From: Kiloniellaceae bacterium
GTDB taxonomy: Bacteria; Pseudomonadota; Alphaproteobacteria; Kiloniellales; J153
Reading direction: 5' to 3'
Length of the DNA: 64,000 bases
Assembly (NCBI GenBank): GCA_021776175.1
Contig: JAJFGJ010000035.1
Span: 1-64,000, forward strand
Made by a program: the position numbers and the translations under genes. Shown piece by piece: positions 1 through 64,000 of the stretch. The notes beneath the pieces are model-generated. The model saw only the letters and a program-made list of their open reading frames with translations. It made no database searches and was not told the DNA's origin. The first letter of the stretch is position 1. The number at the start of each line of letters is the position of its first letter.

Positions 1-117
1 CTTGGGTTCTTGCCGCCTCGCGGCGGCACGGAAATAAAAAAGTGAGTCTCTTGACGCGCCGACGCGCTACCCCCCACCCTAACCCTCCCCCTCTAAGGGG
101 GGAGGGGACTCTTTAGT
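1..117. repeat. Half copy of a MITE-like C/G-rich repeat
   Basis: This stretch holds a GCCGCC...GGCGGC palindrome, an A-rich spacer, a CTTGACGC motif and a C-rich tract ending in AAGGGGGGAGGGG. The same order is found in the right half of the element at 2634-2828. The left half, if present, would lie outside the window. The repeat ends just upstream of the amidotransferase gene and may carry part of its leader. No coding potential is seen. Confidence 0.7.
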
Positions 118-144
118 TTCAATCTATTCACTAGGAACACACGC

Positions 145-1002
145 ATGTCGAACGGTCCTCGTATTCTCGTTGTCGATGGCTATTCCAAGGAAGGCCGCGA
201 CGGCCTCGCCGCCGGCGGCGCGAGCCCGGCGGGCGATCTCTATGCCCGTATGCTTAAAGCCTGCGCGCCCGATTGCGAAACCGACATCGTCTACCCGGCC
301 GATCCCGGCGCCAGCTTGCCCAGCGGCGCCGCGATCGGGCAGTACGACGGTGTTGCTTGGACCGGGTCCAGCCTTACCGTCTACGCCGACGATCCGAACG
401 TGCATTCGCAAATCGACTTCGCCCGCGCCGCTTTCGAGGCCAAGGTGCCAAGTTTCGGTTCCTGCTGGGCGGCGCAAATCGCGGTGGCGGCGACCGGCGG
501 CGTGGTGGCCGGCAACGCGCGCGGGCGCGAGATGGGATTCGCGCGCAAGATCGCCCTGACGGCGGAGGGCCGGGGCCATCCGCTGTACTTCAATAAGAAG
601 AGCGTTTTCGATGCCTTCATCAGCCACGAGGACGAAGTGACGCACTTGCCGCCGGGCGGGGTTCTTCTGGCCTCGAACGGGCACAGCCAGGTTCAGGCGG
701 TCACGGTCACCCACAAGGGCGGCGTGTTCTGGGGCCTGCAATATCACCCGGAATACGATCTGCACGAACTGGCCCGCTTGTGTTTCTGCCGCAAGCAGCG
801 CCTGACCGACATGGGCTTCTTCGCCGACATGGACGCGGCGCAACGCTACGTCGATCTCTTGGAGACCCTGTTTCAGGACCCCAGCCGCCACGATATCGCC
901 TGGCTGCTGGGCGTGGACGAAGACGTCATGAACGAAGACGTGCGCCGCGTCGAGGTTCGCAACTGGTTCGAGTACCTGGTGCGCCCGACTATGCGCGGTT
1001 AG
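145..1002 (+). CDS. Class I glutamine amidotransferase domain protein
   Basis: A 285-residue cytoplasmic protein of the triad glutamine amidotransferase type, which hydrolyses glutamine to release ammonia for a partner or for its own acceptor. The nucleophile elbow reads FGSCWAAQ with Cys107, and the histidine-glutamate pair of the triad lies in QYHPEYD at His201 and Glu203. The length resembles stand-alone GMP-synthase-like amidotransferases that also include gamma-glutamyl transfer or cleavage enzymes. The ATG at 145 lies behind a repeat and no strong ribosome site is obvious. The HD hydrolase gene begins 4 nt after the stop, so the two are probably co-transcribed. The substrate cannot be told from sequence. 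Confidence 0.85.
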   Translation: MSNGPRILVVDGYSKEGRDGLAAGGASPAGDLYARMLKACAPDCETDIVYPADPGASLPSGAAIGQYDGVAWTGSSLTVYADDPNVHSQIDFARAAFEAKVPSFGSCWAAQIAVAATGGVVAGNARGREMGFARKIALTAEGRGHPLYFNKKSVFDAFISHEDEVTHLPPGGVLLASNGHSQVQAVTVTHKGGVFWGLQYHPEYDLHELARLCFCRKQRLTDMGFFADMDAAQRYVDLLETLFQDPSRHDIAWLLGVDEDVMNEDVRRVEVRNWFEYLVRPTMRG

Positions 1003-1006
1003 TCAG

Positions 1007-1627
1007 GTGCCTCCGCGCGTTAGACCTCCGCGTGCCCCGCGCGCTAAACCACCGCGTGCGTGGCAACGCATGCTCAGCGGGCGGCGTTTGGATTTGCTCG
1101 ATCCCACGCCGCTCGATATCGAGATCGAGGATATCGCCCTCGGCCTGTCGCGGGTCGCTCGCTGGAACGGCCAGACCGGCGGCGAGTGGTCGTTCAGCGT
1201 CGCCCAGCATTCCCTGCTGGTCGAACGCCTGGTCATCGCCCTCAAGTCCGATACACCGCCGCGCTGGCGCCTCGCGGCCCTGCTGCACGATGCTCCCGAA
1301 TATGTGATCGGCGATCTCATCACGCCCTTCAAGGCGGCGGTCGGTTTGGACTATAAGGCGCTTGAGGTGAGCCTGATGCGTGCGGTCCACCTGCGTTTCG
1401 GACTGCCGGCGGAAACCCCCGATACCGTCGCCCGCCTGATCAAGCGCGCCGACCGCGCGGCGGCTTATCTGGAAGCCACGCAACTGGCCGGTTTCTCGGA
1501 AACCGAGGCCACGAAGATTCTGGGCAAGCCGCGCCGCCTGCCCCAGCGCCGCTTGCGGCCGTGTCCGCCCGACGAAGCGAAAGAAAAATTCCTCGCCCGC
1601 TTCGCGCTGTTGCAAAGGCAGCTCTAA
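1007..1627 (+). CDS. HD-domain hydrolase, YfbR-like
   Basis: A 206-residue protein with the HD metal-hydrolase signature: His68 in AQHSLL, His94-Asp95 in LLHDAPEY, and a distal Asp in the KRADRAA helix. The arrangement resembles the YfbR group of 5'-deoxynucleotidases, which dephosphorylate dNMPs, but family members have varied phosphatase substrates. The GTG start at 1007 gives an Arg/Pro-rich leader of about 20 residues; an ATG at 1070 (residue 22) is an alternative start that removes it. The gene follows the amidotransferase by 4 nt and is followed by an 84-nt dispersed inverted repeat. Confidence 0.8.
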   Translation: MPPRVRPPRAPRAKPPRAWQRMLSGRRLDLLDPTPLDIEIEDIALGLSRVARWNGQTGGEWSFSVAQHSLLVERLVIALKSDTPPRWRLAALLHDAPEYVIGDLITPFKAAVGLDYKALEVSLMRAVHLRFGLPAETPDTVARLIKRADRAAAYLEATQLAGFSETEATKILGKPRRLPQRRLRPCPPDEAKEKFLARFALLQRQL

Positions 1628-1645
1628 GTCACTTACCCATACCGC

Positions 1646-1729
1646 CGTCGTCCCGGACTTGATCCGGGACCTTCGGTGAGGGCCGGACTCGATACGACCC
1701 GAAGATCCCGGGTCAAGTCCGGGACGACG
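1646..1729. repeat. 84-nt dispersed inverted repeat, copy 1
   Basis: The ends are inverted copies of each other (left arm begins CGTCGTCCCGGACTTGATCC, right arm ends GTCAAGTCCGGGACGACG), separated by a variable centre containing TCGATACGACCC. Copies of the same length occur at 30159-30242 and 46880-46963, with a diverged copy at 61999-62083. All four are intergenic. It would form a long hairpin in RNA and may act as a transcript end or stabiliser. Confidence 0.9.
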
Positions 1730-1819
1730 ATTGTTCGCTTAATGGCCGGTGGCCTAAAAGAATCCGGCTCACAGAGACTTGCCTTGCGCTCAAGACCTTG
1801 CGAACCAAAATAGGCCACC

Positions 1820-2587
1820 ATGACCCTGCCCAGCATTTTGACGCCCGAGCAAATTTCCGGCTTTCACCGCGATGGTTTTGTCCATGTCCCCGGTTTCTAT
1901 GGGGCCGGCGACATGGCCCGGATCGCCGCCTGGACCGGGGAGGTCTCGGCCTGGCCGGAGGAACCGGGCCGGCACATGGTCTACTACGAGGATAGCTTGC
2001 GCGAGCCGGATACGCGCGTGGTCCAGCGGATCGAGGATGTGACCCCCTTCCATGCCGGGTTCCGGGATTTATTCGATCGAGGGCGCATGCCCGGCGCGGT
2101 GGGCGAGCTTTTGGGCGCGCGGGCGGTCCTGTTCAAGGATAAGATCAACTTCAAGATGCCCGGCGGCCACGGCTTCAAGGTTCACCAAGATGCCCAGGCC
2201 GGGTGGAACGTCTACGCGGATTTCTACATTACCGCCCTGGTCAGCATCGACCCCGCGACGGTGGAGAACGGTTGCTTGGAGCTGGCCCCCGGCTGGCACA
2301 AGCGCGGCCTGGTCGGCAGCGAGTGGCAACCCCTCAGCGAGGGCGAGATCGCGGAAATGAATTTTTCCAGTTATCCGACGGCGCCGGGCGATGCCATGTT
2401 TTTCGACTCCTATGCGCCGCACCGCTCCGGCCCGAACAAGACCGATGAATTCAGGCGCGTACTCTACGTGACCTACAACCGCGAAACCCAGGGCGATCAC
2501 CGGGTCCGTTATTTCGCCGACAAACGCAAAAGCTTCCCCCCCGACATCGAGCGCGATGCGGGTGAGAACTACGTCTTTCGGGTTTAG
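1820..2587 (+). CDS. Phytanoyl-CoA dioxygenase (PhyH) family protein
   Basis: A 255-residue Fe(II)/2-oxoglutarate-dependent oxygenase. The metal triad is visible as His122-x-Asp124 in VHQDAQAGW and His201 in APHRSGPN, with Arg residues near 212-213 suited to binding 2-oxoglutarate. The family hydroxylates very different small molecules (phytanoyl-CoA, aminoethylphosphonate, ectoine and others), and nothing here fixes the substrate. It is a single gene between a dispersed repeat upstream and a MITE-like element downstream, just before the hopanoid genes. A link with hopanoid oxidation is possible by position only. Confidence 0.85.
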   Translation: MTLPSILTPEQISGFHRDGFVHVPGFYGAGDMARIAAWTGEVSAWPEEPGRHMVYYEDSLREPDTRVVQRIEDVTPFHAGFRDLFDRGRMPGAVGELLGARAVLFKDKINFKMPGGHGFKVHQDAQAGWNVYADFYITALVSIDPATVENGCLELAPGWHKRGLVGSEWQPLSEGEIAEMNFSSYPTAPGDAMFFDSYAPHRSGPNKTDEFRRVLYVTYNRETQGDHRVRYFADKRKSFPPDIERDAGENYVFRV

Positions 2588-2633
2588 GTTCAAGGATAGC
2601 CGATAGTGATCCCTATGAAACGGATCGAGATAA

Positions 2634-2828
2634 ATGTGTCTCCCTCCCCCCTTGAGGGGGAGGGCCAGGGTGGGGGGTAGCGCGTCCGCGCGTCAAGAAA
2701 CATACTTTGCTGTACCTGTGCTGCCGCGAGGCGGCATAAATACTCGACAGAAAAAAAATGAGTCGCTTGACGCACTGACGTGTTTCCCCCCACTCCAACC
2801 CTCCCCCTCAAGGGGGGAGGGAGGATTT
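2634..2828. repeat. MITE-like element with long imperfect inverted termini
   Basis: The left arm (about 2637-2696) and the right arm (about 2768-2828) are imperfect inverted copies of each other: each has a CCTCCCCCTCAAGGGGG-type tract, then a GGGGGG run, then a GCGTCAAG motif. The centre contains GCCGCGAGGCGGC and an A8 run. There is no open reading frame of note. The right half matches the first 117 nt of the window. It lies between the PhyH gene and hpnB. Confidence 0.8.
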
Positions 2829-2888
2829 TGGTTTCGATCTGCCCACTAAGATTCATTATCGGCTAACTTTGGATAAAGCGTCCGCGCC

Positions 2889-4115
2889 ATGCCGTCCATG
2901 CTCGTTCTAGCCACGGGGCTTTCGCTGCTCATCTGGCTCTATCTGGCGGTCTTTCACGGCCGTTTCTGGCGCGGGACCGAGCGGTTGGCGCAAACCCCAC
3001 CGGCTCTCGCCGACTGGCCCGGCGTTGTCGCCGTGGTCCCGGCGCGCGACGAGGCCGACGTGATCGCGCGCGGCCTGGGCTCGATCCTCACTCAAGACTA
3101 TCCGGGCCGTCTCAAGGTTTTCCTGGCCGACGATCATAGTAGCGATGGAACCGCGCAAGCGGCGCGCGAGACCGCCGCGCGCTTGGATCGAAGCGCGAGC
3201 CTGAGCATTGTTCCGGCCCGCGATCTGCCGCCCGGCTGGACCGGCAAGCTATGGGCGCTTTCCGAGGGGCTGAACCAAGCCCGCCACAGTGAGCGGGACG
3301 CGGACTACGTTTGGTTGAGCGACGCGGATATCGAATACGACCCCGATACATTACGAAAGCTGGTCGCCAAGGCCGAGCTGGAGCGGCGCGACTTGGTTTC
3401 TCTCATGGCCAAGTTGTTTTGCCAGTCGCCCTGGGAGCGTCTGCTCATCCCGCCCTTCATCTATTTCTTTCAAATGCTCTATCCCTTTCCCTGGAGCAAC
3501 GATCCGGCACGGCGCACGGCGGCGGCGGCGGGCGGGTGCATGCTGGTGCGCGCGGCCGCCCTGCGCGCGGCCGGCGGGGTCGAGGCGATCAAGGGCGCTC
3601 TCATCGACGATTGCGCCCTGGCGCGGCGGATCAAGGATTTGACCCTGGGCGGCGATCCGGCGGGCGCGGGCGGCGGTATCTGGCTCGGTCTCACCGCCGG
3701 CGCGCGCGGCATCCGGCCCTACAAGGGCCTGGAGGGTATCTGGAGCATGGTCGCGCGCACCGCCTACACCCAGTTGCGTTATCGGCCCGCGTTCCTGGTT
3801 GGCACCCTGGCCGGCATGGCCTTGATCTACCTCGTGCCCACCCTCGGCGTCCTGCTTTATCCCAGTCACGGCGATGCCGCCGCCGCCCTGCTGGGCGCCG
3901 CCGCTTGGATGCTCATGGCGGTCACCGCCTGGCCGGTATTCCGCCTCTATGGACAGGCGCCCTGGCGCGCCTTGACCTTGCCCGCCGCCGCCATCCTCTA
4001 TGGCGCCATGACCTTCGACTCGGCGCGCCGCCATTGGCTGGGCCGGGGCGGCGCCTGGAAGGGAAGGGTGAGCGAAACACCGGGCGCCCTGGCGCGGCGG
4101 CGGCGGGACCTGTAA
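2889..4115 (+). CDS. hpnB: Hopanoid-associated glycosyltransferase HpnB
   Basis: A 408-residue family 2 glycosyltransferase anchored in the inner membrane. An N-terminal hydrophobic helix (about residues 3-22) is followed by the GT-A domain: VVPARDEADVI, LADDHSSDGT and the metal-binding region LSDADIEYD. Two or three hydrophobic segments sit in the last 130 residues. It matches the hopanoid-cluster HpnB group in length, domain order and position as the first gene of hpnB-C-D-E-shc-hpnG. The acceptor is unproven. The start codon lies just after a MITE-like repeat, which probably separates this transcript from the upstream gene. Confidence 0.9.
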   Translation: MPSMLVLATGLSLLIWLYLAVFHGRFWRGTERLAQTPPALADWPGVVAVVPARDEADVIARGLGSILTQDYPGRLKVFLADDHSSDGTAQAARETAARLDRSASLSIVPARDLPPGWTGKLWALSEGLNQARHSERDADYVWLSDADIEYDPDTLRKLVAKAELERRDLVSLMAKLFCQSPWERLLIPPFIYFFQMLYPFPWSNDPARRTAAAAGGCMLVRAAALRAAGGVEAIKGALIDDCALARRIKDLTLGGDPAGAGGGIWLGLTAGARGIRPYKGLEGIWSMVARTAYTQLRYRPAFLVGTLAGMALIYLVPTLGVLLYPSHGDAAAALLGAAAWMLMAVTAWPVFRLYGQAPWRALTLPAAAILYGAMTFDSARRHWLGRGGAWKGRVSETPGALARRRRDL

Positions 4116-4155
4116 GGTTCCCGCTCTCACACATCGAAACATTTCCGAGGTTTGC

Positions 4156-5052
4156 GTGAACGCTAGCGACGCCATCGAGACGCCTTCCGGCAAGGGCGCC
4201 GGGGACGAAAATTTTCCTGTCGGTTCCTGGCTGCTGCCCGCGCGGCTGCGGCCCCATGTCGCCAAGTTTTATCGTTTCGCCCGCGCGATCGATGACATCG
4301 CCGACAACCCGGACTTGAGCCCCGACGACAAGATCGAGCGGCTGTCGCGTTTCGAGGCGGCGGTCACCGGCGCCGAAACCCATGACCCGGCCCTTGAGAC
4401 CGCGCACCGCATGCGAGAGAGCTTGGCCGAGACCGGCGTTACCTCGCGACATTGCGTGGACCTGGTCGCCGCCTTCAAGCAGGACGCGGTGAAATCGCGC
4501 TATGACGACTGGTCCGAATTGCTGGGCTATTGCAAGCTTTCCGCCAATCCGGTTGGGCGCTACCTGCTCGATCTGCATGGCGAGGCGGCAAGCGTCTATC
4601 CCTTCTCCGATGCCCTGTGCAGCGCCCTGCAGGTCCTCAACCACTTGCAGGATTGCCAGGACGATTACTTGACCATGGACCGGGTCTATCTGCCGCTCGA
4701 TTGGATCAAGTCGGCGGGGGTCGACGAGCGGGTGCTGAAACGCGATTTCTGCACCCCGGGCACGCGCCGGGTCTTGAATCTCTGCCTCGATGAAGCCGAT
4801 GACCTGCTGGTCATGGCGCGGCTTCTGCCGGAACGTCTTTCCAGCCGGTCCTTGGCGATGGAATCCGCCGTCATCCTGCGCCTGGCCCGCAAGTTGAGCG
4901 CCCTCCTGCGTGAGCGCGATCCCCTGGCCGTGCGGGTTGCCTTGAGCCGATTCGATTTCGTCGCTTGCGGCCTGCGCGGCATAGGCGCGGTCTTGCGCGC
5001 CCGGCCGCGCTCGGGGTCGAAGACGATTAAAGCGGCGCGTCAGGGCCGCTGA
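4156..5052 (+). CDS. hpnC: Squalene synthase HpnC
   Basis: A 298-residue trans-isoprenyl diphosphate synthase of the squalene/phytoene synthase fold. In the three-enzyme squalene route HpnD makes presqualene diphosphate, HpnC converts it to hydroxysqualene and HpnE reduces this to squalene. Two Asp-rich Mg-diphosphate motifs are seen: ARAIDDIADN near residue 45 and LQDCQDDYL near residue 165. The start is GTG. hpnD begins 7 nt after the stop, so coupling is likely. Confidence 0.92.
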   Translation: MNASDAIETPSGKGAGDENFPVGSWLLPARLRPHVAKFYRFARAIDDIADNPDLSPDDKIERLSRFEAAVTGAETHDPALETAHRMRESLAETGVTSRHCVDLVAAFKQDAVKSRYDDWSELLGYCKLSANPVGRYLLDLHGEAASVYPFSDALCSALQVLNHLQDCQDDYLTMDRVYLPLDWIKSAGVDERVLKRDFCTPGTRRVLNLCLDEADDLLVMARLLPERLSSRSLAMESAVILRLARKLSALLRERDPLAVRVALSRFDFVACGLRGIGAVLRARPRSGSKTIKAARQGR

Positions 5053-5059
5053 GCCGGTC

Positions 5060-5947
5060 ATGGCGGCAAGCATGGCGGGCAGCAACAGCGTAACGGACAC
5101 CGCCACCGCCACCGCCACCGCCAGGGATCATGTGCGCGCCATCGTCGCCCGCTCCGGCTCCTCGTTCCTCTGGGGCATGCGGATCCTGCCGCGTCATCGC
5201 CGGGACGCCATGTACGCGATCTATGCTTTTTGCCGCGAGGTCGACGATGCTGCCGACGAGCCGGATACGCCTCATAACAAGATGGCGAAGCTGGCGGGCT
5301 GGCGGCGCGAGATCGCGCGGCTTTACAGCGGCCAACCGGCGGGGCCGGTCGGCCTTGCGCTGCAAGGACCGGTGGCCGAATTCTCCTTGCCGGCGGAAGA
5401 GTTCCTTGCCGTGATCGAGGGCATGGAAATGGACGTGCGCGGCACGATTGTCGCCCCCTCGTTCGAGGAATTCATCTTGTATTGCCGCCGGGTGGCCGGC
5501 GCGGTCGGCATGCTTTCGATCCGCGTCTTCGGGGACACCGGCGCGGCGGCGCGCGAACTTGCCGTTGTTCTGGGCGAGGCCCTGCAGATCACCAACGTCC
5601 TGCGCGATGTGGCGGAGGATGCCGAGCGCGGCCGCTTGTATCTGCCGGGCGACCTGCTGGCCAAGCATGGCATGGCCGGCCTGGCCCCGGATCAGGTCCT
5701 GGACCATCCCGGTTTGGCGGCTGCCTGCGCCGAGCTGGCGGAAATCGCGAAAAACCGCTTTGCCCGCGCGCGAAACCTGATGGCCCAGTGCGACCGGCGG
5801 CGCCTGCGCCCGGCCCGCCTCATGCTCGACTCCTACGGCCGCATCCTCGGTCGGCTCGAAGCGCGTGGCTGGGACCGGCCGCGCGAAGCGGTCCGCTTGT
5901 CGCGGCTGGAAAAGCTTTGGTCCGCGCTCCGCTGCCTGTTGTTTTAA
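5060..5947 (+). CDS. hpnD: Presqualene diphosphate synthase HpnD
   Basis: A 295-residue squalene/phytoene-synthase-fold enzyme that joins two farnesyl diphosphates into presqualene diphosphate. The motifs are REVDDAADEPD near residue 60 and RDVAEDAERGRLYLP near residue 182. The N-terminus carries an unusual Thr-Ala repeat (residues 14-21) encoded by four ACCGCC hexamers, before the conserved domain starts. Its stop codon overlaps the hpnE start by one base (TAATG), so the two are translated together. Confidence 0.92.
   Translation: MAASMAGSNSVTDTATATATARDHVRAIVARSGSSFLWGMRILPRHRRDAMYAIYAFCREVDDAADEPDTPHNKMAKLAGWRREIARLYSGQPAGPVGLALQGPVAEFSLPAEEFLAVIEGMEMDVRGTIVAPSFEEFILYCRRVAGAVGMLSIRVFGDTGAAARELAVVLGEALQITNVLRDVAEDAERGRLYLPGDLLAKHGMAGLAPDQVLDHPGLAAACAELAEIAKNRFARARNLMAQCDRRRLRPARLMLDSYGRILGRLEARGWDRPREAVRLSRLEKLWSALRCLLF
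5099..5122 (+). repeat. Hexanucleotide tandem repeat inside hpnD
   Basis: Four perfect ACCGCC units encode (Thr-Ala)4 near the HpnD N-terminus. Gain or loss of units would keep the frame, so this is a possible length-variable site ahead of the catalytic domain. Confidence 0.85.
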
Positions 5948-7221
5948 TGCTGCGGGTTCATATTGTCGGCGCCGGCGTGGCCGGCTTGGCTTGCGCGGTG
6001 CACCTGGCCGGGGCGGGGCGGGCGGTGACCCTGTACGAGGCCGCGGGCCAGGCCGGGGGGCGGTGCCGGTCCTACTTCGACCCGCAAATCGGCCGCATCA
6101 TCGACAACGGCAACCACCTGCTGTTCTCGGCCAACCGCGCGGTTCTCGATTATCTCGATCGCATTGGCGCCCGCGATACCCTGACCGGCCCGCCGCGCGC
6201 GGCCTTTCCGTTTCTCGATTTGCGCAGCGGCGAGCGCTGGACCGTACGGCCCAACGCCGGACCCGTGCCTTGGTGGGTTCTCTCGCAGGAACGTCGGATT
6301 CCGAAAACCCGGATGTCCGATTACCTGGGCGGCTGGCGCTTGGCTTTCGCCGGGCCGGAGGATTCGGTCGCCGACTGCCTGACCCCCGGCGATGCCATGT
6401 GGGAGCGCTTTTGGGAGCCCCTGACCGTGGCGGCCCTCAACACCGCGCCGCGCGAAGCCTCGGCCCGCCTTCTGTGGCGTGTCCTGCGGGAAAGCTTCGC
6501 CAAGGGCGAGTCGGCCTGCCGGCCCCTGATCGCGCGCGACAGCCTCGGCGCCAGCCTGATCGACCCCGCCTTGGCTTACTTACGCGCCCAGGGCGCGGAA
6601 ATTCATTTCAATCGCCGCCTGCGGGCGATTTCCTATCTTGACCAGGGTGCCACGGCCCTCGATTTCGGCGAACACAAGGTAACGCTCGCGGATGGAGACA
6701 CGGTGGTTGCCGCCCTTCCGCCCGCCGCCGCCGCCAGTGTCCTACCGGGGCTCGACGCCCCCCAGGAGACCCGGCCCATCGTGAACGCCCATATTCGCTT
6801 ATCCGCCCCGCCCCAGGCGGCCATGGGGGCCGGGGTGCCCATCCTGGGCCTGATCGGGGGCACCGCCCAGTGGCTGTTTCTGCGCGGCGAGATCGTCAGC
6901 CTGACGGTCAGCGCCGCCGAGGACCTGGTGGACCGCCCGAGCGAAGAAATCGCCACAACCCTGTGGGCCGAGACCGCCCAGGCCCTTAAGCTGCCGGCCG
7001 CGCCCATACCGCCAATTCGGATCATCAAGGAGCGCCGGGCGACCTTCGCTCAGACGCCAAAAGCGGCCCAAAAGCGCCCTCCAGCCCGGACATCGTGGCG
7101 AAATGTGTACCTGGCCGGGGACTGGACCGATACCGGTTTTCCGGCGACCATCGAGAGCGCGGTCCGCTCGGGCCGGACAGCGGCCCGCGTTGTCACAGAG
7201 TGGTCACGGGAGTCACGCTAA
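5947..7221 (+). CDS. hpnE: Hydroxysqualene dehydroxylase HpnE
   Basis: A 424-residue FAD-dependent amine-oxidase/desaturase-like protein that reduces hydroxysqualene to squalene, the last step before cyclisation. The N-terminal dinucleotide fold is clear (VHIVGAGVAGLACAVHL, then an acidic end YEA at about residue 33), and the C-terminal FAD contact reads YLAGDWTDTGFPATIESA. An in-frame reading extends upstream through hpnD, but the ATG at 5947, overlapping the hpnD stop by one base, places the FAD motif at the N-terminus as expected. A gap of about 130 nt follows before shc. Confidence 0.92.
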   Translation: MLRVHIVGAGVAGLACAVHLAGAGRAVTLYEAAGQAGGRCRSYFDPQIGRIIDNGNHLLFSANRAVLDYLDRIGARDTLTGPPRAAFPFLDLRSGERWTVRPNAGPVPWWVLSQERRIPKTRMSDYLGGWRLAFAGPEDSVADCLTPGDAMWERFWEPLTVAALNTAPREASARLLWRVLRESFAKGESACRPLIARDSLGASLIDPALAYLRAQGAEIHFNRRLRAISYLDQGATALDFGEHKVTLADGDTVVAALPPAAAASVLPGLDAPQETRPIVNAHIRLSAPPQAAMGAGVPILGLIGGTAQWLFLRGEIVSLTVSAAEDLVDRPSEEIATTLWAETAQALKLPAAPIPPIRIIKERRATFAQTPKAAQKRPPARTSWRNVYLAGDWTDTGFPATIESAVRSGRTAARVVTEWSRESR

Positions 7222-7353
7222 ATCGTGATCTACCATGGGTGCCGTCCGGGTGCCCGAGCATTGCACTCAAGAGATTGTTTTACTATTTTCCATGGCAGTG
7301 CCCTTCGCTGGATGCGATTCTAGGGTTGCTGGCTCCCACAACAAGATAGTGCC

Positions 7354-9378
7354 GTGACCGACCAATCTTCGATTCTGAGCTTACGCGGAGAGAGCGAGCA
7401 AGTCGCCGATGCGGGCGATGCCCGGGCGTCGGAATCCCTGGCGGCCACGAACTTGGCCACGCTCGACGCCGTGCCCACGGAGCTCGACCGCCTGGTCGGC
7501 GATACCCACGCGGCCCTGCTCGAACTGCAGCGCCCGGACGGGCATTGGGTCTTTGAGTTCGAGGCCGATGCCACGATCCCGGCCGAATATATCTTGCTGC
7601 GCGCATTTCTGGGCGAACCCGACGACCCGCGCGAAGAAAAAATCGCCAATTACCTGCGCGGCATTCAGTTGGATGACGGAGGCTGGCCCCTGTTTTATCA
7701 GGGCCGTTTCGATCTAAGCGCGACCGTCAAGGCGTATTTCGCCCTCAAAATGGTAGGCGACGACCCCAAGGCGGAACACATGTGCCGGGCCCGCGAATTG
7801 ATTCGATCGCAAGGTGGCGCCGCGCAAGCCAACGTCTTTACCCGCATCATGCTGGCCTTGTTCGGCCAGGTTCCTTGGCACGCGGTGCCGGAGATGCCGG
7901 TCGAGATCATGCTGTTGCCGCGCTGGTTTCCCTTCCACCTGTCGAAGGTCTCGTACTGGTCGCGCACGGTCATCGTGCCGCTGCTGATTCTCATGAGCCT
8001 CAAGCCGCGCGCGAAAAACCCGCGCCGGGTGCGCATCGACGAATTGTTCCTCCGAGATCCGGATCGCGAACGCTATCCCATGAATGCGACCGGCGATGCC
8101 ATGGGCGCCTTCTTCGCCGGATTGAACAAGCTGCTGCGCACCACCAGCCGCAGTTTTCCCAAGGGCAGTCGGCGCTGGGCGATCGACAAGGCGGTCGACT
8201 TCATGACCCCGCGTTTGAACCGCGAGGACGGTTTGGGTGGAATTTTCCCGGCCATGGCAAACGCCGTGATGGCCTTCGATGCCCTGGGGCGGCCGCGCGA
8301 CGATCCCGACTATGCGGTCGCGCGCGAAGCCATCGAGAAGCTGTTGATCGACCGCGGACCCGACAAGATGTACTGCCAGCCTTGTCTGTCGCCGGTCTGG
8401 GATACCTGCCTCGCCGCTCACGCCATGCTGGAGGCGGGCGAGGACCCGGACGGCGCCAGCATGCGCAAGACCATCGATTGGATGCTGGAGCGCGAGATCA
8501 CCGACACCCTGGGCGATTGGTCCTGGCGGCGGCCCGGCCTTCCGCCGGGCGGCTGGGCGTTCCAGTATTGGAACGATCATTACCCCGATGTCGATGACAC
8601 GGCGGTCGTGGTCATGGCGCTCGACCGCACCGGCGATCCACGTTGCCGCCCGGCGATTGAACGCTCGACCGATTGGATTCTGGGCATGCAGAGCAGCAAC
8701 GGGGGTTGGGGCGCCTTCGATGCCGAGAACGAATACTACTACATGAACCACATCCCCTTCGCCGACCATGGCGCGCTGTTGGACCCGCCGACCGTGGACG
8801 TGACCGCGCGCTGCGTATCCATGTTGGCGCAGCTAGGCTTTGGGCGCGAGCATCAGGCAGTTCACCGGGGCCTGGAATTCCTGCGCCGGGAGCAGGAAGC
8901 GGACGGTTCCTGGTTTGGCCGCTGGGGCGTGAACTATATCTACGGCACCTGGTCGGCCCTGTGCGCCTTCAATGCCTGCGATGACGATCTTTCGGCCCCC
9001 CACATTCGTAAGGCGGTCGGGTTCCTGAAATCCTGGCAACGGCCCGATGGCGGTTGGGGCGAGGACTGCGCGACCTATTGGCAGGAAAACCGGGGCACCA
9101 TCAAGGCCTCGACCGCTTCGCAAACCGCCTGGGCGCTGCTGGGCCTCATGGCGGCGGGCGAGGTTGACAGCGAGGCCGTGCGCCGGGGTGTCGCTTTCCT
9201 TGAAAAAGCGCCGCGCGACGGCGCCAAGTGGCGCGAGAAATGGTACACGGGCATCGGCTTCCCGCGCGTGTTCTATTTGAATTATCACGGCTACAGCGCC
9301 TATTTCCCGCTTTGGGCCCTGGCCCGTTATCGCAATCTGCGCCAAAGCAACGAACGCCGCGTGCGATTCGGGATGTGA
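7354..9378 (+). CDS. shc: Squalene-hopene cyclase
   Basis: A 674-residue monotopic inner-membrane cyclase that converts squalene to hopene/hopanol, the committed hopanoid step. The catalytic acid motif DVDDTA is at residues 412-417, and several QW repeats are visible (for example QSSNGGWGAFDAEN and QRPDGGWGEDCATYW). The length is usual for bacterial enzymes. The start is GTG with about 35 residues before the first conserved part. The last bases overlap the hpnG start (GTGA), which suggests tight coupling. hpnF is a synonym. Confidence 0.96.
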   Translation: MTDQSSILSLRGESEQVADAGDARASESLAATNLATLDAVPTELDRLVGDTHAALLELQRPDGHWVFEFEADATIPAEYILLRAFLGEPDDPREEKIANYLRGIQLDDGGWPLFYQGRFDLSATVKAYFALKMVGDDPKAEHMCRARELIRSQGGAAQANVFTRIMLALFGQVPWHAVPEMPVEIMLLPRWFPFHLSKVSYWSRTVIVPLLILMSLKPRAKNPRRVRIDELFLRDPDRERYPMNATGDAMGAFFAGLNKLLRTTSRSFPKGSRRWAIDKAVDFMTPRLNREDGLGGIFPAMANAVMAFDALGRPRDDPDYAVAREAIEKLLIDRGPDKMYCQPCLSPVWDTCLAAHAMLEAGEDPDGASMRKTIDWMLEREITDTLGDWSWRRPGLPPGGWAFQYWNDHYPDVDDTAVVVMALDRTGDPRCRPAIERSTDWILGMQSSNGGWGAFDAENEYYYMNHIPFADHGALLDPPTVDVTARCVSMLAQLGFGREHQAVHRGLEFLRREQEADGSWFGRWGVNYIYGTWSALCAFNACDDDLSAPHIRKAVGFLKSWQRPDGGWGEDCATYWQENRGTIKASTASQTAWALLGLMAAGEVDSEAVRRGVAFLEKAPRDGAKWREKWYTGIGFPRVFYLNYHGYSAYFPLWALARYRNLRQSNERRVRFGM

Positions 9379-10067
9379 CGCGCTTAGGTTTCGTCACCGG
9401 CCTTCGGGCCGAATCTAAAATACTCGAAACAGCCGCAAAACGCGCCCAGCGCACCGCCCCTTCAATTGTGTGTGCCGGCGCCCATGACGGGCGGGCGCAA
9501 GACGGTGCCGCGCGCCTGATCGCGCAAGGCGCGGCGGCGATTGTCAGCTTCGGCCTGTGCGGCGGTCTCGACCCGAATCTGCGGCCGGGCACGCTGATCC
9601 TGGCCGAAGCGGTGACGGATCGAGACGGGCGGCATTTCGATACCGATCCGGGCCTGCGCTCGCGGCTGCTTGGCCGGCTTCAAGCGGGGGGTCTGACGCC
9701 GTTCGGCGGCACTCTGCTGGGCAGCGGCCGGGCGGTCACTTCAGGGGCCGAGAAAATCCGCCTGCACGGCGCGGTGGGCGCGGCCGCGGTCGATATGGAA
9801 AGTCACGGCGTGGCGCTTGCGGCGGCAAAAGCCGGCGTGCCTTTCCTTGTCGTGCGCGCGCTTGCCGACCCGGCGGCACGAGACTTGCCGCAAGCGGCAC
9901 AGGTCGCCACGGACCCGGATGGCGGTGTTCGTTACGGCGCGATCATGGGCGCCTTGCTGAGCCGGCCATGGGAGATCGCGGCCATGATTCGCTTAGGGGC
10001 CGAAGCCCGGCAGGCTTTCGCGGTTTTGGAGCGCGCGGCGGAAACGGTACTCGTCATCGAAGGCTAG
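9375..10067 (+). CDS. hpnG: Hopanoid-associated phosphorylase HpnG
   Basis: A 230-residue nucleoside phosphorylase-fold protein that removes adenine from adenosylhopane to give the ribosyl-hopane precursor of bacteriohopanetetrol-type hopanoids. Seen here are the glycine-rich SFGLCGGLDPNL loop and the ribose-binding VDMESHGVA motif. I chose the GTG at 9375, which overlaps the shc stop by 4 nt; a longer in-frame reading exists upstream but lies inside shc. It is the last gene of the plus-strand hopanoid run and converges on hpnH across a short repeat. Confidence 0.9.
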   Translation: MTRLGFVTGLRAESKILETAAKRAQRTAPSIVCAGAHDGRAQDGAARLIAQGAAAIVSFGLCGGLDPNLRPGTLILAEAVTDRDGRHFDTDPGLRSRLLGRLQAGGLTPFGGTLLGSGRAVTSGAEKIRLHGAVGAAAVDMESHGVALAAAKAGVPFLVVRALADPAARDLPQAAQVATDPDGGVRYGAIMGALLSRPWEIAAMIRLGAEARQAFAVLERAAETVLVIEG

Positions 10068-10086
10068 GGGGCCGGACCGCATCCTT

Positions 10087-10139
10087 CGTCCTTCGACAGG
10101 CTCAGGATGAGGCCCTCATGCTGAGCTTGTCGAAGCACG
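10087..10139. repeat. Dispersed CTGAGCTTGTCGAAG-type inverted repeat, copy 1
   Basis: A 53-nt hairpin-forming repeat: left arm CGTCCTTCGACAGGCTCAGG, right arm CATGCTGAGCTTGTCGAAG. It lies between the convergent hpnG and hpnH genes, where it could end transcription from both sides. A longer full copy is at 44221-44305 and a half copy at 61953-61980. Confidence 0.85.
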
Positions 10140-10171
10140 AGGGCCGGGGCCTCGATTGATCGGCGGCCGCC

Positions 10172-11338
10172 TTACTCGGCGGCGGCGGAAGCTTTCTTGC
10201 CGGGCTTCTTGGGTTCGCCGGTGTGAACCTCCGACACCGCTTCGGCGACCAGGCGGTCGAAGATGAACTCGGCCGGGCGCTGGTTGGCGAGTTGGATGTC
10301 GGGCGCCTTGGGGCCCTCGGTGCGCACGCCGCGCAGGAAAACGCCGAGCGCCTTGAGCGGATGCTTGACCGTATCGTTGACCGCGGTCGGCTCATAACCG
10401 CAATGGACCATACAGTTCGCGCACTTTTCGTAGTTGCCGGTCCCGTAGGTTTCCCACTCGGTCTCGTTCATCAACTCCGTGAAAGTCCTCGTGTAGCCTT
10501 CGTTCAACAGGTAGCAGGGCCGTTGCCAGCCGAAGATGTTGCGGGTCGGGTTACCCCAGGGCGTGCAGTGATATTCTTGATTGCCGGCCAGGAAATCGAG
10601 AAACAGGCTGGACTGCGAGAACGCCCACTTCTTCCCCTTGGGCTTGTTCTTGCCGCGCCGGAACACCTCGCGGAAAAGATCGCTGGTCTGGTGGCGGCTG
10701 AGGAAGTGGTCCTGATTGGGCGCCCGCTCGTAAGCGTAACCGGGCGACACGGTGATGCCTTCGATGCCGAGCTCGGTGACGTAATCGAAGAAGGCCTCGA
10801 CCTGATCTGCCTTGGCGTTGTTGAACAGGGTGCAGTTGATGTTAACGCGGAACCCGGCATCCTTGACCATGCGGATCGCCTTGACCGCGCGCGCGAACAC
10901 GCCTTTTTGGTCGACCGCGCGGTCGTGTTCTTCTTCCAGGCCGTCGAGATGGATCGAGAAGGTGAGATACGGACTCGGCTTGAAGAGGTGCAGTTTCTTT
11001 TCCAGCAGCAAGGCGTTGGTGCAGAGATAGACAAACTTCTTGCGCTTGACGATCTCGGCCACGATCTCGCCCATCTCCTTGTGCAGTAGAGGCTCGCCGC
11101 CGGGTATCGACACGATTGGCGCCCCGCACTCCTCCACCGCCTCGATACACTCGGCGACCGAGAGGCGGCGGTTCAGGATCTCGGCGGGGTAGTCGATCTT
11201 GCCGCATCCCGGACAGGCCAGGTTGCACCGGAACAGGGGTTCGAGCATGAGGACGAGCGGATAGCGCTCGCGCCGGCTCAGGCGCTGCTTGAGGATATAG
11301 GCGCCGACGCGCACCTGCTGATTAAGTGGAACGGGCAC
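10172..11338 (-). CDS. hpnH: Adenosyl-hopene transferase HpnH (radical SAM)
   Basis: A 388-residue radical SAM enzyme that joins a 5'-deoxyadenosyl group to diploptene, giving adenosylhopane, the substrate of HpnG. The [4Fe-4S] ligands are Cys38, Cys42 and Cys45 in FRCNLACPGCGK, and a SAM-contact GGEP motif follows near residue 80. A C-terminal part has Cys residues in YEKCANCMVHCGYEP, as in longer radical SAM enzymes with extra clusters or zinc. The C-terminal tail is Lys/Pro-rich. It lies behind hpnA on the same strand with an 87-nt gap, while its pathway partners are on the opposite strand. Confidence 0.93.
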   Translation of the reverse strand: MPVPLNQQVRVGAYILKQRLSRRERYPLVLMLEPLFRCNLACPGCGKIDYPAEILNRRLSVAECIEAVEECGAPIVSIPGGEPLLHKEMGEIVAEIVKRKKFVYLCTNALLLEKKLHLFKPSPYLTFSIHLDGLEEEHDRAVDQKGVFARAVKAIRMVKDAGFRVNINCTLFNNAKADQVEAFFDYVTELGIEGITVSPGYAYERAPNQDHFLSRHQTSDLFREVFRRGKNKPKGKKWAFSQSSLFLDFLAGNQEYHCTPWGNPTRNIFGWQRPCYLLNEGYTRTFTELMNETEWETYGTGNYEKCANCMVHCGYEPTAVNDTVKHPLKALGVFLRGVRTEGPKAPDIQLANQRPAEFIFDRLVAEAVSEVHTGEPKKPGKKASAAAE

Positions 11339-11425
11339 TTTAGCCTCTCGAAACTGCTGGAAGGGTTCCCCTGGCGCTCATACCTAGGCCCTTTGGTCCT
11401 GGATTCCAAGAGCCTTGCCGCGTAA

Positions 11426-12421
11426 TCACCCCTTCGTGTAGCCGGAATCCTGGAACCATCGCACCGCGTCGGCCAGGGCTTCTTGGGCCGGGCGGGCGCG
11501 GTATCCCAGGCGCTCGCGGGCCTTGGCGCTGGAAAAGAACATCTTTTTCTTGGCCATGCGCAGGCCGTCCACGGTCACGAAGGGCTCGCCCTTGCCGGTC
11601 AGGCGGGCCCAGGCCTCGGCGGCGTGGGCGGCCGGCATGAGGGCGTCATGGGGGATGCGCACCCGCGGCGGGCGCCGGCCGCACAAGGCCGCGATAGTGG
11701 CCAGGATTTCGCTCAGGGTCAGGTCCTCGCCGCCCAGGATATAGCGCTCCCCGGCCTCGCCCTTGTCGAAGGCCAGCAAGTGCCCGGCCGCGACATCGTC
11801 GACGTGAACCACGTTCAGACCGGTATCGACGAAGGCCGGCATGCGCCCGGCGGCTGCTTCCACAATCATGCGCCCCGTGGGGGTCGGCTTGATATCGCGC
11901 GGTCCCACGGGGGTCGAGGGATTGACGATCACGGCCGGCAGACCGGCCTCGCGCACCAGGGTATCGACCTCGCGCTCGGCCAGGAATTTGGAGCGCTTGT
12001 AGTGGCCGATCATATCGTCCAGGGAAACCGGTGTCGTCTCATTCCCAGGGGCGCCTCCGCCCACGATGCCCAGGGTCGCGACGCTGCTGGTATAGACGAT
12101 ACGCGAAACCCCGGCCTCGCCGGCCAGTTCCATGAGCCGCCGGGTGCCGGCGACGTTGGCGTTATAGATCTCCTCCGGGCGCGGGACCCAGAGGCGATAG
12201 TCGGCGGCGACGTGAAACAGCGCCCGGCAGCCGCGCAGGGCCCGCTCCAGCGAGGCTGGATCGCCTAGATCGCCTTCCGCGACCTCAAGCTCAAGATCGG
12301 CGAGATTGCGCCGGTCGCTGCCCGGCCGGGCCAGGACCCTGACCGTCTCGCCCCGCGCCAGCAGTTGGCGCGCGACCGCCGAACCGACGAAACCGGTCGC
12401 GCCCGTGACCAGTGCCGTCAT
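11426..12421 (-). CDS. hpnA: Hopanoid-associated sugar epimerase HpnA
   Basis: A 331-residue extended short-chain dehydrogenase/NAD-dependent epimerase. The NAD motif VTGATGFVGSA is at residues 4-14, the active-site serine region reads VYTSSVATLG, and the catalytic Tyr-Lys pair is in YKRSKFLAE. It matches HpnA, conserved in hopanoid clusters and thought to act on sugar-like head groups; the exact reaction is not established from sequence. It overlaps the upstream nucleotidyltransferase gene by 4 nt and precedes hpnH on the same strand. Confidence 0.9.
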   Translation of the reverse strand: MTALVTGATGFVGSAVARQLLARGETVRVLARPGSDRRNLADLELEVAEGDLGDPASLERALRGCRALFHVAADYRLWVPRPEEIYNANVAGTRRLMELAGEAGVSRIVYTSSVATLGIVGGGAPGNETTPVSLDDMIGHYKRSKFLAEREVDTLVREAGLPAVIVNPSTPVGPRDIKPTPTGRMIVEAAAGRMPAFVDTGLNVVHVDDVAAGHLLAFDKGEAGERYILGGEDLTLSEILATIAALCGRRPPRVRIPHDALMPAAHAAEAWARLTGKGEPFVTVDGLRMAKKKMFFSSAKARERLGYRARPAQEALADAVRWFQDSGYTKG

Positions 12422-13242
12422 GGCGTCGCGGTGCGGGCCTCGCGCGGCGGCGCGGTACTATCCTCGCGCGGCCGCGCGGTCTCCCCAGCGGGTGTTTCGC
12501 GGTCCGGGGCGGCCAAAATGGGAAAAATTTCCCGGTGCGCGCGTTCCAGGTCCTCGGGGAAGTCGATCTCGACCCAGGGCAGGCCGGTAATATCCTCGAC
12601 GCCGAAGCGGCCCGGGGGCTCGTCGATCAGGATGTTGCGCATGGCGTCCTCATAGATCGCATCGCGCCGTCCGGAGGCGACGATACGCTCCGCCTCGCCG
12701 ATCATCTTGGCGGCGATATCCGGCGAGAAGCGGGAGAATCCGACCCACTCGCCCCACCAGTCGTGGCGCCGTTCCGGGCGCTTGTGAAAATCGACCAGGA
12801 TATCGTCGCGCATGCACAGCCTGACGGGGTCCTCGCCTTCCTCCGTTTGGCGGTCCATGAGGAAGCAATTGTCCTGCGGGGTATCCAGGAGCCGCGCCAT
12901 CATGCGGTGATCGTAGAGCACGTCGCCGTCCATGAAGACCGCCGGCTCGCCGGCGGTGAAGGCCTCCTTGAGGGTCGCGAAGGAAAGTATCGCGCCTTCC
13001 TCGAAGTGCGGATTGAAACAGGTGTGGACCATGTCGCTTGCCCCGATGCGGGCGATCTCGGCCTTGACCTCTTCGGCCCGAAAGCCGATCACGAGGTCAA
13101 TGTGCTGTATGCCGCAGCCGCGCAGGATTTCGACATGGCGCTCAAGCAAGGTCTTACCGCCGAACGACAGCAGAACCTTTGGCGGTAGCTGGACGTTATT
13201 GAGGCGCCGGCCAACACCGGCCCCGAGGATACCCACTCTCAT
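12418..13242 (-). CDS. Sugar-phosphate/choline-type nucleotidyltransferase
   Basis: A 274-residue nucleotidyltransferase. The pyrophosphorylase signature is seen in ILGAGVGRRL followed by PKVLLSFGGKTLLERH (residues 5-36), and a metal-binding DGDVLYD motif lies near residue 100. The protein resembles the NTP_transferase group that makes CDP- or UDP-activated small alcohols and sugars (LicC-like enzymes among them). The last 25 residues are Ala/Arg/Thr-rich and look non-conserved. Its stop overlaps the hpnA start by 4 nt, so it is probably made together with HpnA and HpnH, suggesting it activates a head group for hopanoid decoration. That role is inference. Confidence 0.75.
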   Translation of the reverse strand: MRVGILGAGVGRRLNNVQLPPKVLLSFGGKTLLERHVEILRGCGIQHIDLVIGFRAEEVKAEIARIGASDMVHTCFNPHFEEGAILSFATLKEAFTAGEPAVFMDGDVLYDHRMMARLLDTPQDNCFLMDRQTEEGEDPVRLCMRDDILVDFHKRPERRHDWWGEWVGFSRFSPDIAAKMIGEAERIVASGRRDAIYEDAMRNILIDEPPGRFGVEDITGLPWVEIDFPEDLERAHREIFPILAAPDRETPAGETARPREDSTAPPREARTATP

Positions 13243-13376
13243 ATCGAATCCTTGCGATGGTCCCCGAGGGGAGCCGGTCAGACGCTTGCGTCAATCGCTA
13301 AAATTGGGTCTGGGAGGCGTTTCGTCAATGCCGTCGTGACGGCAAGGCCCCAGGCTCACGGAAACGGGAAGGTGCG

Positions 13377-14231
13377 CTAGCCAGGCGACAGGCCGCGCAG
13401 CCGTTCGTTGCGCCGGCGCAGCAGCTCCAGCATGGTCAGGAGCAGCATGGAGATCATCACCAGCAAGGTGGCGACCGCCAGGATGGTCGGGCGGATTTCC
13501 TCGCGGATGCCAGAGAACATCTTCCACGGGATGGTGCGCTGCTCGACCGAGCCGACGAACAGCACCACCACCACCTCGTCGAAGGAGGTGATGAAGGCGA
13601 ACAACCCGCCCGAGATCACGCCGGGCAGGATCAGCGGCACGATGACCTTGAAGAAGGTCCGCGTCGGGTTGGCGCCAAGGCTGGCCGAGGCCCGTACCAG
13701 CGATTGGTCGAAGCCGACCAGGGTCGCGGTCACGGTGATAACCACGAAGGGCGTGCCGAGCGCCGCATGGGCCAGGATCACGCCCAGGTGGGTCGAGGCG
13801 AGGCCGATGCGGGTATAGAAGAAAAACATCCCCGCCGCCGAGATGATCAAGGGCACGATCATGGGCGAGATCAGGATCGCCATGACCGCCGAGCGGAACG
13901 GCATCGCCGGGCTGCTGAGGCCGAGCGCGGCGACAGTGCCGACCGAGGTCGACATCAAAGTGGCGAAGATGGCGATGAAAAAGCTGTTGCCGACCGCGTC
14001 GCGCCAGGATTGCTCGGCGAAAAATTCCTCATACCACTTGGTGCTGTAGCCAGCCGGGTCGAGGGACAGCATTTCCGGCGTGAAGGTGAAATAAGGCAGC
14101 TCGTTGAAACTGAGCGGTATGATCACGAAGATCGGCGCGATCAGGAATACGAAGATCGCCGCGCAAATGGTCCTGTAAGCATAAAACCAGGAGCGTTCCA
14201 GCGGGCCGGCATAGGGAGGGAGTGAGGACAT
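13377..14231 (-). CDS. ABC transporter permease, PotC-like
   Basis: A 284-residue inner-membrane permease of the spermidine/putrescine (and related) importer type. About six membrane segments are visible, the first at roughly residues 14-36, and the ATPase-coupling loop carries the typical ASASLGANPTRTFFKVIVP sequence. It is the last gene of a minus-strand operon (ATPase, binding protein, permease, permease). Only 4 nt separate it from the upstream permease gene. Confidence 0.9.
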   Translation of the reverse strand: MSSLPPYAGPLERSWFYAYRTICAAIFVFLIAPIFVIIPLSFNELPYFTFTPEMLSLDPAGYSTKWYEEFFAEQSWRDAVGNSFFIAIFATLMSTSVGTVAALGLSSPAMPFRSAVMAILISPMIVPLIISAAGMFFFYTRIGLASTHLGVILAHAALGTPFVVITVTATLVGFDQSLVRASASLGANPTRTFFKVIVPLILPGVISGGLFAFITSFDEVVVVLFVGSVEQRTIPWKMFSGIREEIRPTILAVATLLVMISMLLLTMLELLRRRNERLRGLSPG

Positions 14232-14235
14232 ATCG

Positions 14236-15507
14236 CTACCCGAGCTTCATGTTGTCGATACCGACGATCTTGTCGTAGAGGAAGTAGAGTGCCAGCACGA
14301 TGGCGAGCAGCATGACGCCGAGCGCGGCGGCCAGCCCCCAGTTCTGCGTGCTGCCGCTGATGAAGGAGGCGATGAAGTTGGAGATCAGGGTGCCGGTTCG
14401 CCCACCGACCAGCGCCGGCGTGATGTAGTAGCCGATGGCCAGGATGAACACGAGAATACCGCCGGCGCCGACACCGGCCACGGTGTTGGGCATGTAAACC
14501 TTGACGAAGGCGGTGAACGGCGTCGCGCCGAGCGAGCGAGCGGCGCGCATATAAGAAGGCGGAATCGTCTTCATCACCGAATACAGCGGCAATATCATAA
14601 ACGGCAGCAGAATATGGGTCATGGCCACGATGGTGCCGAACTGATTGTGAATCAGCTGCAAGCGGTCGCCATCGTCGATCAAACCTATCCCGACCAGGAA
14701 ACTGTTGATCACGCCCTGGGTTTGCAGCAAGGCGATCCACGATGTGGTCCGCACCAGGAGCGAGGTCCAGAACGGCAGCAGCACCAGGATCATCAAGAGG
14801 TTCCCGGATCGTAGCGGCAAGGTCGCCAACAGATAGGAGACCGGATAAGCGAGCAGCAGGCACAGCACGGTGATCAAGCCGCTGAGCCACAGCGTGCGGC
14901 CAAACAAATGGACATAGATCTGCCGGTTCTCGGGGCGCATCCCGATACTGCCGTCGGGCTGGTATTGCATGTCCGCCGCAGCCAGGAAGAAGCTCGCGGT
15001 GAAGTCGCCTTTTTCGCGCTTGATTAGATTCCAAAGGTCGAGGTTTTTCCACCGCTTGTCGATCTTGAGCAGCTTTTCGCGGTACGGTCCCTGCGTTATC
15101 TTCGGCGCCTTGCGTCCGCTTTTGCGGAACAGGCTCGCCGCGCCCGACACCTCGTAGTTGAGCCGCCGCGCCACGCGGCCGAGCGTCTTGTTCTTCCTGC
15201 CCTCGGCCATGTCCTTGACGATGGCCTCGAACACCGGTTCGCCGGGCAGGTCGCCCGAGGTTTCATCCCATGCCTCGATCGCTACCACCGTGCGCGGCAG
15301 AATATCGGCGACGATTTGATCCTCGACGCTGCGGAACAGCATGTCGAAGATCGGCAGCACGAAGGTGACCAGAAGAAAGGCGAAAAGCGGCAATACGAGC
15401 ATCACCGCGCGTAGTCGCGAGCGGAAGAGGGCGCGCTCGAGCGCGAGCTTGAGCGGCACGCCATCGGCGGTGCGCATCGTATCGCCAGTTATCTCCGCTT
15501 GCGCCAC
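14236..15507 (-). CDS. ABC transporter permease, PotB-like, with large extracytoplasmic insert
   Basis: A 423-residue permease, over 100 residues longer than typical PotB proteins. After the first membrane segment (about residues 33-55) comes an insert of roughly 140 residues, rich in charged residues and predicted to face the periplasm, before the next hydrophobic stretch near residue 205. The C-terminal half has the permease core and the coupling motif ARSLGATPFTAFVKVYMP. Several alphaproteobacterial polyamine/opine-type importers carry such an insert. It pairs with the permease encoded immediately downstream. Confidence 0.88.
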   Translation of the reverse strand: MAQAEITGDTMRTADGVPLKLALERALFRSRLRAVMLVLPLFAFLLVTFVLPIFDMLFRSVEDQIVADILPRTVVAIEAWDETSGDLPGEPVFEAIVKDMAEGRKNKTLGRVARRLNYEVSGAASLFRKSGRKAPKITQGPYREKLLKIDKRWKNLDLWNLIKREKGDFTASFFLAAADMQYQPDGSIGMRPENRQIYVHLFGRTLWLSGLITVLCLLLAYPVSYLLATLPLRSGNLLMILVLLPFWTSLLVRTTSWIALLQTQGVINSFLVGIGLIDDGDRLQLIHNQFGTIVAMTHILLPFMILPLYSVMKTIPPSYMRAARSLGATPFTAFVKVYMPNTVAGVGAGGILVFILAIGYYITPALVGGRTGTLISNFIASFISGSTQNWGLAAALGVMLLAIVLALYFLYDKIVGIDNMKLG

Positions 15508-15598
15508 GCTCTTCCTCCGTTGGGTAGAGAAATTGCCAGTTGAGAAATCGCGGCGGGGGAGGGCACCTGCCCTTCCCCGCCGGTCATTTCAGTCTTAC

Positions 15599-16705
15599 TT
15601 ACTTCGCGAGCCAGGCGTTGAAACGCTCGTCCAGCTCCGCCCGGTGATCGGCCCACCAGACATAGTCGAAGTTCAGCGTGGTCTTGGCATTATTCGGATC
15701 GGTCGGCATGTGCGGCTTCATGTCGATGCCGAGTTCCGCGTGGTTGCCGACCAGCGGCGCCGACGACGCACGTGCCGGGCCGTAGGAGATGAACTTCGCC
15801 TGGTCGGCCAGACGTTGGGTGTCGGTCCCGAACTTCAGGTACTTTTTGACCTCCGCCAGGTTCTTGGTGCCTTTGGGGATGACCCAGCCATCGAGATCGA
15901 AGACCTGCCAGTCCCAAAGCATGCCGATCGGCTGATTCTTCTCGGCGATGGCCGAGAACAAGCGGCCGTTATAGGCCGAGGCCATGACCACTTCGCCGTC
16001 GGCGAGCAACTGTGGCGGCTGCGCACCCTTGGTCCACCAGATGACACTGTCCTTGATAGTGTCGAGCCTGGCGAAAGCCCGGTCGATGCCTTCAGGCGTG
16101 TCCATGACTTCGTAGACCTTTTCGCCCGGTACGCCGTCGGCGATCAGCGCCCATTCGATATTGCCGATCGGCTTCTTCTCGAGCGCGCGCTTGCCCGGGT
16201 ACTTCTTCAGGTCGAACACATCGGCGATGGTGGTCGGCGCCGTGCCGCCCACCATATCGGTGCGGAAGCCGAAGGTGGTCGAATACACGATCAGCGGGAT
16301 GTAGCAGTTGGTGTCGCCGGGGTTCAGCGAGCCGGGGATAAAGTCCTTGGAGGCCGGTGTGTTGTCCGGCGCCATGGCCAGCAGCTCATCGGGATCGAAT
16401 TCCTCGACCAAGCCCTCTTCGCAGGCGGTGATCGCGTCGGCGGCGACCATGTCGACCAAGTCCCAGGTCACGTTGCCGGCTTCGACCTGGGCGCGAAGCT
16501 TGGCCAGACCCTCGGCCGAGCTGTCGTCGTTGATGATCTTCACGTCCGGGTTCGCGGCCATGTAGGGATCGTGATACGCCTTCTGCTGGCTGGCGGTGTA
16601 GGCGCCGCCCCAGGAGACGAACGTCAGGTCAACCGCCTGCGCGCTGGCCGTCATCGCGAATGCCGCGACAAGGGCCAAGGATGTGGATCCGAGTAATCGT
16701 TTCAT
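15599..16705 (-). CDS. Periplasmic substrate-binding protein, PotD-like
   Basis: A 368-residue periplasmic solute-binding protein for the ABC importer encoded around it. The N-terminus is a Sec signal peptide with a hydrophobic core and an Ala-x-Ala type cleavage site (TASAQA, near residue 24). The mature part resembles type II binding proteins for spermidine/putrescine (FVSWGGAYT, then WDLVDMV). The binding residues cannot be assigned to one substrate by eye, so polyamine import is a family-level call. A ribosome site (CAGGGAGTTGACAG) precedes the ATG. Confidence 0.88.
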   Translation of the reverse strand: MKRLLGSTSLALVAAFAMTASAQAVDLTFVSWGGAYTASQQKAYHDPYMAANPDVKIINDDSSAEGLAKLRAQVEAGNVTWDLVDMVAADAITACEEGLVEEFDPDELLAMAPDNTPASKDFIPGSLNPGDTNCYIPLIVYSTTFGFRTDMVGGTAPTTIADVFDLKKYPGKRALEKKPIGNIEWALIADGVPGEKVYEVMDTPEGIDRAFARLDTIKDSVIWWTKGAQPPQLLADGEVVMASAYNGRLFSAIAEKNQPIGMLWDWQVFDLDGWVIPKGTKNLAEVKKYLKFGTDTQRLADQAKFISYGPARASSAPLVGNHAELGIDMKPHMPTDPNNAKTTLNFDYVWWADHRAELDERFNAWLAK

Positions 16706-16800
16706 CTGTCAACTCCCTGTTGGTTCTGTCGAAAATGGTTAAGTGGTTTCTTGGCGGTCCTTTTTTGTCTTCTTTGCGCTCTTAGTCCCCTTGCCGCCCG

Positions 16801-17901
16801 CTAGGCGGGCATGTCCAGGGCGCGGCAGTCCTCAGCCTGCCAGCCGACCTTGACGTCGTCGCCGGGGGACAAGTGGACATGCCCCGCCGCGTTGGGGATC
16901 TTGACGATAAAGTCGTCGTTGCCGCAGACCGACATGCGCGTACGCACATGATCGCCCAAATAGATCAATTCCTTCACATGGGCATCGAACAGGTTCGGGC
17001 ATTGGCCCTCGGGCGGGTTCACCGTGACCCGTTCGGGGCGCAGCGACATGGTGGTTGGGCTGCCAACGCCGCCGATGTTGACCGCGAGCGCGGTAATCGC
17101 GCCGCTTTCGGTTTCGGCCGTGCAGGTCGATCCGTTGACCGCGCTGACCTTGCCGGTAAGTGTGTTGTTCTCGCCGATGAATTGCGCGACGAAGGCATTC
17201 TCGGGCGCCTCGTAAAGCGCGTCCGGCGGCGCCAGTTGCTGGATCACCCCGTCGTTGAAAACCGCGATCCGGTTCGACATGGTCAGCGCCTCGCTCTGGT
17301 CGTGGGTGACATAGACCACGGTGACGCCGAGATTTTCGTGGATGTGCTTGATTTCGTACTGCATCTGCTCGCGCAGTTGCTTGTCGAGCGCGCCCAGGGG
17401 TTCGTCCATGAGCACCAGCTTGGGGTCGAAGACCAGGGCGCGGGCGACCGCGACGCGCTGCTGCTGGCCACCCGATAGCTGCGCCGGCCGTCGGCCGCCA
17501 AAGGCGCCAAGCTCGACCATGTCCAGGGCGCGCTTTACCCGGCTTTCCTGCTCATTCTTGTCCATGTTGCGGACCTGCAGCGGGAATCTCAGGTTTTCCG
17601 CCACGGTCATGTGCGGGAACAGCGCGTAATTCTGGAACACCATGCCGATGTCGCGCTTGTGCGGCGCCACGTTGTTGATCGGCACCTGGTCGAGATAAAT
17701 CTCGCCATGGGTCGCGGGCTCGAAACCGGCGAGCATCATCAGGCAGGTCGTCTTTCCCGAGCCCGAGGGGCCGAGCATGGTCAGGAACTCACCGCGCTCT
17801 ATATCGAGATTGAGGTCCTTAACGACGAGGATTTCGCCATCGTAGCTCTTTTGCACACTAGCAAAGCGCACGTATGGATCGGTAACTGCCTGACCGGTCA
17901 T
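16801..17901 (-). CDS. ABC transporter ATP-binding protein, PotA-like
   Basis: A 366-residue ATPase for the importer. Walker A is GPSGSGKTT (near residue 44), the Q-loop region is VFQNYALFPHMT, the signature is LSGGQQQRVAVARAL and Walker B is LVLMDEP. The C-terminal 120 residues form a TOBE-type regulatory domain. First gene of the operon. Its stop codon sits inside a GC hairpin (CCCGCCTAGCGGG type), and a 95-nt gap separates it from the binding-protein gene. This may protect or separately express the binding-protein part of the transcript. Confidence 0.92.
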   Translation of the reverse strand: MTGQAVTDPYVRFASVQKSYDGEILVVKDLNLDIERGEFLTMLGPSGSGKTTCLMMLAGFEPATHGEIYLDQVPINNVAPHKRDIGMVFQNYALFPHMTVAENLRFPLQVRNMDKNEQESRVKRALDMVELGAFGGRRPAQLSGGQQQRVAVARALVFDPKLVLMDEPLGALDKQLREQMQYEIKHIHENLGVTVVYVTHDQSEALTMSNRIAVFNDGVIQQLAPPDALYEAPENAFVAQFIGENNTLTGKVSAVNGSTCTAETESGAITALAVNIGGVGSPTTMSLRPERVTVNPPEGQCPNLFDAHVKELIYLGDHVRTRMSVCGNDDFIVKIPNAAGHVHLSPGDDVKVGWQAEDCRALDMPA

Positions 17902-18129
17902 GCGGTTTGGTATCCCTGTAAACCTTCCCTGTAGAACGCGCGTGCCGCCCGCTCTGTACTATTCTGGCCGAGGTATGGTCCCCGGTCCAATTTGCCGGCC
18001 CATGCTAAAGCGCTATTCCGGCTATGGGAAGGGTTTCCATGGAAATTATGCCGGATTACCTCCGGGCGGCCATGGAATTCATGTCGATCGCGCCTATTTC
18101 TCGCCGTTCTTCTCGTCTATGCTTTGGTT

Positions 18130-18975
18130 ATGAGCACCTCTTTCAAGGCCGCCTGCGTCCAGAACCGCGCGACCCCCGACGTCGCCCACAACCTCGAGGT
18201 AAGCTTGCGCCTGGTGCGCCAAGCAGCCGCGGCCGGGGCCGAACTTATCTGCCTGCCGGAGTATTTCTCCGGCCTTGAGACCCGCGACGGCCTGTTCCAT
18301 CCGGCCGCCTTTCACGAGGATTCGCACCCCGTCCTGCCGGCCTTCGCGGCGGCGGCGCGCGAGCTCGGGGTCTGGGTCCACCTGGGGTCGCTGGGCGTGA
18401 TCGGCCCCGGGGGGCGGATCTTGAACCGGGGCTATGTCTTGACGCCCCAGGGTGAGATCGCGGCCCGCTACGACAAGATCCACCTCTTCGACGTCAAGCT
18501 GGGCGCGGGCAAGGAATACCGCGAATCGGCCACCATCGCGCCCGGCGGCGCGGCGGTTGTCGTGTCCCTGCCCTGGACTACCATGGGCCTGAGCATTTGT
18601 TACGACCTGCGCTTCGCGGCGCTGTACCGGGATCTGGCCCAGGCCGGCGCGCGGATTCTGGCGGTTCCCGCCGCTTTCACCCGCATGACCGGGCAGGCGC
18701 ATTGGCACATCCTGAACCGGGCCCGGGCGATCGAGACCGGCAGTTTTGTGATTTCGCCGTGCCAGTATGGGATCCTGGCCGGCGGCGGCGAATGCTACGG
18801 CCATTCGCTGATCGTCGACCCCTGGGGCGAGGTGCTGGCCGACGGCGGCGAGGGGGAGGGCTTCACGATCGCGGAGATTGATCCGGCCAAGGCCGAGGCG
18901 GCGCGCGAACGCATCCCGACCTTGCGGCACGACCGGCCCTTCGCGACCGCGAACCAAAGAACCGCCGCGCAATAG
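18130..18975 (+). CDS. Carbon-nitrogen hydrolase (Nit1/Nit2-like amidase)
   Basis: A 281-residue nitrilase-superfamily amidase. The Glu-Lys-Cys triad is visible: Glu in LPEYFSGLE, Lys in YDKIHLFDVKL, Cys in SICYDLRF. The pattern is close to deaminated-glutathione amidases and omega-amidases. I chose the ATG at 18130 because the family starts with a short strand ending AACVQ; an in-frame upstream extension to 17992 lacks similarity. It is divergent from the polyamine-type ABC operon and followed by the glutamine synthetase gene, suggesting a nitrogen-scavenging context. Confidence 0.88.
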   Translation: MSTSFKAACVQNRATPDVAHNLEVSLRLVRQAAAAGAELICLPEYFSGLETRDGLFHPAAFHEDSHPVLPAFAAAARELGVWVHLGSLGVIGPGGRILNRGYVLTPQGEIAARYDKIHLFDVKLGAGKEYRESATIAPGGAAVVVSLPWTTMGLSICYDLRFAALYRDLAQAGARILAVPAAFTRMTGQAHWHILNRARAIETGSFVISPCQYGILAGGGECYGHSLIVDPWGEVLADGGEGEGFTIAEIDPAKAEAARERIPTLRHDRPFATANQRTAAQ

Positions 18976-19130
18976 GCCGGTCCCGGCAGCGCGCGAAGCG
19001 GCTGAGCGGAGAAAAAGATAAAGACTTGAGGTGTTTTCGCTTCGTGGCCAAAATCTCTGTTCACATGAGGAATGGTTTTTTCTTCAAATGACAAGCAGGG
19101 AAACAATTTTCGATAGGGGGAACGATCGGG

Positions 19131-20435
19131 ATGGCGCTGGATCTGGCCAAGGCCGCCAAGGAAAAAGGCATCAAGTACTTCCTTATCAGCTTCGTCGATA
19201 TGTTCGGCGTGACCCGGGCCAAGCTGGTGCCGGCGCGCGCGATCGCTCAGATGCAGAATGACGGAGCGGGCTTCGCCGGCTTCGCGGCCTGGCTGGACAT
19301 GACCCCGGCGCACCCGGACATGTTCGGGATTCCCGATCCCAATAGCCTGATTGTCTTGCCCTGGAAGCGCGAGGTGGCGTGGCTCGCCTCCGATCTGTGG
19401 ATGGACGGTAAGCCGGTCGAGTCCTCGCCGCGGATCATGCTCAAGCGCCAGATCGAGGCCGCGGCCAAGAGGGGCTATCGCATGAAGACCGGCGTCGAGT
19501 GCGAATATTTCCTGATCAATCAGGACGGCACGGCCCTTTCCGATGCGCGCGATACCCAGACCAAACCCTGTTACGATCAATCCGCCCTCATGCGCCGCTA
19601 CGACATCATCGCCGCGATTTGCGATTCCATGATCGAGCTCGGCTGGAACCCGTATCAGAACGACCACGAGGACGCCAACGGCCAGTTCGAAATGAACTGG
19701 GATTACAATGACGCGCTGCTCACGGCCGACCGCCATGTCTTCTTCAAGTACATGACCAAGACCATAGCCGAAAACCATGGCATGCGCGCGACCTTCATGC
19801 CCAAGCCCTTCGCCGATCTGACCGGCAATGGCTGTCATTGCCATGTTTCCATTTGGGACAAGGCGGGCAAGAAAAACCTGTTCCACGGCCGAGACGATAT
19901 GGGCTTGTCGGCGCTGGCCTATGGTTTTCTGGGCGGGGTCATGCACTCGGCGGAGGCCTTGACCGCGTTCTTCAATCCGACCGTGAACAGTTACAAGCGG
20001 ATCAACGCGCCGCGCACCGTCTCCGGCGCGACCTGGGCGCCCAACACCATTACTTATGGCGGCAACAACCGCACCCACATGGTCCGCATCCCCGATCCCG
20101 GGCGTATAGAGTTCCGGCTCATGGACGGCGCGGCGAACCCATACCTGATGCCGGCGGGCTTGCTGGCGGCGGGCCTCGACGGCATCGCCAATAAGCGCGA
20201 CCCCGGCAAGCGCCTGGATATCGATATGTACGCCGAGGGGCACAAGGCGCGCGGGGCCAAGAAACTACCGCTCAATCTGCTCGATGCCCTGCGCCACATG
20301 GAAAAGAACAAAGTCCTGCGCGAAACCATGGGTAAGGATTCCATCGACAGCTACGTCAAGCTTCGCATGCAGGAATGGCACAGCTTCAAGCGGCACCTGA
20401 GCCAATGGGAACGCGACCACACCTTGGATTGTTGA
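19131..20435 (+). CDS. GlnT/GmaS-type glutamine synthetase family protein
   Basis: A 434-residue glutamine synthetase-fold ligase that joins glutamate to ammonia or an amine with ATP. The N-terminal beta-Grasp part reads KYFLISFVDMFGVTRAK; the catalytic barrel includes GVECEYFLI, NGQFEMNWDY and GNGCHCHVSIW motifs and a RIPDPGRIEFRLMDGAANPY stretch. The size fits GlnT (about 435 aa) and also gamma-glutamylmethylamide synthetase. A GlnA of about 470 residues with an adenylylation site is not matched. The start follows GGGGGAACGATCGGG. With the polyamine importer and amidase next door, amine or polyamine glutamylation is possible; sequence alone does not decide. Confidence 0.85.
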   Translation: MALDLAKAAKEKGIKYFLISFVDMFGVTRAKLVPARAIAQMQNDGAGFAGFAAWLDMTPAHPDMFGIPDPNSLIVLPWKREVAWLASDLWMDGKPVESSPRIMLKRQIEAAAKRGYRMKTGVECEYFLINQDGTALSDARDTQTKPCYDQSALMRRYDIIAAICDSMIELGWNPYQNDHEDANGQFEMNWDYNDALLTADRHVFFKYMTKTIAENHGMRATFMPKPFADLTGNGCHCHVSIWDKAGKKNLFHGRDDMGLSALAYGFLGGVMHSAEALTAFFNPTVNSYKRINAPRTVSGATWAPNTITYGGNNRTHMVRIPDPGRIEFRLMDGAANPYLMPAGLLAAGLDGIANKRDPGKRLDIDMYAEGHKARGAKKLPLNLLDALRHMEKNKVLRETMGKDSIDSYVKLRMQEWHSFKRHLSQWERDHTLDC

Positions 20436-20498
20436 GGCGCGGCCCGAGGCCATGAACGTCCGTTGGTTCCTTTGGCGCGCTTGTGGCATTCCTGTCTC

Positions 20499-21035
20499 AT
20501 GACGCGGGACAGTGAAAATCCGTTCTGGGCCTTCTCGCTCACGCTTTATGTGCGCCAAGGCGTGACCGCGGCTTGCCTCGATTTGCAGGACCGGCGGGAT
20601 CTGGACGTGAACCTGCTGCTGTTCTGTTGTTGGGCCGGGAGCCAAGGCCGGGCTCTGAGCGGACCCGAGATCGGGGACTTGATCGCGGCGGCGCGCGATT
20701 GGCGCGACCAGGTGGTGCGGCCCCTGCGCGGCGCGCGGCGCTGGCTGAAAGGCCGGACGCTCGGGCTGGGGAACGCCGTTCCCGAGTTGCGCGAAGATAT
20801 CAAGGCCAGGGAACTGGCGGCCGAGGCGATCCAGCAGGACATCCTGCACAAGACTTTGCCGGTCTCGGCAGGGGTGTCTTCGCCCGGCGCCATGGCCGCC
20901 AACCTGCGGGCCTATCTTGCCGCTGAGGGGTGCCGCCCCGGCCCCGAGGATATAGGCGCCCTGGCCACGCTGCTGCTCGGCGCCGCCCGGGGGCTCGACT
21001 CCTCGTCGGCACGGCGTCTCTTGGCTGGCGATTAG
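20499..21035 (+). CDS. TIGR02444/DUF2390 family protein
   Basis: A 178-residue cytoplasmic protein of unknown function, matching the DUF2390/TIGR02444 pattern: an N-terminal WAFSLTLYVRQGV stretch, then LNLLLFCCWAG-like residues (here VNLLLFCCWAG) and a basic middle RRWLKGR. I chose the ATG at 20499 because the conserved pattern begins directly after it; a reading from 20463 adds 12 residues. It follows the glutamine synthetase by 63 nt and ends 4 nt inside the convergent ubiX gene. Confidence 0.75.
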   Translation: MTRDSENPFWAFSLTLYVRQGVTAACLDLQDRRDLDVNLLLFCCWAGSQGRALSGPEIGDLIAAARDWRDQVVRPLRGARRWLKGRTLGLGNAVPELREDIKARELAAEAIQQDILHKTLPVSAGVSSPGAMAANLRAYLAAEGCRPGPEDIGALATLLLGAARGLDSSSARRLLAGD

Positions 21036-21652
21036 TCCGAGCCGGAGTCCGGAACACCGCGCAGGCGCCGCGGGCCCGCGCCCGCTTCCTCGCCCCAGCG
21101 CCTTACCTTGCCGCTGTTCAGGGCGAAAAGGTCGAGTACGCGGCCTACCGTCTGATCGACGATGTCGTCGATGCTTCGCGGCCGGGCATAGAAACCGGGA
21201 ACCGGCGGCGCGACGATCGCGCCCATGTCGGAGAGGCTCAGCATGGTGCGCAGATGACCGCTGTGCAGGGGCGTTTCGCGCACCATGAGCACCAGGCGGC
21301 GGCGCTCCTTCAGGGTCACGTCGGCGGCCCGGGTCAGGAGGTTCGAGGTCGTGCCGGCCGCGATTTCCGACATGGATCGAATCGAGCAGGGCGCGACGAT
21401 CATGCCCATGGTCCGGAAGGACCCGCTGGCGATGGCGGCCCCGACGTCGGCGACCGGATAGGCGGTATCGGCCAGGGCGCGAAGCTGCGCCGCCTTCAAG
21501 TCGGTCTCATAGGCCAGGGTCATTTCGGCGGCCTTGGTCATGACCAGATGGGTCTCCACGGCCAAGGGCTTCAGGGCCTCGAGCAGGCGAATACCGTAGA
21601 TAATGCCGCTGGCGCCGCTGATGCCGAGGATGAGACGTGGGGTCTCGTTCAT
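21032..21652 (-). CDS. ubiX: Flavin prenyltransferase UbiX
   Basis: A 206-residue flavoprotein that makes prenylated FMN, the cofactor of UbiD-type decarboxylases used in ubiquinone synthesis. The N-terminal ILGISGASGIIYGIRLLEAL, the VAPCSIRSMSEIAAG motif and the PPVPGFYARP region near residue 160 are characteristic. The length is normal. The C-terminal codons overlap the convergent DUF2390 gene by 4 nt. No ubiD is in view. Confidence 0.93.
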   Translation of the reverse strand: MNETPRLILGISGASGIIYGIRLLEALKPLAVETHLVMTKAAEMTLAYETDLKAAQLRALADTAYPVADVGAAIASGSFRTMGMIVAPCSIRSMSEIAAGTTSNLLTRAADVTLKERRRLVLMVRETPLHSGHLRTMLSLSDMGAIVAPPVPGFYARPRSIDDIVDQTVGRVLDLFALNSGKVRRWGEEAGAGPRRLRGVPDSGSD

Positions 21653-21751
21653 ATCACGCTGATTTCCCTGCGTTAATTATTAGCGCTTTGCGAGAATCGC
21701 GAATCGGATGTAACATAATCGTTACCGTACCGGAGAAAAAGGAGGATGCGG

Positions 21752-21913
21752 ATGACGGCAGATGAGCGTCTGGACTCCTTACGTTTCAAGCATGCCAGCT
21801 TGGAGCGGGAGATCGAAGCCGAAGTTCACCGTCCCTTGCCCGATGAACTTCACCTCGCGGAACTAAAGCGCGAAAAACTAAGAATCAAGGACGAGATGGC
21901 CGTACAGGAGTGA
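21752..21913 (+). CDS. YdcH/DUF465 family small protein
   Basis: A 53-residue acidic/basic helical protein too short for most gene callers. It shows the family pattern of a helix of the LRxKHAxLExEI type followed by LxxLKREKLRIKDEM near the C-terminus. The ATG at 21752 has AGGAGG six bases upstream; the in-frame ATG at 21746 directly abuts that site and is too close. The function of the family is unknown. Downstream the T-rich palindromic region AGCGGCTTTTTTTATGGCCG may be part of a transcript end. Confidence 0.85.
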   Translation: MTADERLDSLRFKHASLEREIEAEVHRPLPDELHLAELKREKLRIKDEMAVQE

Positions 21914-22043
21914 AAACTCCGGAGTGAGCGGCTTTTTTTATGGCCGCTTGGTAGCGCTATTAGGCCAAGTATTGGCCCTAATCTTGATAGCCGCCCCTAG
22001 GGCGGCTGCGGAATAGTGTAATCTCGGTCATCTGCGCTCCAAT

Positions 22044-22089
22044 CCAAGCTCATACCATAACCGCCGTAGCGGTTATGGTATGAGCTTGG
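22044..22089. repeat. Perfect 21-bp inverted repeat with 4-nt loop
   Basis: The arms 22044-22064 and 22069-22089 are exact reverse complements (left arm CCAAGCTCATACCATAACCG plus C), with loop CGTA. No T-tract follows on either strand, so it does not look like a standard intrinsic terminator. It lies in the 276-nt gap between the DUF465 gene and the lipoprotein-CHAT pair, about 100 nt before the lipoprotein start. No second copy is seen in the window. Confidence 0.9.
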
Positions 22090-22189
22090 TTACAACTTAA
22101 GGTTAGTGCATCGCGCGGTTTTCGCTCGTTAATGGGGCGGGTTCGCGTAAGTTAAAATCGGCGCCGATTCATGTCCTGGGGGAATATGT

Positions 22190-22981
22190 ATGTCTCCTTT
22201 GGCTAAAGTTGCCCTGTCAACCCTGGCTGGCGCCTTTTTGCTCGCTTGCTCGTCCGAGGCCGGCGACATTTATTCCCCCGAAGAGTGGCGCGGGTTGTTC
22301 AAGGAGAACGGTTGGACCGCGCTTCCGTTCCCAGATTCCAAATACGAGCCGGGCGCGATCATCAAGGTCACGGCTGAAAACGGAATACGCTATATCGATC
22401 ACTTACGCAGCTGCGGTTATCCGGCCGAGATCCTGGCGCAAGAGGTAGGCAAGATTCCCTCGATCGCCTTCAATAGGAGCAGAGAGTTCGGTGCCGCCGC
22501 GATGATAAACATCAAGGGGATTGGCGCCGGGCCCGAGTTCACGAACGTGGCCACGACCCGTCTTGAGATCAGCGAGCACAGCGCCGATTCCCTGCGCCTT
22601 ATCGCCCTGCGCATCTGGCAGGAAACGCCGGGTAACATCGAGGGCAAAGCTCGTTTCTGCGTCGAGGAGTTGGAGAAACCGGACTACTATCTAATCACAG
22701 AGGCGTTTCGCGTTTCCAAGGGCCGCTATACGCTTTTCGATAAGAGTGGCGGAAAGCTGAAGCTGTCGCTGGCCAACTTAGGCCGGCTGCTCAAGTTCGA
22801 GCCCGACGTGCGTTACGAAGTCACCAGCGAAGGTGAGTTGCTGATTGAAGAGAAGGTGACCTTCGCGATTCGCCAAGCGATCAGCACGACCGCCGGTTTC
22901 GATGTGCTCGGCGCGGACTCTGAAGGCGCGGTCACGGCCGATGGCCTGGTCGACACGCTCTTTGAGGAGGGTGCGAAGTGA
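22190..22981 (+). CDS. Lipoprotein of unknown function, partner of CHAT protein
   Basis: A 263-residue predicted lipoprotein. The signal sequence ends in a lipobox LLAC at about residues 17-20, so the mature protein would be acylated on that Cys and held in a membrane facing the periplasm. The rest has alternating strands and helices with no domain I recognise; two more Cys (in RSCGYP and RFCVEE) could form a disulfide. GGGGGAATAT precedes the ATG. Its stop overlaps the start of the CHAT gene by 4 nt (GTGA), so the two are very likely made together and act together. Confidence 0.8.
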   Translation: MSPLAKVALSTLAGAFLLACSSEAGDIYSPEEWRGLFKENGWTALPFPDSKYEPGAIIKVTAENGIRYIDHLRSCGYPAEILAQEVGKIPSIAFNRSREFGAAAMINIKGIGAGPEFTNVATTRLEISEHSADSLRLIALRIWQETPGNIEGKARFCVEELEKPDYYLITEAFRVSKGRYTLFDKSGGKLKLSLANLGRLLKFEPDVRYEVTSEGELLIEEKVTFAIRQAISTTAGFDVLGADSEGAVTADGLVDTLFEEGAK

Positions 22982-25569
22982 CCGTGCTTGGGGCCGCTTC
23001 GGCGATCCGAACCCGGGCAACCGCGCGGCGGTGCGCGTATCCGGCCCTGCCGGCTTTTTGCCTTGCCGTTTTGGTGTCCGCGTTTGTGGCCGTCGCCGTG
23101 CCGGCCTTGGCCACGTCTTTACAACAGCACACGCGGGTCGCGGCGATACAGCGTATCGAGCTCAAGGATCCTGGGCCGAACCGCAACGTGACCATCACCG
23201 CGCGGCGCGGCGACCGCTACGTCATCCGCTTCGATCCCACCATCGTCCAGGTCACCGTCGAGGGCCGGAATTTCATTCTCACCTTCCCCAACGGGGCGCG
23301 AATTGTCATCGCCAATCTGGGCGGTGTTCTGACCGGACCGAATGCGCCGGTGTTTGAGTTCGGCGAGCGCGAGTTCGCGAGCGCCACCTTGTTCGGGGGC
23401 GCACGGGCCGCGCCAACGTTCGATACATACTCGCAGGAGGCAGCGCCTGGAGCGGCGGCAGAGGCCCCCCTTGCTGGCGGTGGCGGTTATGCCCTGCCGC
23501 CGCCGCCGCCGGCCGTCGTCATCTCCCCGCGTAAGGCGCCGACGCTGGAGCGGGAGCAGGCGGCCGAAGCCCCGGCCGCGGCGCCGAAAGTGCGGGGCCT
23601 GACGCCGGGACCTTCGGCGGCACCCCGCGCCGCGCGGACGGAAAGGCCGGCTTTAAGGCTCGAAGCGCCGGTCCAGCAGCAGCAATCGCAACCGCAGCAG
23701 CGACGGTTGCGTGAAGAGCTGGAAGAAGTTGAAGACGACTCGGACGTTGAAGACGCGACATCGGTCAGGGTCGGGCAGGTTCCACGCGATCCCAACGAGC
23801 CGGTCTACAACGTCCAGGTCGACGACCGGCTGAGTGTCGCCCCTCTGGTGCTGGCCCATGGCCGGCCGACCAAAGTGCGCTTCGGTATCGGCCCGCGCGT
23901 GTCAGATTCCGTGGTTCCCGCGATCCCGAGCGGCCCGCAGCTTGAGGAGTTGGCGGCGGGGCAGCCGCTGACCCTGAATGTTACTTTGGACTGCCTGGTG
24001 TGCCGAAAAGGCACCTACTTGCGGACCGAGATCACTTACGATCCCAACCGCCGCCGCTCCAACGAGGCCGTGTTCGAAATTCGACCGTCGCGCGGGGCGG
24101 TCGGCCAAACCGGCGGTTACGGGCTGCTGGTCTTTACCGTCGACGTCAGGGGGCTCGATTTGATCGTCATCAAGATCCCGACCTTCGTCGACACGGTGCC
24201 CGAGGCCCTGAGCGCCGTGGCGGCGGAGGTGCCGCGCGTGTCCTTCGCCCGGCCCGACATGAAAGGAGCGATCACGCCCGACCTGGTTGTCGATATAGGT
24301 TCGGGCGCCGGCAAGCTGCCCATCGGCCTCAACCCGGTGAACCCGGAGTTGCGCGCGCACATGGCCTCGGCCCTACGCGGCCGGCCCTGGCCGGGCTCTT
24401 TCGAATCCGGTGCGAGTGTGGCCGATCTTTCGGACATTGTCGCCAAGACCTACTTGGCGCTACGCGGCGTGGTCGAGCAGAACGAGGCGGCGGTCCAGAC
24501 GGTCTACGAGTCCCAGGGCGCCGCCACGGCCCTCAGTCCGGCCGCCGCCCGCCTGCGCTTCGACGAGCGTGACAAGCAGGTGGCGCTGGAGCAACTCAAA
24601 CGCCACGGCGCGTACCTCTACAAGCGCCTCTTCCTGGAGGGCGAGCGGGATCTGCGCCGGACCATGGCGGCCTTGAACAAATTTTCACGAGCCGCCGGGC
24701 GGCCGTTGCGCATTCGCATCCGGGCGACCGACGTCTACGCCCCGTGGCAGATGCTCTACAGCGCGCCGCGCGGAGCGCCGGCCGTGGCCAACGGCTTTTG
24801 GGGCTTCCGCTACGAGATGGGCACGTTGCAGAAGGTCAACGCCTCGCAAGCGCCGACCCGCACTTTTCTGCCGCGCCTGCGCTCCGATGACGTGCTACTC
24901 GGCGCTTGGCCCGGCGCGGACGAGGTGGGGCAGCGGGGCCGTTTTCTGCACCGGCACCTGGAGCGCAGGATGGGCGGGGCGGTGCTGGCCGCCCATAACC
25001 GGGCCGACTTCCTGGCCGCGATCCGGCGGAACAGCGAAACTGTGAAGCTGATCGTCTTCTACGGCCATGCTTCCAGCGGCACGGTCGTGCGGCCCCCCGG
25101 GGCGCTCATCGCCAGCGCGCTCAGCCTGCCGCCGACGCTCGCCAGCGATTGGACCGGCGAGCGCCTGATGTTCGCCGTGGACGATCATCTTGTGCCATTG
25201 CAGATCGACGAGATGATCCCCGACGATGTTTTCGATGACGAGCGCAATCCGGTATTCCTGAAACAGCATCCGATCGTGCTGTTGAACGCCTGCGAGACCG
25301 GAACCGGGGGGGTCGAGCCGATGAACAACAACGGCTTTATCGCGCGCCTGACCATTGCCGGAGCGGGCGCGGTCTTCGTTACCGAGGCGCCGGTGTGGCG
25401 CAGCTTCGCCTATCAGTTCGGCATCGACCTGCTGGACGGGATCGCCGGCGGCCGCACCATGCAGGCAGCGCTGCACACCGCGCGGATCAAGCACCTGCGG
25501 ATGCAGAACAATCCCCTCGGCTTGCTCTACTCGCTCTACGGCAACCCGGTGCTCAGGGCGGCGCGGTAG
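22978..25569 (+). CDS. Exported CHAT-domain (caspase-like) protein
   Basis: An 863-residue protein. Residues about 20-43 form a signal peptide or anchor (cleavage after PALA is plausible). Residues about 60-110 resemble the short beta domain found at the start of some exported type I secreted adhesins. Then come a Pro-rich stretch (about 165-220), an acidic stretch (about 240-262), a CxxC pair at Cys339/Cys342, and a C-terminal CHAT peptidase domain. The CHAT dyad is His697 in FYGHASSG and Cys772 in LNACETG. CHAT proteins are caspase-related proteases, usually cytoplasmic; export would be unusual. Start GTG overlaps the lipoprotein gene. Targets are unknown. Confidence 0.82.
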   Translation: MTVLGAASAIRTRATARRCAYPALPAFCLAVLVSAFVAVAVPALATSLQQHTRVAAIQRIELKDPGPNRNVTITARRGDRYVIRFDPTIVQVTVEGRNFILTFPNGARIVIANLGGVLTGPNAPVFEFGEREFASATLFGGARAAPTFDTYSQEAAPGAAAEAPLAGGGGYALPPPPPAVVISPRKAPTLEREQAAEAPAAAPKVRGLTPGPSAAPRAARTERPALRLEAPVQQQQSQPQQRRLREELEEVEDDSDVEDATSVRVGQVPRDPNEPVYNVQVDDRLSVAPLVLAHGRPTKVRFGIGPRVSDSVVPAIPSGPQLEELAAGQPLTLNVTLDCLVCRKGTYLRTEITYDPNRRRSNEAVFEIRPSRGAVGQTGGYGLLVFTVDVRGLDLIVIKIPTFVDTVPEALSAVAAEVPRVSFARPDMKGAITPDLVVDIGSGAGKLPIGLNPVNPELRAHMASALRGRPWPGSFESGASVADLSDIVAKTYLALRGVVEQNEAAVQTVYESQGAATALSPAAARLRFDERDKQVALEQLKRHGAYLYKRLFLEGERDLRRTMAALNKFSRAAGRPLRIRIRATDVYAPWQMLYSAPRGAPAVANGFWGFRYEMGTLQKVNASQAPTRTFLPRLRSDDVLLGAWPGADEVGQRGRFLHRHLERRMGGAVLAAHNRADFLAAIRRNSETVKLIVFYGHASSGTVVRPPGALIASALSLPPTLASDWTGERLMFAVDDHLVPLQIDEMIPDDVFDDERNPVFLKQHPIVLLNACETGTGGVEPMNNNGFIARLTIAGAGAVFVTEAPVWRSFAYQFGIDLLDGIAGGRTMQAALHTARIKHLRMQNNPLGLLYSLYGNPVLRAAR

Positions 25570-25603
25570 CGCCGGGAAATGGCGGCGTGTTGTGCCGTGC
25601 CGG

Positions 25604-27250
25604 TCACAACCCTTTCGCCTTTTCCCTGAGCACGTATTTCTGAATCTTACCGGTCGATGTCTTTGGCAGGGGGCCGAAGACAATCGTGCGGGGCGTCTTG
25701 AAACGCGCCATGTTGTCGCGGCAGAAAGCGATGACTTCTTCCTGGCTCACCGCCGCGCCGGGCTTTAGCTCGATAAAGGCGCAAGGGGTTTCGCCCCACT
25801 TTTCATCCGGCTTGGCGACCACGGCGGCGGCGGCCACGGCCGGGTGCTTATACAAGACGCCTTCGACCTCGATTGAGGAGATGTTCTCGCCACCCGAGAT
25901 GATAATGTCCTTGGAGCGGTCTTTTAGCTCGATATAGCCGTCCGGGTGCCAGACCCCCAGATCGCCGGTGTGGAACCAGCCGCCCTCAAGCGCTTCCTTG
26001 GTCATGCCCGGGTTCTTCAGATAGCCCTTCATGACGATGTTGCCGCGCAACATGACTTCGCCCAGGGTCGCGCCGTCGCGCGGGACCGGGGCCAAGGTTT
26101 CCGGATTCGCCACCATCAGGTTCTCCAGCACCGGGTAGACGACCCCCTGGCGCGCCTTGAACTCGGCCTGGCGTTCGATCGGCAGATCGTTCCATTCCTT
26201 TTGCCAGGCGCAAACCACCGCCGGTCCATAGACCTCGGTCAGGCCGTAGACGTGAATGACCTCGATGCCGGCTTCTTCCATGGCCGCCAGGACAGGCGCC
26301 GGCGGCGGCGCGGCGGCGGTCATCATGCGGACCTTTTGATCGAAGCCGCGGCGTTCGCTGTCGCTCGCCCCCAGGATGGTCTGCATCACGATGGGGGCGC
26401 CGCACAGGTGGGTCACGCCATGGTCCGCGAAGGCGTCGTGGATGCCCTTGGCGTCGACCTTGCGCAGGCATACATGAGTGCCCGCCGCCGCGGTTACGGC
26501 CCAGGGAAAGCACCAGCCGTTGCAATGGAACATGGGCAGGGTCCAGAGGTAGACCGGATGCGGCGCGATCTCCCAAACCTGAATATTGCCCAGGGAATTC
26601 AGGTAGGCGCCCCGGTGGTGGTAGACCACGCCCTTGGGGTTGCCCGTGGTGCCGGAGGTGTAGTTGAGCGAGATTGCCTGCCACTCGTCGGCCGGCGGGG
26701 TCCACTCGTATTCCGGGTCGCCGGTCTCCAGGAAGGCCTCGTAGTCCATCTCGCCCAAAAGCGCGCCGTCTTCCCCGGCGGCCTCGGGATCGTCGATATC
26801 GATGACCAGGATATCTCTTCCCGCTTGCGCCAGCGCCGGCTCGATGACCGAGGCGAAGGCGGTATCGGTGATCAGGGCCTTGGCCTCGCCGTGGTTCAGG
26901 ATAAAGCCGATGGTCGCGGCATCCAGGCGCACGTTAAGCGCGTTCAGGACCGCGCCCGCCATGGGCACCCCGAAATGGGCCTCGAACATGGGCGGCGTGT
27001 TGGGGGCCATGACTGCCACCGTGTCGCCCGGTCCGATTCCGCGCCGCCGCAAGGCGGAGGCGAAGCGCCGGCAGCGGGCATAAGTCTCGGCCCAGGTGCG
27101 CCGGGTCGCGCCATGGATGACCGCCGTGCGTCCGGGATAGATTTCGGCCGTGCGCGGCAGGAACGACAGCGGCGTCAGCGGCGCGAAATTCGCGGGGCCA
27201 GGGGCAAGGCCGATCTCCGGCTTCTGAGTCTGGGTCTCGTGCTCGTTCAT
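25604..27250 (-). CDS. AMP-forming acyl-CoA synthetase (DmdB-like)
   Basis: A 548-residue ANL-family ligase that activates a carboxylic acid to its CoA thioester through an acyl-adenylate. Motifs: LNYTSGTTGNPKGV (A3 loop, about residue 188), YGLTEVYGP (A5), TGDLGVWHPDGYIEL (A7-A8 hinge) and the C-terminal catalytic Lys in KTSTGKIQKYVLR. The length and motifs are close to medium-chain and methylthiopropionyl-CoA ligases; the substrate is not decided. It is divergent from prpE across a 205-nt gap. Confidence 0.88.
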   Translation of the reverse strand: MNEHETQTQKPEIGLAPGPANFAPLTPLSFLPRTAEIYPGRTAVIHGATRRTWAETYARCRRFASALRRRGIGPGDTVAVMAPNTPPMFEAHFGVPMAGAVLNALNVRLDAATIGFILNHGEAKALITDTAFASVIEPALAQAGRDILVIDIDDPEAAGEDGALLGEMDYEAFLETGDPEYEWTPPADEWQAISLNYTSGTTGNPKGVVYHHRGAYLNSLGNIQVWEIAPHPVYLWTLPMFHCNGWCFPWAVTAAAGTHVCLRKVDAKGIHDAFADHGVTHLCGAPIVMQTILGASDSERRGFDQKVRMMTAAAPPPAPVLAAMEEAGIEVIHVYGLTEVYGPAVVCAWQKEWNDLPIERQAEFKARQGVVYPVLENLMVANPETLAPVPRDGATLGEVMLRGNIVMKGYLKNPGMTKEALEGGWFHTGDLGVWHPDGYIELKDRSKDIIISGGENISSIEVEGVLYKHPAVAAAAVVAKPDEKWGETPCAFIELKPGAAVSQEEVIAFCRDNMARFKTPRTIVFGPLPKTSTGKIQKYVLREKAKGL

Positions 27251-27455
27251 GGCATCCCGTCGTACTGGCCAGCCTTAGGGAGGATTTGGGCCGGTTCTGG
27301 GTTCGAATTTATACGAGGCCTGAAGGTGCGGCAAAGAGCGATTTTTCACCCGGCCCTTTGTCCTGCATCAATTGCAAGACTTGGCCTTTTGCCGCATTCT
27401 CCGCCTAAGCCTTGAACCGGGGCGCCGCGAGAAAAATAACGGGAGGATTTAGCGA

Positions 27456-29354
27456 ATGGGCCGTTTCGATGACATACACGCGCGCTCCCTGACCGATCCG
27501 GAGGGTTTTTGGGGCGAAGCCGCCGAGGCGATCCACTGGGACCGCAAGTGGGACAAGGTTCTCGACGAGTCGCGGCCGCCTTTCTACCGCTGGTTTAGCG
27601 GCGGGATTCTGAACACCTGCCACAACGCCCTCGACCGGCACGTCGAGAATGGCCGCGCCGATCAGGCCGCGCTCATCTACGACAGCCCGGTCACCGATAC
27701 CGTCGAGAGCTACACCTACCGGGAGCTGCGCGATACGGTCGCGCGTTGCGCCGGGGCGCTGGCGGCGCAAGGCGTCGTCAAGGGCGACCGGGTCATCGTC
27801 TACATGCCGATGATTCCGCAGGCGGCTATCGCCATGTTGGCTTGCGCGCGCCTGGGCGCGATACACTCCGTGGTTTTCGGCGGCTTCGCGGCCAACGAAC
27901 TGGCCACGCGCATCGACGACGCCAAGCCCAAGATGATCCTCTCCGCCTCCTGCGGTGTCGAGGTCAATCGGGTCATTCCCTACAAACCCCTGCTGGACGC
28001 TGCGATCGAGCTGGCGGCGCACAAACCGGCCCACTGCCTGATCCTGCAGCGGCCCATGGAAAAAGCCGCCATGACCGCCGGCCGCGATCTCGATTGGGAC
28101 CAGGCCTTGGCCGCCGCGCGCCCGCACGATTGCGTGCCGGTGGCCGCGACCGATCCGCTCTATATCCTCTATACCTCCGGCACCACCGGCGAACCCAAGG
28201 GCATCGTGCGCGACAACGGCGGCCATGCGGTGGCGCTGAAGTGGTCGATGAAAAACATCTACAACGTCGATCCGGGCGAGGTGTATTGGGCCGCCTCCGA
28301 TGTCGGCTGGGTGGTTGGCCACTCCTACATCGTGTACGCGCCTTTGCTGCATGGCTGCACGACCGTCATGTACGAGGGCAAGCCGGTCGGCACCCCCGAT
28401 CCGGGCGCCTTCTGGCGCGTCATCTCCCAGCACAAGATCGGCACCATGTTTACCGCGCCCACGGCGTTTCGCGCGATCCGCCAGCAGGACCCGGGCGGCG
28501 AGTTCATGAGCAAATACGATTTGTCGAAGTTCCGGACCTTGTTCCTGGCCGGCGAGCGCTGCGATCCCGACACGCTCCACTGGGCCCAGGAAAAGCTGAA
28601 GGTGCCGGTCATCGACCACTGGTGGCAGACCGAAACCGGCTGGTCGATCGCCTCCAACTGCCTGGGTATCGAGGAACTGCCGGTTAAGGCGGGATCGCCC
28701 ACGCGCGGGGTGCCGGGCTGGGACTTGCGGGTTCTGGATGCGCAAGGCGAGGAGGTGGCGCCCGGCAAGATCGGCGCGATCGCCGGTAAGCTGCCCATGC
28801 CGCCCGGCTGCGCCCCGACCTTGTGGAACGCCGAAGACCGCTTTCACCAATCGTACCTGGCCAGTTTTCCGGGCTACTACGAGACCGGCGACGCCGGTTA
28901 TATCGATGACAACGGCTACGTCTATGTCATGGCGCGCACCGACGACATCATCAACATCGCCGGCCACCGCCTTTCGACCGGCGCCATGGAGGAGGTCCTG
29001 GCCTCCCATCCCGATGTCGCCGAATGCGCCGTGATCGGGGTTCAGGATCAACTCAAGGGGCAGCTGCCGGTCGGCTTCCTGGTGCTCAGCGCCGGGGTCG
29101 ATAAAGCGGGCGCGGAAATCGTCAAGGAGGTCGTGCAACTGGTGCGCGACAAGATCGGCCCGGTCGCGGCCTTCAAGGCGGCGGCCGTGGTCAAGCGCCT
29201 GCCCAAGACCCGCTCCGGCAAAATCCTGCGCGCCACCATGCGTGCCATCGCCGACAGCGAGCCCTACAAGACGCCGGCGACCATCGACGACCCCGCAATC
29301 CTGAACGAGATCGCGGACTCACTGAAAAGCATTGGCTATGCAAAGGGAACTTAA
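27456..29354 (+). CDS. prpE: Propionyl-CoA synthetase
   Basis: A 632-residue acetyl/propionyl-CoA synthetase-type ligase. The N-terminal part WGEAAEAIHWDRKWDKVLD and the motif LYTSGTTGEPKGIVRDNGGH are typical of PrpE. The adenylate contact WWQTETGW and the acetylatable Lys in KTRSGKILRATMR are present. Size fits PrpE (about 630 aa) better than Acs (about 650 aa). AGGAGG-type site precedes the ATG. An SDR gene begins 3 nt after its stop, so they share a transcript. No methylcitrate-cycle genes are in view. Confidence 0.9.
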   Translation: MGRFDDIHARSLTDPEGFWGEAAEAIHWDRKWDKVLDESRPPFYRWFSGGILNTCHNALDRHVENGRADQAALIYDSPVTDTVESYTYRELRDTVARCAGALAAQGVVKGDRVIVYMPMIPQAAIAMLACARLGAIHSVVFGGFAANELATRIDDAKPKMILSASCGVEVNRVIPYKPLLDAAIELAAHKPAHCLILQRPMEKAAMTAGRDLDWDQALAAARPHDCVPVAATDPLYILYTSGTTGEPKGIVRDNGGHAVALKWSMKNIYNVDPGEVYWAASDVGWVVGHSYIVYAPLLHGCTTVMYEGKPVGTPDPGAFWRVISQHKIGTMFTAPTAFRAIRQQDPGGEFMSKYDLSKFRTLFLAGERCDPDTLHWAQEKLKVPVIDHWWQTETGWSIASNCLGIEELPVKAGSPTRGVPGWDLRVLDAQGEEVAPGKIGAIAGKLPMPPGCAPTLWNAEDRFHQSYLASFPGYYETGDAGYIDDNGYVYVMARTDDIINIAGHRLSTGAMEEVLASHPDVAECAVIGVQDQLKGQLPVGFLVLSAGVDKAGAEIVKEVVQLVRDKIGPVAAFKAAAVVKRLPKTRSGKILRATMRAIADSEPYKTPATIDDPAILNEIADSLKSIGYAKGT

Positions 29355-29357
29355 AGT

Positions 29358-30134
29358 ATGCGTTTGAAGGACCAAGTCGCCATCGTCACCGGCGCGGCTA
29401 GAGGCATCGGCTTGGCTTGCGCCAAGCGTTTTGCCGCCGAGGGCGCCAAGGTGGTGCTCTCCGATGTCGAGGTCGAGGCGGGCGAGCGGGCGGCAGAGGA
29501 GATACAGGCCAGCGGCGCCGACGCCCTGTTCGTGAAGTGCGATGTGGGCGATAAGGCCGAGGTTGAGGCCTTGATGGAGTCCGCCGTAGCCGCCTTCGGC
29601 CGGATGGATATCCTGGTCGCCAACGCCGGTATCGTCCATGCCAGCGACTTTCTGGAGCTTGAGGAAGCCGATTTCGATCGCGTGATCCGGGTCAATCTCA
29701 AGGGCGTGTTCCTGACCGGCCAGGCCGCCGCGCGCCAGATGGTCAAGCAAGGCGGCGGCGGGGCCATCGTCAACATGTCCTCGGTCAACGCGGTCATGGC
29801 GATCCCCGCGATCACGCCCTATGTCGCGGCCAAGGGCGGTGTCAATCAGTTGACCAAGGTCATGTCCCTGGCGCTGGTCGACAAGGGTATACGGGTCAAT
29901 GGCATTGGCCCCGGCTCCATCGCGACCGAGATGGCCGAGGCGGTATTGAGCGATCCGGAAAAACGCCGGGGCGCGCTCTGCCGCACCCCCATGGGACGTT
30001 TCGGAGAACCGGACGAGGTCGCCAAGGTGGCGGTCTTTCTCGCCTCGGACGATTCCAGCTACATCACCGGCCAGATCATCTACCCCGACGGCGGCCGCCT
30101 GGCGCTCAACTACACCGTGCCGGTGGAGGATTAG
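29358..30134 (+). CDS. Short-chain dehydrogenase/reductase
   Basis: A 258-residue classical SDR. The NAD(P) motif TGAARGIG is at residues 11-18, NAG at 89-91, and the catalytic Ser141/142, Tyr155 and Lys159 are present (YVAAKGG). Asp36 after the second strand (VLSDVEV) favours NAD over NADP. It is placed 3 nt after prpE and probably acts on a small alcohol or 3-hydroxyacyl substrate. Substrate cannot be named. A dispersed 84-nt repeat follows. Confidence 0.88.
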   Translation: MRLKDQVAIVTGAARGIGLACAKRFAAEGAKVVLSDVEVEAGERAAEEIQASGADALFVKCDVGDKAEVEALMESAVAAFGRMDILVANAGIVHASDFLELEEADFDRVIRVNLKGVFLTGQAAARQMVKQGGGGAIVNMSSVNAVMAIPAITPYVAAKGGVNQLTKVMSLALVDKGIRVNGIGPGSIATEMAEAVLSDPEKRRGALCRTPMGRFGEPDEVAKVAVFLASDDSSYITGQIIYPDGGRLALNYTVPVED

Positions 30135-30158
30135 GTCACCTGCTCATCAACGCAAAAT

Positions 30159-30242
30159 CGTCATCCCGGACTTGATCCGGGATCTTCGTTAGAGACCAGG
30201 CTCGATACAACCCAAAGATCCCGGATCAAGTCCGGGATGACG
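30159..30242. repeat. 84-nt dispersed inverted repeat, copy 2
   Basis: Same length and arm structure as 1646-1729, left arm CGTCATCCCGGACTTGATCC, right arm its inverse. It lies between the convergent SDR and aspartoacylase-like genes, where a hairpin could end both transcripts. Confidence 0.92.
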
Positions 30243-30262
30243 ATGTTACTAGTTGCTTGACC

Positions 30263-31222
30263 CTAATCGGCGTCGATATAGCGCCCGAAGCGGACCGCCG
30301 ATTCGCCCCGGCGCAGGCGCCGCGACGGCATGATCAGGACGCACTCGTCATAGGGCGTTGTCACCGCCCGGCCGCCGTCGTGGCCGATGACGGTGCCGCC
30401 TTTCGCGATGACCTCCATGCCTCGAAAATCCTGGGTGAAGGTGAAGCTGTCGGTCTCGATGGTCGCCGGGCCCGTTACCTCGATGAAGGCTTGCGCGGGC
30501 GGCGGTTCTTTCGGCAAGTGCGGGACCGCGAAGCCGGCATCGACGACGCCGGTGTGAAGCAGAAATCGTAACGCGGTTTCCATGGCGACCGAGCCGCTGC
30601 TTTTCTCCCAATGCTGTCCGCACTCGACGAGCAGGGCATTCTTGTCGCTTTCGGCCAAGCCGAAGTCGGCATAGTCGCGCATGCGCGTGCCGGCCGCGTG
30701 GCCGGGGTCGCTGACCACGGTCTGGGGCACGCCGACTTCGCGCGCCAGGCGGCGGCCCTTGGCCAGGGGACCCGCCATCATGAGCGGCGCCGTCGCATGC
30801 TGCATGGAATGGATATCGAGCAGCAGATCGGCGCTGTCGATCAGGGGCCGCAACTCGCGGGCGCGGCGCAGTTCGCGGCTGTCGCGCGGGCCCTCCAAGG
30901 TATCGGCGCTCCAGACCCGGTTGAAATCCTCGTCCAGATAGCGCGAGGCGTTGGGAGCCTCGGGATCGAAGCTCTCATAAGCGGCGATGTTCGCGAAAGC
31001 CAGGGTCAGGCGGCCCTTGAGCGGCCGCACATTCTGGCGGAACAGGAAATCAAGAGCGATGGCGCCGCATAGCTCGTTGCCATGGACCAGGGCCGTGAGC
31101 ACCGCGTGCGGGCCCGGCGCGCCGCTATCGAAGCTGGTGACGTAGTCCATGCCCGTGTTCCCGGCCCGGTAGGGGGCGAGGTCGGGACCCTGGAGGTCTA
31201 TCGAATAGTTTGGGCAGGACAT
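30263..31222 (-). CDS. Succinylglutamate desuccinylase/aspartoacylase family protein
   Basis: A 319-residue zinc carboxypeptidase-like deacylase (M14 family fold). Zinc ligands fit His48 and Glu51-region in LVHGNELCG and His138 in LLLDIHSMQ; an Asn-Arg pair in EDFNRVW is typical of substrate-carboxylate binding. The enzyme would remove an acyl group from an N-acyl amino acid or peptide. I prefer the ATG at 31222, since the longer start at 31264 adds a basic leader and lies next to the PilZ gene. The C-terminal third is a beta-rich domain as in aspartoacylase-like proteins. Single gene. Confidence 0.82.
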   Translation of the reverse strand: MSCPNYSIDLQGPDLAPYRAGNTGMDYVTSFDSGAPGPHAVLTALVHGNELCGAIALDFLFRQNVRPLKGRLTLAFANIAAYESFDPEAPNASRYLDEDFNRVWSADTLEGPRDSRELRRARELRPLIDSADLLLDIHSMQHATAPLMMAGPLAKGRRLAREVGVPQTVVSDPGHAAGTRMRDYADFGLAESDKNALLVECGQHWEKSSGSVAMETALRFLLHTGVVDAGFAVPHLPKEPPPAQAFIEVTGPATIETDSFTFTQDFRGMEVIAKGGTVIGHDGGRAVTTPYDECVLIMPSRRLRRGESAVRFGRYIDAD

Positions 31223-31315
31223 GGCGGCCTCGCGCTTAAAACGCCAAAACTTAGCATAACCCAAGCGCGGGGTAATTTCACGATAGGGTGTGAAAACCGG
31301 CGAAGAACCCGGCGG

Positions 31316-31642
31316 CTAGAGAACCAGGCAAATACAGCGCAGAACGCGCTCAAGATCGCTGCTGGGGATTTGAAGTTCCATGCCGACATAGTCGCCTTCC
31401 CGCCAGGCGCAGCGGCCGCACAAAGTGCCGGCGACCGGGTGGTCGATGGCGATTACCTTGCCTTCCGGGACCTCGCCCTCGAAACGCAATTTCAGGCCGC
31501 CAAGGGATATGTCCTCGATATAGCAATTGTATATCTTGCCGCCCGCCGTCGCGGTCAGCGGAACCTGCTTGGAGACGGCGATTCGGTTATGCCGCCGCCG
31601 CCCGCTTTCTTCCAGTTGCTTTTGCGCCTTGGTCTGAGGCAT
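31316..31642 (-). CDS. PilZ domain protein
   Basis: A 108-residue single-domain PilZ protein, which binds cyclic di-GMP. The RxxxR-type motif is in GRRRHNRIAV (about residues 14-23) and the D/NxSxxG motif is EDISLGGLKL. It is followed by a beta barrel with two Cys (TLCGRCAW) and a C-terminal Cys. I chose the ATG at 31642; a reading from 31696 adds 18 residues without similarity. No cyclase gene is adjacent, so its partner is unknown. Confidence 0.82.
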   Translation of the reverse strand: MPQTKAQKQLEESGRRRHNRIAVSKQVPLTATAGGKIYNCYIEDISLGGLKLRFEGEVPEGKVIAIDHPVAGTLCGRCAWREGDYVGMELQIPSSDLERVLRCICLVL

Positions 31643-31800
31643 GCCATTCCCAGCATGATCGCGCGAACATGGGGCCGCGCCAGATAGTATATTCAACCGG
31701 CACGGTTAACGAAGTCTTGCGGTGCTTTGGAAAATAACGCCGGAACGCGCGATATACACTATATATGCGTGAGAAATCAGTCGTTACAGCTAGAATCGCT

Positions 31801-33306
31801 TTACCCGCCCGCCCCGGCGCCGTTTTGAACCCGCCGCACCGCGTCGAGCCACCCGGCGTAGCGGGCGTCGCGCTCGGCCTCGCCGCCGCGCGGCTCGAAC
31901 CGTCCGGCGCTTTGCCAAGTTGCCGCGATACCCTCAAGGCCCTCGAAGAATCCGCTACGCAAGCCGGCCAGGCAGGCGGCGCCCAAGGCCGTCGTCTCGG
32001 CCACCACGGGCCGCTCGACCGGCACGCCCAGCACATCGGCGAGGGTTTGCAGCATCCAGTCGTTGGCCACCATGCCGCCGTCCACCCGCAGAGTGTCGAG
32101 CTTGGCGGCGCCGTCGGCGCCCATGGCCTGCAGCAGATCGCGGGTTTGGAAACACACCGCCTCCAGGGCGGCGCGGGCGATTTCCGCCGGGCCGCTGGCG
32201 CGGGTCAGGCCCAGGATCGCGCCACGCGCATGAGGGTCCCAATAGGGCGCGCCAAGGCCGGTGAAGGCGGGCACCATGTAAACCTTCTGGTCCGGGTCGG
32301 CGGCGCGCGCCAGGCTTTCGGTCTCGGCCGCCGAGCCGATGATTTTCAGGCCGTCGCGCAGCCATTGGATCGCCGCGCCGGCGACGAAAATGCTGCCTTC
32401 CAAGGCGTAAGTTGTCTCGCCCGAGACGCGGTAGGCGATGGTGGTCAAAAGACGGTTACGGGATCGCAGCGGTTTAGTTCCCGTGTTCATGAGCGCGAAA
32501 CATCCGGTGCCATAGGTCGACTTGGTCATGCCCGGACGGAAACAGGCCTGGCCGACCGCCGCCGCCTGCTGGTCCCCGGCGACACCGCTTATGGGGATCG
32601 GCTCGCCGAACAGGCTTTTCGGCGCGGTGCCGAAATCGCCGTCGCTGTCGCGCACCTCGGGCAAGATCGCGGCCGGCACGTTGAAAATCTTGAGCAGATC
32701 TTCGTCCCAGACATGGCGCTTGATGTCGAACAGCATGGTGCGCGCGGCATTGGTGGCGTCGGTCGCGTGGACCGCGCCTTCGGTCAGGCGCCACAACAGA
32801 AAGCTATCGATGGTGCCGAAGGCCAGCTCCCCGCGCGCCGCGCGCTCGCGCGCCCCGGGCACCCGGTCGAGTATCCAGGCCGCCTTGGTGGCGGAGAAAT
32901 ACGAATCGATCAGCAGCCCGGTACGTTCCTGCACCATGTCCGCGTGTCCGGCTTCGCGCAGGGCTTCGCAAATCTCCGCGGTGCGCCGGTCTTGCCATAC
33001 GATCGCGCGGTGGATCGGCGCGCCGGTCTCGCGATCCCAGATGACCGTGGTCTCGCGCTGATTGGTGATACCTATGGCCGCGACCTGGCTTGGCTCCAGG
33101 CCGGCGTTCTGGATCGCTTGGCGGGCAACCTCGAGCGTATCGCTCCAAATTTCCTCGGCGTCGTGTTCGACCCAGCCGGAGCGGGGAAAATGCTGTTCGA
33201 ATTCTTTCTGCGCCTGTCCGAGAGAGCGTCCGCGCGAATCGAACAGCATCGCCCGGCTGCTGGTCGTTCCCTGGTCGATAGAAAGAATCGCGCGCCGCTC
33301 CGTCAT
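31801..33306 (-). CDS. glpK: Glycerol kinase
   Basis: A 501-residue FGGY-family kinase that phosphorylates glycerol to sn-glycerol 3-phosphate. The N-terminal phosphate loop [12 protein letters not shown], the glycerol-binding ITNQRETT region, and the C-terminal [16 protein letters not shown] and [11 protein letters not shown] motifs are present. I chose the ATG at 33306, which starts [13 protein letters not shown] as in the family; a reading from 33321 adds five residues. No glpF or glpD is adjacent. Confidence 0.95.
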
Positions 33307-33415
33307 CCGTTTCCTCCCCAAATTTCTTGCTTATACCGCCGAACTTACAGCGCGCCATGGTGGGTGTCTCTCCGGCAAAGATCAAGCCGGTGAATACCGC
33401 GTTCGAGAGGATTGC

Positions 33416-33429
33416 TTGACCTGAATCAA
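33416..33429 (+). promoter_or_regulatory. FNR/FixK-type box upstream of hsp20
   Basis: TTGACCTGAATCAA matches the FNR/FixK consensus TTGAT-N4-ATCAA in 9 of 10 positions. It ends 88 nt before the hsp20 ATG. Such a box suggests the small heat-shock protein is induced under low oxygen. The core promoter elements are not clear. The site is also about 110 nt upstream of glpK on the other strand. Confidence 0.55.
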
Positions 33430-33517
33430 GGAAAATTCGGCGGCAATAGTGTATGCGCTTCCTTAGTCGGGCCGGAGGTCCGTCCGGCCCTGAAGGTGTA
33501 GTACGGAGGGTTGGAAA

Positions 33518-34066
33518 ATGACCAGGAACGTTACGGTCGAGAAGGCGGGATCTCGGGCGCGGGGGGAGAGTGCGAAGCCTGCGGCCGGTGCCTATCCCAT
33601 GCTCGCGCTGCGCGATCAAATGGATCGCCTGTTCGACAATTTCATGAAGGATTGGCGATTGCCGTCGCTATCGCACGATATCTTCGGCCTCGCGCCCCTT
33701 GAGCTACCGTCCTGGGGCGGGGGCGAGGGTAGTGCCGATGTCCGCTTCGACGTTAGCGAGACCGAGGATGCCATCGAAGTTACCGCTGAGTTGCCCGGTA
33801 TCGACGAAAAAGACCTTGAGATATCGGTCGCCGAAGGGATGCTCTCCATCAAGGGTGAGAAGAAATCGGAGAAAGAGACGAAGGAACGCGAATACTATCT
33901 GTCGGAGCGGTGCTACGGCTCCTTCTCCCGCACCATGCGGATGCCCGATACGGTCGATCAGGACATGGCCAAGGCCAGCTTCGACAAGGGCGTGCTGAGC
34001 ATCGTGCTGCCCAAGCGCGCCGAAAAGAAGGTCAAGAAGCGGAAGATCGCGGTTTCTAAGGTGTAG
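33518..34066 (+). CDS. Hsp20/alpha-crystallin family chaperone
   Basis: A 182-residue small heat-shock protein, an ATP-independent holdase. After a variable 70-residue N-terminus comes the alpha-crystallin domain (about residues 75-165): DVRFDVSETEDAIEVTAELPG, then LSIKGEKKSEKE and the AxxxxGVL-type motif here ASFDKGVLSIVLPK. The C-terminus is Lys-rich. GGAGGG lies nine bases before the ATG. Its upstream region holds an FNR-type box, so oxygen-linked control is possible. Confidence 0.93.
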   Translation: MTRNVTVEKAGSRARGESAKPAAGAYPMLALRDQMDRLFDNFMKDWRLPSLSHDIFGLAPLELPSWGGGEGSADVRFDVSETEDAIEVTAELPGIDEKDLEISVAEGMLSIKGEKKSEKETKEREYYLSERCYGSFSRTMRMPDTVDQDMAKASFDKGVLSIVLPKRAEKKVKKRKIAVSKV

Positions 34067-34093
34067 ACCGCGCCACGGTATCTACGCCGGTGC

Positions 34094-35872
34094 TTACAGT
34101 TGCGCCTCGTCCATCGCCAAAGTGCTGTGCGCGCCACGCATGGCCGCGGCGGCATCGGCCGAGGCGCGGGGGAGTATGTTGCCGGTGTAGAAGCGGGCGG
34201 TTTGGATCTTGGCTTCCAGGAAGGACCGATCCGGTAGTGGTTCCCCCGCATCCAAGAGACGTCGGGCCACCGCCGCCGATCGCGCCACGAGCCAGCCGCC
34301 CGCGACGGTCGCGAAGAGGCGTAAGTAAGGTGTGGCCCCGGCGGCCGCGAGGCGTGGGTTCTTGGCCCCGGTTTCCAATATCCAATCGGTTGCCGCGTCG
34401 AGTTCGATCAGCGCAACGCCGACAGCCTCCGCTTCGGGGGAGTTCATGGCCGTTACGTCGGTGCGCATTTCCAGCAACAAGGCTGCCGCCGCCGCGCCCT
34501 CGTCGCGCAGCACCTTGCGCATCACTAGGTCGAGGGCCTGGATACCGTTGGTGCCTTCGTAGATGGGCAGGATGCGGGCATCGCGGTAATACTGGGCCGC
34601 ACCGGTCTCCTCGATAAAGCCCATGCCGCCGTGAATTTGGACTCCGAGCGACGCGATCTCGCAGCCGCAATCGGTTAGCCACGACTTGACCATGGGGGTC
34701 AGCAGATCGATGCGCGCCTGGGCGCCTGCGCGGTCGTCCGCATCGGGCGCGTGCTTGGCCCGGTCGAGGGCGGCGGCGGCCAGGTAGGCGAGGGCGCGCA
34801 TGGCCTCGATGGTGGCCTTCATGGTCAACAACATGCGGCGCACATCGGGGTGCTGGATGATCGCCACACCGGCGCTGCCGCTTGAATCTATGGCCCGGCT
34901 TTGAATCCGTTCCCGCGCGAAGGATCGCGCCTGCTGATAGGCGCGCTCGGCGATGGCCAGGCCCTGCACGCCGACCGAGACGCGGGCGTTGTTCATCATG
35001 GTGAACATGCACGCCATGCCTTTGTTTTCGGCGCCGAGCAGATAACCCACCGCGCCGCCGGAATCGCCATAGGACATGATGGCGGTGGGCGAGGCCATGA
35101 TGCCCAGTTTGTGTTCAAGAGAAACGCAGCGCAGATCGTTGCGCTCGCCCAGGGTACCGTCGGCCTTGGGCAGGAATTTGGGCACGATGAACAGGCTGAT
35201 GCCACGGGTTCCCGCCGGTGCGTCCGGGGTCCGCGCCAGGACCATGTGCACGATATTCTCGGCGCAATCGTGTTCGCCCCAGGTGATGAAGATCTTCTGG
35301 CCGGTGATGAGATAGTGGTCGCCCTGCTTGACCGCGCGGGCCTTGAGGGCGCCGACATCCGACCCGGCCTGGGGCTCGGTCAGGTTCATGGTGCCGCTCC
35401 AGCGCCCGGAGATCATGTGCGGCAGATAGGCCGCCTTTTGCTCCGCCGTGCCGTGGGCTTGCAGCGCTTCGACGGCGCCCTGGGTCAGCAAGGGGGCGAG
35501 CGAGAAACTCAGATTGGCGGCGCTCCACATCTCCTGCACCGCGGTCGCGAGGGTCCAGGGCAGGCCCTGACCGCCGTGTTCGGGATCGAAGGGCAGGGAG
35601 CCCCAGCCGCCCTCAACAAAGAGGTTATAAGCCTCGGGAAAACCGCTCGCCGTGCGGACCACGCCGTTCTCGAAGGCCGCGCCCTCGCGGTCTCCCGATT
35701 GGTTCAGCGGCGCCAAGACGTCCTTGGCCAGGCGGCCGGCCTCCTCCAGCACCGCGTCGACCAGGTCCGGCGTCGCTTCCTCATAGCCGGGCAGGCCCGC
35801 GATCTCGTCCAGGCCCACTAGTTCGCGCAGGACGAATTTCATCTCCGCGATCGGTGCGTTGTATTCGCTCAT
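34094..35872 (-). CDS. Acyl-CoA dehydrogenase (FadE-type, about 590 aa)
   Basis: A 592-residue FAD acyl-CoA dehydrogenase of the long type with an extra C-terminal domain. Motifs: GTMNLTEPQAGSDVGALKARA (FAD contact, about residue 152), ITWGEHD, and the helical domain with QIHGGMGFIEETGAAQYYRDARI including the catalytic Glu region IYEGTNGIQALDL. The family oxidises saturated acyl-CoA in beta-oxidation; chain length is not decided. It converges on hsp20 with a 27-nt gap and stands alone on its strand. Confidence 0.9.
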   Translation of the reverse strand: MSEYNAPIAEMKFVLRELVGLDEIAGLPGYEEATPDLVDAVLEEAGRLAKDVLAPLNQSGDREGAAFENGVVRTASGFPEAYNLFVEGGWGSLPFDPEHGGQGLPWTLATAVQEMWSAANLSFSLAPLLTQGAVEALQAHGTAEQKAAYLPHMISGRWSGTMNLTEPQAGSDVGALKARAVKQGDHYLITGQKIFITWGEHDCAENIVHMVLARTPDAPAGTRGISLFIVPKFLPKADGTLGERNDLRCVSLEHKLGIMASPTAIMSYGDSGGAVGYLLGAENKGMACMFTMMNNARVSVGVQGLAIAERAYQQARSFARERIQSRAIDSSGSAGVAIIQHPDVRRMLLTMKATIEAMRALAYLAAAALDRAKHAPDADDRAGAQARIDLLTPMVKSWLTDCGCEIASLGVQIHGGMGFIEETGAAQYYRDARILPIYEGTNGIQALDLVMRKVLRDEGAAAAALLLEMRTDVTAMNSPEAEAVGVALIELDAATDWILETGAKNPRLAAAGATPYLRLFATVAGGWLVARSAAVARRLLDAGEPLPDRSFLEAKIQTARFYTGNILPRASADAAAAMRGAHSTLAMDEAQL

Positions 35873-35979
35873 CTGGCCGCTCTCCCTCGATCGCGATCTC
35901 TATGGGTCTTTATCGTCGAGATTTGGTATAAGCCGCTTATATCAAAAGCCACGGCCCGGCACGAGAGGAAGGCGAAGCC

Positions 35980-36165
35980 ATGGTAGAGATCGTCAATCTG
36001 CGCCGGGCGCGCAAAGCCAAGGCGCGCCGGGAGAAAGAAGCCAAGGCGGCCGACAACCGGGTGCGCCATGGCCTAAAGAAAACCGAAATAGACGCACGGC
36101 GCTGGGAAAACGTGGTTAAAAAGCAGGAATTCGACGGCAAGAAACTGGATTCCGACGGCCGATAA
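35980..36165 (+). CDS. DUF4169 family small protein
   Basis: A 61-residue, strongly basic helical protein. The start MVEIVNLRRARKAKARREKE matches the alphaproteobacterial DUF4169 pattern, ending with LDxDG-type residues (KKLDSDGR). Function is unknown. GAGGAAGG precedes the ATG. It is followed 34 nt later by the DUF454 gene. Confidence 0.8.
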   Translation: MVEIVNLRRARKAKARREKEAKAADNRVRHGLKKTEIDARRWENVVKKQEFDGKKLDSDGR

Positions 36166-36199
36166 CCTTGGCTTTACCTGGATTGGGCAAAATACAGGA

Positions 36200-36631
36200 A
36201 TGAACCCGCCAGCCTCTTCCACCACCGGCGATACGCCGCCCCATGAGGTTATAAGCTGCTCGGGCGTCCGCCACGGGCTGTTCGCGTTTGGGGTGGTTTG
36301 CGTGGGTCTGGGCATCGCGGGAATCATGCTTCCGGTAATGCCGGGCACGGTATTTTTTCTGGCCGCGCTCTGGGCCTTCTCCCGGTCCTCGCCCCGCTTC
36401 CACCGTTGGCTCTATCACCATCCGCGCCTGGGCGCTCCCTTGCGCCAATGGCATGCGCACCGCGTGATTCCTTTGCGGGCGAAAGTCATGGCCGTTTCCA
36501 CGATGGCGTTCAGCCTGCTGCTCGTCACCTTGTTCGTGGCCGAGGATTGGATGCTGCCCAGTATCCTGGGCGCCATTTTGGCCGCCGTCTCCACCTACAT
36601 CGTCACCCGCCCACACCGCATTGTGGTGTAG
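36200..36631 (+). CDS. DUF454 (YbaN) family membrane protein
   Basis: A 143-residue inner-membrane protein with about four hydrophobic segments. The family pattern is clear: GIAGIMLPVMPGTVFFLAAL, then a short RSSPRFHRWLYHHP loop and WxxHRVIPLRAKV. Function is unknown. The N-terminal 20 residues are polar. It sits in a short run with the DUF4169 gene upstream. Confidence 0.85.
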   Translation: MNPPASSTTGDTPPHEVISCSGVRHGLFAFGVVCVGLGIAGIMLPVMPGTVFFLAALWAFSRSSPRFHRWLYHHPRLGAPLRQWHAHRVIPLRAKVMAVSTMAFSLLLVTLFVAEDWMLPSILGAILAAVSTYIVTRPHRIVV

Positions 36632-36730
36632 CCGCGCCGGTTGCTTTCCCTGTCAGGCCCGGTATCGTGTATTTACGTTCGATAAGCGCGAGCATCGCTT
36701 AATATTTCCGGCCAAATTATTGAGGTAGAA

Positions 36731-38293
36731 ATGATGCGTCCAACGCCCTGGCGCGCATGGTGCCGCGGCTTAACCGCGTGCCTGGCACTGGCCGCCGCGG
36801 TTCTTGCCCCTCGGACCGCGATGGCCAATGGCTGGGAGCACGGGGCGATCCCTTTCGAGGCCTTGACCGCCGCGCTCGAATTCGAGGATGCAGCGACCCG
36901 GGCCCGGGCCGCCCAATCGCTCGGGTTGCGCGGCCAACGCGAAGCGAGCGCGTATCTATTGCGCGCCCTGGCCCGGCCCGAGGAGCAACCCGCCGTCCGC
37001 AGTGAAATTTACACCGCCCTTGGGGCTCTTGGCGCCCGCGATGGCCTGCCGGTTTTGCGCGCCTGCCTCAAGGAAGAGGAGCGCCAGGAGTTGCGTGCCG
37101 ATTGCGCCGCCGCGCTTGGCGTCATGGGCGCGGCCGAGGCTTTGCCGGACCTGCTTAGCGTCCTGGAGGGAGATAGCTCGATCCTGGTTCGAAGTCGGGC
37201 GGTCGATGCGCTCGGCCGGTTTTCGCAAGACCGGGCGGTTGACGCCCTCGCGGGCCTTCTCGGCGAAGGGGCGAACCGCAGCCTGCGGCCGCGCGCGGTT
37301 ACCGCCCTGGGGAAGACCGGCGCCGCCGGTGCCGTCAAACCGCTTCTGGAAAGCCTCGACAAGGCCAAGAACGACGCCGAACGTTTGAATATCGCGCTGG
37401 CTCTCATGACCCTCGGGGCGCGGGACGCGGTTGGGCCCTTGACCGAGCTATTGGCGCGGACCGGCAACCCGGCCTTGCGCGTGGTGATCGCCGCCGCCCT
37501 GGGCGCCAGCCGGGACGGCAACGCCTATCCGACCCTGGTGCGCATGTTGGGCGAAGAGTCGCTCCCGGTTCGCCTGGTCGCCCTCCAGTCCTTGCGCAGT
37601 CTGGAACGGGCCGAGGCGGCGGAACCGATCGCCGCCATGGCGCTTGGCCTGGAAGACCGCTTGACCGCCATGAGCGATAACGAGTTGATCGGCGAATCCT
37701 CCGGCATCGTCGCGCGGCTGGAAATCGAGACCGTGGCCCTTCGCGCCTTGATCGAGCTTGGGCCCGTGGCCGGTTTGGAGGTACTGCTGCGCGCCGCGCG
37801 CCCAAGGACGCTGGCGCTTGATTCAACCGCCGCCATGGCTCTCTCGCAGGCCTTTTATCTGCGCCGCCGCGTCGCCCTCTACGGCCTGGCCTATACCGAT
37901 GCGGATGATGCTTTCGCGCTGTTGCTTGGCCCCGCCGGGGTCGGCGATTCGGATCCAAGGCTAAGGGCGATTGCCGTGCGCTCCCTGGCGGTGCTTGAAC
38001 GCCCCGGCTCGGTCAAGGCAGTCCTGGCCCAGTTGGACGACGACTCCGCCGAGGTTCGCTGGACGGCCGCCAGTGTTCTTGGACGCTTGGGCGACCGGGC
38101 GGCCCTCGATCCTTTGCGCGCGGGCTTGCGCGATAAGGTGGCCGAGGTGCGCAAGCAAGCAGCCCTCGCCCTTGGGTATCTGGGCGGCCGCCAAGCCGAG
38201 GCGGATTTGGAGCGGGCCGCGAACACGGACGAGAGCGCGAAAGTGCGCGAGGCGGCCAAATTCGCGCTTCTGCTATTAAGGGCGGCGGACTAA
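36731..38293 (+). CDS. Exported HEAT-repeat protein
   Basis: A 520-residue protein of HEAT/PBS-lyase-type repeats. An N-terminal signal peptide (about residues 1-32, AAAVLAPRTAMA) is followed by roughly a dozen helical repeats with patterns such as ALGALGARDGLPVLRACL and RWTAASVLGRLGDRAALDPL. Such a solenoid would bind a partner protein. A signal peptide suggests it acts in the periplasm. The start has two adjacent ATG codons after GAGGTAGAA. Its last 4 nt overlap the convergent HupE/UreJ-like gene. Binding partner is unknown. Confidence 0.8.
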   Translation: MMRPTPWRAWCRGLTACLALAAAVLAPRTAMANGWEHGAIPFEALTAALEFEDAATRARAAQSLGLRGQREASAYLLRALARPEEQPAVRSEIYTALGALGARDGLPVLRACLKEEERQELRADCAAALGVMGAAEALPDLLSVLEGDSSILVRSRAVDALGRFSQDRAVDALAGLLGEGANRSLRPRAVTALGKTGAAGAVKPLLESLDKAKNDAERLNIALALMTLGARDAVGPLTELLARTGNPALRVVIAAALGASRDGNAYPTLVRMLGEESLPVRLVALQSLRSLERAEAAEPIAAMALGLEDRLTAMSDNELIGESSGIVARLEIETVALRALIELGPVAGLEVLLRAARPRTLALDSTAAMALSQAFYLRRRVALYGLAYTDADDAFALLLGPAGVGDSDPRLRAIAVRSLAVLERPGSVKAVLAQLDDDSAEVRWTAASVLGRLGDRAALDPLRAGLRDKVAEVRKQAALALGYLGGRQAEADLERAANTDESAKVREAAKFALLLLRAAD

Positions 38294-39327
38294 CTCAGGA
38301 TCAGGCGTTTCAGGGTCCACCAGCCCGCGACCGCGACGATGGCCGCGGAACCGGTCTTGGCGGCGGCCGGGTACCAGTTTCGCCGCGCCGCCCAAGTCAG
38401 GGGCCCATAGACGACCGCGACAATCGCGAGTTGCCCCAGTTCGACGCCGAGGTTGAAGCCCAGGAGCGTGGTGACCACGCCTTCCCGGGCCAATTCCAGA
38501 TCCCGTAGCGCGGCGTAGAAACCCAGGCCGTGCACCAGGCCGAAGCCGCCGGCGAGCGCCCAGCGGTGGCCGAGATTCCGGCTTAGAATATTCCCCAAGG
38601 CGACGTAGACGATGCTGAGGGCGATGGCCACCTCGACCAGCGGGCCCGGCAGGTCGATGACGCCGAACCAGGCCAGTCCGAGGGTGAGACTATGGGCGAT
38701 GGTGAAGGCGGTGACGATCTGGACCAGGGGCCAGAATCCCCGGGCGCCGATCAAGAGGGCGACCAGAAACAGGATATGGTCGGCGCCGCTCAAGATATGT
38801 TCGACGCCGAGCATTACCAGGCGCGTGGCCCGTTCCAGCCAGGGCGCCGGGGGCTTCGGTTGATCGACGGTGACATCGAGCCGGGTCAGGCCGCGGTCGA
38901 ACAGGAACTCCTCCTCTCCGCCGGGCAGGATCAGGCGGCCGAGGGCGCGGTGTGTTCTGTCCAGTTCGAAGAACAGGCCGTAGCCCAGGGTGAGTTCCCG
39001 GATAGGCCGCGCGCAGCGGTAGACGAGCGCCAAGCTGACTTCCTGGGGCAAGAGAGTGAAGTCGGTTGTAACGGCGCTCGCCGCGCAAGTCTTGCCGTCG
39101 GCGCGGACCGTGAGGCCTTGGGTCAAATAGTTGTCGATCGCGGCTTGGCGCGCCTCGAGGTCCGCGCGCGGCACCGGAGTCAGAAGATCGGTTACCATGC
39201 CGAGCGCGATAGCGAGATCGTGCGCGGAGACGGCCAAGTTGTAATCCACCCGGTCGCCGGCCACGGCGATCCGCGCGGTTGCCAGATTGGTTTTATGCGC
39301 ACTTGCCGGCGGCGCCGCGAAGGGCAC
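38290..39327 (-). CDS. HupE/UreJ-2 family membrane protein
   Basis: A protein of at least 345 residues. The N-terminal part (residues about 10-165) is a periplasmic beta-rich domain; the C-terminal part has about six membrane segments with the family motif GVEHILSGADHILFL, HSLTLGLAW, and GLVHGLGFY, whose His/Asp residues suggest a metal (nickel or other) path. The GTG at 39327 is the first usual start in frame, but it truncates a clear signal peptide: the codons up to about 39366 encode RLGAVLFALLAVPFAAPPAS. No ATG, GTG or TTG is found in frame upstream of that, so either a rare start codon is used or there is a sequence error. Confidence 0.8.
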   Translation of the reverse strand: MPFAAPPASAHKTNLATARIAVAGDRVDYNLAVSAHDLAIALGMVTDLLTPVPRADLEARQAAIDNYLTQGLTVRADGKTCAASAVTTDFTLLPQEVSLALVYRCARPIRELTLGYGLFFELDRTHRALGRLILPGGEEEFLFDRGLTRLDVTVDQPKPPAPWLERATRLVMLGVEHILSGADHILFLVALLIGARGFWPLVQIVTAFTIAHSLTLGLAWFGVIDLPGPLVEVAIALSIVYVALGNILSRNLGHRWALAGGFGLVHGLGFYAALRDLELAREGVVTTLLGFNLGVELGQLAIVAVVYGPLTWAARRNWYPAAAKTGSAAIVAVAGWWTLKRLILS

Positions 39328-39404
39328 CGCCAGCAGAGCGAAAAGTACCGCGCCTAGTCTACTTACGAGGCCAGGTGCGCGGCCATATCCCGTTATGACC
39401 GGAC

Positions 39405-40370
39405 CTACTTCTCGCAGATCGCCAGGATGCGAGAGGGACCGCCCGTGCCGCGCACATGCTTGGGCGCGCCGACCACGACCGTGCAGCTTCCGGCTTTAGC
39501 CATGGCGACCTGGCCGAGGTTTGTCGCATTCTCCACGAACAACAGACCGCGTTGCAGCAAACGGACGTGGGCGTCCCAGGAATTGGTCCACTTGTCATCG
39601 TCGCCGATCGCGCTAGCACCTGAATCGATGCCGATGTTGTCGGCGATAATGCCTTTGATCCGAATATCCTTGGCATCCATGACCGAGATCAGCTTATCGA
39701 CGGCGGCCTTGTTCATGCCGGGGTGATTCCAGCCATTGATGTAGGGGTCCTTGGCGAAGTCGGTGCCCTGGAAGAAATAATCGGACCAGCCGAGGTTAAG
39801 GACCAGCCAGGTATCGTTGCTGAGCCGGTCGGCGACCGCCGCGATGTCGTCCGCCGTGACCACGTTGGCCGAGCTGTTCGAGAAGTCGGTCACGGATTTA
39901 TCGGGGCTGGGCTTGCCGCCGTTCTTATCGAGTTCGGATTGGACCCGGCCGCTGATGTCGATAACCACGGCCGTGCCGATGAGGTCGCCCGCGCCCAGTT
40001 GATGAGCGAGCTTGCGCTTCCCGGGGGCCATGCCTCCCGCTTCCATGGACTCCGGGTTGTTCACATAATGGCCCGAGGTATCGAGGTGGGTGCCGTGATG
40101 CTCGGACAGGATAATCTGGCCGAGATCGAAGTGGCCGTCGCTGGTCGGGAATTGAGAGATCGACAAGACCGCCTGCTGCCCGAAGGAGGGATGCGCCACG
40201 CTGTTGAGCCACGGCTGATTGGGATCCGGCTTCATGGGATCGCCTTCCATGGGCTTGAAAGTCGGAATCGGATGAGTCAGGTCGATCGTGAAGCTTTCGG
40301 CGGCGGCCGGCCCGGCGGCAAGCGCCAACGTGGCCGCGGCCATGGCCGACAATAGAATTCCCCTGTACAT
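39405..40370 (-). CDS. Secreted cyclase-family (metal-dependent) hydrolase
   Basis: A 321-residue cyclase-family protein (Pfam Cyclase, related to kynurenine formamidase and isatin hydrolase). The metal-binding HxGTHxD motif is at residues 91-97 (HHGTHLD), with His101 after it. A signal peptide (residues about 1-24, LALAAGPAAA) predicts export. I chose the ATG at 40370, which has AAAGGA upstream and starts the signal peptide; a reading from 40439 adds 23 residues before it. Substrate unknown. It ends 77 nt before the HupE/UreJ-like start. Confidence 0.82.
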   Translation of the reverse strand: MYRGILLSAMAAATLALAAGPAAAESFTIDLTHPIPTFKPMEGDPMKPDPNQPWLNSVAHPSFGQQAVLSISQFPTSDGHFDLGQIILSEHHGTHLDTSGHYVNNPESMEAGGMAPGKRKLAHQLGAGDLIGTAVVIDISGRVQSELDKNGGKPSPDKSVTDFSNSSANVVTADDIAAVADRLSNDTWLVLNLGWSDYFFQGTDFAKDPYINGWNHPGMNKAAVDKLISVMDAKDIRIKGIIADNIGIDSGASAIGDDDKWTNSWDAHVRLLQRGLLFVENATNLGQVAMAKAGSCTVVVGAPKHVRGTGGPSRILAICEK

Positions 40371-40490
40371 GATGTCTTGTCCTTTCACCTTTTCGGTTTG
40401 ACGGTGCGTGGCCTCCCACGCGATTTGCATCTTCGCCAAAAGGTTAATTCATAAAGAGCTTGGAATCAAAGGGCCAACCGGAAGTAGAGC

Positions 40491-42176
40491 TTAGCTCCTT
40501 TTCTTCGCCAGGGCGGCTGTGCGGATATCGCTTAGGCTTGCCTTGGGGGTGATGGCCTCGGGGTCGATATGCAAGTCGATCACGGCGGGCTTGCCGGCGG
40601 CCATGGCGCGCTCGAAAGCGGGGGCGAAATCCGCCGTCTTGGTCACCGTTTCGCCGTGGGCGCCATAGGCGCGGGCCAGGGCCGCGAAGTCGGGGTTCGC
40701 CAGGACGGTGCCCTGTACCCGGGTCGGGTATTCGCGTTCCTGATGCATACGAATGGTTCCGAACATGCCGTTGTTGACAATCAGGATCACGATGTTGGCG
40801 CCGTATTGCACCGCCGTGGCCAGTTCTTGACCATTCATCATGAAGCAGCCGTCGCCGGCGAAGGCGAGTACGGTGCGCTCGGGATAGGCCAGCTTGGCCG
40901 CCACCGCCGCCGGCGTGCCGTAACCCATGGAACCGCTGGTCGGACCTAGCTGACTGGGAAAGCGGCGGTACTGGTAAAAGCGGTTCGGCCAGGTCGAGTA
41001 ATTCCCGGCGCCGTTGGCGAGAATGCTATCCGCCGGCAGGGTCTCTCGCAGGTAGGCCATGACCTCGGTCATTTGCAGCTCGCCGGGAATTTCGATCGGT
41101 GCGATATTATCGAGGTAATCGCGGTGCGCCTCCCCGGTGCTTGCCGCCCAGCGCTTGGTCTCGACCGGCTTCATGGCCTTGGCGGCGGCGGCGAAGGCGG
41201 CCATGCCCGCGTTGATCGGCAACTCGGCCTGATAGACGCGGCCAAGTTCTTCCGCGCTGGCATGAACATGGACCATGGTCTGCTTGGGCCGGGGATTATC
41301 GATCAGGCTGTAGCCGCTGGTGGTCATCTCGCCCAGGCGCGCGCCCACTACCAGAAGCAAATCCGCGCTCTTTATGCGCTGTTCCAGCTTTGGGTTGATG
41401 CCGATGCCGACATCCCCGGCATAGCTCGGGTGGGTGTTGTCGATCTTGTCCTGGCGCCGGAAGGCGGCGCCGACCGGGAGTTTATTGGCTTCGGCGAAGT
41501 CCTGGAAATCGGCGACCGCCTGAGCGGTCCAGCCGCTGCCGCCCAGAATCGCGAAGGGGCGCTCGGCCCGATCCAAAAGCCCGCGCAGGCGCGCCATGTC
41601 GCCGGCGCCGGGATGGGCCTGGCTGGCGCGGTAGGGCGCGGCGTCTTCGGCCGCCACCCGCTCGCGCAGCATATCCTCGGGCAGGGCCAGAACCACCGGG
41701 CCGGGACGGCCCGAGGTCGCGACCGAAAAGGCGCGGGCCAACAACTCGGGGATTCGCTCGGCCTGATCGATCTGGGCGACCCACTTGGCCATGTGTCCGA
41801 ACATGCGGCGATAGTCGATCTCCTGAAAGGCCTCGCGCTCGATCATGCCGCGTCCGACCTGGCCGATCAGCATGATCATGGGGGTCGAATCCTGATGTGC
41901 GATATGCAGGCCGGCACTGGCGTTGGTGGCGCCGGGGCCGCGCGTCACCATGCAGATTCCCGGCTCCCCGGTCAGCTTGCCGTAGGCGTCCGCCATCATG
42001 GCCGCGCCGCCTTCCTGGCGGCAGATGACGTATTGGACCTGGGGCACGTCGTTGAGGGCGTCCAGGACCGCCAGGTAGCTTTCGCCCGGCACGCCGTAGG
42101 CAAACCGGGTGCCGTGGATACGCAACTGATCGACCAGGATTTGACCGCCGCTGCGCAGATTATGAGTTTTGGCCAC
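40491..42176 (-). CDS. Thiamine-diphosphate enzyme, acetolactate-synthase-like
   Basis: A 561-residue TPP-dependent enzyme. The catalytic Glu55 lies in CRQEGGAAMMADAYGK, and the TPP-Mg motif is GDGCFMMNGQELATAVQYG followed by NN. The three-domain layout resembles acetolactate synthase, glyoxylate carboligase and related decarboxylases. No small regulatory subunit is adjacent, which argues against a biosynthetic IlvB role. Substrate cannot be told. It is divergent from the DUF6445 gene. Confidence 0.87.
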   Translation of the reverse strand: MAKTHNLRSGGQILVDQLRIHGTRFAYGVPGESYLAVLDALNDVPQVQYVICRQEGGAAMMADAYGKLTGEPGICMVTRGPGATNASAGLHIAHQDSTPMIMLIGQVGRGMIEREAFQEIDYRRMFGHMAKWVAQIDQAERIPELLARAFSVATSGRPGPVVLALPEDMLRERVAAEDAAPYRASQAHPGAGDMARLRGLLDRAERPFAILGGSGWTAQAVADFQDFAEANKLPVGAAFRRQDKIDNTHPSYAGDVGIGINPKLEQRIKSADLLLVVGARLGEMTTSGYSLIDNPRPKQTMVHVHASAEELGRVYQAELPINAGMAAFAAAAKAMKPVETKRWAASTGEAHRDYLDNIAPIEIPGELQMTEVMAYLRETLPADSILANGAGNYSTWPNRFYQYRRFPSQLGPTSGSMGYGTPAAVAAKLAYPERTVLAFAGDGCFMMNGQELATAVQYGANIVILIVNNGMFGTIRMHQEREYPTRVQGTVLANPDFAALARAYGAHGETVTKTADFAPAFERAMAAGKPAVIDLHIDPEAITPKASLSDIRTAALAKKRS

Positions 42177-42286
42177 GGTGTTCGATACCTCCTTGATACT
42201 CTTAAGGCCGTATCTTGTATTGGTGGCGTCGCGCCGTCAAAATCATTAAATCGCCATGCGTGGTCAAAGCGAAAGGGCCGTTTACC

Positions 42287-42895
42287 GTGTACCGATCTTT
42301 GATTGTCATCGATGATTTTTATCCCGATCCCGGGCAAATCCGCGCCGCCGCGCTCGCGGCCGATTATCCCGAGGTAGAGGGGCCGCGCACCTTTCCCGGG
42401 CGAAATTCCGTGCAGAAGTTCATTCCGCCCGGCCTGGACCAGATGATGTCGCAACTTTATGGAGAGCGGGTCATGAGCTCGGATGATCCGCGTCCTACCC
42501 ATGGGAAGTTCCGCATTACCCTGGCCGGAGAGCCAAGCCGCTATCTGGTTCACGTCGATCCCAGCATTTTGGCCTGGGTCGGCGTGATCTACCTGAACCC
42601 GCCCGAGCAGTGCCAGGGCGGCACCAGCTTTTTCCGCCACAAGGGCTTGAATTCCGACCGCACGCCCTTGAGCACGGACGAATTACGCGCCTACGGGCCG
42701 GGCAGTATCGCCGAACTGATGCGCCAGGACGGTGCCGATCCGGACAAGTGGGAACACACCATGACCGTGCCCATGCGCTTCAACCGCCTGATCACCTATC
42801 GCCCCTGGATGTGGCATTCGGCCGGCCCGGCCTTTGGCGACTCCCTGGAAAACGGCCGCTTGATACAGTTGGTCGGCTTTGAGTCCGTGACCTGA
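42287..42895 (+). CDS. DUF6445 family protein, dioxygenase-like
   Basis: A 202-residue protein. The pattern SLIVIDDFYPDP at the N-terminus, then HVDPSILAWVGVIYLN with GGTSFFRHK, and near the C-terminus RPWMWHSAGP suggests an Fe(II)/2-oxoglutarate oxygenase fold (HxD...H). DUF6445 is my family call from this pattern. I chose the GTG at 42287, since the family begins near there and AAAGGG precedes it; a reading from 42215 is basic and non-conserved. An aminotransferase gene follows by 8 nt, so a shared small-molecule pathway is likely. Confidence 0.7.
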   Translation: MYRSLIVIDDFYPDPGQIRAAALAADYPEVEGPRTFPGRNSVQKFIPPGLDQMMSQLYGERVMSSDDPRPTHGKFRITLAGEPSRYLVHVDPSILAWVGVIYLNPPEQCQGGTSFFRHKGLNSDRTPLSTDELRAYGPGSIAELMRQDGADPDKWEHTMTVPMRFNRLITYRPWMWHSAGPAFGDSLENGRLIQLVGFESVT

Positions 42896-42903
42896 GTCCG
42901 GCC

Positions 42904-44178
42904 TTGGCAAGCTTCTCCGAACGCGCCCAGAACGTCTTTCCCGCCGGATCGAACGGCGAGTTCAACCTGCCGCCTGAGTTGTCGATTGTGATTGCGCGGG
43001 GCGAGGGCTGCCGTCTTTGGGACAGCGGGGATCGGGAATTCCTCGATTTCTCCATGGGCTGGGGCTCGGTGCTGGTCGGCCATGCCCGGCCCGAGGTGGT
43101 GGCGGCGGTGACCGCGCAGGTGCCGAACGGCTCCAACTTCGCCTATGTGACCGAGCAATCCCTGGCCTTAGGCGAGGAGATCGTGCGGCTTTCCCCGGCC
43201 TGCGAACAGGTGCGCTTTTGCGCCTCGGGCACCGAGGCGACCATGTATTGCCAGCGCCTGGCCCGGGCCAAGACGGGCAAGCCGAAGATCCTGAAGTTCG
43301 AGGGCGCCTATCATGGCGCGAACGAGACCGGCGTGACCAGCTTGTTTCCCGCCGATCCGCCGGACTTTCCCGAACCCGATCCGATTGCCGGGGGCCTCGC
43401 CCACAAGGTCAAGCGCGATATCCTGGTCGCGCCCTACAACGACCTTGAAACGACCCAGAAAATCTTGGCCGAGCACGGCCATGAGATCGCGGGCGTCATT
43501 GTCGAACCCTTGCAGCGCTGCACGCCGCCTGAGGCCGGTTTCCTGGAAGGCCTGCGCGCCGCTACCCGCGCCGCCGGTATCCTGCTGATCTTCGACGAGG
43601 TGGTGACCGGGTTCCGCCTGGCCTACGGCGGGGCGCAGGAATATTACGGCGTGGTGCCGGACCTGGTGGCCTATGGCAAGGCCCTGGGCGGCGGCTATCC
43701 CATCGGCGCCTTCGGCGGGCCGGCGGAACTCATGGCCCTGGTCCGCGAAGACCGCTTGGGCGATCCCGACTACATGTGGGTCGCCTCGACCCTGGGCGGT
43801 AATCCCATCTCGACCGCCGCCGCCGGCGCCGCCTTGGGGGTCTTCCGCCAAGACGGCACCTATGAGCGCCTGCACGGCCTGGGCGAAACCTTGCGCGCCG
43901 GTATGCGCCGGGTCTTGCGCGACCGCCAGATGACCGCCCAGGTCATCGGCGACGGCCCCCTGGCGCAGATCGTTTTCTCGGACCGGCCGGTGCGCGATTA
44001 CCGCTCGACCCAGCGCGGCGACGGGGCCAAGGGCCGGGCCCTCATGCTCGGCCTGTTCCGGCGCGGCGTCTTTCTCAATCCCATGGGCACCAAGCTCTAT
44101 CTCTCCCTCGCCCATGACGAAAAGGTTTGCGGCGAGCTGCTGGATCGCCTGGACGACGCGCTGGGCGATGTTGGATAG
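42904..44178 (+). CDS. Class III aminotransferase, glutamate-1-semialdehyde aminomutase-like
   Basis: A 424-residue PLP enzyme of the HemL/omega-aminotransferase group. The PLP Lys259 is in AYGKALGGGYPIGAFGG, and the phosphate-binding SGTEATMYCQRLARA and the LIFDEVVTGFR motif are present. The similarity is closest to glutamate-1-semialdehyde aminomutases, but the adjacent DUF6445 gene suggests a specialised role rather than heme synthesis. The start is TTG, 8 nt after the upstream stop. A dispersed repeat follows the gene. Confidence 0.85.
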   Translation: MASFSERAQNVFPAGSNGEFNLPPELSIVIARGEGCRLWDSGDREFLDFSMGWGSVLVGHARPEVVAAVTAQVPNGSNFAYVTEQSLALGEEIVRLSPACEQVRFCASGTEATMYCQRLARAKTGKPKILKFEGAYHGANETGVTSLFPADPPDFPEPDPIAGGLAHKVKRDILVAPYNDLETTQKILAEHGHEIAGVIVEPLQRCTPPEAGFLEGLRAATRAAGILLIFDEVVTGFRLAYGGAQEYYGVVPDLVAYGKALGGGYPIGAFGGPAELMALVREDRLGDPDYMWVASTLGGNPISTAAAGAALGVFRQDGTYERLHGLGETLRAGMRRVLRDRQMTAQVIGDGPLAQIVFSDRPVRDYRSTQRGDGAKGRALMLGLFRRGVFLNPMGTKLYLSLAHDEKVCGELLDRLDDALGDVG

Positions 44179-44220
44179 GGGGGGATGCAGGGCACCGCAT
44201 TTAGCGTTGCAGCTCTGCTG

Positions 44221-44305
44221 GTGCGTCCTTCGACAAGCTCAGGATGAGGAAAACCGTGTGTGGCAAAAAGAAAAACCCTCATGCTGAGCTTGTCGAAGCA
44301 CGCAC
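44221..44305. repeat. Dispersed CTGAGCTTGTCGAAG-type inverted repeat, copy 2
   Basis: An 85-nt copy with arms GTGCGTCCTTCGACAAGCTC and its inverse at 44277-44305, separated by an A-rich loop with CCGTGTGTGGC. It lies between the aminotransferase and the aldo/keto reductase genes. Confidence 0.88.
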
Positions 44306-44405
44306 CACACCGATCCAAGCCTCTCCTCGGCGGCGGCACAACAATATGAATTTACCCTGGGGGGAAGCGCTTGTTTCAGGACACCGCTAGAGAGAAGATG
44401 AATTG

Positions 44406-45374
44406 ATGCGCACGCGCAGATTTGGACGGACAGGACTTCGGGTTTCCGAGCTCGTATTCGGTGGCGGCTACGTCGGCGGTATTCTGGTCAACGCCGACGA
44501 CGAGACCAAACTCGCGGCGGTGCGGCGCGCGCTTGAGGCCGGGATCAATTGGATCGATACCGCGCCGGCCTATGGCCAGGGCAAGTCGGAGCAGGCGCTG
44601 GGCTGGATCCTGCGCGAGGTCGAGCAGGAGCCCTACCTCTCGACCAAGGTCATGATCGATCCGGCGCGCCTCGACGACATTGCGGGCCAGGTCGAGGAAA
44701 GCGTGACCGCCAGCCTGGCGCGCCTGGACCGTGACCGGATCGATCTGCTGCAATTGCACAACCCGCTGGGTTCCGGCGGTCTCGAACTTCGTCAAGTGCT
44801 GAGAGACGGCGGCGTGGCCGATGCGCTGGAGGACATGCGCGCGCAAGGCCTGACGGATTTTATCGGGCTGACCGGGCTGGGCGAAGTGGGCGCCATCCAC
44901 GCGGCCTTGGACAGCGGGCGTTTCGATTCGGCTCAGGTCTACTACAACATGATCAATCCCAGCGCCGCGCATGCCTTGCCCGCGGGCTGGTCCGGTCACG
45001 ACTTCGCCGGGATCGTCGACACCTGCTTGACACATGGCGTGGCCATGATGGCGATCCGTGTGTTCGCGGCCGGGGTCTTGGCCAGCGATATCCGCCACGG
45101 CCGCGAGATCGTGCTGACCCAGGGCAGCGGGATCCCGGCCGAGGAGCGCCGGGCCAGGATCGCCTTCGCCGCCTTGGGCAGGACCGGCGGGACGCGCGCG
45201 CAAACGGCGCTGCGCTTCGCCCTTTCCAATCCCGATCTGTCCTGCGCCGTGATCGGCCTGGCCGAGACCGCCCACTTGGAAGAAGCCTTGGACGCGCGGG
45301 AAATGGGCCCCTTGCCGAGCGAAGCCCTGGCCGCGCTCAACCGGCTCTACGAGAGCGAGTTCGCGCGGCTGTAA
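44406..45374 (+). CDS. Aldo/keto reductase
   Basis: A 322-residue NAD(P)-dependent reductase of the aldo/keto barrel fold. The catalytic tetrad fits Asp51, Tyr56, Lys81 and His118 (DTAPAYG, STKV, LQLHNP). The C-terminal cofactor motif is in LSNPDLSCAVIGLAET. It resembles L-fuco/galactose dehydrogenase-type members; the substrate is not certain. ATG at 44406 is preceded by an in-frame TTG. It converges on the FAD-linked dehydrogenase with a 1-nt gap. Confidence 0.9.
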   Translation: MRTRRFGRTGLRVSELVFGGGYVGGILVNADDETKLAAVRRALEAGINWIDTAPAYGQGKSEQALGWILREVEQEPYLSTKVMIDPARLDDIAGQVEESVTASLARLDRDRIDLLQLHNPLGSGGLELRQVLRDGGVADALEDMRAQGLTDFIGLTGLGEVGAIHAALDSGRFDSAQVYYNMINPSAAHALPAGWSGHDFAGIVDTCLTHGVAMMAIRVFAAGVLASDIRHGREIVLTQGSGIPAEERRARIAFAALGRTGGTRAQTALRFALSNPDLSCAVIGLAETAHLEEALDAREMGPLPSEALAALNRLYESEFARL

Positions 45375-45375
45375 G

Positions 45376-46803
45376 CTATGAGCGCCCGCCCGGCACCACC
45401 TTGCCGGGGTTCATGAGATCGCGCGGGTCGAGCGCGGTCTTGATCCGCTGCATGAGCTCGATCTCGACCGGGGATTTGTACCGCATATTGTCTTCGAGCT
45501 TGAGGCGCCCGATGCCGTGCTCGGCGCTGATGGAGCCGCCAAGTTCGGCGGCGATATCGAAGACCGCGCGGTTGACCTCGGACCAGCGGGCCAGGAAGGC
45601 GTCGCGATCCGCGCCCTCGGGCTGGCTCAGGTTGAGGTGAATGTTGCCGTCGCCGATGTGGCCGAAGGGAATCGCGCGGATGCCGGGGATCAAGGCCTCG
45701 ACCGCCGCGCAAGAGCGGGCGATGAAATCAGCGACCGCCGAGATCGGGACCGAGATGTCGTGTTTGATCGAGCCGCCTTCGAACTTCTGCGCCTCGACCA
45801 TGGCTTCGCGGATGCGCCAGAAGGATTGCGCCTGGGCCTCGTTGGCGGCCAGGGCCGCGTCCGGCACCAGGCCGTCCTCGTGGGCCTGGGCCAGCACCGT
45901 CTCCATGGCGTCGCGCAGGCCCGAATTCGTGGTCTCGGACCACAGCTCGATCAGGACATACCAGGGGTGGACTTGGCCAAGCGGGTCGGCGATGCCGGCG
46001 ATGTGCTTGAGGGAGATGTCCAGGGAAATCCGCGGGATCAGCTCGAAGCTGGTCACCGCCTCGCCGCTTGCCGCGCGCACCCGGCCGAGCATCTCAACCG
46101 CCGCCTCGACGTCGCGCACGGCGGCGAAGGCCGTGATCTTGTCTTTCGGCCTGGGAAACAGGCGCAAGACGGCGGCGGTGATAATGCCCAGGGTGCCTTC
46201 GCCGCCGATGAAAATCTGCTTCAAGTCGAAGCCGGTGTTGTCCTTGCGTAAGGCGCGCAGGCCGTCCCAGACCCGCCCGTCGGGCAGCACCACCTCCAGC
46301 CCCAGCACCAGGGCGCGCATGTTACCGTAGCGCAGCACCTGTATGCCGCCCGCGTTGGTCGAAATATTGCCGCCGATCTGACAGGTGCCTTCCGCGCCCA
46401 GGCTGAGCGGAAACAGGCGGTCCGCCGCCTCGGCCGCATCTTGAACATTCTTCAGAATGCACCCGGCCTCGACGGTAATGGTGTCGTTGATGGGATCGAC
46501 CGCGCGCACCCGGTTCATGCGCGCGAGACTCAGCACCACCTCGCCGCCCTCGAAGGCTATACCGCCGCCGACCAGGCCGGTGTTGCCGCCCTGGGGCACC
46601 ACGGTCACGCCCGCCCCGGCACAGAGGCGCACGACCTCGGCGACCTCTTGCGTGGTGGCGGGTTTCGCGACACACAGCCCGGCGCCCTGGAAAAGCCCAC
46701 GAGGCTCAACCAAAAAGGGCGCCATCTCGTCCGGATCGCGGATCAGGCCCTTGGGCCCAACGACGGCCTCCAGCCGGTCGAGCAGGTCGCCGTTGCTTGT
46801 CAT
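45376..46803 (-). CDS. FAD-linked D-2-hydroxyacid dehydrogenase (GlcD/D2HGDH-like)
   Basis: A 475-residue VAO-fold flavoprotein. The FAD-binding region reads VVPQGGNTGLVGGGI and TCQIGGNISTNAGGIQVLRYG, and the C-terminal metal/substrate motif GHIGDGNIHLNL followed by SAEHGIGRLK is typical of D-lactate and D-2-hydroxyglutarate dehydrogenases. It oxidises a D-2-hydroxyacid, passing electrons to a quinone or ETF. No iron-sulfur GlcF partner is adjacent, which favours the D2HGDH type. Confidence 0.88.
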   Translation of the reverse strand: MTSNGDLLDRLEAVVGPKGLIRDPDEMAPFLVEPRGLFQGAGLCVAKPATTQEVAEVVRLCAGAGVTVVPQGGNTGLVGGGIAFEGGEVVLSLARMNRVRAVDPINDTITVEAGCILKNVQDAAEAADRLFPLSLGAEGTCQIGGNISTNAGGIQVLRYGNMRALVLGLEVVLPDGRVWDGLRALRKDNTGFDLKQIFIGGEGTLGIITAAVLRLFPRPKDKITAFAAVRDVEAAVEMLGRVRAASGEAVTSFELIPRISLDISLKHIAGIADPLGQVHPWYVLIELWSETTNSGLRDAMETVLAQAHEDGLVPDAALAANEAQAQSFWRIREAMVEAQKFEGGSIKHDISVPISAVADFIARSCAAVEALIPGIRAIPFGHIGDGNIHLNLSQPEGADRDAFLARWSEVNRAVFDIAAELGGSISAEHGIGRLKLEDNMRYKSPVEIELMQRIKTALDPRDLMNPGKVVPGGRS

Positions 46804-46879
46804 GGCCGGACTCTAATGCCGGGCTGGTCCGAAAGCCAGGCGGGGGAGCCTAGGCTTCCGATCTCACCAACGAAAAATT

Positions 46880-46963
46880 CGTCATCCCGGACTTGATCCG
46901 GGATCTTTGGGAAAGACCAGGTTCGATACAACCCGAAGATCCCGGATCAAGTCCGGGATGACG
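46880..46963. repeat. 84-nt dispersed inverted repeat, copy 3
   Basis: Same length and arms as the copies at 1646-1729 and 30159-30242. It lies between the FAD dehydrogenase and the Sua5 gene, 18 nt beyond the Sua5 stop, so it may serve as that transcript's 3' end. Confidence 0.92.
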
Positions 46964-46981
46964 ACGGTGTGGATATGTGGC

Positions 46982-47950
46982 CTAGCGCGGCGCGGCGGCG
47001 CGGCGCAGGCGGTCGTTGATGGCGGCGCCGAGGCCGGTCTCGGGGATCGCCATGACCGCGATGGCGCTGAATTCCGGGCGGTCCAGGCGGTGCAGGGCGG
47101 CGAAGAGCTTGGCCGCCGCTTCGATAAGGTCGCCGCTCGGGCTCAGGTTTTCGGTGGCGGAGGCTTCGGGTGGCGCCGGTCCAAAGGCGAGCAGGGCCTC
47201 GCCGGGCTTGGCCTCGTGCGCGTTCAGGCGCAGGGGCAGGCGCGGGGCGTAGTGGCTCTCCAACATGCCGGGCGAGGCTATGGCGGTATTCACGCCGGCC
47301 AGGACGATGGGGCCGATCTCGGCCTCCAAGTCCTCGCGCGTCACCCCGCCGGGGCGCAGCAGCACCGGCGTTTCGCCGGTAAGATCGAGCACGCTCGATT
47401 CCAGGCCGAGCGGGCAGGGGCCGCCATCCAGGATCAATCCAACCGCCGCGCCCAGCCCTTGCGCCACATGGGCGGCGGTGGTGGGGCTGACCGCGCCGGA
47501 TATATTGGCGCTGGGCGCGGCGATGGGCCGCGCCACCGCGTTCAGCAAGGCCTGCGCCACGGGATGATTGGGCGCCCGCACGGCCAGGCTGGGCAGGCCG
47601 GCGCTGCACAGAAGCGAGACTCGGCTCTCGGCCCGGCGCGGCAGAACCAGGCTGAGCGCGCCGGGCCAAAAACGCGCCGCGACGCGCCGCGCGCGGTCAT
47701 CGGCGATTACCTCGCGCGCCGCCGCTTCGATATCGGGAACGTGGACGATCAGGGGATTGAACTGGGGCCGGCCCTTGGCCGCGAAAATCGCCGCCACCGC
47801 GGAGTCGTCGGTCGCATCCGCGCCCAGGCCGTACACGGTTTCGGTCGGAAAGGCGACCAGACCCCCGGCGCGCAAAAGCGCCGCCGCCTCGGTTATGGCC
47901 GCCTTATTGGGCGCGCGCATATTATTCCAGTGCTCTTCCGCCTTGCTCAT
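46982..47950 (-). CDS. L-threonylcarbamoyladenylate synthase (Sua5/TsaC-type)
   Basis: A 322-residue enzyme that makes threonylcarbamoyl-AMP for the tRNA t6A37 modification. The YrdC core includes LLRAGGLVAFPTETVYGLGA and KGRPQFNPLIVHV, and SAPSANISGAVSPTTAAHV. The C-terminal 120 residues form the extra Sua5 domain (ending LFAALHRLDRPEFSAIAV), absent from short TsaC. Its upstream region carries a probable small-RNA gene ending in a terminator on the same strand, so it is either transcribed separately or by read-through. Confidence 0.92.
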   Translation of the reverse strand: MSKAEEHWNNMRAPNKAAITEAAALLRAGGLVAFPTETVYGLGADATDDSAVAAIFAAKGRPQFNPLIVHVPDIEAAAREVIADDRARRVAARFWPGALSLVLPRRAESRVSLLCSAGLPSLAVRAPNHPVAQALLNAVARPIAAPSANISGAVSPTTAAHVAQGLGAAVGLILDGGPCPLGLESSVLDLTGETPVLLRPGGVTREDLEAEIGPIVLAGVNTAIASPGMLESHYAPRLPLRLNAHEAKPGEALLAFGPAPPEASATENLSPSGDLIEAAAKLFAALHRLDRPEFSAIAVMAIPETGLGAAINDRLRRAAAPR

Positions 47951-47971
47951 GGCGGCGCAGTTTATTCATTG

Positions 47972-48005
47972 CCTGAAAATAGAAAAGGCGCCTGAACAAG
48001 CGCCT
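47972..48005 (-). terminator. Intrinsic terminator of the small-RNA locus
   Basis: On the minus strand a 6-bp stem (AGGCGC/GCGCCT) with loop TTGTTCAG is followed by TTTTCTATTTT. It ends transcription coming from 48.0-48.2 kb, just 22 nt before the Sua5 start. Confidence 0.8.
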
Positions 48006-48172
48006 AGATGAAAAACCTAATTAAACATGCCAAGAGCCACCGCTACGGGTAGCTCTTGGTCTTTAGCTCTCGCTCACTGGAAGTCAACCCACCCTAGGTC
48101 GTGAGGTGCATCCAGAGTCACCGCACAGGCTTTGCGGCGGCTATATCGTCATCGGCAGATCGTCCGATCACG
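47975..48172 (-). ncRNA. Putative structured small RNA of unknown family
   Basis: The interval has no convincing reading frame but holds a full transcription unit on the minus strand: a promoter at 48179-48208, a start expected near 48172 and a terminator at 47972-48005, giving about 195 nt. The transcript contains several self-complementary stretches, notably a hairpin at 48030-48060 with arms CCAAGAGC/GCTCTTGG, one around CCGCAAAGCCTGTGCGG, and CTGGA...TCCAG. It does not show the marks of 6S RNA, tmRNA, RNase P RNA or SRP RNA that I know. An alternative is a leader or attenuator for the Sua5 gene. Confidence 0.6.
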
Positions 48173-48178
48173 TGAAAT

Positions 48179-48208
48179 TATTTAGCGCCCATGCATCGAA
48201 ATAGTCAA
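48179..48208 (-). promoter_or_regulatory. Sigma-70-type promoter of the small-RNA locus
   Basis: On the minus strand TTGACT (48203-48208) and TAAATA (48179-48184) are separated by 18 bases. This fits a housekeeping promoter and points to a start near 48172. Confidence 0.55.
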
Positions 48209-48364
48209 GAGTTGATGAAAGATTTTACCTAAACAATGCTCCGGAACGCCGGACCATAAGCGGATCGTTTCAACCTTTGTGCCCAATGGCAGATCGTGGT
48301 GCGGGGTCATCGGTACAACTGCTCCCGAACCAACACCGGCATTCTAGGTTTGAACGCTGGTTTA

Positions 48365-49420
48365 CTACGAAGGCCTTCCCGATGATGGGTGCAATCCGTC
48401 AAATCGTTCAAAACGGCGGCGGTTAAACCTGCGCCGGTAAAAGCTTGGCGTTAATCCGACCTTGCGCTTGAATACCCGTCTGAAGGATGCCGGATCCTCG
48501 TAGCCCACCTCGCGTCCAATTTTGTCGATGGCGTCGTCACCGATGTCAAGCATCTCTTTGGCTTCCTCGACGCGCAGTGCGTGCACGTAGTCCATGGGGC
48601 GGTATCCGGTCGCGCGATTGAATCTGCGCGCGAATGTCGTGGGCGAAAGCCCCGACCGCTCGACCATCCCGGTAATCGGGTTTGGATGCTCATAATGCTC
48701 GGCGATCCATTTCTGGCATTGGCTTACGATACCGTCATTGTGAGGCACGCCCTGGGACATGACTGTAAAAGGCGCTTGGTTTTCTTCCCGGCTCAACAAT
48801 AGCCAGAACTTGGCCGTATTAGCCGCATGTTCCACACCGCAAAATCGTGTGATGAGGTAGAGCGCTAAATCCTGCCAAGCCATGGCGCCACCCGATGTCA
48901 CAATTTGAGTGTCATGCCCTGAGACGCACAGTTCTTGCTGTATGCGCCATCGAACTTCAGGATAGTGAATTCGGGTAAGATCGCCGTAGGCCCAATGGGT
49001 TGTCGCCTCCCAGCCGTTGAGCACGCCGGATTCGGCGAGCATGATTGCCCCTGTGCAGGCCGAAGATATTATCGTGCCCCGGCCTTGTTGACGCATAAGC
49101 CAGTCGAGTTCCAGGTCATTGAGAATTTTTAGCGGGTGTGTGTTCGGAACCGCGAGGCTGCCCACGAGCGCGACATCGGTGGCTCCCGCTTCATCGATAC
49201 TACAGTGCGGCGATACGACGATATTACCGGCGCAATGAAACGGCTCTTTCGTTGCGGCGACAATGCGCACATCGAATTGCGGGCTGCTTGGCTTCCCGGT
49301 GACATAGTTTTCCCAAGCGATGCCGACCGTGCTGAGCACTTCGTATAGCCCGTACAGGGTAGCGGCCGTCGAGTCGGGCGTTGCCAGAAGGCTTATCGAA
49401 ACTGGCCGGTGCTTAGGCAT
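48365..49420 (-). CDS. GlxA-type AraC family regulator with DJ-1/PfpI domain
   Basis: A 351-residue regulator. Residues about 5-190 form the DJ-1/PfpI-like sensor with a Cys in ISSACTGAIMLAESGVLNG; residues about 235-335 form the AraC double helix-turn-helix with MVERSGLSPTTFARRFNRATG and IDKIGREVGYEDPASFRRVFKRKVG. Such regulators activate genes for choline, carnitine or arginine use and similar. It is divergent from a methyltransferase gene (127-nt gap), which may be its target. Confidence 0.88.
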   Translation of the reverse strand: MPKHRPVSISLLATPDSTAATLYGLYEVLSTVGIAWENYVTGKPSSPQFDVRIVAATKEPFHCAGNIVVSPHCSIDEAGATDVALVGSLAVPNTHPLKILNDLELDWLMRQQGRGTIISSACTGAIMLAESGVLNGWEATTHWAYGDLTRIHYPEVRWRIQQELCVSGHDTQIVTSGGAMAWQDLALYLITRFCGVEHAANTAKFWLLLSREENQAPFTVMSQGVPHNDGIVSQCQKWIAEHYEHPNPITGMVERSGLSPTTFARRFNRATGYRPMDYVHALRVEEAKEMLDIGDDAIDKIGREVGYEDPASFRRVFKRKVGLTPSFYRRRFNRRRFERFDGLHPSSGRPS

Positions 49421-49547
49421 AACCGCGCGTCCCCTGCGGTGAATTTACCTCTATTTTGTAAGTTCTGCCTCTTCGTCGTCAAGCGAGGTGTGTCTAGATT
49501 AATACCAGATTCAATGCCACGGACATATAAGGGGGAGGGAAGTGATC

Positions 49548-50594
49548 ATGGACGAACAAAAGCTCAACGAATTTCTGGGTCAAATGTTACAGGACCTGGG
49601 CGGCGCATTCAGTATACCGCTGGTGCGCATCGGCGATGCCCTTGGCCTCTACAAAACGCTCCACAAGGACGGCCCCTTGACGGCGGCCGAACTGGCCCAA
49701 GCGACTGGACTGGCCGAGCGTTATCTTCGCGAATGGCTGTCGGCCCAGGCGGCGTCCAACTACGTCGCCTACGATGCGGCGAGCGGCCGTTTTTCCCTGT
49801 CGCCGGAACAGGCCGCAGTCCTGGCCGACGAGGACAGCCCGGTCTACATGGTCGCGGCCTTCGAATGTGCGGCAGCCAACGTATCGAACCAGCCCGCGCT
49901 TGAAGCGGCGTTCAAATCGGGCGACGGCGTTGCTTGGGGCAACCAACCGGGCTGCCTGTTCTGCGCCGTCGCCAAGTTCTTCCGGCCAAGTTATCGACAC
50001 AATCTGGTGCAGGAGTGGCTCCCGGCCCTCGACGGTGTTGTCGAGAAACTGACAAGCGGTGCCCGTGTCGCCGACATCGGGTGCGGTCATGGCCACTCGA
50101 CGGTCATCATGGCGGAGGCATTTCCAAACTCCGACTTCACCGGTTACGACTTTCACGATGGCTCAATCGCGGAGGCTCGCGATCACGCTAAAGCGCACGG
50201 TCTGACGAATGCCGCGTTCGAGGTTGGCCTGGCCAAGGAGTATCCCGGCGAGTTCGATCTTGTTTGCTTCTTCGATTGCTTGCACGACATGGGCGATCCG
50301 CACGGCGCCATGGCCCATGTCCGTGACTCGCTTGCTCCCGGCGGCACCTGCATGATCATCGAACCGATGGCCGCCGATGCTCTGGAAGACAACCTCAATT
50401 CGGTCGGGCGGTTATACTATTCCGCCTCGACCATGGTTTGTGTGCCGACGTCACTGGCGCAGGAAACTGGAACCGCGCTTGGCGCCCAGGCCGGCGAGGC
50501 CCGACTTCGTGAGGTCGCCGAGGCAGGCGGTTTCGGGCACTTTCGCCGCGCCACCGAAACTCCGTTCAACATAATCCTGGAGGCCCGAATCTAA
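49548..50594 (+). CDS. SAM-dependent class I methyltransferase with N-terminal winged helix
   Basis: A 348-residue methyltransferase. The N-terminal part (about residues 5-80) resembles a winged-helix dimer domain (LTAAELAQATGLAERYLREWL), as in O-methyltransferases. The SAM motif is VADIGCGHGHSTVIM at about residue 175, followed by FTGYDFH and FDCLHDMGDP. The ATG at 49548 has GGGGGAGGGAA upstream; a GTG at 49542 is an alternative. Substrate unknown. It is divergent from a GlxA-type regulator, which suggests induction by a ligand. Confidence 0.85.
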   Translation: MDEQKLNEFLGQMLQDLGGAFSIPLVRIGDALGLYKTLHKDGPLTAAELAQATGLAERYLREWLSAQAASNYVAYDAASGRFSLSPEQAAVLADEDSPVYMVAAFECAAANVSNQPALEAAFKSGDGVAWGNQPGCLFCAVAKFFRPSYRHNLVQEWLPALDGVVEKLTSGARVADIGCGHGHSTVIMAEAFPNSDFTGYDFHDGSIAEARDHAKAHGLTNAAFEVGLAKEYPGEFDLVCFFDCLHDMGDPHGAMAHVRDSLAPGGTCMIIEPMAADALEDNLNSVGRLYYSASTMVCVPTSLAQETGTALGAQAGEARLREVAEAGGFGHFRRATETPFNIILEARI

Positions 50595-50598
50595 AGCG

Positions 50599-50700
50599 CT
50601 ACCCAGCCCGCGCCGGATCGACAATCAGGTCGGCGGTTTTCTCGAACGCCGGATATTTCCCGCGCGCGATGAAGTGCGGGTTTTCTAAGCCGGGTTTGCC
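50599..50700 (-). pseudogene. Remnant resembling the 3' end of cysQ
   Basis: The minus strand encodes GKPGLENPHFIARGKYPAFE and a short tail before a stop; the intact CysQ ends GKPGFENPHFIAHGK. At DNA level 50643-50700 and 51885-51942 are 58-nt direct copies with 6 mismatches, and the similarity runs about 10 nt past the cysQ stop codon. That points to DNA duplication, not a second gene. The copies flank the alcohol dehydrogenase gene. Confidence 0.7.
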
Positions 50701-50821
50701 CGCCCGCTGGACGTCGTTATGCTCTCCTTGCGGTCATAAAGTCCGCAGGGTGAAGCCTGCCTAGTAAGCGGGCGTGAAAAATCGGTCGAATGAGTCAATA
50801 GGGTCGCAAAGGGTTCTGGCA

Positions 50822-51865
50822 ATGAAGGCCGCGGTATTTGAAAAGTTCGGCGGACCCTTGACGGTCACGGATATCGCCGAGCCCGGCTGTCCGCCCGATG
50901 GCGCGATCGTCGAGGTCAAGGCCTGCGGTGTCTGCCGTTCGGATTGGCACGCTTGGAAAGGGGCTGATCCCGATGTAACGGCCCCCCATGTTCCCGGACA
51001 TGAGCTTGCGGGTATCGTTGCCGAGCTTGGGCGCGGCTGTACCCGGTTTCGGATCGGTGACCGCGTGACCGCGCCCTTCATTTTAGCTTGCGGTACCTGC
51101 GGCGAGTGTTTGGGTGGCGATCCGACCGTCTGCGCCGATCAGCATGTTATCGGATTCTCCGCCTATGGGGCCTTCGCCGAGCGAGTGGTCGTTCCCCGCG
51201 CCGATTTTAATCTTGTGCACTTGCCCGAGACCTTAGGGTTCACGGATGCCGCCGGAATGGGATGCCGGGTCACGACAGCTTTCCGGGCTTTGATCGACCG
51301 CGCGCATTTGGCGCCCGGTGAATGGCTGGCCGTCCATGGATGCGGCGGTGTTGGATTGTCCGCGATCAAAATCGCCGCGGCGATCGGGGCGCCGGTTGTC
51401 GCCGTGGATATATCGCCCCAGGCGCTTGACTTGGCTTCAAGCTTAGGTGCGACAAGGGTTTTGAACGCCCGCGATGTCAACAACGTCGGGGAAGCCGTCT
51501 TTGAGATCACCGGCGGCGGCGCTCATGTTTCAATCGATGCGGTGGGTACGACCACGGCCTTTCATAATTCCTTGGAAGGGCTCCGCCCGCTCGGGCGTCA
51601 TGTTCAAATCGGCATGCCGACCGGCCGCCATTCCGAGCCGACGATCAAGTTGCTGGAGATGGTTTATGCGAAGCAGCTTTCCTTGCATGGAACCCGTGGT
51701 ATTGCCGCAAGCCGATTCCCGGCGCTCTTTCGCATGATCGATTCCGGCCGTCTTAGCCTCGATGGTCTCATTACCAAGCTCATTGACCTCGAAGATGCCG
51801 GTAAGGCGTTACAGGCCATGGACGGCGAGCAACCCGCGGGCATTACCGTCATAAATTCTTTTTGA
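50822..51865 (+). CDS. Zinc-dependent alcohol dehydrogenase
   Basis: A 347-residue medium-chain dehydrogenase. The catalytic zinc ligands fit CGVCRSDWHAW (Cys) and PGHELAG (His-Glu); the structural zinc site has four Cys in CGTCGECLGGDPTVC. The nucleotide motif GCGGVGLSAIKIA lies at about residue 172, with Asp in VVAVDIS favouring NAD. I chose the ATG at 50822, where the conserved MKAAVFEKFGG begins. The gene lies between two direct repeats that include the end of cysQ, and may have been inserted. Confidence 0.9.
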   Translation: MKAAVFEKFGGPLTVTDIAEPGCPPDGAIVEVKACGVCRSDWHAWKGADPDVTAPHVPGHELAGIVAELGRGCTRFRIGDRVTAPFILACGTCGECLGGDPTVCADQHVIGFSAYGAFAERVVVPRADFNLVHLPETLGFTDAAGMGCRVTTAFRALIDRAHLAPGEWLAVHGCGGVGLSAIKIAAAIGAPVVAVDISPQALDLASSLGATRVLNARDVNNVGEAVFEITGGGAHVSIDAVGTTTAFHNSLEGLRPLGRHVQIGMPTGRHSEPTIKLLEMVYAKQLSLHGTRGIAASRFPALFRMIDSGRLSLDGLITKLIDLEDAGKALQAMDGEQPAGITVINSF

Positions 51866-51884
51866 TTTGGGTCCGGCTATTCTG

Positions 51885-51942
51885 CGAACGCCGCCTATTT
51901 CCCGTGCGCGATGAAGTGCGGATTTTCGAATCCGGGTTTGCC
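51885..51942. repeat. Direct repeat of 50643-50700
   Basis: A 58-nt stretch spanning the last codons and stop of cysQ, about 90% identical to 50643-50700. The two copies bracket the alcohol dehydrogenase gene, about 1.24 kb apart. Confidence 0.75.
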
Positions 51943-52713
51943 GTAGGCGAGGGGGGTGCCGTCGCCGGCTCGCACGATCTGGCCGCCGGCGGCGCGTAGG
52001 ACCGCGTGGGCGGCGGCGGTGTCCCATTCCATGGTCCGGCCGAAGCGCGGATAGAGGTCGGCCTTGGCCGCCGCGATCAGGCAGAACTTGAGCGAGCTTC
52101 CGGCCGTGATCCGGTCCTTGATCTTGTAGCGCGCTAGGAACGCATCGAGCTCCGGGCCGCTGCCGTGGCGGCGGCTGGCGATCACGGTCGCGCCCTCGGC
52201 GGGAATCGCTCTCGCCTCGATGGATTTGGGTGGGTGGTTCGCTTCTGTATAAGTCGCGGACGCGGTTCCGTCTTTAGCCGTCGTCCCGGTCCAGGTCATG
52301 GCCATGGCCGGCGCGTGGACCACGCCGGCGGCCGGCTGGCCGTTTTCGATCAGGGCGATGTTGACCGTGAACTCGCCGTTGCGCGAGATGAATTCCCTGG
52401 TCCCGTCCAGGGGATCGACCAGCCAGAAGCGGCCGCCGGTAACATCCGGCGCGGCCCCGGCCGACATGGCTTCTTCCGCGACGATTGGGATGCCGGGCGT
52501 GACTTGGCGCAGGGCCGCCAGGATCAGATCCTCGGCCGCTTGATCGGCGTCGGTGACCGGCGAATTGTCGTCCTTGCGGCGAACCTCCATGCCCTCGACG
52601 TAGTAGGTCATGATGGCTTCGCCCGCCCGCGCCGCGATCAGGCGCAGGACGGCGATCAGGGCCTCGCGGTCATCCGGGTCGATGGCCGCGTATTTGGGCG
52701 CCGTGCCGCTCAT
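51895..52713 (-). CDS. cysQ: 3'(2'),5'-bisphosphate nucleotidase CysQ
   Basis: A 272-residue Mg-dependent phosphatase of the inositol monophosphatase fold that removes the 3'-phosphate from PAP/PAPS in sulfur assimilation. Motifs: VTDADQAAED, VAEEAMS and the metal site DPLDGTREF, then WDTAAAHAVLRAAGG. Its start overlaps the upstream CoxL-type gene by 4 nt, so the two share a transcript. Its 3' end is duplicated further left (50643-50700). Confidence 0.92.
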   Translation of the reverse strand: MSGTAPKYAAIDPDDREALIAVLRLIAARAGEAIMTYYVEGMEVRRKDDNSPVTDADQAAEDLILAALRQVTPGIPIVAEEAMSAGAAPDVTGGRFWLVDPLDGTREFISRNGEFTVNIALIENGQPAAGVVHAPAMAMTWTGTTAKDGTASATYTEANHPPKSIEARAIPAEGATVIASRRHGSGPELDAFLARYKIKDRITAGSSLKFCLIAAAKADLYPRFGRTMEWDTAAAHAVLRAAGGQIVRAGDGTPLAYGKPGFENPHFIAHGK

Positions 52714-55055
52714 GGCGCCTTCCTATCTTTAGCATCGCGGATCGCGCGCCAAATCTTTTCCGGCGTCGCCGGCATGTCGATGTGGCGTACCCCCAGGGGC
52801 TTGAGCGCGTCGAGCACGGCGTTGATCGCCGCCGGCGAGGCGCCGATAGAGCCGGCTTCCCCGGCGCCCTTCACGCCCATATCGTTGGTCTTGCAGGGGA
52901 AGTCCTCGATCATGGTCAACTCGATCTCAGGAAAGTCGTCGGCGCGCGGCATGCAGTAGTCCATGAAGGAGCCGGTCAGAAGCTGTCCGCTTTGCGTATC
53001 GTAGACCGTGTTCTCCAGCAAGGCCTGACCGATGCCCTGCACCGTGCCCCCGATGACCTGGCCGGCGGCCAGCATGGGGTTCACCAGGGTTCCGAAATCG
53101 TCGACGATGATATAGCGCGCCAGGCGCAGGCTGCCGGTCTCGGGATCGATCTCCACTTCGCAGGCGTGGCAACCATTGGGGTAGGTCATGGTGGCGCCGC
53201 CGTGCTTGGCGTGGGCCTCGATCGGTCCGCGCAGGTCTTCGGGCAGAGGCGCGGCCTCGCCCTTGGCCGCTTTCGCGGCCTCCCCCAGGGTTACCCGGCG
53301 GTCGGTGCCGACGACGACGAAGGCGCCCCCGGTGAGTTCCAGATCGGCTTCGGCGGCTTCCAGCAGATGGCCCGCGACCTTGCGCGCGCGTTCGATGACC
53401 GTATCGGAGGCCGTGGCGATGACCGTCCCGCCCATGAGCAAGGAGCGCGAGCCCCCAGTGCCGCCGCCGCCGGGTAAATCGTCGCTGTCGCCCTGGCGAA
53501 TGCGGATCAGATCCGGCGTCAGGCCGAACTTGTCGGCCAGGATTTGGGTGTAGGCGGTTTCGTGGCCCTGGCCATTGGTCTGGGTCCCGACATGAACGGT
53601 AATGCCGCCGTCGTCGTCGAGGGCCACGCGCGCCTCCTCGTTGCCGCTGCCGCCGCATTCCTCGATATAGCAGGCGAAGCCCAGGCCGCGCAGCTTGCCT
53701 TTCGCCTTGGCGCGCGCGCGCCGTTCGGCAAAGCCGGCATGATCGGCGGCGGCCAGGCCGCGTTCCATCATGGCCGGGAAATCGCCGCCGTCGTAAGTCA
53801 GGCCGGTCGCCGTCTTGTAGGGCATGTCGGCCGGCGCGATCAGGTTGCGCCGGCGCAGCTCGACCGGGTCCAGGCCGAGATCGAAGGCGGCGGCGTCGAG
53901 CAGGCGCTCGACGATATAGGCCGCCTCCGGCCGCCCGGCACCGCGATAGGCATCGACCGGCACGGTGTTGGTGAAGATGCATTTCACATCGCCGTAGGTG
54001 GCCGGGATCTTGTACTGGCCGGAAAACATCTTCACGCAGCACCCGGTCGGGATGAAGGTGCTGAAGTTGGACAGATAGGCGCCCATGTTGGCCACGATAC
54101 TGGCGCGGATCGCCAGAATGCGCCCGGCCTCGTCGAGGGCCAGTTCCGCCACCGTGACGTGATCGCGGCCGTGGTTGTCGCTGAGGAAGCTTTCGCTTCT
54201 TTCTCCGTTCCACCGCACTGGACAGCCTAGGGCGCGGGCCGCGTAGAGCACCAGCACCTGTTCGGCGAAGAGGAAGTTCTTCATGCCGAAGGCGCCGCCG
54301 ACATCGGGCGTGACGACGTGGAAATTCTCCGCCGGCAGCTTGAAGATATGGCCGGCCAATTGGTGGCGCAGCTTGTAGGACCCCTGGGTGCCGGTGGTCA
54401 GGGTGAAACGCCCGCTGTCGGCGTCGAAGGCGCCCAGGGCGTTGCGTGGCTCCATGGAATTCACGACCAGGCGGTTGTTGATCAGCTCCAGGCGCGTCAC
54501 ATGCGCGGCCTTGGCCATGGCGGCCTGGGCCGCGGCCTCGTCGCCCAGTTCCCAGTGGACCGCGAGGTTGTTCGGCGCCTGGTCCCAGACTTGCGGCGCC
54601 CCGGGATCGAGGGCGCGGGCGGTGTCTATGACCGCCGGTATTTCATCGATCTCGACCTCGATCGCCTCGGCGGCGTCCTTGGCCTGGGCCAGGGTCTCGG
54701 CGACCACGAAGGCGATGGGGTCGCCCACATGACGCACCCGGCCGCGCGCCAGCACCGGGTGCCGGGGGTCGATCTGCTTGGCACCGCCCTTGCCCGGCAT
54801 GGGGGTCAGGCAGGCGATATCGCCGATCCCGTCGCGGGTCAGGTCCCCGGCGGTGTAGATCGCCAGCACTCCCGGCAGGTCGCGGGCCGCCGCCGTGTCG
54901 ATCGCGCCGATCTCGCCATGGGCATGGGGGCTGCGCAGGACGAAGCCGACGGCCTCGCCCGCCAGGTGGATATCGTCGGTGTAGCGGCCCTCGCCGGTCA
55001 GAAACCGGACATCCTCCACCCGGCGCAAAGCCTGGCCGACGCCGAAGAGACCCAT
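52710..55055 (-). CDS. CoxL-type molybdopterin-binding subunit (form II)
   Basis: A 781-residue large subunit of the xanthine dehydrogenase/CO dehydrogenase family. The active-site loop is AYRGAGR at residues 369-375, the form II type that is not linked to proven CO oxidation. Molybdopterin contacts are seen in GGAFGMK, TQTNGQGHETAY and GGTGGSRS, and the late GAGEAGSIGASPA region near residue 738 carries the catalytic Glu. I chose the ATG at 55055 (AAGGGTTT upstream); a reading from 55145 adds 30 residues. No small Fe-S or FAD subunit gene is adjacent. It overlaps cysQ by 4 nt. Confidence 0.87.
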   Translation of the reverse strand: MGLFGVGQALRRVEDVRFLTGEGRYTDDIHLAGEAVGFVLRSPHAHGEIGAIDTAAARDLPGVLAIYTAGDLTRDGIGDIACLTPMPGKGGAKQIDPRHPVLARGRVRHVGDPIAFVVAETLAQAKDAAEAIEVEIDEIPAVIDTARALDPGAPQVWDQAPNNLAVHWELGDEAAAQAAMAKAAHVTRLELINNRLVVNSMEPRNALGAFDADSGRFTLTTGTQGSYKLRHQLAGHIFKLPAENFHVVTPDVGGAFGMKNFLFAEQVLVLYAARALGCPVRWNGERSESFLSDNHGRDHVTVAELALDEAGRILAIRASIVANMGAYLSNFSTFIPTGCCVKMFSGQYKIPATYGDVKCIFTNTVPVDAYRGAGRPEAAYIVERLLDAAAFDLGLDPVELRRRNLIAPADMPYKTATGLTYDGGDFPAMMERGLAAADHAGFAERRARAKAKGKLRGLGFACYIEECGGSGNEEARVALDDDGGITVHVGTQTNGQGHETAYTQILADKFGLTPDLIRIRQGDSDDLPGGGGTGGSRSLLMGGTVIATASDTVIERARKVAGHLLEAAEADLELTGGAFVVVGTDRRVTLGEAAKAAKGEAAPLPEDLRGPIEAHAKHGGATMTYPNGCHACEVEIDPETGSLRLARYIIVDDFGTLVNPMLAAGQVIGGTVQGIGQALLENTVYDTQSGQLLTGSFMDYCMPRADDFPEIELTMIEDFPCKTNDMGVKGAGEAGSIGASPAAINAVLDALKPLGVRHIDMPATPEKIWRAIRDAKDRKAP

Positions 55056-55276
55056 GGCAGAAACCCTTGTTAGCTCGATGGATTTGTGTGTGTCCGCGCG
55101 GCTGCGCGACGCGGGAATGATAGGCGCCGAGCCGGGCCTCTCCAAGCGATATTTCGGTGCGAGCGTAACCGGACTTTAAGCCTGCCCGTGCCAGGATCGA
55201 GGGTAGGGATCGGCCGCCGGGTCAACCCGAAACTCAAGATGCTGCCCGCCTAAGTAATGCGGGGAATGAGGTCGAG

Positions 55277-55429
55277 ATGGAGACAGCCTTTCTTCCCGCC
55301 GCTATCGTCTGGACTGCGCTCGGCATCGGCCTGGCCTGCGTCCTGGCCCGGCTCAAGGGCCCCGAGCAAGGCCAAGAGCACCCCCGGCACGAGGAACCGG
55401 CCGCGCAAGCCCCGGGGTCCGGAGACTAG
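55277..55429 (+). CDS. Small single-pass membrane protein
   Basis: A 50-residue protein: METAFLPAAIVWTALGIGLA forms a hydrophobic segment (residues 4-23), followed by a polar, acidic tail rich in Glu, His and Pro. GAGGTCG lies just before the ATG. No family is recognised. Codon third positions are GC-rich as in neighbours, but the call is tentative because of its length. Confidence 0.5.
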   Translation: METAFLPAAIVWTALGIGLACVLARLKGPEQGQEHPRHEEPAAQAPGSGD

Positions 55430-55639
55430 CGCGTAAGCCGCGTCCACGCCCGGCCCTGGCCTGTGGAAACCGCGCGCCCGGCGGCCTATACGACCCATGC
55501 CGAGATATACCTCTTTCGCATAGCTGGCGTGCAGCCTTGGCATTGGTTTGGGCCGTGGGAATGTCTACTTATGCTGCAACGCAACATACACCGAAACCCG
55601 CTTCGCCAGCACAGCCGTTGAAACGAGGGAACCAGAGCC

Positions 55640-55783
55640 ATGAAAAACATCTTCCGGACGATACGTCAGTGGCGCCGCGCCAACGCCGCGGCCATGATGC
55701 TCTACCGCTTGGATGACGGCATGCTCGCCGATATGGGCCTCGCCCGCGCCAACTTGCGCCGGGACGTCCACATCTTCCACTAA
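55640..55783 (+). CDS. DUF1127 (YjiS-like) small protein
   Basis: A 47-residue Arg-rich protein with the DUF1127 pattern: a helix WRRANAAAMMLYRLDDGML, then LADMGLARANLRRDV. Family members are small alphaproteobacterial proteins linked with phosphate, RNA or stress responses. CCAGAGCC lies before the ATG, after a GAGGGA. A strong intrinsic terminator follows at 55826-55859. Confidence 0.85.
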   Translation: MKNIFRTIRQWRRANAAAMMLYRLDDGMLADMGLARANLRRDVHIFH

Positions 55784-55825
55784 ACGGTATCGGCGGCGCC
55801 CCGGCGCCGCGGGTTTTCGATCCAG

Positions 55826-55859
55826 CGGCGGTCCCTTGCGGGGCCGCCGTTTTCGTTTG
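55826..55859 (+). terminator. Intrinsic terminator after the DUF1127 gene
   Basis: A 10-bp stem (CGGCGGTCCC/GGGGCCGCCG with one G-T pair) and a TTGC loop are followed by TTTTCGTTT. Confidence 0.85.
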
Positions 55860-55956
55860 TGTTCAGGCCGCGCACCTGGACGAGCGCTTTGTTTCTTTGG
55901 AGCCGGCATCCCGGTGGTGTTAAGTTGTTGCTTCACTGGGGAAAGGCACGGCGTCT

Positions 55957-57411
55957 ATGTCTAAAAGCACTGTCACACGGCGGCTGGCGGCGGTCTTGGC
56001 CGCGGATGTTGTCGGCTATAGCCGTCTTATGGGCGTGGACGAGATTGGCACTTTGGTAGCCTTGAAGGGGCATCGCGGGGCGCTTATCGATCCAGCTATC
56101 GTGGGCCATCATGGGCGCATCGTCAAAACGACGGGCGACGGTATGCTCGTTGAATTCGCAAGCGTTATCGACGCGGTTAGTTGCGCGGTCGCGATACAGC
56201 GCGGAATGGTCAGCCGCAACGCCGGAATTCCAGAAGAAACGCGCATTGTTTTCCGTATCGGCATTAACGTCGGCGACATCATCATCGACGGCGACGATAT
56301 CTTCGGCGACGGCGTGAACGTCGCCGCGCGGCTGGAAACACTTTGCGAACCGGGCGGCTTGTGCATTTCCAGAACCGCGAACGATCAGATCAGAGACAAG
56401 CTTTCGCTTTCCTTCGCCGATCTTGGCGAGCAAGCAGTCAAGAACATCTCGCGCGCGGTCGGTGTGTTCGGTCTCGGGGCAAAAGATATAGCCTCTCTCC
56501 CCGAGGAAGATTTGCCGGCGGTTCAGGGGCAGGCCGGAGGCTACAACGGCGGCCGGCCCGAATCCCACGGCGAGCAACAAGAGATCAAGTTCTGCATCGC
56601 GCCCGACGGCGCCCAGATCGCCTATGCGACAGTGGGATCGGGACCTTCGCTGGTCAAGGCGCCGAACTGGATGAGCCATCTGGAATATGAGTGGCAAAGT
56701 CCGATCTGGAGGCATTTACTTGGCGAGCTTGGCAGAGACCACACCCTAGTTCGATTCGACCAGAGGGGGGGCGGCCTATCCGATTGGGATGTGGAAGATA
56801 TTTCCTTTGAAGCCTTCGTGGCCGATTTGGAAACCGTGGTCGACACCTTGAAGCTGGAACGCTTTCCGTTATTTGGGGTTTCCCAAGGCTGCGCGATTTC
56901 GATCGCCTATGCGGTGCGCCATCCCGAGCGCGTCAGCCAGCTCATCCTATACGGTGGCTTCGCCCGGGGCCCCTACAAGCGAGGCCAAGCCGAGAGAGAG
57001 CAGAACCAAGCCATGCTGACATTGATCAAGCACGGCTGGGGCCAGGACAATCCAGCCTTTCGGCAAATGTTCACCTCCAGATTCATCCCCGGGGGCACCC
57101 ATGAGCAAATGGAGTGGTTTAACGTGCTTCAACGCGAAAGCGCTTCCGCCGAGAATGCCGTGCGGCTGCGCGAGGCCGTTTGCAACTTTGAGGTGACGGA
57201 TCTGCTATCTCAGGTATCGGTTCCAACGCTGGTTCTGCATTGCAGGGATGACGCCATCGCACCCTTCAACGAAGGACGGCGCATGGCGGCGGGAATCGCG
57301 GGTGCGCGATTTGTCCCTCTGGAGGGGGGCAATCATTTGATTCTGGAGCACGAACCTGCCTGGGCGCATTTTCAGGAAGAGGTTCGAAATTTTCTCCAAG
57401 CCTCGGCGTAG
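55957..57411 (+). CDS. Class III nucleotide cyclase fused to an alpha/beta hydrolase
   Basis: A 484-residue two-domain protein. Residues about 8-180 are a class III adenylate/guanylate cyclase: metal Asp in LAADVVGYSRL, GDGMLVEF, and IFGDGVNVAARLE with the transition-state Asn-Arg. Residues about 210-484 form an alpha/beta hydrolase: FDQRGGGLSDW, nucleophile Ser309 in GVSQGCA, and a late His in GGNHLILEHEP. There is no membrane segment. The hydrolase could act as a sensor (ligand binding) or be an active esterase controlled by the cyclase. It is preceded by a terminator and followed by the minus-strand basic protein gene. Confidence 0.87.
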   Translation: MSKSTVTRRLAAVLAADVVGYSRLMGVDEIGTLVALKGHRGALIDPAIVGHHGRIVKTTGDGMLVEFASVIDAVSCAVAIQRGMVSRNAGIPEETRIVFRIGINVGDIIIDGDDIFGDGVNVAARLETLCEPGGLCISRTANDQIRDKLSLSFADLGEQAVKNISRAVGVFGLGAKDIASLPEEDLPAVQGQAGGYNGGRPESHGEQQEIKFCIAPDGAQIAYATVGSGPSLVKAPNWMSHLEYEWQSPIWRHLLGELGRDHTLVRFDQRGGGLSDWDVEDISFEAFVADLETVVDTLKLERFPLFGVSQGCAISIAYAVRHPERVSQLILYGGFARGPYKRGQAEREQNQAMLTLIKHGWGQDNPAFRQMFTSRFIPGGTHEQMEWFNVLQRESASAENAVRLREAVCNFEVTDLLSQVSVPTLVLHCRDDAIAPFNEGRRMAAGIAGARFVPLEGGNHLILEHEPAWAHFQEEVRNFLQASA

Positions 57412-57489
57412 CGCTTCCTTGAACGCAATCCGCAGGGCCGCGAAGCGCACTGGCTGACGGCTCGAAGTACGAAGGATGAGCGCCCCGGC

Positions 57490-57693
57490 CTAGCGCGAGC
57501 GTGCGGAGCCGCGTTTCGCCCCGGCGATATTCCGGGTGTTAACGCTCGCTCCGGGGCTGGATATGGAGCCCGGACCCGGGTCGAACTGACCGGGGCGGAT
57601 TTTTTCACCGGGCTGCCCGGCCTTGACGGCGCGCTTCTTGGCCTTCTTGGCCGCGTTCGCCTTTGCCCTTTGGCGGGCCTTGGCTTTGGTCAT
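57490..57693 (-). CDS. Lys/Arg-rich small protein downstream of the cold-shock gene
   Basis: A 67-residue, strongly basic protein starting MTKAKARQRAKANAAKKAKK, with a Gly/Pro/Ser-rich C-terminal half. Family not recognised. I use the ATG at 57693; an in-frame reading goes further upstream into the cold-shock gene, so the true start could be earlier. A hairpin (CCGCCTCCA/TGGAGGCGG at 57723-57748) lies between it and the cold-shock stop. Charge suggests nucleic-acid binding, but that is inference. Confidence 0.5.
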   Translation of the reverse strand: MTKAKARQRAKANAAKKAKKRAVKAGQPGEKIRPGQFDPGPGSISSPGASVNTRNIAGAKRGSARSR

Positions 57694-57760
57694 GAGTTGC
57701 GCGCCCGGCTCACGTTTCGCGACCGCCTCCAACTCCCGCTGGAGGCGGCGCCAAGCGTGG

Positions 57761-57970
57761 TTAGTCGACGACGGACAGGTTCTCGGCGGAAGTCTTGCCG
57801 TTCTGTCCGGCCTGAAGCTCGAAAGAGACCTTCTGGCCTTCGGTGAGCGTGGACAGTCCGGCGCGCTCAACGGCCGAAATGTGGACGAAGGCGTCCTTGG
57901 AGCCGTCTTCCGGCTCGATGAATCCGTAACCCTTGGTCGGGTTGAACCACTTAACAGTACCAGTAGCCAT
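57761..57970 (-). CDS. Cold-shock domain protein CspA-like
   Basis: A 69-residue single cold-shock domain that binds single-stranded RNA or DNA. RNP1-like KGYGFIEP and RNP2-like DAFVHIS are intact, and the domain starts [11 protein letters not shown]. The ATG at 57970 gives [10 protein letters not shown]; an ATG two codons upstream is also possible. AGAGGAAA precedes the start. The 5' leader runs back into a 690-nt gene-poor stretch, as is common for cold-shock genes. Confidence 0.95.
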
Positions 57971-57976
57971 AGTCAT

Positions 57977-58661
57977 TTCCTCTAACAGAAGTATCGATCC
58001 CGCAGTGTCGCACCATGTGACGTCGCGGCCAGTTTAACGTCCACATTGTCAGGGGATAACTAATCAATCGGCGTACCGGTCACTTAGATAGCTCGAAACG
58101 AATGCAACACGTTCAAGAGCAGCATGTAGAGGGATTCCCCAAGAAGTCAATGACCCGCGCGGATGCGCGCCGATTGGCGGCTACCGCCCGCCAGGGCCAC
58201 GCCCGGTCGCGAAGGGCCGGCGAGGAGCTGAAATAGTGAGCCGAAACAATGGCATAATGAAATATTGGGGAGTGCCGGAGGTAAAGAAAGGAAGGGCATA
58301 ACCCGGAAAATTTTCCTTATGGATACTGTGGAAATATTCCGGCGAAACGTTTTGCCAGGGTTGAACCGTTTGTATGTTCCGGTCCCACCGGCCATGAAAG
58401 ACACCGCGGGCGAACAAGCACGGCGAGTATCGCGGGCAAGCCGCCTTGAGGAATATTTCAAGGGTTGAGATGGCCGCCGTGGGTGATTTCGGGGGCATTG
58501 GATGTCGCGCCGGGGACATGATGCCTATTTCAAATGATTGATATTGCTCCATGAATTAGGAGAAACATACGATAGTATGTATTGTGGCTACCCCCGAGGA
58601 AGCCATATTGATAGGATTTCCTTGGGATTGGGAACTATCGGGGGTTTGGGGAGAATGTCAG
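57977..58661. other. Gene-poor, relatively AT-rich stretch
   Basis: This 685-nt gap holds the cspA leader at its left end and two small plus-strand reading frames: one at 58102-58236 (44 residues, Arg/Ala/Gly-rich) with no clear ribosome site and one at 58319-58468. No dispersed repeat, RNA gene or terminator was identified. The right end (58560-58660) is likely to hold the hemerythrin promoter. Confidence 0.5.
58319..58468 (+). CDS. Possible small protein of 49 residues
   Basis: A short reading frame beginning MDTVEIFRRN, with a Pro-rich centre (YVPVPPAMKD) and a charged helical end (RASRLEEYFKG). An in-frame reading extends to 58265. No family is recognised, and the ribosome site is weak (CCGGAAAATTTT). 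It may be real or chance. Confidence 0.3.
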   Translation: MDTVEIFRRNVLPGLNRLYVPVPPAMKDTAGEQARRVSRASRLEEYFKG

Positions 58662-59081
58662 GTGAAAACGCTTGGGTGGTTAAAGTCGTTTGAGACCGGG
58701 AACGCCTTCATTGACGATCAACACAAAAAACTTCTGTTATGCCTGAAAGAATTAGCGATTCTTGTTGGCCAAGCGAAAAGTGAGGAAACCCACGCCAAAT
58801 GCCAGGAGTTACAGCACTTGGTAGACTCCCACTTCGCGGATGAAGAGAGCTTTCTGCGCGACTCCGATTTTCCGCGCCTGGACAAACATGTTGCTCAGCA
58901 TCTGGAATCATCGGAAAGCTTCAATCGCATATGTAGCTCATGCGAGGACGCCTGCAAGGGCAACAGTGCCGGTCCCTGCTTACCGAATTTGGCCATCGTG
59001 CTTGTCGACCATTTCTTGCAAGGCGATTTGGATTTCAAGTCCTTTCTCCAGATGAAGGGCTTGGCGAACGGCAACCATTAA
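58662..59081 (+). CDS. Bacteriohemerythrin
   Basis: A 139-residue hemerythrin, a diiron O2-binding protein. The ligand set is complete in order and spacing: His21 (DDQHKKLL), His57 and Glu61 (SHFADEE), His76 and His80 (KHVAQH), His117 and Asp122 (DHFLQGD). I chose the GTG at 58662, which starts MKTLGWLKSFETGN as in the family; a reading from 58584 adds 26 non-conserved residues. Four extra Cys (91, 94, 98, 106) form an unusual cluster in the loop before the last helix and may bind metal or form disulfides. Confidence 0.9.
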   Translation: MKTLGWLKSFETGNAFIDDQHKKLLLCLKELAILVGQAKSEETHAKCQELQHLVDSHFADEESFLRDSDFPRLDKHVAQHLESSESFNRICSSCEDACKGNSAGPCLPNLAIVLVDHFLQGDLDFKSFLQMKGLANGNH

Positions 59082-59212
59082 GGCCCGCCGCCGGGGCGAT
59101 CCAGGGACACAATATCCAATCGATGTGAATTCAGCCCGCATGGCCGCGTGAGGCGGCTTGGCGAAGCGGCGCCTGCCAGGTGTGGGCGGGGCTTTGCTTT
59201 GGCGTGTCGGCG

Positions 59213-59668
59213 CTACGCGAGCTGACCAATCTGATAAGACTTCAAGAGTTCAAGAAGATCCTTTGGAATTTGGGGCCAAGTGTATTGGCCCTGTTTCACC
59301 CATGATATTGTTTCTTCCACGCCCTTCAATTTGAGCACCTGTTCCAGCAGTTCATCGTGCGGGTAGAGAAACCAGTCGTTATCATGGGAGAAAGCGATGT
59401 GGAGGTCCTTCCCGCGATACTTCTTGTCAAAAGACAGCCTGCTCTTCAATTGGACCTTCAGGAAGGTTTCGCCATCAACGTGCTGTGCTATGAAATCTGC
59501 TCCCTGCCAGTCGTCAGTCAGGCGCAGGGTCATGAAGCCGTAGTCCGCAAGGACGGCGGAGACCTTCAGGAAGTTATAATTCTCCTTTTGGCGCGCATTG
59601 AGGTCTTTGTACGGGATGGGGGAAAGTGTCATGGGCACATCTACGCTTTTTGTCCAATGGCGCGGCAC
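59213..59668 (-). CDS. Nuclease-fold-like protein of the nrd-linked module
   Basis: A 151-residue protein of unknown function. After a helical start (LNARQKENYNFLKVSAVLAD) comes GADFIAQHVDGETFLKVQLKSR, which fits the D...QxK pattern of PD-(D/E)XK nuclease-fold proteins, including many in defence and restriction genes. The ATG at 59668 is 42 nt after the upstream gene; 59632 is an alternative start. Composition is less GC-rich than in flanking housekeeping genes. Last gene of the three-gene module behind nrdB. The fold call is tentative. Confidence 0.65.
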   Translation of the reverse strand: MPRHWTKSVDVPMTLSPIPYKDLNARQKENYNFLKVSAVLADYGFMTLRLTDDWQGADFIAQHVDGETFLKVQLKSRLSFDKKYRGKDLHIAFSHDNDWFLYPHDELLEQVLKLKGVEETISWVKQGQYTWPQIPKDLLELLKSYQIGQLA

Positions 59669-59709
59669 ATACGGCGCAATACGCTTACGCTATCGCGCCC
59701 TACGCGGAC

Positions 59710-60702
59710 TCATTCCGCCCCGGGGAAAAGATTGAGCGAGCGCCGTAAAGTCGCAACGAGTTCACGGCTAAAGTCGTCAGCATCATTGACGGACCAAAGA
59801 ACTGTTGTGCAGTGGTTCGTGTCGAAATGAGTTGTAGCTTCTGAAAATTTCTCTTTCTCACAGATGTAAATGACAGGCTTGCCCAATCCTTCCGCATAGC
59901 CAGCTTCCCAATAGGCGCCGGAATTGTCGTGGGTAAGGTCGACAATTACGAACGCCGAGTCGCGAATCTGTGTTCGCATGATGTTGTCGATGATTCCAGC
60001 ACGAGCCACGTCGCGCATGTCCATGATGTCGTAGCCGATGCCGTTTTTCACTGATGGCTTTACTATGTCTTTGACGAATGGATCGAGCCTAGCATCCTCG
60101 AACTTCATGGCAATGAAGCCGTACTTTCCCACAACTTCTCCGCGCTTCTCCGCTTCGTAGCGTTTCCATCCGTCTAGCGTGAGATTGGCGTTCAAGATGT
60201 TTGGCGGTGTTGACAGCGTAGTTCTGTTAATACCATCAATTATGCCGCGTGCTTTAAGCTCGATGGCGAGTTCTCCAGCAAAGGTTGGATTGGGCGCGCC
60301 AATGATTGAATAGAGTTCCACAGGTAGGGATTGTACCCGTTCGCCAGACCGCGAGACCTCATCTCCAATGTATCTGATAAGATTCGTCGCCTGGTTCGCG
60401 GGCGTTGGCCCCGAACAACCATCTCCAACAAAGTGATGAACGAATTCAGAAGTCAGCTTTGGTCGACTGGTAGAACCCGAAGATTCACTTGTCCTTACCC
60501 GATGTGCGAGGAGAGCGCGACATAATGGAGAGAGGTTGTGCCCCGCCCCGGATTCGGGATTCAGAAAATCCTCCCAAGCCTCTTCGGAAAGGGCGAAGCG
60601 ACCGCACACGGGACAGTCGACGCGATAACCACCCCCAGCGGCGATCACCTGAGCTGGCGGTGAATGTTTATTGAGGCAGACTGGGCAGGTCGCGAGCGTC
60701 AT
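59710..60702 (-). CDS. Zinc-ribbon protein with nucleoside deoxyribosyltransferase-like domain
   Basis: A 330-residue protein. A zinc ribbon at the N-terminus has Cys6/Cys9 and Cys30/Cys33 (CPVC...CPVC). The middle (about 60-190) is helical and unassigned. The C-terminal part (about 195-330) resembles the nucleoside 2-deoxyribosyltransferase fold: FIAMKFEDARLD, VIVDLTHDN and GAYWEAGYAEGLGKPVI, where Glu266 sits at the position of the catalytic nucleophile. Such domains cleave or sense nucleosides and occur in phage-defence proteins. Start overlaps the small Cys protein by 4 nt. Confidence 0.75.
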   Translation of the reverse strand: MTLATCPVCLNKHSPPAQVIAAGGGYRVDCPVCGRFALSEEAWEDFLNPESGAGHNLSPLCRALLAHRVRTSESSGSTSRPKLTSEFVHHFVGDGCSGPTPANQATNLIRYIGDEVSRSGERVQSLPVELYSIIGAPNPTFAGELAIELKARGIIDGINRTTLSTPPNILNANLTLDGWKRYEAEKRGEVVGKYGFIAMKFEDARLDPFVKDIVKPSVKNGIGYDIMDMRDVARAGIIDNIMRTQIRDSAFVIVDLTHDNSGAYWEAGYAEGLGKPVIYICEKEKFSEATTHFDTNHCTTVLWSVNDADDFSRELVATLRRSLNLFPGAE

Positions 60703-60944
60703 GGTCGTAGACTATAAAACCCTTTCGAGTTTTGTTCCGGAATTGGAAGGCCTTTTGCTTCTAGATGACTGAGAAACTTCGCCTCATAAGTTGGGCCCAC
60801 GCCATCCCAGCTTGCATTGAGGCATATCTTACACAAGGCAATCTGAGACTTGGAAATATGCTTTCCGTCGTATCTGTGCGGTCCGAACTGGAATTTCCGT
60901 TCGCAAAAAACGCACGATACCATAACAGGAAACTCGATAGTCAT
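60699..60944 (-). CDS. Small four-cysteine zinc-finger-like protein
   Basis: An 81-residue protein with Cys11/Cys14 and Cys38/Cys41 (CVFC...CKIC), fit for one zinc. It starts 9 nt after the nrdB stop, behind GGGGGAAG, and overlaps the next gene by 4 nt (ATGA). Thus it links the ribonucleotide reductase transcript to the deoxyribosyltransferase-like gene. No family is recognised. Confidence 0.72.
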   Translation of the reverse strand: MTIEFPVMVSCVFCERKFQFGPHRYDGKHISKSQIALCKICLNASWDGVGPTYEAKFLSHLEAKGLPIPEQNSKGFYSLRP

Positions 60945-60953
60945 CTTCCCCCC

Positions 60954-61913
60954 CTAATCGAACGCCTCGTCCCACGTCCCTTGCGTCGCCGCCCTTGAAT
61001 ACTCGGTCGCTCGGTTTTCGAAGAAGTTGGCGTGTTCGACGCCGTTGAGCATGGCGTCGAGCCAGGGCAGGGGGTTCTTTTCGCCGCGGTACAGGGGTTG
61101 CAGGCCGAGCTGGGTCAGGCGGCGGTCGGCGATGTAGCGGATGTAGGCCTTGACCTCGCCGGCTTCCAAACCTTTGACGCCGCCGAGTTCGAAGGCCAGG
61201 TCGATGAAGGCGTCCTCGTGGGTGACGATGGTCTCGCAGGCCTTATAGAGGTCGCGCTCGAACTCGGGTGTCCAGATTTCCGGGTTCTCGGCGATGAAGG
61301 TGCGGAACAGGCGGATGATCGACAGGGTGTGCAGGGATTCGTCGCGCACCGACCAGGTGATGATCTGGCCCATGCCCTTCATCTTGTTAAAGCGCGGAAA
61401 GTTCAAAAGGATCGCGAAGCTGGCGAAAAGTTGCAGCCCTTCGGTAAAGGCGCCGAAGACCGCCAGGGTGGTGGCGATATCCTTCTTGGTCTCGACCCCG
61501 AAGGTCTGCATGTAGTCGTACTTGTCCTTCATTTCCTTGTAGCGCAGGAAGGCCGAGTACTCGGTCTCGGTCATGCCGATGGTATCGAGCAGGTGCGAAT
61601 AGGCGGCGATGTGGAAGGACTCGGTGTTGGAAAAAGCGGCCAGCATCATCTGCACCTCGGTCGGGCCGAAGACGCGCGCGTAATGCTTCATGTAGCAGTT
61701 GTTGACCTCCACATCCGCCTGGGTGAAGAAGCGGAAAATTTGGCTAAGCAGGTTTTTCTCGCCCGGCGTCAGGTTGCGTTGCCAGTCCTTCACGTCATCG
61801 GCGAGCGGCACTTCCTCCGGCAGCCAGTGGATGCGTTGCTGCATCAGCCAGGCGTCGTAGGCCCAGGGATAGCGGAACGGCTTGTAAACCGGATTGGCGT
61901 CGAGCAGGGACAT
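60954..61913 (-). CDS. nrdB: Class Ia ribonucleotide reductase beta subunit
   Basis: A 319-residue R2 subunit that holds the diiron centre and tyrosyl radical used by NrdA. Ligands: Asp67, Glu98, His101, Glu158, Glu192 and His195; the radical Tyr105 is kept (ESFHIAAYSH). I chose the ATG at 61913, with GAAGG eight bases upstream; a reading from 61949 adds 12 residues that come from a repeat region. nrdA lies upstream on the same strand, separated by 190 nt that contain two dispersed repeats. The three-gene module follows directly. Confidence 0.95.
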   Translation of the reverse strand: MSLLDANPVYKPFRYPWAYDAWLMQQRIHWLPEEVPLADDVKDWQRNLTPGEKNLLSQIFRFFTQADVEVNNCYMKHYARVFGPTEVQMMLAAFSNTESFHIAAYSHLLDTIGMTETEYSAFLRYKEMKDKYDYMQTFGVETKKDIATTLAVFGAFTEGLQLFASFAILLNFPRFNKMKGMGQIITWSVRDESLHTLSIIRLFRTFIAENPEIWTPEFERDLYKACETIVTHEDAFIDLAFELGGVKGLEAGEVKAYIRYIADRRLTQLGLQPLYRGEKNPLPWLDAMLNGVEHANFFENRATEYSRAATQGTWDEAFD

Positions 61914-61952
61914 GGTGTTGGCGCCTTCAAATATATTTATGTTTGTCACCCA

Positions 61953-61980
61953 CGTCCTTCGACAGGCTCAGGATGAGGAC
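61953..61980. repeat. Half copy of the CTGAGCTTGTCGAAG-type repeat
   Basis: CGTCCTTCGACAGGCTCAGG followed by ATGAGGAC matches the left arm at 10087. The inverted right arm is missing. It lies in the nrdA-nrdB gap. Confidence 0.8.
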
Positions 61981-61998
61981 TTCGCTTAATTTCAAATT

Positions 61999-62083
61999 CG
62001 TCACCCTTGGGCTTGATCCGAGGGTCCATGGGAAAGCCGTTCTCGGACCCAAATGGATTGCCGGGTCAAGCCCGGCAATGACG
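61999..62083. repeat. 84/85-nt dispersed inverted repeat, diverged copy 4
   Basis: The arms (CGTCACCCTTGGGCTTGATC and the inverse GGGTCAAGCCCGGCAATGACG type) resemble the other three copies at reduced identity. It lies in the nrdA-nrdB gap, so a hairpin here could set the ratio of the two transcripts. Confidence 0.75.
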
Positions 62084-62104
62084 GGTTAGGGTTTTGGCCT
62101 CGCC

Positions 62105-64000
62105 CTACTGGCAGGCGAGGCATTCCTCGTAGTCGGTCGAAACGGCGGCCTCGCCCCGGGTGGTTTCCAGGCCATTGACCCGGCCGAGCAGGGGAATCGC
62201 CTGGGTTTCGGCCGCCTTGGCCGTGCCGTTCGCGCCGGTGGCCGCGGATTCGGCGCGCTGGATCGATTTGGAGCGGCAGTAGTACAGAGACTTCACGCCC
62301 TTTTTCCAGGCCAGCATGTGCAGGCGGTGCAGGTCGCGCTTGTGCACGTCGCCGGGCAGGAAAACATTGAGCGATTGCGACTGGCAGATGAAGGGCGTGC
62401 GGTCGCCGGCGAGTTCTATCAGCCAGCGCTGATCCAATTCGAAGGCGGTCTTGAAGACGTCCTTTTCATCCTCGGTCAAAAAATCCAGATGCTGGACCGA
62501 GCCTTGGTTGAGGGTGATCGAGGTCCAGGTGTCCTCGTCGTCGCGGCCGTAGTCCGCCAGCAGCGCCTCTAGATGCTTGTTGCGGACCGGGAAAGAGCCG
62601 CTGAGCGTCTTGTGGGTGAAGCTGTTGGCGGCCAGGGGTTCGATCCCCGGCGAGGCGCCGCCGCAGATGATCGAGATCGAGGCGGTCGGCGCGATCGCCA
62701 TCTTGTTGGAAAAGCGTTCCACGATGCCGAACTCGGCCGCGTCGGGGCAGGGGCCGCGTTCCTCCGCCAGGCTCTGCGAGGCGGCGTCGGCCTGGGTGCG
62801 GATATGCTTGAAGACACGTTTGTTCCAGACCTTGGCCATGACGCCTTCGAGCGGGATGCGCCGCTTTTGCAGGAAGGAATGAAAGCCCATGACGCCGAGA
62901 CCGACGGAGCGTTCGCGCATGGCCGAATACTTGGCCCGCGCCATGTTGTCCGGCGCGCGGTCGATGAAGTCCTGCAACACATTGTCGAGGAAACGCATGA
63001 CGTCAGGGATGAAGTCCGGCTCGTCGCACCATTCCTCATAGGTCTCCAGGTTGAGCGAGGACAGGCAGCATACGGCGGTGCGCTCCGCGCCCAGATGGTC
63101 GAGCCCGGTCGGCAGGGTGATCTCGCTACACAGGTTCGACATCTTGACGTGAAGCCCGGCCAGCTTGTGGTGCTCGGGAATCGCGCGGTTCACGTGGTCG
63201 CTGTAGATAATGTAGGGCTCGCCGGTTTCGACCCGCGCGGTCAGGATGCGGATCCACAGATCGCGGGCCTTGACCTTGCGCACCAGGGCGTTGTCCTTGG
63301 GGCTGGTCAGGGCCCATTCCTCGTCGCCTTCGACCGCGCGCATGAAGGCGTCGGACAGCAGCACGCCGTGGTGCAGGTTCAGCGCCTTGCGGTTGGGATC
63401 GCCGCCGGTGGGCCGGCGAATCTCGACGAACTCCTCGATCTCGGGATGGGAGACCGGCATGTAGCAGGCCGCCGACCCGCGCCGCAGCGAGCCTTGAGAG
63501 ATCGCCAGGGTCAGGGAATCCATGACCCGGATAAAGGGAATCACGCCCGAGGTCTTGCCGTTATGGCCGACTCTTTCCCCAATCGAGCGCAGATTGCCCC
63601 AATAGCTGCCGATGCCGCCGCCGCGCGCGGCCAGCCAGACATTCTCGTTCCACAGCCCCAGGATGCCTTCCAGGGAATCCGACGCCTCGTTCAAAAAGCA
63701 GGAAATCGGCAGGCCGCGCTTGGTGCCGCCATTGGACAGCACCGGCGTCGCGGGCATGACCCACAGCTTGGAGATATAATCGTAGAGCCGTTGGGCATGG
63801 TCGCTGTCGTCGGCGAAATGGGCCGCGACGCGCGCGAAAAGATCCTGAAAACTCTCGCCGTCCATCAGGTAGCGGTCGGACAGGGTCGCCTTGCCGAACT
63901 CGGTCAGCAGCGCGTCGCGGGAGCGCTCGATACGGACCCGGATGCCGCGCTCGTTCTGGAACACATCGCGGAACTGATCGCCGCCCAGGAGATCGGGGTC
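62105..64000 (-). CDS. nrdA: Ribonucleotide reductase alpha subunit, 5' end outside window
   Basis: At least 632 residues of the R1 subunit, which reduces ribonucleotides to deoxyribonucleotides. The reading frame runs to the window edge, so the N-terminus (including any ATP-cone) is not seen. Motifs: PATPVLSNGGTKRGLPISCF (first active-site Cys), MSNLCSEITLP with the thiyl-radical Cys, and the C-terminal redox pair CLAC in the last four residues before Gln. A GTG at 63964 is inside the gene, not its start. nrdB follows downstream. Confidence 0.95.
   Translation of the reverse strand, partial: DPDLLGGDQFRDVFQNERGIRVRIERSRDALLTEFGKATLSDRYLMDGESFQDLFARVAAHFADDSDHAQRLYDYISKLWVMPATPVLSNGGTKRGLPISCFLNEASDSLEGILGLWNENVWLAARGGGIGSYWGNLRSIGERVGHNGKTSGVIPFIRVMDSLTLAISQGSLRRGSAACYMPVSHPEIEEFVEIRRPTGGDPNRKALNLHHGVLLSDAFMRAVEGDEEWALTSPKDNALVRKVKARDLWIRILTARVETGEPYIIYSDHVNRAIPEHHKLAGLHVKMSNLCSEITLPTGLDHLGAERTAVCCLSSLNLETYEEWCDEPDFIPDVMRFLDNVLQDFIDRAPDNMARAKYSAMRERSVGLGVMGFHSFLQKRRIPLEGVMAKVWNKRVFKHIRTQADAASQSLAEERGPCPDAAEFGIVERFSNKMAIAPTASISIICGGASPGIEPLAANSFTHKTLSGSFPVRNKHLEALLADYGRDDEDTWTSITLNQGSVQHLDFLTEDEKDVFKTAFELDQRWLIELAGDRTPFICQSQSLNVFLPGDVHKRDLHRLHMLAWKKGVKSLYYCRSKSIQRAESAATGANGTAKAAETQAIPLLGRVNGLETTRGEAAVSTDYEECLACQ

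Follow-up and report, generated by a model that had tools for sequence, protein, structure and literature searches.

Three accessory genes, probably acquired horizontally, at a variable site behind nrdB in a Kiloniellaceae bacterium

In the Kiloniellaceae bacterium studied here, three uncharacterized genes (A, B, and C) follow nrdB on the same strand, packed closely enough to resemble an operon. Their place behind the gene of an enzyme that makes deoxynucleotides raises the question of whether they work together with ribonucleotide reductase or owe their position to something else. The initial annotation of the 64,000-nt stretch that was analyzed (the window; assembly GCA_021776175.1, contig JAJFGJ010000035.1, positions 1 to 64,000) took the first view and suggested a dNTP-sensing or anti-phage module. 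We compared the locus with about 700 sampled genomes and with plasmid, phage, and viral collections; the genome of the window is about 90% complete, and the trio is available from this genome only.

The nrdB junction and the variable site

The core gene nrdB, coding for the beta subunit of class I ribonucleotide reductase, lies at 60954 to 61913 on the minus strand (NF007186, E = 8.7e-173), with its start set at ATG 61913 (the ORF tool runs on to GTG 61949). Orthologues 85 to 97% identical were found in seven of eight family relatives, the remaining one being an incomplete genome without a match. Gene A begins after a junction of 9 nt (60945 to 60953, minus strand), and it is here that homology to the relatives ends. 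The G-run of this junction, GATTAGGGGGG, is the 3' flank of nrdB behind its stop and doubles as the ribosome site for gene A. Since the congeners G002 and G003 both have the G-run behind nrdB without having gene A, it appears to be older than gene A. A ribosome site had been correctly recognized ahead of gene A, but it is part of the nrdB flank and not the gene's own.

In the family relatives, homology likewise ends within about 9 nt of the nrdB stop, and the DNA beyond differs from genome to genome. On the far side, a convergent hemerythrin-domain gene (58584 to 59081, plus strand) has a 65% identical homologue at the corresponding place in a third congener, G001, where nrdB is followed by a small PAS-like gene (an assignment by eye, with no match in Pfam), then by a gene of the glyoxalase family, and then by the hemerythrin gene. 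This homologue anchors the far side, so the variable segment of the window (59132 to 60945, no strand assigned), which runs from the end of the hemerythrin-side homology with G001 at 59131 to the nrdB flank, corresponds to other genes there. In G002, about 870 nt behind nrdB containing a cspA-like stretch lead to a second 3' end of nrdB, 172 nt long and with 91% identity to the genome's own nrdB, and in G003 about 1.4 kb precede a second 3' end that is shorter and more diverged. Both truncated copies (L030:12437-12614 in G002, L031:11230-11313 in G003) are in direct orientation, 0.9 to 1.4 kb behind nrdB, where they flank inserted DNA; they suggest that insertion or duplication has recurred at nrdB. 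From these comparisons, we infer that the site behind nrdB is one of recurrent insertion or rearrangement, and such a variable site would explain the position of the three genes. An island made by an integrase was considered and rejected: neither an integrase nor a terminal repeat bounding the segment was found, the window has no flanking repeat of nrdB, and duplicates of the nrdB 3' end occur only in G002 and G003.

The composition of the three genes probably reflects acquisition from elsewhere. Their GC and GC3 are 0.46 and 0.46 (A), 0.53 and 0.55 (B), and 0.50 and 0.66 (C), versus 0.60 and 0.87 for nrdB; the 44 ORFs of at least 200 aa in the window average a GC3 of 0.78 (standard deviation, 0.09). 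The inserts of G001, G002, and G003 are AT-rich as well. The lower GC reported at first thus holds relative to nrdB, but the hemerythrin gene next door is equally low (GC 0.50), and its homologue in G001 is also low in GC. Scans for consensus promoters and terminators yielded no more than in shuffled sequences.

Two other features were observed on the far side of the hemerythrin gene. One is a gene at 55957 to 57411 (plus strand) in which an adenylate/guanylate-cyclase-like domain is fused with an alpha/beta hydrolase domain (Pfam). The other is a match to the Rfam cspA thermoregulator at 57719 to 58050 (minus strand), over a cspA-like gene at 57761 to 57976, with E = 5e-7 and 37 bits, which falls short of the gathering score (78).

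Gene A codes for a rare four-cysteine protein

Gene A (60699 to 60944, minus strand; 81 aa) lies 9 nt behind nrdB and overlaps gene B by 4 nt (ATGA), exactly as first read together with the frames and their order. All three reading frames are intact, with the catalytic and cysteine positions kept. The two CxxC pairs of gene A are invariant in six homologues and form a probable zinc site. No match was found in Pfam, NCBIfam, PHROGs, or PADLOC. Homologues elsewhere are located behind uvrA (overlap of 4 nt), lysC (0 nt), and a STAS gene (overlap of 4 nt). Gene A is a member of a rare four-cysteine family, assigned to no known family, that adjoins core genes directly on their 3' side. Same-strand neighbor genes in bacteria are often as close as −4 to +9 nt, and we therefore claim no enrichment of such tight spacing behind core genes.

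Gene B codes for a putative nucleotide- or NAD-cleaving enzyme

Gene B (59710 to 60702, minus strand; 330 aa) combines an N-terminal zinc ribbon (C6, C9, C30, and C33), a winged-helix-like middle part, and a C-terminal domain of the NDT/DrHyd/TIR-like type. This last domain matches PF05014 with E = 4.7e-5 and 23.9 bits, below the Pfam curated cut-off of 28.8, and differs from the NDT proteins of that family also in being fused to the zinc ribbon and the winged helix. In 17 homologues, with identities as low as 19%, Glu266, D255, Y264, and an E-A-G-x-A motif do not vary. Glu266 lies within an E-x-G-x-A motif, as does the catalytic Glu of PF05014; the stretch that contains this nucleophile-type residue, GAYWEAGYAEGLGKP, aligns it with the corresponding Glu of Rcl/DNPH1. 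The structure model is of moderate quality (pLDDT 66.5, pTM 0.46) and shows a Rossmann-like fold resembling that of the NDT and DrHyd-TIR-SLOG proteins. Its top structure matches are NDT, MilB, Rcl/DNPH1, and TIR, with E values of only about 1e-3. The NDT-like fold proposed at the outset is in agreement with this model, and with moderate confidence gene B can be placed in the TIR-DrHyd-SLOG class. Members of DrHyd linked to biological conflicts have been described as NADase effectors or ADP-ribosyl cyclases, and the substrates of other members include a wider set of nucleotides (PMC9503650). Gene B probably codes for a nucleotide or NAD N-glycosidase.

Gene B also matches the PADLOC "Effector/TIR" model, with "Effector" at 1.1e-7, and its combination of NDT-like domain and winged helix recalls the NDT and WH parts depicted in retrons (PMC12548924). 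It could be a stand-alone relative of the type II (Eco1-like) retron effectors, kept inactive by a factor other than a reverse transcriptase. The predicted domain order of zinc ribbon, winged helix, and NDT-like domain differs, however, from that of the retron proteins, the zinc ribbon is an extra element, no reverse transcriptase (PF00078) was detected in the approximately 90% complete genome, and no msr RNA was detected near the three genes with Rfam, which covers few retrons. A retron proper was rejected because neither the reverse transcriptase nor msr/msd RNA was detected, and a stand-alone relative of the retron effectors seems unlikely.

The neighborhoods of gene B homologues are diverse. 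They lie behind thyX (overlap of 1 nt), thiC (overlap of 1 nt), and a moeB-like gene (71 nt). Short-form relatives are found 5 to 31 nt behind type IIG restriction enzymes (L005, L009, and L010) or ahead of HEC-01-like genes (L008 and, by synteny with the same ATPase, L007). The restriction-linked forms have no zinc ribbon; hence, they constitute a subfamily and are not direct counterparts of gene B in the window. Of 11 close long-form loci inspected, one (L096) has an evident conflict-type neighbor. There (L096:4724-7017), the homologue stands behind a 441-aa gene whose product has a DrHyd-like N terminus and a TPR-S domain, with an overlap of 4 nt, which by sequence makes two nucleotide-cleaving-type proteins in tandem. 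The thyX-linked homologue, from Roseovarius aestuarii (L006:5959-6978), begins 1 nt inside the thyX stop and has an in-frame stop after about 84 codons; this copy is possibly a pseudogene or the product of a sequencing error.

The thyX case bears on the proposal that the three genes are a dNTP-linked defense module, in which the deoxynucleotide products of NrdAB would be sensed or destroyed by A and B, and C would respond by cutting DNA. The ATGA overlap of A and B, their place behind nrdB, and the NDT-like fold of B are all in its favor, as is the occurrence of one further B homologue directly behind a dNTP-synthesis gene; nonetheless, that homologue carries an in-frame stop, the other hosts of B are thiC, moeB-like, and restriction genes, and chance could account for a single dNTP gene alongside about a dozen other contexts. 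We accordingly rejected an enrichment of B beside dNTP genes, thyX being the sole case besides the seed, with a broken copy, and the association not significant. Defense by dNTP sensing has a precedent in Clover, which senses dTTP and for which phage escape mutations map to dmp and nrdA/nrdB (PMC12265719). The likeness to Clover (CloA/CloB) is confined to the idea of coupling defense to deoxynucleotide pools, whereas A, B, and C have neither a Pfam HD-type dNTPase nor CloB nucleotidyltransferase domains. Considering also that the nrdB neighborhood is found only here, that the trio is unique in the sample, and that a repeat and the revised spacing separate C from the other two (see below), the dNTP-linked module is very unlikely. 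In a narrower version, A and B would be coupled in translation and make deliberate use of the nrdAB transcript, with the small zinc protein A restraining B, and B consuming deoxynucleotides or NAD+ when a phage disturbs the product pool of the reductase. We regard this as very improbable; if true, the pair would be a defense unit wired to the expression of ribonucleotide reductase.

Gene C codes for a putative DUF4365-like nuclease behind a repeat

Gene C was first read as a 151-aa frame (59213 to 59668, minus strand) starting at GTG 59668, 41 nt behind gene B. That distance is right for this GTG, but close homologues start at residues 13 to 15 of the 151-aa frame and the GTG stands directly behind a palindromic repeat (59673 to 59702); for these reasons, ATG 59632 is most likely the start, giving a protein of 139 aa (59213 to 59632) and a gap of 77 nt, with the repeat in between. 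The repeat (minus strand) is a dispersed, REP-like element that recurs elsewhere in the genome and is absent from shuffled sequences. It forms a stable hairpin, the 71 nt around it folding with −34.3 kcal/mol (z = −2.9). One copy is present in G001, in the corresponding region downstream of nrdB.

The protein matches DUF4365 with E = 0.0026 and 18.3 bits, below the Pfam cut-off of 24.3. The residues E29, D58, Q73, and K75 (151-aa numbering) are invariant in 10 sequences and provide the acidic and QxK/ExK positions of the active site. The model (pLDDT 82) shows the PD-(D/E)xK fold and matches I-Ssp6803I, Hjc resolvases, and the SPARDA DUF4365 nuclease (Foldseek; best E = 3.6e-4), in line with the nuclease-like fold suggested initially. 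In the DUF4365 nuclease TmuRE, Q62 and K64 (QxK) have been taken as active-site residues, and its complex with Argonaute degrades DNA nonspecifically (PMC10810196). Gene C shares the QxK and the core with TmuRE and matches SPARDA chains but, unlike these nucleases, it is a stand-alone protein, with no APAZ domain or nearby Argonaute.

Relatives 49 to 53% identical to gene C are the second gene in operons of two Paracoccus plasmids (L068:5260-11645 and L069:5270-11633) and a viral contig (L076:2279-8672), where an MmeI-type IIG methyltransferase, the C-like nuclease, a DEAD/DEAH helicase, and a GIY-YIG nuclease follow one another. PADLOC was confident on the methyltransferase only, and the operon is possibly an undescribed multigene restriction variant. 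Other relatives lie behind a truncated methyltransferase (on a Thioclava plasmid) or near a terminase-like gene (L077, assigned by eye), and on other plasmids C-type genes stand alone, apart from restriction or terminase-like genes. Gene C most likely codes for a small DNase of the kind present in the MmeI-type restriction operons, although in the window it has no methyltransferase, helicase, or GIY-YIG gene beside it.

Alternatively, B and C might once have been accessory proteins of a larger system, such as one of MmeI type, that has lost its core enzyme; they would then be remnants of a degraded restriction or defense island and may now be nonfunctional passengers. In favor of this, relatives of B and of C are each found with type IIG enzymes in other places, C-type genes occur on their own as well, and one MmeI-type enzyme is coded on another contig of the same genome (contig C30, G000:C30:164119-165006; open frame of 1,228 aa). 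The only copies of B and C in the genome are those in the window; therefore, neither accompanies this enzyme. Neither an MmeI-type methyltransferase adjacent to the three genes nor a remnant of one was recognized in the segment, and the three frames with their catalytic and cysteine positions are intact, which argues against decay. A degraded island seems rather unlikely on this evidence.

Homologues are rare and scattered

In the phylum sample (398 genomes, including that of the window), A was found in 5, B in 18, and C in 3, most B matches covering the C-terminal domain only. The class sample (289 genomes) had B in 7 and A in 6, and the order sample (58 to 61 genomes) had A in 2 and B in 4, with C solely in the genome of the window. 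No second genome with the trio was found among the approximately 700 sampled, nor was a homologue of A, B, or C found beside nrdB in any other of these genomes or in the plasmid, phage, and viral collections. One genome (G470) codes for gene A and a distant gene B, on separate contigs. Homologues of the three genes are each rare, scattered, and at differing places, and there is no fixed partnership among them. A conserved nrdB-linked module was rejected on these grounds. The initial annotation had named conservation of the neighborhood as a check on its reading, and in this sample the homologues turned out to be neighbors neither of each other nor of nrdB, the outcome it had itself set against a shared function. 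With the trio confined to one genome and the position explained by the variable site, the proposed module and its tie to dNTP supply or sensing were not borne out.

A phage origin was also rejected, since tblastn of the three proteins against 50,697 phage records gave no match; C-like genes are nonetheless present in four IMG/VR contigs. Single-sequence PDB searches returned matches at chance level only.

Origin and possible role of the three genes

It seems likely that A, B, and C are accessory genes that reached a variable insertion site by horizontal transfer and are carried on the nrdB transcript, with B a stand-alone conflict-type enzyme and C a DNase. Speaking against this explanation are the scores of B and C under the Pfam cut-offs, the moderate model of B, the scarcity of conflict-type neighbors among the long-form B loci, the lack of an integrase or terminal repeat at the borders of the segment, and the availability of the trio from a single genome. 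The three genes would have landed directly behind the nrdB stop. Read-through from nrdAB would then provide the transcript of A and B, which are joined by the ATGA; the G-run in the nrdB flank would serve A as ribosome site, and the translation of A and B would be coupled. The NDT/TIR-like domain of B may split a nucleotide or NAD+ at the N-glycosidic bond via Glu266, and the zinc ribbon and winged helix may control this domain by binding nucleic acid or a partner. Gene C, behind the hairpin repeat and with its own start, would act as a small DNase, as expected from its family. The benefit would most likely be defense against phages or plasmids, with nrdB giving expression and a landing site and no functional partnership. 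Such a role is plausible because B resembles a nucleotide- or NAD-cleaving enzyme and C a DNA nuclease; of the anti-phage role suggested initially, this much stands for C and, mainly in one subfamily, for B, but not as a shared or dNTP-linked module.

What stands at this variable site is thus a set of new members of kinds already known. The locus illustrates that genes may line up like an operon behind a core gene of metabolism through insertion at such a site and not through shared function; here, even the apparent ribosome site belongs to the flank of the old gene. Two families open to testing also emerge, one of zinc-ribbon/winged-helix/NDT-like proteins and one of DUF4365-like nucleases, both with relatives beside type IIG enzymes elsewhere.
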